Source of the DNA: a virus
Virus record (IMG/VR): IMGVR_UViG_3300028556_000036
Coordinates: 1-24,293 of that record
Strand: one strand, 5' to 3'
DNA: 24,293 nt
A program made the translations under genes and the position numbers. Below, in pieces: positions 1 through 24,293 of the stretch. Under the pieces are notes generated by a model. It was given only the letters and a program-made list of their open reading frames with translations. It did not search any database and was not told the origin of the DNA. Within the stretch, counting starts at the first letter, position 1, and each line of letters opens with the position of its first letter.

Positions 1-667
1 GAGCGCCGACCGTGCTGTTGCTACCCGTGCCGATAACGACCTGAAGCGAATTGCCCAAGCTGCCGGTATAAATTCCGGTGAAGGTGATTCCAGCCGTGAA
101 GGTAAGATCGAACTTCGCGCCGGTGCCGCTGCCGGAAGACGACGCTTGCGCGACTGGATTGGCCGGAATAGTGGCTTGCGTGTAAGCGCCTGGGGTCGTG
201 ATGGTGACTGTGGCGACCGCCCCTGTATTGACGGTAGCGACGGTTAAGACGCCTCCGCCCGGCAGGGTGATGGTGTCGCCCACGGTATAGCCAGTACCGG
301 CATTACCGCTATGCACGATAGCCGTGGCTATAGCTTGCTGCTTCAAGATGCTGCTGGCCGCTACGTCCGTGCCGTCCGTGACGCGGACAAGGCGCAGACT
401 GGCCGCGCCGCCCTGTGACGCTGCGGCTGCTACGACGGTGCCGAGATCGTACTTGCGCGGCTGCATCTGGCCGAACTGATTGGAAGTGTCGGCGACGCCG
501 CTGGCGATAGTAGGGCTGTTCACCGGCCCCCATGTGGCCGTACCGACGATGCCCAAGATATTCGTGGGGACGCCGTTAAGCAGCGTCCAGGAAGGGGGGA
601 CGATTTGGACGATAAGGCCTGGAACAACGAGTCCAGTCGTATTGATCTGCCCAGCTTGGACAATCAT
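1..667 (-). CDS. Contractile tail sheath protein, N-terminal part (runs off the left edge)
   Basis: The first 222 residues are present and the 3' end lies outside the window. The sheath forms the outer contractile tube of a myovirus tail. Sheath-type features are 'TTGLVVPGL' near the start, 'GVPTNILGIVGTATWGPVN' (residues 32-50), 'YDLGTVV', 'RVTDGTDVAAS' (95-105) and 'YTGSLGNSLQVVIG' (200-213), an order typical of phage sheath proteins. Residues about 114-190 do not belong to the usual fold: they are a Gly/Thr-rich repeat pair related to the protein at 6787-8274. The start is supported by AAGGGAG seven bases upstream of ATG. The gene is last in the visible minus-strand morphogenesis operon. 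Confidence 0.88.
   Translation of the reverse strand, partial: MIVQAGQINTTGLVVPGLIVQIVPPSWTLLNGVPTNILGIVGTATWGPVNSPTIASGVADTSNQFGQMQPRKYDLGTVVAAAASQGGAASLRLVRVTDGTDVAASSILKQQAIATAIVHSGNAGTGYTVGDTITLPGGGVLTVATVNTGAVATVTITTPGAYTQATIPANPVAQASSSGSGTGAKFDLTFTAGITFTGIYTGSLGNSLQVVIGTGSNSTVGA
98..328 (-). repeat. Beta-repeat pair inserted in the tail sheath
   Basis: Residues about 114-190 of the sheath contain one A-type unit ('GTGYTVGDTITLPGG') and one B-type unit ('PGAYT', 'PANPVAQ', 'SSSGSGTGA'). The same two unit types recur several times in the 495-aa protein at 6787-8274. The insertion lies between 'TDGTDVAAS' and 'YTGSLGN', which are close together in ordinary sheath proteins. Confidence 0.8.
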
Positions 668-731
668 GGCGATACTCCCTTGCAAAAATTTATGGTGTGG
701 ATTTCTTCTTCAGCGCAGCGCGGACGCGGCG

Positions 732-932
732 TTAAACTTCTTCTTCCGCTTCTTCCTGCGGGGCTGCAACAGGCGCGGCGGCGATGGCTGCCACGGGTTC
801 ATCAGCATGTTCCGATGCGACGCAATGCGTCTGGTGCGGGCCGGACAGGATTTCGTCGATAGTCTTGGCATCGGTAATCCTGTGGCCGCGCTGGTAATCC
901 TTGAACGGCGATTTGACGACGAGAACGCGCAT
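732..932 (-). CDS. Small virion-operon protein upstream of the tail sheath
   Basis: This 66-aa protein has a compact N-terminal part ('RVLVVKSPFKDYQRGHRITDAKTID') and an Ala/Pro/Glu-rich acidic tail ending in EEAEEEV. AAGGAA lies seven bases upstream of the ATG. Small proteins of this sort (for example the DUF2635 type in Mu-like phages) often precede the sheath gene, but I cannot assign it to that family from sequence. The function is unknown. A role in sheath or tail assembly is inferred only from position. Confidence 0.7.
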   Translation of the reverse strand: MRVLVVKSPFKDYQRGHRITDAKTIDEILSGPHQTHCVASEHADEPVAAIAAAPVAAPQEEAEEEV

Positions 933-943
933 GGCTGGTTTCC

Positions 944-1819
944 TTATATGTAAGTGGTTTTCGTCGGCGACCCAGGCGCAGGGCCATCGACATTTATTTC
1001 TATCACTTCGGCGACATTGACTTCGATAACCGTGATCTGCGGCGCGATGATAGGAACAACCGTCGCGTATTCAGCCGAATAAATGAAGTCGCGCCGGTAA
1101 ACCGTTTCCTTTTCCGGCCCATCCGTGACGGGGCTGCTGACATAGATAAAGCGGCAAACCGTCGTATCGGCCAGCGTGATAAAATTCCTGTCCGCGAGAA
1201 CGGGATCGAATAGTTTTCCCGCAGCGTCGCGCAGCGCAGGATCGGGACACCAGACCGAAATCATTATATTGCGCGTCTGGCGCTTCACTTCTTTGTAGGC
1301 CGTGCCGACAACACCGATGCGCGGCACAATGGAGTGGGCGCTTGGTATCGTAATGACGGGGCCGCTTGACGTGCAAGCCGTGTCTTCATTTATCAGTGCT
1401 GCCAGGCCTGTCGCAATCGAAGTCAGCGTATCGCCGGGCTGAACGCCATAGCTGTAGCCGATGCCGTTTACGATGGCGGCCACGTTCTGCGGGGTAGATA
1501 CCGTGCCGCCGACCGTCAGAGTCGTAGGCGCTGCAATCAGTGTCAGGGTAGGCGCTGGCAGGGGCAGCGTTTCATAATCGCTGCCGTACCGCGTCGTATT
1601 ACGTTCCACGCCCATCGGGTAGATGGACACATTGACGATGTTATCCGCCAACACATCTGCATCAAGATTGGCAGGGATTGGCCAGCCGCGATAAACCTTG
1701 ACTTCTACGGGCTGGCTTTCCGCGTTCAAAAGAACGGAAGGATTTGCGGTGCCGGTAGGATAAGCGATTTGTTCAATCAGGCTGACCAGCGCGTTTTCCA
1801 CGTCCGAAATGTCAGCCAT
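944..1819 (-). CDS. Tail-completion / tail-terminator-like protein
   Basis: 291 aa. I chose the ATG that begins MADISDVENALVSLIEQ because a longer in-frame start would read through most of the preceding gene. The chosen ATG sits one base after that gene's stop. The N-terminal helix plus 'VYRGWPIPANLDADV' and the later 'RRDFIYSAEYATV' resemble minor tail or completion proteins found between head-tail connectors and sheath. A central segment with 'YSYGVQPGDTLTSIATGLAALIN' looks like an inserted small domain, making the protein longer than simple tail terminators of about 130-200 aa. The C-terminus is Val/Ile/Pro-rich. It probably caps the tail tube or joins tail to head. The family assignment is by position and general resemblance. 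Confidence 0.72.
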   Translation of the reverse strand: MADISDVENALVSLIEQIAYPTGTANPSVLLNAESQPVEVKVYRGWPIPANLDADVLADNIVNVSIYPMGVERNTTRYGSDYETLPLPAPTLTLIAAPTTLTVGGTVSTPQNVAAIVNGIGYSYGVQPGDTLTSIATGLAALINEDTACTSSGPVITIPSAHSIVPRIGVVGTAYKEVKRQTRNIMISVWCPDPALRDAAGKLFDPVLADRNFITLADTTVCRFIYVSSPVTDGPEKETVYRRDFIYSAEYATVVPIIAPQITVIEVNVAEVIEINVDGPAPGSPTKTTYI

Positions 1820-1820
1820 T

Positions 1821-2165
1821 TTAGTTTTCCAGTTTCTTGCTGCGGCAGGTTGTAACCAGCGGCCCCCAATCGGCGCTAATGACCTGATAGCGGTCACTTT
1901 GATCGTCGATAATAATGTCGCGGTTTTTGACGCTGCCAAGCGGCAATTTGAAGATGATTAAATAGATCGGTTCGCCCTGCGTGTTCGCGGGCAGATTTGA
2001 TGCCGGTGCCGTGCCGATGCGTTCCGCTTCGATATGCGCCGCTATCCCCGTGAACAAAACAGTTTCATTCTGTGGCGTTACACCGCTATAGGCCTGTGCG
2101 CCCGGCGCTGCATTCGATTTGGGACGATTTATGCTTATCGTGCGCGGATATAGAAAGCATCCCAT
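1821..2165 (-). CDS. Head-tail joining (stopper-like) protein
   Basis: 114 aa, starting two bases from the preceding stop, so probably translationally coupled. The C-terminal half reads 'VKNRDIIIDDQSDRYQVISADWGPLVTT', a pattern typical of SPP1 gp16-type head-closure proteins, in which a 'rD.I..dg..Y.V' strand pair forms part of a small beta-barrel. Stoppers bind below the adaptor ring and keep DNA inside the head before tail attachment. The position between adaptor and tail-completion genes fits. The similarity is structural-pattern level only. Confidence 0.68.
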   Translation of the reverse strand: MGCFLYPRTISINRPKSNAAPGAQAYSGVTPQNETVLFTGIAAHIEAERIGTAPASNLPANTQGEPIYLIIFKLPLGSVKNRDIIIDDQSDRYQVISADWGPLVTTCRSKKLEN

Positions 2166-2166
2166 G

Positions 2167-3075
2167 CTAGGCCAGCATCTTTCCGCGATACGGCATCAGC
2201 AACGCTTGCGTATCAGCGTCAATTAAAGTGTTTCCGAAGCGTTGCAGCGTAGCATCACCCGCCTTCACTACCTTGAAGCTAGGCCCGATACAGGCGCTGT
2301 TCGCCGTGGCGACAAGATTGGCGACGCCCTGCTTAATATCCAGTGGCACGTTGTCGAATTTCCATCCCGCGCAGTAATGCAAGCGAACGTCGCTGAAATA
2401 GGCAAGCAAAAGGCCCGGCGGACACCACATCATTCCCGTGATCGGATTTACGTCAATATCGGTTAGGGGAAACTGCGTCCATTGCGGCGGGCCGCCGAAT
2501 GCTGCGACGTAAGCCAGAAGATTGCTGGCCACGTCAAGGCCTGAAAATTCAGAACCCCTGCGGCCATAACCATAACGGCCATATCCGGACAGAAGTTGCG
2601 CCAGCGGCGTCCGAGTCATCATAACCGTGGTTCTGCCCTGCGCCAGCGGCAGTTCGTCGCAAATCGTCATGCCGAAGTCTAGCGCGGTGCTGCCGTGCGT
2701 AAACTGGACGTTCTGAAGCGTGACCTGCCCAGGAACTGCGGCGCTGATGTTACACGCCTCAATTTTGGCTGGATTTCCGCGATCCAGAATGACGATTTCG
2801 CCGATGTTTTGAAGCCCGTAATTGGATCCAGGAATGTTCACTACCACATTTTGCCCGGCCGGGATGCCTTGCGGCACTGGCTGCGAAAGCGTTGGGTTCT
2901 TCCATGCCATGTATGCCGGAAAACCATTCGCGTCAGGAACCCATAAGACGCCTTCCGGCCTTCCCATGAAATTGTTGGCCAAGCGCGTTGCTGTATCGAC
3001 CTGCGCGGCAGTAGCGGTAGGAATTCCGTAATCGGCATATTCGCTCGGCGAGATATACGGATATGCGCTTGCCAT
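2167..3075 (-). CDS. Head-tail connector (adaptor, HK97 gp6-like)
   Basis: 302 aa. The C-terminal part contains 'DVRLHYCAGWKFDNVPLDIKQGVANLVAT', which matches the recurring 'vr..Y.AGy...iP.dik.av' helix of phage head-tail adaptors. The N-terminus ('YPYISPSEYADYGIPTATAAQVDTA') also fits the usual first helices. Family members are often 100-200 aa. Here a Pro/Gly-rich beta-type central region (residues about 45-190, including a Tyr/Gly run 'GYGRYGYGRRG') is inserted. The adaptor docks onto the portal ring. The gene order portal...capsid, adaptor, stopper, completion supports the call. Confidence 0.72.
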   Translation of the reverse strand: MASAYPYISPSEYADYGIPTATAAQVDTATRLANNFMGRPEGVLWVPDANGFPAYMAWKNPTLSQPVPQGIPAGQNVVVNIPGSNYGLQNIGEIVILDRGNPAKIEACNISAAVPGQVTLQNVQFTHGSTALDFGMTICDELPLAQGRTTVMMTRTPLAQLLSGYGRYGYGRRGSEFSGLDVASNLLAYVAAFGGPPQWTQFPLTDIDVNPITGMMWCPPGLLLAYFSDVRLHYCAGWKFDNVPLDIKQGVANLVATANSACIGPSFKVVKAGDATLQRFGNTLIDADTQALLMPYRGKMLA

Positions 3076-3109
3076 ATCTTACCCCGCGAAAAAATATAGG
3101 CCTGAAGCC

Positions 3110-3508
3110 TTATTGCGATTGAAGCAGGATTGCCAGATTCGTTAGGTTCGCAGGGGTTCCGCTGGAATTGGTGATCTGCACCTGAAAGGATGCAAACGGC
3201 AATCCGTCGTTCACGTTATTTTGCGCCGCTGTGTTCGCGGATAGCGTGGTAGGCGTGAATGCTGTTTGCGGAACAGTTCCGGCTTCGTCCAGGAAGCGCA
3301 GAATAGACAGCGAACCGGCCTGGGAGGATTTAAGCCCTGCCGCTATTTTCTGATACCCGTCCCCGACTATCAGGTTCGACGTAACGGTGCCGCTGCCGGG
3401 GATTGTTGCTGGCAAGCCATGCACGGATGCCGGAACCAAAGCCTGACAGCTTGGCCCCTGCGATACCGGCGCGGGCTGTTCCGATAAGTCGATTTTAGGC
3501 ATGAACAT
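3110..3508 (-). CDS. Predicted small virion (decoration-like) protein
   Basis: 132 aa from the ATG within GTGATGTTC; a second ATG two codons later or the upstream GTG are alternatives. The sequence is Ser/Thr/Ala/Asn-rich with alternating hydrophobic strands ('GSLSILRFLDEAG', 'GLPFASFQVQITNSSG', 'ANLTNLAILLQ'), suggesting a beta-sandwich. It has no signal peptide or membrane segment. It lies two genes downstream of the major capsid gene and overlaps the preceding 84-aa gene by 14 bases, so it is probably made together with it. Capsid cement or a minor head protein is the likeliest role, inferred from position and composition. Confidence 0.6.
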   Translation of the reverse strand: MFMPKIDLSEQPAPVSQGPSCQALVPASVHGLPATIPGSGTVTSNLIVGDGYQKIAAGLKSSQAGSLSILRFLDEAGTVPQTAFTPTTLSANTAAQNNVNDGLPFASFQVQITNSSGTPANLTNLAILLQSQ

Positions 3509-3749
3509 CACCGGGTCGTATGAGGGAAGACTTACGCGCCAAGCCGCGCTTAATCATGTACGCGCCAATCTTGTCGTCCACTGTGGCTACGCCTTGCTTG
3601 AACTGGATCGGGAACGTAATCGGCTTGCCTTCCACGTCCTGCCATTCGGAAGGGATGCCTTCCTTGACGGTTTCTGCGTCTGAAGCCGGTGTCACATAAA
3701 TGGTGTGACTCGTTGCGCGTTCGCGTTCCGTGGGTACATAAACTTTCAT
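3495..3749 (-). CDS. Small conserved-type head-region protein
   Basis: 84 aa with no close family that I can name. It has a mid-protein 'IPSEWQDVEGKPITFPIQFKQGVATVDDKIGAYMIKRGLARK' stretch resembling small phage proteins found directly after the major capsid gene, in which 'G.a.V...ig.Ymi..G.A' is a recurring pattern. AGAGG lies about six bases upstream of the ATG. A long stem-loop sits between it and the capsid gene, which could separate their expression levels. The function is unknown. Confidence 0.65.
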   Translation of the reverse strand: MKVYVPTERERATSHTIYVTPASDAETVKEGIPSEWQDVEGKPITFPIQFKQGVATVDDKIGAYMIKRGLARKSSLIRPGDVHA

Positions 3750-3774
3750 GGCAAGCCTCTGTGGTTATGGAGAG

Positions 3775-3809
3775 TCGGGAGGGATTAAGCCTTACGCTTT
3801 CCCGCCCGA
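3775..3809 (-). promoter_or_regulatory. Strong stem-loop downstream of the major capsid gene
   Basis: On the minus strand TCGGGCGGGA pairs with TCCCTCCCGA (one mismatch), and inside it AAGC pairs with GCTT around a GTAAG loop. No T-run follows, so it is not a classical intrinsic terminator. A transcript-stabilising or attenuating hairpin at the capsid mRNA 3' end is more likely. Confidence 0.6.
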
Positions 3810-3831
3810 TTCCACAACAATCAGTTTACGC

Positions 3832-4833
3832 TTATGGGCGCTGCACGACGCCGACGGCATGGGCGTAAGACGCGCCCTTTGCCACAACAGCATCGAACAC
3901 GATACCAACAAACTTCTTTTGCAGATCGCCGACCAAGCCCAGCTGGAATAGCTGCGGCATACCGCCGTTGCGCTTGCCGCCGTCGATGTAGGGGCGTTCG
4001 ATTGCCTTTTCCATCAGGATAGCGACAAAGTAGTTCTTATAACCTGCGGGCGGTGCGCCGAAGCCGTATGCAGAACCCGTGGCTGAAGGCAGGAAGGGTT
4101 CGGGGATGAGGGGAAGGATACCGGCTTGTGTGCTGATAGCCTTGACCTTCACGCCGCCCACGACTTCGACTTCGTTCATCGTGATTTGCTGCGCCTTGGC
4201 TTCACGGTCAATCAAATCGCCGATGATCGGATTGACATAGATGCCAGTTGGCCGAACCACAACATCGGTACGGGCGACCATCGCGGCGACTTCCGCTTTG
4301 ATGCCGTCGATGATGCTGGATCCCGGAGCAATGGTGAATTGCTGCGTGATCTGGTTCAGCAATCCGAAGTATTGAATGCTTGTCGGTGCGCTGAACGAGG
4401 TATCCGCGCCCTGCCAGTAATACTGGCAACGCACGACTTGGATACCGTTGATAATATCTTCAATATCCTTCGCTTCGACGTAGGAGAACTGCGACTGTTG
4501 CTGCGTGACCTGAACATCGAATAGGCCGAAGTTCGAGCCGTTGACCACGGCCTTGATAGGCACGAACCTTTCCACACGGGTCGGGCCTGTAGGGGAATAC
4601 GCAACGGTGCGCGGATCGCTGAACTGACCCTGACCGATTGCGGTTTCCTCGAAATAACGATGCGGATGGCCCGTGGCAGGAACGGCTGGCAGCCGATCCA
4701 TGATGGGGGACGAACGGCGCACCATATCGAAGATTTCCGTTTCGTACTTGTTCACTTCAATCGCGCCGTTGCCGAGATAATCGGCAGAAGCGGACATATC
4801 AATGAACTGGGGCTGCGTTGCTACTTTCGACAT
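3832..4833 (-). CDS. Major capsid protein
   Basis: 333 aa. The length, the position after a protease-scaffold gene and before small head proteins, and the sequence character all fit a major capsid protein. HK97-fold-like stretches include 'FDMVRRSSPIMDRLPAVPATGHPHRYFEETAIGQGQF' (N-arm and early strands) and 'RTDVVVRPTGIYVNPIIGDLIDREAKAQQ' (the P-domain region). AAGGAAGGA lies seven bases before the ATG, among the strongest ribosome sites in the window and consistent with high output. Stem-loops flank the gene on both sides (4879-4901 and 3775-3809). No N-terminal delta domain of HK97 size is evident, in line with scaffolding being supplied by the upstream gene. Confidence 0.85.
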   Translation of the reverse strand: MSKVATQPQFIDMSASADYLGNGAIEVNKYETEIFDMVRRSSPIMDRLPAVPATGHPHRYFEETAIGQGQFSDPRTVAYSPTGPTRVERFVPIKAVVNGSNFGLFDVQVTQQQSQFSYVEAKDIEDIINGIQVVRCQYYWQGADTSFSAPTSIQYFGLLNQITQQFTIAPGSSIIDGIKAEVAAMVARTDVVVRPTGIYVNPIIGDLIDREAKAQQITMNEVEVVGGVKVKAISTQAGILPLIPEPFLPSATGSAYGFGAPPAGYKNYFVAILMEKAIERPYIDGGKRNGGMPQLFQLGLVGDLQKKFVGIVFDAVVAKGASYAHAVGVVQRP

Positions 4834-4878
4834 TGTGTGTGTTCCTTCCTTCTAGGTAATGAACATTTGTTGTGGTTC

Positions 4879-4901
4879 TTCCGAACGAATACCGTTCAGA
4901 A
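4879..4901 (-). promoter_or_regulatory. Stem-loop in the leader of the major capsid gene
   Basis: On the minus strand TTCTGAACG pairs with CGTTCGGAA (nine pairs including one G-T) around a GTATT loop. It lies between the scaffold stop and the capsid ribosome site and lacks a following T-run. It may protect or mark a processed 5' end of the capsid mRNA. Confidence 0.55.
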
Positions 4902-4905
4902 TTTC

Positions 4906-5595
4906 TTAGGCGGCGAGAAGTCCGGCAGCGTCGGCTGCGGCCTTCATTTCGAGGCGTTGCCCGACGGACAGGCCAGCTTTCTTCATCATGTCGTCGATTT
5001 CGGCGACAGTGATCTTCTTATCGCTTTCCGTGGACAGGCCGTGCTTGGCAAGCAGCGCCGTCAGTTGCGGCGAAAGCGTCCTGCGCTTCGCTGCATCATC
5101 AGTAGCGCCCTTTTCCTTCGTCGCTGCGGCTTGCATATCCGCAATCTTCGTCGCGGCTGCGGCGAGATCGTCCGCCATCTTCTTGTTGGAAGCCGTCAGG
5201 TCGTCAAACGCCTTCTTTTCCTCCGGCGTCATACCAGCGGCGGCGTGCATATTGCCGGTGCCGGAATGTGTGCCTTCGTAGCCGGGCCATTCCGACGCCA
5301 ATTCACCGCGCGAGGCGGCGGCGCGAAGATGGCCAGCCATTGCCATGCAAGCCTTGACGTGGCCGCGCACGGGATGGCCGCCGATGCCGTCTTTTTCCAT
5401 CATGGAAGCGGCTTTTTCCAAAGCTGTTGCATGTGGTTCTACAAGGCTGACGTGATGCGCGGAAGCCTGAAGGTCTTTGCTTGCGCCTTCGACCTTTTCG
5501 ATGCGATCCACGACTGGCTTCAGCTTGGCGTCAATCGCCTCGCCCATAGCCTTCATGCTGTCCGCCAACAGTTTTTCCATTTCTTCCTTCGTCAT
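4906..5595 (-). CDS. Nested in-frame scaffold protein (internal start)
   Basis: An internal ATG at residue 184 of the protease-scaffold gene ('MTKEEMEKLLADSMKAMGE') is preceded by AAGGAGAG seven bases upstream, a better ribosome site than that of the full-length start. Translation from it would give a 229-aa protein consisting of only the helical scaffold part and sharing the stop codon. Lambda C/Nu3 and herpesvirus protease/scaffold genes use this arrangement to make excess scaffold. Whether the internal start is used here is inferred. Confidence 0.68.
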   Translation of the reverse strand: MTKEEMEKLLADSMKAMGEAIDAKLKPVVDRIEKVEGASKDLQASAHHVSLVEPHATALEKAASMMEKDGIGGHPVRGHVKACMAMAGHLRAAASRGELASEWPGYEGTHSGTGNMHAAAGMTPEEKKAFDDLTASNKKMADDLAAAATKIADMQAAATKEKGATDDAAKRRTLSPQLTALLAKHGLSTESDKKITVAEIDDMMKKAGLSVGQRLEMKAAADAAGLLAA

Positions 5596-6144
5596 TTGAG
5601 TCTCTCCTTTTGTTGCTGATGCTGCGAGTGAGGTTGAGTGATATGCCGCCTTGTCCTTGCGAAGCACGGCGGCTCCGGTAAAAGTAAAGCCCGTGATAAT
5701 CAAGGGATTTGCTTTTACGTCGTTCGTATAAATGTCTGCGATTTCCCACGAAAAACCCAGGAGGCTTCGCATTGCCTTTATGCGGGCCGTTTCCTGCGGG
5801 AAATCCTTCGCATAGAAGAAGCCTTTGATCTTCAGTTCGTTGCCATCGACCCAGGCTTCGTCGATGAAGCCGATTTTTTTCTTTTCGTCGTGGCCATCGA
5901 AATCTTCCGTGAAGTCCACGGCCATGCCAAGCAGGGACGGGATCGCTTCTTCGGCGGCATCGGTCGTAATCACAACAGGGACGCCGACGGCACCACTGGG
6001 CGGTTTGTCGCTCGGTTCGTTAAGGCGTGTCAGGACTCCGCTGAACGGCATCTTGTTCGGATGCCCAGGCGTCTTCGGAATGTTCAGCGCCATCGCTTGC
6101 AGCGATACGATGCTTTGCAACTGCAAGTCTAGGTGTTGCGGCAT
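4906..6144 (-). CDS. Capsid maturation protease fused to scaffold
   Basis: 412 aa in two parts. Residues about 30-165 form a protease-like domain: 'GVPVVITTD', a possible catalytic His85 in 'DFDGHDEKKKIGFID', and Ser132 in 'LLGFSWEI', echoing the His...Ser(-x-Glu) layout of T4 gp21/herpes-type and S78 prohead proteases. Residues about 184-412 are Lys/Glu/Ala-rich helix and coiled coil, typical of internal scaffold. AAGG precedes the ATG at about six bases. The position directly upstream of the major capsid gene is classical. Protease identity rests on the motifs and on gene order; catalytic residues are proposed, not proven. Confidence 0.78.
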   Translation of the reverse strand: MPQHLDLQLQSIVSLQAMALNIPKTPGHPNKMPFSGVLTRLNEPSDKPPSGAVGVPVVITTDAAEEAIPSLLGMAVDFTEDFDGHDEKKKIGFIDEAWVDGNELKIKGFFYAKDFPQETARIKAMRSLLGFSWEIADIYTNDVKANPLIITGFTFTGAAVLRKDKAAYHSTSLAASATKGETQMTKEEMEKLLADSMKAMGEAIDAKLKPVVDRIEKVEGASKDLQASAHHVSLVEPHATALEKAASMMEKDGIGGHPVRGHVKACMAMAGHLRAAASRGELASEWPGYEGTHSGTGNMHAAAGMTPEEKKAFDDLTASNKKMADDLAAAATKIADMQAAATKEKGATDDAAKRRTLSPQLTALLAKHGLSTESDKKITVAEIDDMMKKAGLSVGQRLEMKAAADAAGLLAA

Positions 6145-6169
6145 CGCTGAACCTTATCCGATGTTTCGC

Positions 6170-6721
6170 TTAAAGGATTTCCAGCAAGGCTTGCAGGACT
6201 TCCTTCATGGCGTCTTTTTCCGCATCGAGACTGGCGAGAACGGCAGGGATGCGGGCCTTTACGTCGCCAAGCGCGACTTGAAGGCTGTGCGTGTCGAAAT
6301 GCTTATCCGTGCCGACCAGCGTTTCGGCATGTTCCGCGAGGCTTTGCAGCAGCTTGATGGGCTGACTGGCTTCCGCTAATGCTGCGTTGGCGTCCGCGAT
6401 GCGGGCGGCTTGGGCTTCGTCCGTGTCTTCCGGCCCGACGGGTTGCGCCGCTTCGGGTTCGCTGCCGCTTCCCGCATCGCTTGCAGGTGCTGCGCTATCC
6501 GCTGGGGCTGTGTCTGCGTTTCCATCAGGAAGCGTTGCGCCGCCGTCAGGAATGTTTTGATCCGCTGCCGTATTGTCCGGCGCTGCTTCGGATTCTGGAT
6601 TCGCTGGCGCATTGCTTGCCCCTTCCGTGCTGGTTTCAGCAGGTGTGGCGTCTTGCACGTCCTGATCTGATTTCTGTTCCGCTTCGGTTCCAGATGTGGC
6701 GACATTTCGGTTCTTGGCCAT
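6170..6721 (-). CDS. Acidic, largely disordered protein of the head operon
   Basis: 183 aa. Residues about 8-110 are low-complexity and rich in Ala, Pro, Asp, Glu, Ser and Thr ('SEAAPDNTAADQN'), likely unfolded. Residues about 105-183 are predicted helical ('AARIADANAALAEASQPIKLLQSLAEHAETLV', then 'DAMKEVLQALLEIL'). No family is recognised. Its place between the repeat protein and the protease-scaffold, and its acidic helical nature, suggest a head-assembly accessory or internal head protein. GGGTG lies about seven bases before the ATG and is a modest ribosome site. Confidence 0.7.
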   Translation of the reverse strand: MAKNRNVATSGTEAEQKSDQDVQDATPAETSTEGASNAPANPESEAAPDNTAADQNIPDGGATLPDGNADTAPADSAAPASDAGSGSEPEAAQPVGPEDTDEAQAARIADANAALAEASQPIKLLQSLAEHAETLVGTDKHFDTHSLQVALGDVKARIPAVLASLDAEKDAMKEVLQALLEIL

Positions 6722-6765
6722 GATTTCACCCGTGAAAAGTTATAAGGATTGAGGCTTGGGACTAA

Positions 6766-6785
6766 ATTTAGCCGCTGGGCTAAAT
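6766..6785 (-). promoter_or_regulatory. Perfect 8-bp stem-loop after the 495-aa repeat gene
   Basis: On the minus strand ATTTAGCC and GGCTAAAT flank a CAGC tetraloop immediately after the stop codon of the repeat gene. It lacks a following T-run, so it may be a 3'-end stabiliser or a weak attenuator. Confidence 0.55.
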
Positions 6786-6786
6786 C

Positions 6787-8274
6787 TTAGGCGAAGATAG
6801 ATACGTCCATCGTTCCAGCCGCTACCGCATTGGCGGCAAGGCGCGGATTGGCAACGATGTTAAAGCCGCTTGTCGTCTTCGTCGCCGGATCAGCGTAGGC
6901 GACCGCATCCTGCCCGCATTGAATGTGGACGTTGTAGTTCGCGGGAAGCTGTATGGCGACCGGAATGGTAGCCGATGCGCCCGCCGTCTGGCTGATAACA
7001 GGCGTCAGGGAAGCTGCCGTAACTGGTGCGCCGCCGGTCGTGGCCAGCGTCGTCGAACTGTCGTAGTTCGACCCGCTGCCGGATTTGGCAACGCTTACAA
7101 TTGTCCAGCCCGTGACATTGATCGTGGCACCTGTACCGCTGCCGGATGAACTGCCCTGCGCCACAGGATTCGCTGGAAGGACGGTATAGACGCCAGCGGT
7201 AGTGGCCGTGACGCTGACGACGCCAAAAGCCGTCGTATTGAACGTCGCGCCGGTTCCTGCCCCTGTCGTGGATAGCTGCGTAAAGCTGGAAGCATTCGCG
7301 GTATAGACACCTGGGCTGGCCACGGTGATCGTATTGACACCGAAAACAGCCGTGTTGAATGTAGCGCCCGTGCCGCTGCCGCTGGTAGCGAACTGCGTGA
7401 AGGCCGCTGTATTGACAGTGTAGCTGCCCGCCGTCGAAACCGTGAAGGTCTTGACGCCGAAGCTGCCCGTCTGCCATGTCGCGCCCGTGCCAGCGCCGGA
7501 AGTGGCGGCCTGGGTGAACGTGGTAGCGAGAACGGTATAATCGCCCGCGCGGGAAATGTGGAAGGTAAGGATTGCGCCGCCGCCGTCCACGGTGTCGACC
7601 GTGATCTGTGCCGCAGTTCCAGCCGTTCCGCCCGCAAGCGTAATGACTTCGCCGATAACGTACCCGGATCCCGTGTTGTTTTTCGCAACGCTGGCTAACT
7701 GGCCGTGCGTGACGGTGAGAATGGCCTTGGTTCCGGCTGTGCCGCCCGCAAGGGTGATCGTATCGTTAATCGCGTAACCCGCGCCGATGGCATTACCTAC
7801 CGCCGAAATCAGCTTGGTAGTGGCGACGGATAGAACAGCCGGTGTGGTGTAAGTGCCGCCCTGAAGCGTGAGATTGTCCCCAGCTGCATAGCCGGTTCCA
7901 GCCGCGTTCACAGCCGCGCTGACAAGGCCGGTCGTGGCAACAGTCCAGACGCCGTTCGCGCTTTCCGTGCCGCCGGTTTGCGTGATGGTGTCCGCCGGTG
8001 CGTAACCCGTACCAGCCGCCGCCGGTGCGCCGGTAAGAATGCCCATCGAAGCCGCGAAGGTGTCACCCGTGCCGTTGCCGCCCTGAACCACGGCGGGCAG
8101 CGAACCATAATTGCCGCCAGAATTTACGGTGACGCTGGATACGGTGCCGGGGCCGCCCTGATTGGCCATCTGAAAATTCGCATACAGAACGCGATCCTCG
8201 CGGGCCTGAACCTGCGTCGCCCCTGCTGTGCTTGGCTGTGTCATTACGTCGATAACGCGAATATCTTTAGACAT
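6787..8274 (-). CDS. Large Gly/Thr-rich repeat protein, probable virion surface protein
   Basis: 495 aa. A short non-repetitive N-terminus (1-44, 'KDIRVIDVMTQPSTAGATQVQ') and C-terminus (about 429-495, 'IPVAIQLPANYNVHIQCGQ') flank about ten units of about 38 residues. Four A units ('GTGYAAGDNLTLQGG' type, 82-235) are followed by four B units ('PGVYT...FTQ...SGAGTGATF' type, 236-390), with a divergent unit at each end. The composition (Gly, Ala, Thr, Val) and spacing predict small beta-sandwich or solenoid modules, as in capsid decoration and fibre proteins. It sits between portal and head-assembly genes. Decoration or head-fibre function is inferred; no enzymatic motif is seen. It starts three bases after the portal stop. 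Confidence 0.75.
   Translation of the reverse strand: MSKDIRVIDVMTQPSTAGATQVQAREDRVLYANFQMANQGGPGTVSSVTVNSGGNYGSLPAVVQGGNGTGDTFAASMGILTGAPAAAGTGYAPADTITQTGGTESANGVWTVATTGLVSAAVNAAGTGYAAGDNLTLQGGTYTTPAVLSVATTKLISAVGNAIGAGYAINDTITLAGGTAGTKAILTVTHGQLASVAKNNTGSGYVIGEVITLAGGTAGTAAQITVDTVDGGGAILTFHISRAGDYTVLATTFTQAATSGAGTGATWQTGSFGVKTFTVSTAGSYTVNTAAFTQFATSGSGTGATFNTAVFGVNTITVASPGVYTANASSFTQLSTTGAGTGATFNTTAFGVVSVTATTAGVYTVLPANPVAQGSSSGSGTGATINVTGWTIVSVAKSGSGSNYDSSTTLATTGGAPVTAASLTPVISQTAGASATIPVAIQLPANYNVHIQCGQDAVAYADPATKTTSGFNIVANPRLAANAVAAGTMDVSIFA
6991..8142 (-). repeat. Tandem coding repeats (about ten units of about 115 bp)
   Basis: The units encode two alternating repeat families within the 495-aa protein: A units at about 7570-8031 and B units at about 7105-7569, with divergent units on either side. 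Recurrent peptide cores are 'GTGY..GD.ITL.GG' and 'SGSGTGATF'. DNA identity between units is partial, so the array is old rather than freshly duplicated. Confidence 0.8.
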
Positions 8275-8277
8275 TGG

Positions 8278-9651
8278 CTATTTTCCTTTCGATTTGGAGG
8301 CTGATTTTGCTTTCGGCTTAGGCTCCGGTTTCGGTGCCTTCGTGCCGTCTGAATTGAGGTCGGGGTCGTCTATCAGTGCCGAGCCACGCGCGGCTTGCAT
8401 GGCAATCTGCGTGTCGGCGAATACCATGTCGGCCCAGGCGTCGTCGTTTGGTTCTTCACCTATTTTTTCCCTGATTTGGTTCGGGGTGAAGACGTTTATC
8501 TTGTAAAACTTGTCGTAAATGTTCGCCTGGGACTCTTCATCTTCACGATCAAGGCCGACGAAGCGGAATTCGATTTGCGTGAAGCCAAGTTTGCCTTGAA
8601 TGCAATCGCTGTTTATTTTGCGGCTGAACAGCTTGGCATTTGGCTTGATAGCCATATCCCAATCGCGGTCTTCCCCGACTTCCGCCGTGTTGCGGTTTAC
8701 GTCGCGCTCAATACCGAAATTCTGCGGTGACAGATCGAAGCTGGTGCCGATTTCCGACTTCTGCACTTCCTGCCATTTCAGGAACAGGGCATCGTCACCA
8801 TCCGGCGTAAGTTTCAAAGCCTCGGCGTCCTTGTTCGCCATCAGCGGCATTTTGCCGAGGCCTTCGACTTCAGCCGTCCACCAAGCCCTGAATTTATCAA
8901 GTCCGGCCTGATCTATATTGCTGCCCAAATTCAGGATGGTCGAAGGCTTGGCATTGCTGGCCAGATTTCCGGCGTATTCCGTGGCACCTATAACGCGGCT
9001 GATCGTGTTAAACGCGACTTCAAGCTGCCCCATGCCGAATGGATTGCTGGTGCATGGGTTCGGCGCTATGTAGCAAATTTCGTCCGCGCGAAGATCGACA
9101 CCGGAGACATTGCCAGCAATCGTTCCATACCCAGGAACCTGACAGTATTTCGGCTGCTTAGGATTCCCGTCCCACATCGGATAAAGCTGGATGGACAGGC
9201 CATCGACGGGGTACAGCCAAAGCGGTTTCTGTGCATCGCTGCCGATCTGCATTTCAAAGCAGCCAGCGCCGCAGAAAATATCTTCAAAGATGCGTTCCAC
9301 GAAGGACGACCAGTTATCGTCAAGGTTCGGCATCTTCAGGCAGTTCGTGACTATTTCGATCTGCCGATTGATTTCAGAGTTCGGGTCGACCCCTTTGATG
9401 GGGACGACTTCCCATTCCAGATTGGCGATAGGGTTCTTGATGGCGTTAATCGCGCGACGCGCATACGGATTGCGGCTGAAGGCGCGAAGGTTCCAAGGCG
9501 TCGGCTTAAAGACGGGACGCTTGTTCTGCGTCGGCTGCCCAGCCAGCATCATCTGCAAGCGCGGATAAATGTCGGTCTCGCGCTGCGGGATGCCGCGTTT
9601 CCTGCCGGGCCTAAAGCGTTTGAATATGTCGAATCCGAAAGTGGCTGGCAT
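8278..9651 (-). CDS. Portal protein
   Basis: 457 aa, the usual length for HK97/SPP1-type portals. It forms the dodecameric vertex ring through which DNA enters. Portal-like stretches are 'NPYARRAINAIKNPIANLEWEVVP' (early helix), 'RADEICYIAPNP' (wing strand), 'NLGSNIDQAGLDKFRAWWTAEVEG' (stem-flanking helix) and 'NVFTPNQIREKIGEEPNDDAWADMVFADT' near the C-terminus. The tail is Lys/Pro/Ser-rich ('KPEPKPKAKSASKSKGK'), disordered and basic. It lies directly downstream of the large terminase, the standard order. No Mu-type fused head protein is attached. Confidence 0.85.
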   Translation of the reverse strand: MPATFGFDIFKRFRPGRKRGIPQRETDIYPRLQMMLAGQPTQNKRPVFKPTPWNLRAFSRNPYARRAINAIKNPIANLEWEVVPIKGVDPNSEINRQIEIVTNCLKMPNLDDNWSSFVERIFEDIFCGAGCFEMQIGSDAQKPLWLYPVDGLSIQLYPMWDGNPKQPKYCQVPGYGTIAGNVSGVDLRADEICYIAPNPCTSNPFGMGQLEVAFNTISRVIGATEYAGNLASNAKPSTILNLGSNIDQAGLDKFRAWWTAEVEGLGKMPLMANKDAEALKLTPDGDDALFLKWQEVQKSEIGTSFDLSPQNFGIERDVNRNTAEVGEDRDWDMAIKPNAKLFSRKINSDCIQGKLGFTQIEFRFVGLDREDEESQANIYDKFYKINVFTPNQIREKIGEEPNDDAWADMVFADTQIAMQAARGSALIDDPDLNSDGTKAPKPEPKPKAKSASKSKGK

Positions 9652-9668
9652 GTGGCGGATACCTTATT

Positions 9669-11267
9669 TCAAATTGCGCCAAAAACCAATGCTGGCATTG
9701 GTTCGGCTAGATTGAGCATAAAGGCATCGGCATCATCGGGCGATGCCACACCGCGAATGGCCAACTGCTTCTTGCTTTCCAGAATTAAGAGGCCGTTTTC
9801 CTTTTTGAACCAAAGCGGGATTGATAGCTGCGATTCCAGTTCTTGACAGCGGCACAATGCGATAAGTTCCCACAGTTCATGGGGAACGCCGTGTTCCGTG
9901 TCGCCTTCCAGAAACAGGATATGTTCATGCGTGGCGCGAAACCTGTCCCGCCCGCGCCACCATAACTGAATTTTGAGATTGTCGAACCATTCCGCCGCCA
10001 TGCGCTTGTCGGCCATCAGCCTTTCTTCCGGCGCAACGCCCGTATTCACGGCATTGATCTGAAGCTGCTGATACTTTTCCGGCACATAATTCAAGGTGCT
10101 GGTGACGGTATTGCCGACGCCTACAGCGTCGTAATTGATAATGTCGATGCTGCGTTCCAGCGCGGCGTCCAAGGCGTCGTAGGTCGTCTTGATGTTATCG
10201 ACCTGAAGCCATCGTGAAGGCTGCTCGAATATGATGCCGTAGCTTGGCATAAGAACGGACTTCGCTTTACCAGCGCCAATGTCCAGCCCGGCCCGGCCGC
10301 GTTCCGGTTTGTCGTACTGTATCTGCCCCGATGCGATAAGGTCGTACAGCTTACGCGCCGATGCGACCCATGCGGCAGGGATGCAGACGTTCGATTGCGA
10401 CGCGGAATAATTGATTTCGTATTCCGCTTCCCACGTCCACGGGGTCGACTCCAATTCCTTTTTCTTCTGCTTGACGTACTCCGCATCTTTGCGCGGATCG
10501 TCGCTGTAGTGGTAGCGAAAGACGGGTATTTTTCCCGACGATCTTTTCTGGTGAAACAGATTACCTGGGCCGTTCGACGACGAAGCCCATATCCTGCAAT
10601 CCGCGTTCGCCACGATAGCGGCGTTCACCTTCTCCGCGCGTTCGATGAATGCGCCTTCGTCCACGATGTAAAGCGTGGATCGACCGCCGCGCCCCATGTT
10701 ATCGCCAGCTTCGCCGGAAATTATGTTCTTGTTCGCGGGGTTTATCAGCCGCATGAAATTGTCGTGCTTGGACTGGACAAAGCCCTTCGGCATCATCCAC
10801 ACCGGCAAACGATCCATGATTAGGCGGATTTTTCCGAATATCGAATCCGGATCGCCCGCATTATCGACGTAAATTTCCTTGCGGCTGCCGAACGTGGTTT
10901 TGAAACCATCGACATACAGCCAGCGATTAAGTGCATACCCAGCTGCAATCCACGTCCAGCCAATGTCGCGGCTCTTTTCGCAGACACCTTCTTCCTTGGC
11001 TTGTACGCGGGCCGTGATCCAATCCAGTAGGTCGTACTGACGCGGGAACAAATCGAAAGGCACCGTCGCCAGCATCTTCGGGTCGGTAGCGACGCGGGGG
11101 TCGTAAGTCCAGACGAAGTGGTTAAACCAGAACGGAATGTTCAAGGCGCATATCGCGTTTACAACGCTGCGCTTTTCAAGATCGTTGGCTAACTCATTAT
11201 GGAGTTCAAAGCGGCGCTGAATAGAAGCGCGAAGTGCAGCGGCTGCGGCTTCCTCTTTTTCATTCAC
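9669..11267 (-). CDS. terL: Terminase large subunit
   Basis: 532 aa with ATPase and nuclease halves. The Walker A position is occupied by 'EKSRDIGWT' (97-105), the K/S-R-x-x-G-W variant used by many phage terminases in place of GxxxxGKS. Walker B is 'LYIVDE' (199-204) and the coupling motif is 'SSNGPG' (230-235). The RNase H-like nuclease acids are probably Asp329 ('LDIGAG'), Asp380 ('NYDAVGVGN') and one of Asp511/512/514 ('PDDADAF'). It drives DNA into the procapsid and cuts it. The ATG overlaps the small-subunit stop by four bases (ATGA), so the subunits are translationally coupled. Confidence 0.93.
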   Translation of the reverse strand: MNEKEEAAAAALRASIQRRFELHNELANDLEKRSVVNAICALNIPFWFNHFVWTYDPRVATDPKMLATVPFDLFPRQYDLLDWITARVQAKEEGVCEKSRDIGWTWIAAGYALNRWLYVDGFKTTFGSRKEIYVDNAGDPDSIFGKIRLIMDRLPVWMMPKGFVQSKHDNFMRLINPANKNIISGEAGDNMGRGGRSTLYIVDEGAFIERAEKVNAAIVANADCRIWASSSNGPGNLFHQKRSSGKIPVFRYHYSDDPRKDAEYVKQKKKELESTPWTWEAEYEINYSASQSNVCIPAAWVASARKLYDLIASGQIQYDKPERGRAGLDIGAGKAKSVLMPSYGIIFEQPSRWLQVDNIKTTYDALDAALERSIDIINYDAVGVGNTVTSTLNYVPEKYQQLQINAVNTGVAPEERLMADKRMAAEWFDNLKIQLWWRGRDRFRATHEHILFLEGDTEHGVPHELWELIALCRCQELESQLSIPLWFKKENGLLILESKKQLAIRGVASPDDADAFMLNLAEPMPALVFGAI

Positions 11268-11851
11268 GGCGCGGCTGCTTGTTCTGTCTGCGGCGGATTG
11301 TCGATAGTGACGGGCGGCAGCGGCGCTGGCCTGTCCAACAGGACGGGCGACTTCACCATTTCGGAAAACAGCCGTGTAAGTTCGACGATGCCCATTGTCT
11401 TGTAGGCTTCAGTCTTGGCGCGTAGGGCTTCCTGCGCTGCCGAATTCGTGGGGTCGATGGTAATATCGACAAGGCCGAGTAAGGCCATTTTCCTGTCCAT
11501 GATTTTCAGGATGCGATCCAGCGCAAACCTGTCCGGCACGGGGTCGGGGTCTGTGATAGCAGCGCCTTTCTTTTTCAGCCCCATCGCGGCTGGCCACCAG
11601 CGCCGGTGCAATTCGTCAAGCTGCATAATCATCAAGGCGCGGAGAACTTCGGCTTCCTTGGCGATGCTTTCCTTTTGCAAATTCAGGGCGCGATCAATCG
11701 CGTTCCAGGCTGATGTTTTTGGAATGGAAAGGGCTTGCCCAATCGCGGCGATGCTTAATCCGGCGCAGCGAAGCTGAACGGCTTGCTCCGATTTTATCAG
11801 GGCATTTGCTGCTTGGGCCGAAGTTTTGCCAGATTTTCTTTGGCGGGCCAT
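11264..11851 (-). CDS. terS: Terminase small subunit
   Basis: 195 aa. Residues about 20-55 ('EQAVQLRCAGLSIAAIGQALSIPKTSAWNAIDRAL') form a helix-turn-helix for recognising the packaging site. Residues about 60-85 are helical, followed by 'DRFALDRILKIMDRKMALLGL', a helical region typical of the oligomerisation core of TerS ('r.l.i...r..llGl'). The tail is Pro/Ala-rich and could contact the large subunit. Direct ATGA coupling to terL supports the call. Confidence 0.87.
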   Translation of the reverse strand: MARQRKSGKTSAQAANALIKSEQAVQLRCAGLSIAAIGQALSIPKTSAWNAIDRALNLQKESIAKEAEVLRALMIMQLDELHRRWWPAAMGLKKKGAAITDPDPVPDRFALDRILKIMDRKMALLGLVDITIDPTNSAAQEALRAKTEAYKTMGIVELTRLFSEMVKSPVLLDRPAPLPPVTIDNPPQTEQAAAP

Positions 11852-11869
11852 GAAATACCCATGCGGGGA

Positions 11870-12460
11870 TTAGGCCGAGGCTGCGACACCTTCCGGTGCT
11901 GAATCTGATGCTGGTGCAGCGTCGGCAGGGGCTGGCGCTGATGCGGGCGGCTGTTCCGGCGCTGGCGCGGAAGGCGCGGCGGCGTCAGGCGGTGCCGAGT
12001 CATTGGCGGCAGGAACCGAGCCGAGGGCTTGCAGCGCCGTAACGCTTGGGGGAACTTGCTGATTTTTCTGATAGGCCGTGTTCAATTCGTCGGCATGGGC
12101 TTCAAGATTGAAAGCCCCTACCTGTACGCAATCCGTGGGGTCGAAGTCGCTGCGGACGATTTCATGATAACGCGCTTCGTCGCGCGGCAGGTTCGGGCAT
12201 GGATGGATGCCGTCGAAAACGAATACGACGATGCCGAAAGGCTTGATAAGCTGGCCTTTTTTCATAAACTGGCGCGGATCGCTGCTATCGACCCAGGGCA
12301 GGAAATAGCGATCCGTCGGGGTTCCGTAATTGTCGCCGCCGCGAACCAGATAAGCACCATCGCGCGTAACCATCACGGGTTGCCACGGTTTACCCTTCGG
12401 TTTTTCAGGCTCCTTGTTCGTGTCTGCGGGAGCCGGAGAATCAGAAGGTGTATTTACCAT
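11870..12460 (-). CDS. Hypothetical protein with Ala/Pro-rich C-terminal tail
   Basis: 196 aa. Residues about 20-140 look folded, with strands ('WQPVMVTRDGAYLVRGGDN', 'GQLIKPFGIVVFVFDG') and Cys in 'HPCPNL' and 'TDCVQVG'. Residues about 150-196 are almost entirely Ala, Pro, Ser, Asp and Glu. AGGAA precedes the ATG at about six bases. No family is recognised. It lies upstream of terS in the packaging operon, so a packaging or regulatory accessory role is possible but unsupported by motif. Confidence 0.7.
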   Translation of the reverse strand: MVNTPSDSPAPADTNKEPEKPKGKPWQPVMVTRDGAYLVRGGDNYGTPTDRYFLPWVDSSDPRQFMKKGQLIKPFGIVVFVFDGIHPCPNLPRDEARYHEIVRSDFDPTDCVQVGAFNLEAHADELNTAYQKNQQVPPSVTALQALGSVPAANDSAPPDAAAPSAPAPEQPPASAPAPADAAPASDSAPEGVAASA

Positions 12461-12550
12461 GTGAATTTCCTATGGTTTTGATGATGGGCAGGGATAAGAT
12501 TTCGATGCTGGATTAAAGTAATGTTTTTGCCCCTGCCGCGTCAAGCAAAA
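12461..12550 (-). promoter_or_regulatory. Leader upstream of the packaging genes with an inverted repeat and a weak promoter-like match
   Basis: On the minus strand GGCAGGG (12537-12531) and CCCTGCC (12493-12487) form a 7-bp inverted repeat with a long AT-rich loop. TTGACG at 12544-12539 is a -35-like hexamer, but the corresponding -10 (TTACTT or TACTTT) is poor. A secondary promoter for the packaging genes is possible, not established. Confidence 0.25.
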
Positions 12551-13240
12551 TTACGCAATCTTCGGCCAGCGTTTTTGCATGGCCAGCATCAGCCGACCCA
12601 TGCAGCCCTTTTCCGGCGGTGCAGAAGTCGCGGAAAAGACAGTCAGGAATTCAAAAAAATCCTTCATCGCGCGGCGATAGGTATTATCCTGCGTGATGAT
12701 GGCCAGTTTTCCTACGTCGATAAGGCCGTAATTCAGCGCGAGGCGTTCAAGGCTCGAATGCAGGATCCCGGCAGCCTTGTCCGCGTTCATAGCGCCGCCA
12801 TTTTGTCGAATAAAATCAGTGAATTGATCCAGCGTCATGCCGAGGCCGACGCAGTTCCACATGCAGCTTTGCGAAAAACTTGGGCCGTCGTGCCGCTTGC
12901 CGAGTTCATCCAGTGCGCGGCTGACGCGCATCTTGGCCGCCGCCACGTTGTCGCTGATTTCCTGTCGACCCGCGCGGGTCTTGAACAAATCCATGCGGGC
13001 ATAATTTCCGGAAAGCTGTGCGCGTTCAAAGTCTAAGCGGAATTTTTCGGCGGCGTCGTACAGTTCATCCGCCAGCTTACCGGCGCTGTGCAGCCGGTCG
13101 TGGACGTAGCTGGATTTCCGCACGGGATGCGCGACGATGCGCCCGCCTGGGTCACACTCCCGCACCATTTCGGCCACCTGCCGCCCATTGTTAATACGCA
13201 CAGAACCCAATGTTTCTGCGGGGGTTTTCGACTTAGCCAT
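12551..13240 (-). CDS. DUF6456-like protein, putative regulator
   Basis: 229 aa from the ATG beginning MAKSKTPAE (an in-frame GTG four codons earlier is the alternative). The core 'LADELYDAAEKFRLDFERAQLSGNYARMD', then 'AAKMRVSRALDEL', 'SCMWNCVGLGMTLDQF' and 'ILHSSLERLALNYGL', follows the pattern of DUF6456 proteins of Alphaproteobacteria ('AgErLR.DfeRAql...', 'Ar.Rv..AL..vG', 'v.C...gLe..E', 'L..aLdrLA.hYG'). In bacteria this domain is often attached to DNA-binding segments. Here it is stand-alone and is the first gene of the left operon, next to a repeat-rich control region, so a transcriptional role is a reasonable inference. Confidence 0.66.
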   Translation of the reverse strand: MAKSKTPAETLGSVRINNGRQVAEMVRECDPGGRIVAHPVRKSSYVHDRLHSAGKLADELYDAAEKFRLDFERAQLSGNYARMDLFKTRAGRQEISDNVAAAKMRVSRALDELGKRHDGPSFSQSCMWNCVGLGMTLDQFTDFIRQNGGAMNADKAAGILHSSLERLALNYGLIDVGKLAIITQDNTYRRAMKDFFEFLTVFSATSAPPEKGCMGRLMLAMQKRWPKIA

Positions 13241-13272
13241 GCTGCGCGACACCAGCTACGGGGGAAGGTTGA

Positions 13273-13308
13273 TTCCACAGATATAACCAAGCCTTTGATT
13301 CTGTGGAA
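13273..13308. promoter_or_regulatory. Inverted repeat TTCCACAG...CTGTGGAA, candidate operator
   Basis: TTCCACAG (13273-13280) and CTGTGGAA (13301-13308) are perfect 8-bp arms 20 bp apart. A third copy, TTCCACAGAAT, lies at 13364-13374. The arms flank a TATAT-containing stretch 33-68 bp upstream of the DUF6456-like gene, where a leftward promoter would be expected. Confidence 0.5.
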
Positions 13309-13370
13309 GGAAAAACACAATTCACGGCGCGAAAACAAATAATCATCGTTCCAGCCTATGTGTTTCCACA

Positions 13371-13399
13371 GAATATGGATGAATATGCAATGTTATCAA
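13371..13399 (-). promoter_or_regulatory. Possible leftward promoter
   Basis: On the minus strand TTGATA (13399-13394) is followed after 16-17 bases by CATATT/ATATTC. The -35 is good and the -10 only fair. It adjoins the third TTCCACAG copy and would transcribe the left operon. Its weakness makes this tentative. Confidence 0.3.
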
Positions 13400-13438
13400 T
13401 GACTTAAAATAATCGTCATTGCAGCAGCGCCGCCACGC

Positions 13439-13461
13439 AAAAAAACGGGGGTGAAATCCCC
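13439..13461 (-). terminator. Intrinsic terminator-like hairpin on the minus strand
   Basis: Minus strand: GGGG, ATTTCA, CCCCC, G, then seven T. The stem is short (4 bp, GC only) but the T-run is ideal. No gene reads into it from the right, so it may end a small transcript or block leftward read-through. Confidence 0.4.
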
Positions 13462-13672
13462 TTCCACGCAATTTCGTACACGCCATGCTTTTCCGGCGGT
13501 GTCTGCCCCGTGGCGCAGCATGACAAAGCCCAACAAAAACGATGATTCATGCGATCAGGCCTTTTCGTCAAACTGGTGCAAAATGCTTGAGTCGAAAAAA
13601 GCATGGTATGTTCCCGACATTTGTGTCGCCGACATATATTAACTTATTGAAATATATAGCGAATAAAAACCT

Positions 13673-13702
13673 TTGACAGTGTAGATATAATTAAATTATA
13701 GT
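13673..13702 (+). promoter_or_regulatory. Strong early-type promoter with overlapping palindrome
   Basis: TTGACA (13673-13678), 18-bp spacer and TATAGT (13697-13702) give a near-consensus sigma-70 type promoter. The 15-bp palindrome TATAATT-A-AATTATA (13686-13700) covers the spacer and most of the -10, where a repressor would block polymerase. It drives the plus-strand operon that begins at 13753. Confidence 0.75.
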
Positions 13703-13716
13703 CGTGTGTCGAAACA

Positions 13717-13731
13717 GGGAACCTTGTTCCC
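13717..13731 (+). promoter_or_regulatory. Hairpin in the 5' leader of the early operon
   Basis: GGGAAC and GTTCCC form a perfect 6-bp stem around CTT in the roughly 44-base leader. It lies just upstream of AGGA (13742-13745), the ribosome site of the first gene. It could stabilise the 5' end, or the same palindrome could be a second operator. Confidence 0.5.
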
Positions 13732-13752
13732 GCCTAGCTACAGGATACAGCC

Positions 13753-14283
13753 ATGCAAAACCTTTCCAACGCAGCACAAGCCGCAAAACAAATCCGCATC
13801 GCCATCAAGGCTATGGGCTTCGCAGCCCGTGTCACTTCATCGCGTTATTCCGGCGGAAGCAACGTAAATGTTCACACTGTCGATTTAACGCCAGCGCAAT
13901 GCGATCAGATTAAAGCCCTGATTGGCTCTTACGAATACGGACACTTCGATGGCATGACGGATTGCTACGAATACAGCAACAGCCGCGCCGATCTTCCGCA
14001 GGTTAAATTCGCATTTCTCGAAAACGAAATCAGCCACGCAGTAAAGGCTGACGTTTACGCATGGCTTCGCGCCAATTGGCACGGCGGCGACGCTCTGCCG
14101 GAAGTCCTTTCCCCCGAAGCACAGAATTTATCGCTGGATGGTGATTGGGTTTCTACCCACATTCATCAACAGCTTTCCCGCGCCGATAGCAGTTATTGGC
14201 AAAGCAAAGTCGCTGCGCCGAAGGGTTGGGGCAGCGTCGAAGGCGGTGTAATGCCTGAATCAGTTTCCGCAGTTTCAGCATAA
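13753..14283 (+). CDS. LPD29-like domain protein, first gene of the early operon
   Basis: 176 aa. 'AAKQIRIAIKAMGFAARVTSSRYSGGSNVNV', 'CDQIKALIGSYEYGHFDGMTDCYEYSN' and 'RADLPQVKFAFLENEIS' match the order of features in LPD29 (large polyvalent protein associated domain 29), an alpha+beta domain found in phage and plasmid proteins that enter or act early in hosts. The C-terminal 50 residues are unassigned. AGGA precedes the ATG by seven bases. Being the first gene behind the strongest promoter suggests a host-takeover role, an inference from position and from what is proposed for polyvalent proteins. Confidence 0.65.
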   Translation: MQNLSNAAQAAKQIRIAIKAMGFAARVTSSRYSGGSNVNVHTVDLTPAQCDQIKALIGSYEYGHFDGMTDCYEYSNSRADLPQVKFAFLENEISHAVKADVYAWLRANWHGGDALPEVLSPEAQNLSLDGDWVSTHIHQQLSRADSSYWQSKVAAPKGWGSVEGGVMPESVSAVSA

Positions 14284-14293
14284 GGGGGCGGTC

Positions 14294-14647
14294 ATGGCAA
14301 AAGTTCACTTTGAAGACGCTTTCAAAACAGGCAATGCAGACCCCACGCCGCGCGTCCCCACGCTCTACGTTTTCGAGTCCGTCACTGGCGGCAGGGACAC
14401 TTTCTTCATCGCGGACGGGGACGAACCCAGCGCCAACACGGGGGAAAACCCCACGGTGTATGCGGATCAAATCCCCTTCCGCCCCGTGGCCAACGTATTC
14501 GCCGCCAGCCACAAGCTGCTGGCCGCTTTACAAAAAGCCGACGACATGCTGGAAGAAATCCGCCAAGGAAAAACCTTCAATAACGGCCAGTGGTGGGATG
14601 CCATGAAGGAACGTCAGGACGCCATTGCCGCAGCGAAGGGAAAATAG
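14294..14647 (+). CDS. Small hypothetical phage protein
   Basis: 117 aa. The N-terminus has 'FEDAFKTG', the middle 'TLYVFESVTGGRDTFFIADGDEP', and the C-terminus a helix 'VANVFAASHKLLAALQKADDMLEEI' ending AIAAAKGK. The C-terminal pattern (ala-rich '..LLaAL......' and 'AIAAAKG') is common in small phage early proteins and recurs in the next gene. The function is unknown. A GGGGGCGGTC stretch just before the ATG can serve as the ribosome site. Confidence 0.7.
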   Translation: MAKVHFEDAFKTGNADPTPRVPTLYVFESVTGGRDTFFIADGDEPSANTGENPTVYADQIPFRPVANVFAASHKLLAALQKADDMLEEIRQGKTFNNGQWWDAMKERQDAIAAAKGK

Positions 14648-14649
14648 CC

Positions 14650-15048
14650 ATGACCCCACAGCACACACAAGGCGAATGGCTTGTCGATAAGCAGCATCCG
14701 AAAGGCGCGATTGGCATCAGAACCGAAGGCGGATTAATTATTGCAGTTGCTCGTTACAGCGATAATAGAATAATCACGAAAGAACAGGCAGAGGCCAACG
14801 CCCGTCTTATAGCATCCGCGCCGAAAACTGCCGCCGAACGCGATTCCCTAAGAACAGAATTAAATGATTTGGTAACGCGTTGCGTTAAGGCCGACCAACG
14901 TACACATGAACTAAAGACGCTTAACACAAAGCTGTTAGATGCTTTGAAATCCTTCATTGAGGGAGCAAATAATTCTGCCACCTATACCCCGGAAACTTAC
15001 GATAAAGCCCAAGCGGCGATACGCGCAGCGAAGGGCGGTGCAGCGTGA
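14650..15048 (+). CDS. Small phage protein of the 'HTqGeW...EAnArLIAsAP' type
   Basis: 132 aa from the ATG starting MTPQHTQGEW; a longer frame begins inside the previous gene and is unlikely. 'HTQGEWLVD', 'GLIIAVARY' and 'EQAEANARLIASAPKTAAERDSL' are the signature of a widespread phage family with no proven function. A coiled-coil helix (residues about 55-100) follows. Codon use is AT-richer than in the next gene. Its TGA overlaps the next gene's GTG start (GTGA). Confidence 0.78.
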   Translation: MTPQHTQGEWLVDKQHPKGAIGIRTEGGLIIAVARYSDNRIITKEQAEANARLIASAPKTAAERDSLRTELNDLVTRCVKADQRTHELKTLNTKLLDALKSFIEGANNSATYTPETYDKAQAAIRAAKGGAA

Positions 15049-15539
15049 GTATCGCCAGCGCATACAAGCCGGACGACCTGATTCCCGTCGCGGCTTGGGG
15101 CAGGGATCACTGGTCGCTGCTTGGTTATATCGAAACCGTTATCGAAGCGATGGGCGACTTTCAGGTCGGCTTCGATGCCCGTATGCGGCAGAACCGCCGG
15201 AACTTCCGCGTCATGGAAAACCTATCCCCACGCCCGCGCCGCATAAACCACACACCAGCTTCGCTAGGTGTGACGATGGACGTGAAATACGCTTCGCGCC
15301 TTCTGGATGGTTCGCAGCCGGACTGGACGCATGACGACTGGTGCTGCGTTCAGGACATGGTTACAGCTGGGTTTCTGTTCAATTGTTCCAATGGTCAGGC
15401 CGATATTGAACCCTTGTCGTCCCTGAAGTTCACGGCGGAAGGCGTCCGCGTCGCGCAAGCCCTGCGGCTGCACAAGATGAACGGCGGCACTTTCAGCAAT
15501 TTCGACGCAACCAAAGTCCTGCTGGAAGGTGCGGCATGA
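15045..15539 (+). CDS. Hypothetical protein, GTG start
   Basis: 164 aa. The GTG overlaps the previous stop in a GTGA junction, which supports this start over internal ATGs. Notable segments are 'WGRDHWSLLGYIETVIEAMGDFQVGFDARMRQNRRNFRVM', with many aromatic and basic residues, and 'FTAEGVRVAQALRLHK', reminiscent of the last helix of winged-helix proteins. No family is assigned. GC-rich codon use contrasts with its neighbours. Confidence 0.7.
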   Translation: MSIASAYKPDDLIPVAAWGRDHWSLLGYIETVIEAMGDFQVGFDARMRQNRRNFRVMENLSPRPRRINHTPASLGVTMDVKYASRLLDGSQPDWTHDDWCCVQDMVTAGFLFNCSNGQADIEPLSSLKFTAEGVRVAQALRLHKMNGGTFSNFDATKVLLEGAA

Positions 15540-15859
15540 CGGCCCCACAATTCAAAGCTGCGTTCCACTGCACAGTCACCAATCCATCAGCGCCTGGGGG
15601 CAAAATAGATATGTATCTTGTGCATGACGATGCGACCGGCGAAGGTCTTATTACGCTGGGTGTACCGCACGGAGACAAGGAAACACCGGCACGGGTCGTT
15701 AAATCTGTGAACTGCCATGAAAAATTTATTGCAACGCTTAAAAGCGCAAAAGCTGGATGGCTTTATGCACAAGGCAATCCAGAACGCGAATATCTTGCAT
15801 CAATGATAGTTAGTCAAATTGAAGCGATTGATCGCGCTCTCGCCAAGGCAGGTGCATGA
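15536..15859 (+). CDS. Small hypothetical protein
   Basis: 107 aa, ATGA-coupled to the preceding gene. The N-terminal half looks like beta strands ('FKAAFHCTVTNPS', 'GKIDMYLVHDDATGEGLITLGVP') and the C-terminal half is helical ('REYLASMIVSQIEAIDRALAKAGA'). There is no motif from which to infer a function. Confidence 0.68.
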   Translation: MTAPQFKAAFHCTVTNPSAPGGKIDMYLVHDDATGEGLITLGVPHGDKETPARVVKSVNCHEKFIATLKSAKAGWLYAQGNPEREYLASMIVSQIEAIDRALAKAGA

Positions 15860-15996
15860 TGGGCTACGTTTTTGAACACAGCGACGGCGGGCGCGGCACT
15901 GATACGAAGCGTCGCCCGCACGGCAAGGATTGCAATACCGAGCCTTGCAAGGCGCATCAGCTTTGGAACGTCCTGCACCGGATAGGGGAAATATAA
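15856..15996 (+). CDS. Tiny Cys/His-containing protein
   Basis: 46 aa, too short for many gene callers. Its ATG overlaps the previous stop (ATGA; a second ATG follows at once) and its TAA overlaps the next ATG (TAATG). The C-terminal half has 'DCNTEPCKAH', a possible metal-binding CxxxxCxxH. Tight coupling on both sides argues that it is real. Confidence 0.58.
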   Translation: MMGYVFEHSDGGRGTDTKRRPHGKDCNTEPCKAHQLWNVLHRIGEI

Positions 15997-16238
15997 TGAA
16001 GATTTACGAAAAGATTTCGCTGGCCGTCTTTATGGCAGCATCGCTGGCGGTGCTATGCGCCGCGTTCGCCATGACGACGCTGCATGGAAGCTGGACGTGG
16101 ACGGTGACACTGGACTTCGGAGATCAGCCGGTAAACCCCCTTAGCGTAGTCCTGCCAGCATCTTCGCTTCAGGAACCGCCCCACGCACAGATCCCGGTGC
16201 GCCCGTCGCACAAGCCAGTAAGGATAGCCGCCAAATGA
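15996..16238 (+). CDS. Small single-pass membrane or exported protein
   Basis: 80 aa. Residues 8-27 ('SLAVFMAASLAVLCAAFAMT') form one hydrophobic helix after a KIYEK basic start, so it is either a membrane anchor or a signal peptide. The rest is Pro-rich ('EPPHAQIPVRPSHKPVRI'). The chosen ATG shares one base with the preceding stop. In phages this shape occurs in inner-membrane accessory proteins and spanin-like proteins, but nothing here proves lysis function. Confidence 0.66.
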   Translation: MKIYEKISLAVFMAASLAVLCAAFAMTTLHGSWTWTVTLDFGDQPVNPLSVVLPASSLQEPPHAQIPVRPSHKPVRIAAK

Positions 16239-16489
16239 GCAACCGGCAGCGCATCACAGTGGAAGAAACGGCCACGCTTCACATAACGCGCGGCAATCTG
16301 TCCTACATCATAGTGGCCAGTGCTGTTTTCGTGGAAGCCGCCGGTGAATATATCCTGTTCGACAAGTTTACCGTGACTCCAAAGCTGCCGTTCGATCTTA
16401 CACCGCAGGACAGACGCGCCATTATCGACGCGCTTTACGCTTCGTCGGATAACAGAAAGAAGATTGAGGCTGGCCATGTATCGCGTTAA
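16235..16489 (+). CDS. Small hypothetical protein
   Basis: 84 aa, ATGA-coupled to the membrane protein. Beta-rich N-terminus ('RITVEETATLHITRGNLSYIIVASAVFVEAAGEYILFDKF'), helical end ('TPQDRRAIIDALYASS'). Unassigned. Confidence 0.65.
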   Translation: MSNRQRITVEETATLHITRGNLSYIIVASAVFVEAAGEYILFDKFTVTPKLPFDLTPQDRRAIIDALYASSDNRKKIEAGHVSR

Positions 16490-16667
16490 GGCCATCAAAT
16501 TTAAGACAGCGCCGCGTCCGAATTTCCTGACGATCAATGGCGCTATTTGTCACAAGGACGGCAAACCACTTAAAGCTGGCGATATTGTTCCTGGGCAGAT
16601 TTTTCGTGTCGATATTTCAGACCTTTTGAAACAACCCACGCGGAAAGGAATCGTAAATGTTAAATAA
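16476..16667 (+). CDS. Small basic hypothetical protein
   Basis: 63 aa from the ATG beginning MYRVKAIKF, chosen because GAGG precedes it. It overlaps the previous gene by 14 bases. 'HKDGKPLKAGDIVPGQIFRVDISDLLKQ' resembles small beta-strand proteins. No family is recognised. Confidence 0.58.
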   Translation: MYRVKAIKFKTAPRPNFLTINGAICHKDGKPLKAGDIVPGQIFRVDISDLLKQPTRKGIVNVK

Positions 16668-16830
16668 TGAAATTCCCGCAGCCACGAAATGCGACGTTTT
16701 TGAAATCAAGGTTTCGACGCCGTACTGTCAGGAATTCCTGACGGACATTGTGGCGCGATGCTTGCGCGGCTGGCCGCGCATCCGGATCATGCGGCACAGC
16801 AACGGCCATATCAGCGGGGAGATTCACTAA
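16657..16830 (+). CDS. Tiny basic protein
   Basis: 57 aa. AAAGGAA lies about six bases before its ATG, inside the previous gene. It ends with 'ARCLRGWPRIRIMRHSNGHISGEIH', Arg- and His-rich. Its TAA overlaps the next ATG by one base. The good ribosome site and tight packing support it; the function is unknown. Confidence 0.58.
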   Translation: MLNNEIPAATKCDVFEIKVSTPYCQEFLTDIVARCLRGWPRIRIMRHSNGHISGEIH

Positions 16831-17033
16831 TGACGACTCAAACCACTCTCATGCCACGCCAACCAAGCGGAAAACTTTGTATGGTTCCATGCCCGCCAGA
16901 AGTTTGCGATTGTGGATTATGGGAACAAGATTTATCCGCACTCGGAGGACTGGACGGCCCAGAGATTGCTGTTCAATTAAACAAAGAAGCAATTGCAAAA
17001 GTAGATGCTGACGGAGATAGCGATGAAAACTAA
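16830..17033 (+). CDS. Small Cys-rich protein
   Basis: 67 aa from the ATG overlapping the preceding stop (TAATG). It carries C-x3-C and C-x4-C-x-C ('LCMVPCPPEVCDCGL'), a likely metal-binding patch, and an acidic end. Its AT-rich codons differ from GC-rich neighbours. Confidence 0.58.
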   Translation: MTTQTTLMPRQPSGKLCMVPCPPEVCDCGLWEQDLSALGGLDGPEIAVQLNKEAIAKVDADGDSDEN

Positions 17034-17181
17034 AACCACGCCACCATGCCGTAAAAATCCTTACGGCGGACTTCGTCATAGCTACAGAAAACTCCTTGCT
17101 GGCGAGGGATTGATTCCCGCACATTGGGTAAAAATAAATCAATGCGCTTACTGCGGTCATAAGAAAGGAAGCAAGTCATGA
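17023..17181 (+). CDS. Tiny zinc-ribbon-like protein
   Basis: 52 aa, basic ('MKTKTTPPCRKNPYGG'), ending 'NQCAYCGHKKGSKS'. CAYCGH is a typical zinc-knuckle half. Its ATG lies inside the previous gene's end and its TGA overlaps the next ATG (ATGA). The size and coupling fit the surrounding operon. Confidence 0.58.
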   Translation: MKTKTTPPCRKNPYGGLRHSYRKLLAGEGLIPAHWVKINQCAYCGHKKGSKS

Positions 17182-17417
17182 CACAAACGACAACCGAAGG
17201 AAACTGGCTGATCGAAAAGATGATAGATGGTAGGCCGCATTGGTGGGTTCGCAGGGATGGTCAAGATGAGCATTGGAATCTTCCTCACAGATGGACGACA
17301 GACCCATACAAAGCCCGAAGATACTATTCAAAAGAGTCTGCCGAATATGTAATCGGAAAAGATATGGTTGGCTGCTACGCCACAGAACATTCATGGGACA
17401 TGGAGATTATTAGATGA
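17178..17417 (+). CDS. Small aromatic-rich hypothetical protein
   Basis: 79 aa, ATGA-coupled. It is unusually rich in Trp and Tyr ('GNWLIEKMIDGRPHWWVRRDGQDEHWNLPHRW', 'KARRYYSKESAEYVIG'). The pattern of a displayed strand pair followed by '..kA..y.s.e.Ae.v' is seen in other small phage proteins of unknown function. AT-rich codon use. Confidence 0.65.
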   Translation: MTQTTTEGNWLIEKMIDGRPHWWVRRDGQDEHWNLPHRWTTDPYKARRYYSKESAEYVIGKDMVGCYATEHSWDMEIIR

Positions 17418-17650
17418 CTCAAATCACACAATCTGAACGCTTTGTGCTGGAATGGTTAGGCAGAACAGAATTCAGCCAGTATGGCGAATGCGGCGGCGCG
17501 GCCCTTGATTCTTTGGTTGCAAAAAGCCTCGCGCAAATTCATGGCCCAGGCGAACATCAAAGCGGATTCATTGCGAGGGGCGAAGGTCTTGACTATCGCG
17601 CCGTTTCTTTAACACCAGCGGGACGCGAGGCGCTTCATGCGAATCTTTAG
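17414..17650 (+). CDS. Small winged-helix-like protein
   Basis: 78 aa, ATGA-coupled. 'SERFVLEWLGR', 'LDSLVAKSLAQI' and 'YRAVSLTPAGREALHANL' follow the helix-strand pattern of winged-helix domains, the last being the common 'v.LTpaGr.aL' wing-to-helix segment. It may bind DNA as a regulator. Weak resemblance only. Confidence 0.62.
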   Translation: MTQITQSERFVLEWLGRTEFSQYGECGGAALDSLVAKSLAQIHGPGEHQSGFIARGEGLDYRAVSLTPAGREALHANL

Positions 17651-17813
17651 GTATCGCTATACGAAAGCTGGCGGCCATTACCATATCCGCGCCTTCAGCG
17701 GCGTTATAAACCAAACGTTCGCCAAAATGGGCGATCTGGTGATGGATGAACGCGATTTCGCGCGGCTTCAGGAAGTCTGCCGTCTGTCCGGCGATGAATT
17801 GATACCGGAATGA
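17637..17813 (+). CDS. Tiny basic hypothetical protein
   Basis: 58 aa starting inside the end of the previous gene: 'MRIFRYRYTKAGGHYHIRAFSG' then 'DERDFARLQEVCRLSG'. The pattern of an aromatic/basic strand followed by a short helix is seen in small phage proteins of unknown role. The overlap and its closeness to the helicase gene (13 bases) support expression. Confidence 0.58.
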   Translation: MRIFRYRYTKAGGHYHIRAFSGVINQTFAKMGDLVMDERDFARLQEVCRLSGDELIPE

Positions 17814-17826
17814 TGGAAAGCCAAAC

Positions 17827-18936
17827 ATGACTTGGTCGCCGCAACAGGAAGCAGCCTTAAAACTTGTCGAAGCATGGATCGACGACGAATCCCCGTCTTC
17901 GCCCCAGGTCTTCCGCCTATTTGGTTTCGCTGGCACGGGCAAGACGATGCTGGCGAAGGAAATAGCGAAGATGGCGCGAAAGGTGAAGTTCGGTGCCTTC
18001 ACCGGAAAAGCCGCGCTGGTGATGCGGCGCAAGGGCTGCTACCGCGCACAGACAATCCATTCCATGATTTACATGCTTGACGACACGACGGGGCCGGAAC
18101 CGAAATTCGTGCTGGACGAAGATAGCGAGGTGCGGGACGCCGACCTTGTTATCCTAGATGAATGCAGCATGATTGACGCCGAGATTGGGAAAGACCTGCT
18201 GTCGTTCGGCACGAAGATTCTGGTTATCGGCGATCCCGCCCAGCTGCCGCCCGTCAAAGGCGCTGGCTTCTTCACGGATGCCAAACCTGACTTCATGCTG
18301 ACGGAGGTTCACCGGCAAGCCCAGGAGAACCCAATCATCGCCCTGTCCATGCAGATACGCGCCGGAAAGCCGCTGGCGCTCGGCAGCTACGGCAACAGCA
18401 AAGTAATAAAGCGGTGCGACATTACGTCCGGCGAAATCCTTGTCGCCGACCAGATCATCGTCGGCATGAATAAAACACGGCACCGCTATAACGACCGTAT
18501 CCGTGAACTGAAGGGGCTTGAATTGGGGCGTCCCGTTAAGGGCGACAAGCTGGTCTGTCTTCGCAATGACAGGAAAAAAGGTATTTTTAACGGCGGCCTA
18601 TGGACTGTGGATAAGGCCAAAAAGAAGGGCCAGAATTTTGCGCTGAACGTAACTGCGCTTGACGACGATAGGGACGTGCCATCGCAGAAAAGCGTTTACG
18701 TCCGCAAGGAATTCTTCACGGGCGACGAATCCTTGGTTCCTTGGCAGGAACTGAAGGGCAAGCAGCAATTCACCTTCGGCTATGCGCTGACGTGCCATAA
18801 ATCGCAAGGCAGCCAATGGAATAACATTATCATCTTTGATGAAAGCGGAGCGTTCCGCGAAGACTCGCGTAGATGGCTTTACACCGCCGTCACACGCGCG
18901 GCGGAACAAATGACTCTGGTGAGGCTGGCAGCATGA
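17827..18936 (+). CDS. SF1B DNA helicase (Dda/RecD-like)
   Basis: 369 aa, short like T4 Dda. Motifs: Walker A 'GFAGTGKT' (33-40), Ia 'GAFTGKAA', II 'LDECSM' (110-115), III 'GDPAQLPPV' (135-143), IV 'EVHRQ', then 'YALTCHKSQGSQW' (319-331) and 'RWLYTAVTRA' (349-358) for motifs V and VI. It probably unwinds DNA 5'-3' in replication restart, origin opening or recombination. GGAAAG precedes the ATG. No extra RecBCD-type subunit genes are adjacent, so it is more likely the phage's own accessory helicase. Confidence 0.9.
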   Translation: MTWSPQQEAALKLVEAWIDDESPSSPQVFRLFGFAGTGKTMLAKEIAKMARKVKFGAFTGKAALVMRRKGCYRAQTIHSMIYMLDDTTGPEPKFVLDEDSEVRDADLVILDECSMIDAEIGKDLLSFGTKILVIGDPAQLPPVKGAGFFTDAKPDFMLTEVHRQAQENPIIALSMQIRAGKPLALGSYGNSKVIKRCDITSGEILVADQIIVGMNKTRHRYNDRIRELKGLELGRPVKGDKLVCLRNDRKKGIFNGGLWTVDKAKKKGQNFALNVTALDDDRDVPSQKSVYVRKEFFTGDESLVPWQELKGKQQFTFGYALTCHKSQGSQWNNIIIFDESGAFREDSRRWLYTAVTRAAEQMTLVRLAA

Positions 18937-19295
18937 AATTCGATCTTAAACGGCCATGCAAGAAATGCCCATTTCGGAATGATATTCCGGCATTCCTTAC
19001 GCCCGGCCGGGCGCGTGAAATAGCCGACGCAATTCTGCGGCAGCAGCAAACTTTCGCATGCCACGAAACGATTGTTCCTGTAGAAGATGATACCGGCGAA
19101 GGCGATATGGCCGTGACGCCGAAAAGTCAGCATTGCGCGGGCGCGATGATATTCCTTGAATTGCAGGACAGGCCCAATCAGATGATGCGGATAGCGGAAC
19201 GCCTGGGCATGTACGATGCGCGACGACTTGAAATGGATTCACCAGTATTCGACAACGCCGAAGATATGATCGCAGCACAGAAAAGGAAAGCATAA
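18933..19295 (+). CDS. CxxCPFR cysteine protein (DUF6283-like)
   Basis: 120 aa, starting in the helicase stop (ATGA); upstream in-frame codons lie inside the helicase. 'RPCKKCPFRNDIP' at the N-terminus, 'FACHETI' mid-protein and 'QHCAGAMIFLE' give C-x2-C, Cys-His and Cys ligands suitable for zinc or a metal site, as in DUF6283-type phage proteins. The C-terminal 'NQMMRIAERLGMYDARRLEMDSPVFD' is well conserved in phage relatives I recall. Function unknown. Confidence 0.68.
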   Translation: MKFDLKRPCKKCPFRNDIPAFLTPGRAREIADAILRQQQTFACHETIVPVEDDTGEGDMAVTPKSQHCAGAMIFLELQDRPNQMMRIAERLGMYDARRLEMDSPVFDNAEDMIAAQKRKA

Positions 19296-19492
19296 TGACA
19301 CCTAACGAAATCAAGGAAACCCGTTTACATCTTGGCATGTCATTCCGTCAGTTCGCCAATGCGCTTGAACTGCAAGGCAGGGACGCAGCGCGGACGGTGC
19401 GCCGGTATGAGAATGGGGAATTGTCGCCTTCCGAAGTCACCCAGGCGAAGATAAAATGCCTTGTCGCGGAAAGGATGGCCGTAAATGCCTAA
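19295..19492 (+). CDS. XRE-like HTH protein
   Basis: 65 aa, TAATG-coupled. 'IKETRLHLGMSFRQFANALELQG' is an XRE/Cro-type helix-turn-helix and 'ARTVRRYENGELSPS' the recognition-helix end. Cro-size. It may bind the palindromes in the control regions at 13686-13700 or 24225-24251, which is inference. Confidence 0.75.
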   Translation: MTPNEIKETRLHLGMSFRQFANALELQGRDAARTVRRYENGELSPSEVTQAKIKCLVAERMAVNA

Positions 19493-19985
19493 TTGCACGG
19501 ACTATGATTTAAGCGTTGCCGAGGCCAAGAAATTACTTGGCGCGGTCTTGCTGCCGCATGAATTCAGGATGATGGTTTTGGAAAAGTATTTCGCCACGCA
19601 TGGCACACGCGCCCTTGCGAATCTATGCTCCCAGCTGATCGGCCTTTCAAATTCAGTCGTCGCAAACAATCGGGAAATGATTGAAATAATCCTGACTGTG
19701 GAAGGCGATATGCACCCGCATAGCGCCGAAAAAGCCAATCTTCCTACGCTGTTCGGCGCGTTAAATGGCATCGTTATCGCGCAAGGCGTCGACCAGAAAA
19801 AGACATGCGCGGGCTGCGCGTACCGTATAGGGACTCCGGCCAATCAGTCACCAGCGACGACGTGCGACGCTGACTGGTGCGACAAGGGCGGTGACGAAGA
19901 TTTCCTATGCCACATGAACCTTGACGACAAAGGCGAACCAAGAGGACTTTGCGCTGGCCATGCGCAGAAGGTTCGCAATGCTTAA
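19485..19985 (+). CDS. Cysteine-rich hypothetical protein
   Basis: 166 aa, overlapping the HTH gene by eight bases, with AAAGGA upstream. The N-terminal 90 residues are helical. The C-terminal part carries Cys clusters ('KKTCAGCAYRIG', 'TTCDADWCDKG', 'FLCHMN', 'GLCAGHAQKV'), eight Cys in all after residue 100, suggesting one or two zinc sites. No family is named. It directly precedes the nuclease gene and could be its partner. Confidence 0.66.
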   Translation: MPNCTDYDLSVAEAKKLLGAVLLPHEFRMMVLEKYFATHGTRALANLCSQLIGLSNSVVANNREMIEIILTVEGDMHPHSAEKANLPTLFGALNGIVIAQGVDQKKTCAGCAYRIGTPANQSPATTCDADWCDKGGDEDFLCHMNLDDKGEPRGLCAGHAQKVRNA

Positions 19986-20664
19986 ATGCAAGATAGAGGA
20001 ACAGCTTGAAAAAGCCGTGAAGCCAGGAAAGACAAAAGACTTCGACTTGCGGTCGGCGATATGTCAGCAGCTTGTCGCCGAAGGGCTGCACCGATGCAAT
20101 ATCAGGCACGAACTGACGCTGGACAGTTCAAGTTCAGGCGGTCGTGCCGATATTGTCATATTCACGCTAGGCGGAATCTTCGGCATAGAAATTAAAAGCG
20201 GCAGCGACGTTCTTGATCGCTGTGCCGATCAGAGGGACGCCTACGAACATGCTTTCGACGGCTGCCATTTTATCGTCGATGCGCGGCATAAAGAAAATAT
20301 CCAGCATAGCTATACGCTGTATTTTCCGGATCAGAAGAAGTTTGCGTACCGTGCAGACATGGGAAGCCTTGAACTTATTCCAGAAATTGTATCAAGCCAC
20401 AGCAGCGATACCAGTCCGGCGGCCATGATACGGCTTTTATGGTGCGATGAAGCCGTGCGCGTTGCCGCATCATTCGGCTACAGATGCAAGACGCGATGGG
20501 ACAGCATTAAATGGCTGCGTGAAAATGTTTCGCTAAAAGACCTGCGCCCGAAGATTATTGCCGAATTGCGGGCGCGTGTGCATAGTAAATGGGAAGAATC
20601 ATTCTGGAAACGCCACGACGCGCAGGGACTGATATGCCAAAAAACGACCCCTACCACGACGTAA
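19978..20664 (+). CDS. PD-(D/E)XK nuclease (sce7726-like)
   Basis: 228 aa from the ATG beginning MLKCKIEEQ, with AAGG six bases upstream and an eight-base overlap with the previous gene. The core 'NIRHELTLDSSSSGGRADIVIF', 'GIFGIEIKSGSDVLDRCADQRDAYEHAFDGCHFIVD' gives Glu45, Asp58, Glu71-x-Lys73 and a downstream Arg/Gln pair, the layout of PD-(D/E)XK folds and of the sce7726 family ('RaDi...GyEIKSd.DtL.RL..Q...Y'). It may act in DNA repair, recombination or host DNA degradation. Active residues are proposed from pattern. Confidence 0.8.
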   Translation: MLKCKIEEQLEKAVKPGKTKDFDLRSAICQQLVAEGLHRCNIRHELTLDSSSSGGRADIVIFTLGGIFGIEIKSGSDVLDRCADQRDAYEHAFDGCHFIVDARHKENIQHSYTLYFPDQKKFAYRADMGSLELIPEIVSSHSSDTSPAAMIRLLWCDEAVRVAASFGYRCKTRWDSIKWLRENVSLKDLRPKIIAELRARVHSKWEESFWKRHDAQGLICQKTTPTTT

Positions 20665-20822
20665 GGCCCGTCCACATGGCCAAGATGATTTCGGAACATG
20701 GCAGCGTGTCACCGGCATGCGCAACGGAATATCCCCGCGCCCTTGATCTAAAGCGCGACAAATGGACGACGGACAAAGCCGCCGTGACATGCAAGGCATG
20801 CCTGAAGCTGATTAAACCTTAA
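20634..20822 (+). CDS. Small CxxC protein, last gene of the plus-strand operon
   Basis: 62 aa starting inside the nuclease gene, with AGGGA upstream. 'HMAKMISEHGSVSPACATEYP' and 'VTCKACLKLIKP' together resemble small phage zinc-binding proteins ('H...........aCg........VtC..Cl'). The stop region overlaps the convergent ParB-like gene by 11 bases, so no terminator separates the arms. Confidence 0.68.
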   Translation: MPKNDPYHDVRPVHMAKMISEHGSVSPACATEYPRALDLKRDKWTTDKAAVTCKACLKLIKP

Positions 20823-21288
20823 ACTTGTGCTGACAGTTGGGACATTCTACTTCCTTCTGCGGCGCGGCCTCTGGCGCAGATTCTTCGCCTTCCGGCAGGA
20901 AGTTCAACCATTCCGGCGGCATACCGTAGCTGACCAGTTCCGCCGGTTCATAATCGGCTGATAGAATGTCGTAGTCGAATTCGCCGAACGGCAGGTTGTC
21001 CTGAATCAGAATGCGCTTAAATTCTTCTTCTGTAAGCGGACGATCAGGAACAAGAATCTGAATTTCCTTGATACCAAGTTCCTTCAAAACCTTGATACGC
21101 TGATGGCCGCCGATAACGCGCAAATCGGGCGTGGCGATGATGCGCTGATGGTATCCATTGCGCCGGACGCTATCCAGCAAGTCCTGAAAGGCCTTCTTGC
21201 TGATGCGGCGCGGGTTCCTTTCATACGGTGTAAGATCGGCGACCTTTACCATCTTTTCCGTCCATACCGGCATGGAACCCTTGGGCAT
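20812..21288 (-). CDS. ParB-like nuclease-fold protein with zinc-knuckle tail
   Basis: 158 aa. The ParB/sulfiredoxin-like domain spans residues about 15-90: 'VADLTPYERNPRRI', 'DSVRRNGYHQRIIATPDLRVIGGHQRIKVLKELG' (GGHQR is the catalytic-type loop). 'ILIQDNLPFGEFDYDILSADYEPAELVSYGMPPEWL' follows, and the tail 'ECPNCQHKFKV' is half a zinc finger. Such phage proteins often act with DNA methylases or as nucleases, but no methylase is in the window. An ATG at 21273 with AAGGG is an alternative start. Last gene of the right operon. Confidence 0.8.
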   Translation of the reverse strand: MPKGSMPVWTEKMVKVADLTPYERNPRRISKKAFQDLLDSVRRNGYHQRIIATPDLRVIGGHQRIKVLKELGIKEIQILVPDRPLTEEEFKRILIQDNLPFGEFDYDILSADYEPAELVSYGMPPEWLNFLPEGEESAPEAAPQKEVECPNCQHKFKV

Positions 21289-21290
21289 GT

Positions 21291-21542
21291 TTAAGCTGCC
21301 TTTTTGCGTTGCGCCTTTTTCATCTTCTTCATTTTCGCAGCAGCTTCAACCTTCAGGCTTTCCGCCGTCCGGTTTTGATACTGTTCAATCTGCGCCCACA
21401 TCAGCGAGTCCACGCGGCTACGCCCCTGACAATAATTATTGATTGTCTGCGGGTCGCGGTCAGTCAGCGCCGCGAATTCGATCTGCATAAGACCGAGATC
21501 GGCGATAGCCTTCTTGAACTTTTTACTTTCCGCCTTTGACAT
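21291..21542 (-). CDS. Small HTH-like protein
   Basis: 83 aa. 'AIADLGLMQIEFAALTDRDPQTINNYCQGRSRV' fits a lambda/XRE-type helix-turn-helix. The C-terminus is Lys-rich ('KMKKMKKAQRKKAA'). AAGGAGT lies seven bases upstream of the ATG and is strong. It starts 20 bases inside the previous gene and ends two bases before the ParB-like start. A repressor or DNA-binding role is plausible. Confidence 0.72.
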   Translation of the reverse strand: MSKAESKKFKKAIADLGLMQIEFAALTDRDPQTINNYCQGRSRVDSLMWAQIEQYQNRTAESLKVEAAAKMKKMKKAQRKKAA

Positions 21543-21777
21543 TTTTCGACTCCTTCTGTGATTTCTTGGCTTCCCTGCGCTCCCATTCAGCGCGTTCCTT
21601 CGGTTTGCAATCAGGACATGGTGCTTTGTCCTGACTGGACGGCAAATTCTTCTTCGGGTTCACGTCCTCCGTAAAATGCGTCGGGAATTTATTGAACCCG
21701 TGAATATCTGTGACGCCATGCTGTAGCCGGATTATAGGCACTTCGCCAGCGACGCAGCTAGGATTACTGCACTCCAT
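21523..21777 (-). CDS. Small Cys/Lys-rich protein
   Basis: 84 aa. 'ECSNPSCVAGEV' and 'APCPDCKPKERAEW' supply two Cys pairs, a likely zinc site. The last 25 residues are Lys/Glu/Arg-rich helix. It overlaps the exonuclease stop by 14 bases with GAGG upstream. Unknown function; nucleic-acid binding is possible. Confidence 0.63.
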   Translation of the reverse strand: MECSNPSCVAGEVPIIRLQHGVTDIHGFNKFPTHFTEDVNPKKNLPSSQDKAPCPDCKPKERAEWERREAKKSQKESKNVKGGK

Positions 21778-22633
21778 ATGTCTTCATCCTCTGCATGATG
21801 GAATTAAAGCCCTGCGCGGATAGGAAGGCCAGTAATTGAGCATGATTCGGGGTTCGTGTTATAGAGGCAAGCTGCAAAGGCACGGGAACATAGCGGTTAA
21901 GCAGGACAAGCTGCTTCGATATGCGGGCCTGATCTTTGTATTTTGTCAGAAGCTGCGCATACCTGCCGCGACCGTAGGGAATTGAATCTATATTAGATAA
22001 AATGTTTTCAAGATTTCCGTATTCCTTAATCAGCGCGGCGGCAGTTTTTACGCCTATCCCAGGAACGCCTGGGACATTATCCACGGCGTCGCCAGCCAAG
22101 GCCTGAACGTCGGCCACCCGATGCGGCGCAACGCCGAATTTCGCTATTACGTCGTTGACGTTTAATTCCGTTCCCTTCATTGGGTCGTATATCGAAACAG
22201 TATTCGTCATAAGCTGCATCAGGTCTTTGTCGCTCGAAACGATGCAGGTTTCCATGTTCTGTTCCGTGGCGATCCGCGCATACGTTGCTATCAGGTCGTC
22301 CGCTTCGTAGCCTTCCAGTTCTATTGCCGGGATCCCGAATGCCCGCGTCGCGTCGCGCATGATTGGCAGCTGGGGCGCAAGACCTTCCGGTAGCGCGGGG
22401 CGCTGCGCCTTGTAGGCCGGATAAATGTCGTGCCGGAAGTTGCGTCGCCCCGCGTCGAAGATTACCGCAATATCGGCTGTCTTAACGTCCCAAAGCAGCT
22501 TTTGCAGGATATTACAAAAGCCGTAGACCGCATTGATCGGTGTCCCGTCGCGGCGCTCCATCGCTGGATAAGCGAAGAACGCGCGGAAGATGAATCCGGA
22601 GCCGTCAATAAGGTAAATGCGTCTATCAGTCAT
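21764..22633 (-). CDS. Stand-alone 5'-3' exonuclease (PolA N-terminal type, flap nuclease)
   Basis: 289 aa, equal to the 5' nuclease domain of bacterial PolA without polymerase. Conserved acids are visible: Asp10 ('LIDGSG'), Asp60 ('IFDAG'), Glu110/Asp112/Asp113 ('EGYEADDLIATYAR'), Asp135/Asp137 ('SSDKDLMQL'), Asp182/Asp185 ('GDAVDNVPG'), plus 'NFRHDIYPAYKAQRPALP' and the helix-hairpin 'GVPGIGVKTAAALI'. It would remove RNA primers and flaps. 'DVQALAGD.VDNVPG' and 'KFGV' match alphaproteobacterial PolA well, pointing to host kinship. ATGA-coupled to the upstream gene. Confidence 0.92.
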   Translation of the reverse strand: MTDRRIYLIDGSGFIFRAFFAYPAMERRDGTPINAVYGFCNILQKLLWDVKTADIAVIFDAGRRNFRHDIYPAYKAQRPALPEGLAPQLPIMRDATRAFGIPAIELEGYEADDLIATYARIATEQNMETCIVSSDKDLMQLMTNTVSIYDPMKGTELNVNDVIAKFGVAPHRVADVQALAGDAVDNVPGVPGIGVKTAAALIKEYGNLENILSNIDSIPYGRGRYAQLLTKYKDQARISKQLVLLNRYVPVPLQLASITRTPNHAQLLAFLSAQGFNSIMQRMKTYGVQ

Positions 22634-23286
22634 TTAGTTTTGCCCATGTGTGAACGGATTTCTTTCGCGCAGCAGCCGACGCAATCAAATTCGGCTTTTT
22701 CCGAAATATCTGCCGCCTGTTCCATTCCGGCTTTCCAGCCATTCTGATACCCCCTATTTGACTCAAGCATTAATAGGCGTGTCATGGCGTAGGACAGAAT
22801 CTGATCCGCGTCCTGCGGAGCCTTCTTCATTCGTTCCGCAAGGTCTTTGCATAACTGAACGGTGTCCTTCGTGCAACGCAGCGCCGGAAGGGCCATCGCT
22901 ATGGCTGAAAGTGTAGCCAAGAATTCTTCCATCGCTTCCTGCGGGCCATTATTCGCAATCCAGTCCTTCGCGTATTGCAGCCCCTGCCGCAGCCCAAGCG
23001 TTTCAGTATTAAAATTTTCCAGCATGTAAGCCGCGCAGGAAAACAAATATGAGTTATTTCCATTCTGTTCCGCTACGGACAAGAGTCCACCGATCACTTC
23101 AGCAAGTTCATTGCTGGCCGATACTGCTTTGTAAGGCATAGTCTTTTCAAGAATATCGGCTACCTTCTCCGGATCGGAAAACAGGACTGTTTCGCTACCG
23201 TTTTTTCCTGTCCAAAAACAACCCTGTATTTTGCTAACTAATTCCCGAATTCTATTCGACCGATCCGGCAGGAAAGCATTTATCAT
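22630..23286 (-). CDS. Hypothetical helical protein
   Basis: 218 aa, ATGA junctions on both sides. Helical throughout ('IRELVSKIQGCFW', 'ASNELAEVIGGLLSVAEQ', 'AKDWIANNGPQEAMEEFLATLSAIAMAL'), with 'CVGCCAKEI' near the C-terminus as a possible metal site. No family is named. Set between MazG and the 5' nuclease, it may be tied to replication. Confidence 0.7.
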   Translation of the reverse strand: MINAFLPDRSNRIRELVSKIQGCFWTGKNGSETVLFSDPEKVADILEKTMPYKAVSASNELAEVIGGLLSVAEQNGNNSYLFSCAAYMLENFNTETLGLRQGLQYAKDWIANNGPQEAMEEFLATLSAIAMALPALRCTKDTVQLCKDLAERMKKAPQDADQILSYAMTRLLMLESNRGYQNGWKAGMEQAADISEKAEFDCVGCCAKEIRSHMGKTK

Positions 23287-23678
23287 TTTCTGACTCCCGT
23301 GTTGCGAAAGTAAAGATCGTGGTATTCCTTGACGCGGCGCGGTTTCGATGCGCGGGCAGCGTCAATATCTTCCTGCGGAATATCAATACCGGCACGGCGC
23401 AGCATATCCATCATGCCAAGAACGTCGCCAATTTCCTTGGCTATTTGTATGCGGTTCGGGACTGTCGTGCCGGGCCTACAGTCGTCCGGCCCGAAGCGAT
23501 ACGCCTTGCAAGCTGCCTGTGTGATTTCGCTGGCTTCCTCGCCCAGTACGTTCAGCAAGTAATCGACAGAAATTTCCGGCGCTGGCGCATGGCAGGTGTG
23601 TCCCATAAAATCGCCCCTACCCTTGGCGTCGCATTGCTGCGCCCTTGGACGGCTGCGGCAGGGGAAGTTATCCGCCAT
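23283..23678 (-). CDS. MazG-like nucleotide pyrophosphohydrolase
   Basis: 131 aa from the ATG beginning MADNFPC, preceded by AAGGA; a second candidate start (MGHTC, 23606) also has AGGGG and would remove a Cys-containing extension. 'LLNVLGEEASEITQAACKAYRFG' and 'IAKEIGDVLGMMDMLRRAGI' supply the EExxE...ExxD metal-binding helices of MazG-type NTP pyrophosphohydrolases. Phage MazG homologues have been linked to nucleotide-pool and (p)ppGpp adjustment. The tail has 'ASKPRRVKEYHDLYF'. Confidence 0.78.
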   Translation of the reverse strand: MADNFPCRSRPRAQQCDAKGRGDFMGHTCHAPAPEISVDYLLNVLGEEASEITQAACKAYRFGPDDCRPGTTVPNRIQIAKEIGDVLGMMDMLRRAGIDIPQEDIDAARASKPRRVKEYHDLYFRNTGVRK

Positions 23679-23808
23679 AGGTGAAGTCCTTTTCGTCCGG
23701 ATGCGGGGTCGCACTATATACGCCCGCCAGAAATCCTTTATGGAAGGCCGTATCATAAAGCCAGTTCGAGTAAAAAATAAGCATGATGCCAATTATAAAA
23801 ACTTTCAT
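23668..23808 (-). CDS. Tiny membrane protein
   Basis: 46 aa: 'MKVFIIGIMLIFYSNWLYDTAFHKG' is one hydrophobic segment, then a short soluble tail. It starts in the previous stop (ATGA) and ends 11 bases inside the MazG-like gene. GGAG precedes the ATG. The second of two consecutive tiny membrane proteins. Function unknown. Confidence 0.6.
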   Translation of the reverse strand: MKVFIIGIMLIFYSNWLYDTAFHKGFLAGVYSATPHPDEKDFTYGG

Positions 23809-23933
23809 TCCGTATGCTCCGCGATGCGCGGCGCTTCCATCGCGGCGCTGGCGGCAAGACCGACGCCGAGACCGACAGCAAGCGCAATCAGAAGAACGGC
23901 TGCAAAGCCGGTTATGTTCCGCGCGGCCATCAT
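23805..23933 (-). CDS. Tiny membrane protein
   Basis: 42 aa: basic 'MMAARN', then 'AAVLLIALAVGLGVGLAASAA', one glycine-rich transmembrane helix, then an acidic end. Both ends are ATGA-coupled. The glycine-zipper-like GxGxG could aid oligomerisation. It might act in membrane remodelling or as a holin-like peptide, with no direct support. Confidence 0.6.
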   Translation of the reverse strand: MMAARNITGFAAVLLIALAVGLGVGLAASAAMEAPRIAEHTE

Positions 23934-24166
23934 TCTGTTTTCAGGATTTTCTGATGATCGAATATCTTGTCGCCAGCCTGTTTCAGATTTATGGCGTCAA
24001 GCACATTGTTATTGAAGGCGTTTGTCAGGCAGCCATTGACCTGAAGATCGCTCCCTGTTGTTTCTGCGATCACAGCTGCTTCTTCAAGGCGGTGCGCCGA
24101 TTCTTTCAGAATGGCGGCGCTGGCGCGGTAGTTTTGCGCGGCAAGAACGGATGGTTCGACGGACAT
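23930..24166 (-). CDS. Small helical protein, first visible gene of the right operon
   Basis: 78 aa. Helical ('SVLAAQNYRASAAILKESAHRLEEAAVIAE'), with AAAGGAA seven bases upstream of the ATG. It lies about 35 bases from the predicted promoter. No family is recognised. Confidence 0.68.
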   Translation of the reverse strand: MSVEPSVLAAQNYRASAAILKESAHRLEEAAVIAETTGSDLQVNGCLTNAFNNNVLDAINLKQAGDKIFDHQKILKTE

Positions 24167-24201
24167 GGCGGGTTCCTTTGCAGGTGTTAAGCATCGCCAT
24201 G

Positions 24202-24230
24202 AATATAAATAGGTTATACCTGAATATCAA
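24202..24230 (-). promoter_or_regulatory. Promoter of the right operon
   Basis: On the minus strand TTGATA (24230-24225), a 17-base spacer and TATATT (24207-24202) make a good sigma-70 type promoter, 35 bases upstream of the first start codon. AGGT-TAT-ACCT, a small palindrome (24211-24221), lies in the spacer. Confidence 0.72.
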
Positions 24231-24251
24231 TACAAAAAGATTATATTGATA
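24225..24251. promoter_or_regulatory. Candidate operator over the right promoter
   Basis: TATCAATA (24225-24232) and TATTGATA (24244-24251) are perfect 8-bp arms with an 11-bp spacer. The inner arm covers the -35 hexamer, so a bound repressor would block the promoter. Confidence 0.55.
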
Positions 24252-24293
24252 GAATCAGTTCTTTTTCAGTAAATCCGTCATTTCTGTAAATGA

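Follow-up and report, generated by a model that had tools for sequence, protein, structure and literature searches.

A tail sheath insert homologous to T4 gp18 Domain I, with further copies of the same module in a probable head protein

The tail sheath protein of the phage analyzed here carries an inserted module that close relatives lack and that profile comparisons relate to Domain I of the phage T4 sheath protein gp18, and a second virion protein of the same phage carries a series of segments of the same family. With a probability of roughly 0.75, we read the sheath insert as a gp18 Domain I-like knob that faces outward on the sheath, provides a repeated docking surface and was drawn from a pool of modules shared among phages. 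The window, by which we mean the whole stretch of DNA that was analyzed, is an IMG/VR virus record of 24,293 bases. The sheath gene runs off its end, so that the C-terminal sheath domain lies outside the window. The sheath features are the following, in the order in which the gene is read:

2..667, minus strand: tail sheath gene, N-terminal 222 codons, assigned from phrog_23, Gp18_domIII_N and full-length relatives; the 3′ end is missing at the contig edge
353..388, minus strand: conserved sheath motif VRVTDGTDVAAS, directly before the insertion site and kept in relatives; residue 105 of the relative L085 is equivalent to T4 gp18 residue 91
92..352, minus strand: inserted segment of about 87 residues, delimited by alignment with the sheaths of L165, L166 and L089, which have about 7 residues there
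95..325, minus strand: A-B module, assigned as a T4 gp18 Domain I homologue from the A2/A8 profiles, a PDB-wide search, hhalign and weak PF22639 matches
50..91, minus strand: conserved sheath sequence GITFTGIYTGSLGN, directly after the insert, from alignment with relatives

Since the starts of related sheaths line up with the ATG at 667, we take this codon to be the real start; the open reading frame listed by the program begins at a TTG at 685. Consistent with a contractile sheath, the product matched the phrog_23 tail sheath family (E 6e-13), and Gp18_domIII_N matched residues 43–102 (E 6e-4, under the curated cut-off). Because the gene is cut, the core fold was analyzed on the full-length relative L085, which is 75% identical to the available window sheath; its predicted model (mean pLDDT 79) had solved sheaths as its best matches in the PDB, with Z up to 33. 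Queried as a single sequence, the window sheath brought up nothing related among viral or genome contigs, and its relatives were recovered by an alignment-based search. The nearest sheaths in bacterial genomes came from Planctomycetota (L165, L176 (Gemmataceae), L166 and L184), which suggests that the host of this phage is a planctomycete.

In the window, VRVTDGTD is encoded at 365–388, the following AAS ends at about 353 and GITFTG starts at 91, placing the insert between VTDGTDVAAS and GITFTGIYTGSLGN. The sheaths of L165 (a Limnoglobus roseus prophage) and L166 (a Planctomycetota MAG), which are 84–86% identical to the window sheath over the N-terminus, read VRVTDGTDAAAS-GTAGTGI-GITFT..YTGSLGN without any insertion, and the L089 sheath is the same as that of L165. 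The gap between AAS and GITFT is about 7 residues in L165 and L166 compared with about 87 in the window. The stretch from VRVTDGTD to YTGSLGN spans about 30–37 residues in phiKX1 and 68 other relatives and more than 100 in the window; all 69 of the sheaths first recovered with a recognisable site had short linkers. The same insert was present in the sheaths of L085 and L086, which are 75% and 65% identical to the available part of the window sheath. By these alignments, the sheath insert is a discrete inserted module. The first-pass annotation, made from the letters alone, had placed it at about residues 114–190, which is correct when counted from the ATG at 667, its interval 98–328 being the core of the segment at 92–352; its statement that the module splits an ordinary sheath likewise holds, as the L165 and L166 proteins are continuous at the site.

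Among 189 sheaths (188 distinct proteins with an identifiable site, plus that of the window), the site was occupied by the module in 6, by a different domain in 5, by a relocated native segment in 6 and by a short linker in 172; because the sample consists of the best matches to a few queries, these frequencies are not population estimates. The alignment indicates that, as the first-pass annotation required, the segment is not a general part of the sheath family. On a tree of 117 sheath cores from which the insertion site had been omitted, the module label needed 5 changes, at least 4 of them forced by well-supported branches, a distribution that suggests repeated gain of the module in the sheath family.

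The different domain found at the insertion site (L098, L100, L143, L170 and L171) has about 127–129 residues. The relocated segment, ALATAIAAAINNGxSGLRGPSxLVVAT, normally follows PEVFDNI; it stood at the Domain I site in the sheaths of L087, L088, L105, L107, L108, L109 and L136 and was missing from its usual place in the aligned members L087, L088 and L107. This state required 4 changes on the sheath tree, which suggests that the native segment was also relocated repeatedly. In the sheaths of L259 (7359–9398) and L268 (233–2251), the module occupies a different loop, the one following PEVFDGI or PEVYDGV, which means that sheaths can accept it at two or more sites.

The module had been described as a beta-repeat, and it is not a new kind of repeat, since PDB search and hhalign show homology to T4 gp18 Domain I. 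A profile of 30 modules from different proteins, compared with all PDB sequences, returned T4 gp18-type sheath entries as its top five matches (E 0.002–0.007), the alignment covering gp18 residues 102–184. The best unrelated chain had an E value of 0.16, and a gp18-related Klebsiella phage sheath (E 0.18) fell among the unrelated chains; an earlier 12-module profile searched against the PDB had missed gp18. Because the domain-level E value for gp18 in the PDB search was about 0.02, much of the weight is borne by the profile–profile result. When 70 modules were compared with Domain I of eight T4-like sheaths using hhalign, 71 columns were aligned end to end (95.5%, E 1.6e-8, score 45.5), compared with 9.2 ± 2.0 (maximum 18) for 200 column-shuffled controls and at most 12.9 for seven other gp18 segments. 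In hhalign, the sheaths aligned up to L085 residue 105, which corresponds to T4 residue 91, and T4 Domain I comprises residues 98–188. We conclude from these profile comparisons that the insert is homologous to gp18 Domain I and occupies the same sheath site. The fold of gp18 Domain I is a six-stranded barrel plus a helix, and the insert would adopt a fold of this kind. Sequence identity between the module and Domain I is low, and the predicted sheath model has low to moderate pLDDT over the insert (about 47–75).

The family searches gave weaker matches. PF22639 (Gp18_dom_I) was the commonest Pfam match of the modules, found for 14 of 30 and sub-threshold wherever a score was shown; the window insert scored 13.1 bits against a cut-off of 27, and a repeat of the L107 head protein 20.8 bits (E 4e-4). 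Because the score lies under the curated PF22639 cut-off, we call the module Domain I-like or homologous to Domain I and not a member of the Pfam family. The Ig-like family Big_6 was matched weakly by 2 of 30 modules (best E 0.0044). Seven of 12 modules, the sheath insert included, matched phrog_9703, annotated as "head decoration"; this does not make the sheath a decoration protein, because the match is to the shared module and not to the whole protein.

The second carrier lies beside the portal gene:

6787..8274, minus strand: 495-aa portal-adjacent virion protein with about nine A/B module segments, from the module HMM, synteny and weak decoration/cement matches
6790..6978, minus strand: C-terminal domain of the 495-aa protein, about 63 aa, common to repeat-free orthologues in an orthologue alignment
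8278..9651, minus strand: portal protein (PF04860, E 3.6e-38; phrog_12), which places the 495-aa gene in the head cluster

The first-pass annotation had counted about ten repeats in this protein, close to the 8–9 segments detected by the module HMM, and had proposed that it shares its module with the sheath, for which the comparisons give strong evidence. BLASTP aligned the two proteins with 42% identity over 78 aa (E 9e-8), and a second segment, ending in PANPVAQ, was 61% identical over 33 aa. The Smith–Waterman score of the insert against the 495-aa protein was 133 compared with 57 ± 7 in shuffles, none of 1000 reaching as high; it lay about 10 SD above shuffles of either sequence, including shuffles that preserved local composition. 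The rest of the sheath scored at background against the 495-aa protein (50 compared with about 59), as did every other window protein tested. At the DNA level, comparison of the two window genes gave short matches only. The 331-aa neighbour of the sheath (window 944–1939) was considered as a second carrier of a sheath-derived insert and rejected, the region in question being native to all orthologues examined; it resembles part of the phrog_165 sheath family (E 1.7e-6) and did not match the other sheath insert.

The 495-aa gene lies immediately downstream of that for the portal, as in a head cluster, and has syntenic orthologues with fewer repeats (L107, L166, L086, L146 and L111) and repeat-free ones that consist of a short core only, of about 100 aa (L189, L209 and L237). 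The short cores of L189 and L209 gave weak matches to phrog_122 head decoration (E 0.0035) and to Phage_cement_2 (E 0.0047). The 495-aa protein is thus a probable head decoration or cement protein, with a likely location on the head. Its AlphaFold model was poor (mean pLDDT 48; 73–81 for residues 431–480), and a fold search with it gave no usable match. Since orthologues without repeats exist, alignment identifies both the sheath and the 495-aa protein as base proteins to which modules have been added.

When viral contigs were searched with the module, 121 relatives came back, of which 80 were kept. The 47 carriers included other sheath families, some of which have it in a different loop, as well as a DUF3383 protein and members of head closure Hc2/Hc3, baseplate wedge, nozzle, phage stabilisation, cement and fibre-like families; some of these PHROG names may derive from the module and not from the protein that hosts it. 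A 1110-aa protein of L257 (1645–4974) has at least five tandem A-B modules. Neither the 495-aa protein nor the insert matched anything in protein searches of a phage collection, probably due to low-complexity filtering. It is an evenly balanced question whether T4 gp18 Domain I is itself one member of a widespread mobile display domain, found in sheath, head-decoration, head-closure, baseplate and fibre proteins, with the Domain I site acting as a socket for interchangeable knobs. The homology to gp18 Domain I supplies both a name and a solved relative for a beta-repeat found again and again in phage structural proteins, where it has been labelled "head decoration", "head closure", "baseplate wedge" or "unknown", and it serves as a warning that such labels can stem from the shared module instead of the protein.

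The first-pass annotation had read the shared module as a surface domain swapped, within one phage, between proteins of the tail and the head, perhaps for adhesion. Part of this stands, as a probable head protein does carry the same module, and both sheath and head proteins carry it in the window and in L086; the B-halves of the two window proteins are 60% identical over about 50 residues, and weak binding to surface carbohydrates has been suggested for Ig-like domains of phages (PMC9230969). The identities nevertheless argue against copying within one lineage. The sheath insert shared 69% and 63% identity with its counterparts in sister sheaths and 40–58% with the head-protein modules, whereas modules in unrelated proteins of unrelated phages reached 64% (L248) and 58% (L247). 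In a tree of 73 modules, whose resolution is too low to prove or exclude any donor, the window sheath and head modules did not group, and L107, L166 and L146 have the head module but not the sheath module. Because unrelated carriers are as close to the insert, direct head-to-tail exchange inside the window phage is not supported by these comparisons, and a better fit is that modules were taken up repeatedly and independently from a shared pool; we consider it quite improbable that an adhesion module was copied between the two proteins in one lineage, giving tail and head a common ligand on the host surface. The near-identical cores PANPVAQ and SSSGSGTGA, which had been taken as a sign of exchange, do not mark a recent event, because PANPVAQ and SGSGTGA are the consensus of the module family. 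Less probable still is independent origin of Gly/Ser/Thr-rich beta-repeats by low-complexity convergence. The strongly biased composition and the empty protein searches with the module alone, the latter probably an effect of filtering, would be in keeping with it, but composition-preserving and local-order shuffles never reached the observed score, the full A-B order and the length of about 75 residues are common to dozens of proteins, and the shuffled-column and other-segment controls stayed flat.

Returning to the reading of an outward knob drawn from a shared pool, we propose that the insert acts as an accessory sheath domain of the gp18 Domain I type, placed just after the first half of the sheath core domain, where the chain would loop outward. 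Because it holds the same chain position as T4 Domain I, it should project outward, forming a small beta-barrel knob on every sheath subunit, outside the sheath–sheath contacts and the contraction. T4 gp18 Domain I protrudes from the sheath without making inter-subunit contacts and binds the baseplate and the retracted fibres; fibre retraction is inhibited by three Domain I mutations (G106, S175 and A178) that map to two loops (PMC3004832). In the T4 sequence we fetched, these residues lie one position later than published, consistent with an uncounted start methionine; two loops contain them, one preceding the Y-x-V-G-D motif and a serine-rich one preceding the last strand, and these loops correspond to the two glycine/serine-rich loops that are the most conserved of the module. 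By analogy, the equivalent loops may bind something in the window phage. Homology to T4 Domain I, together with the shared insertion site, makes surface exposure likely, as the first-pass annotation had suggested, and outward display is the safe part of the functional reading. An insert that mainly packs on neighbouring sheath subunits as a stabiliser, with no binding role, seems unlikely: additional sheath domains in general have been suggested to stabilise the virion (PMC9230969) and an additional domain of phage 812 touches a neighbouring subunit, but T4 Domain I at the equivalent site makes no such contacts and near-identical sheaths do without the insert.

On the reading as an outward knob, the insert would present a repeated binding surface along the tail, its likeliest use being weak docking, either to the host surface or, following the T4 example, to fibres or baseplate of the phage itself; the fibre genes of this phage lie outside the contig. 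T4 Domain I, which offers the best experimental precedent, holds retracted tail fibres and the baseplate and not a receptor on the host. The 495-aa protein would present several of these modules in series, most probably on the head, and the module would have been taken up repeatedly by phages from the shared pool. Should the module dock fibres the way T4 Domain I does, its copies on head and tail could jointly form a docking track for retracted fibres. As display domains are gained or lost at the sheath site between close relatives, the knob role can be tested by comparison or deletion, and the site suggests itself as a natural place for foreign domains on contractile tails.

Compared with known systems, the module is most like T4 gp18 Domain I (PF22639; PDB 3FO8, 3FOA and 9MKB), with which it shares profile homology over its full length, the insertion point and a length of about 75–91 residues. 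The two differ in that Domain I is a standing part of T4-like sheaths, whereas the window module is a rare insert, recently gained or lost, in a family that is mostly without it; the module is richer in Gly, Ser and Thr and occurs also in non-sheath proteins of other phages, and Domain I has extra residues between its two halves, unlike the module. Our literature search, which did not extend to most subscription journals, found no paper linking the repeat family to gp18 Domain I or showing head-protein copies. Additional domains of type 2 and 3 sheath proteins are known, mostly Ig-like sandwiches, for which binding to the host surface is the usual proposal (PMC9230969). Ig-like virion domains, in the account of Fraser et al. 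2006 cited in PMC9230969, resemble the module as optional domains found across virion protein classes and phages. They belong to a different sequence family, however, and the nearest solved relative found for the module is gp18 Domain I.
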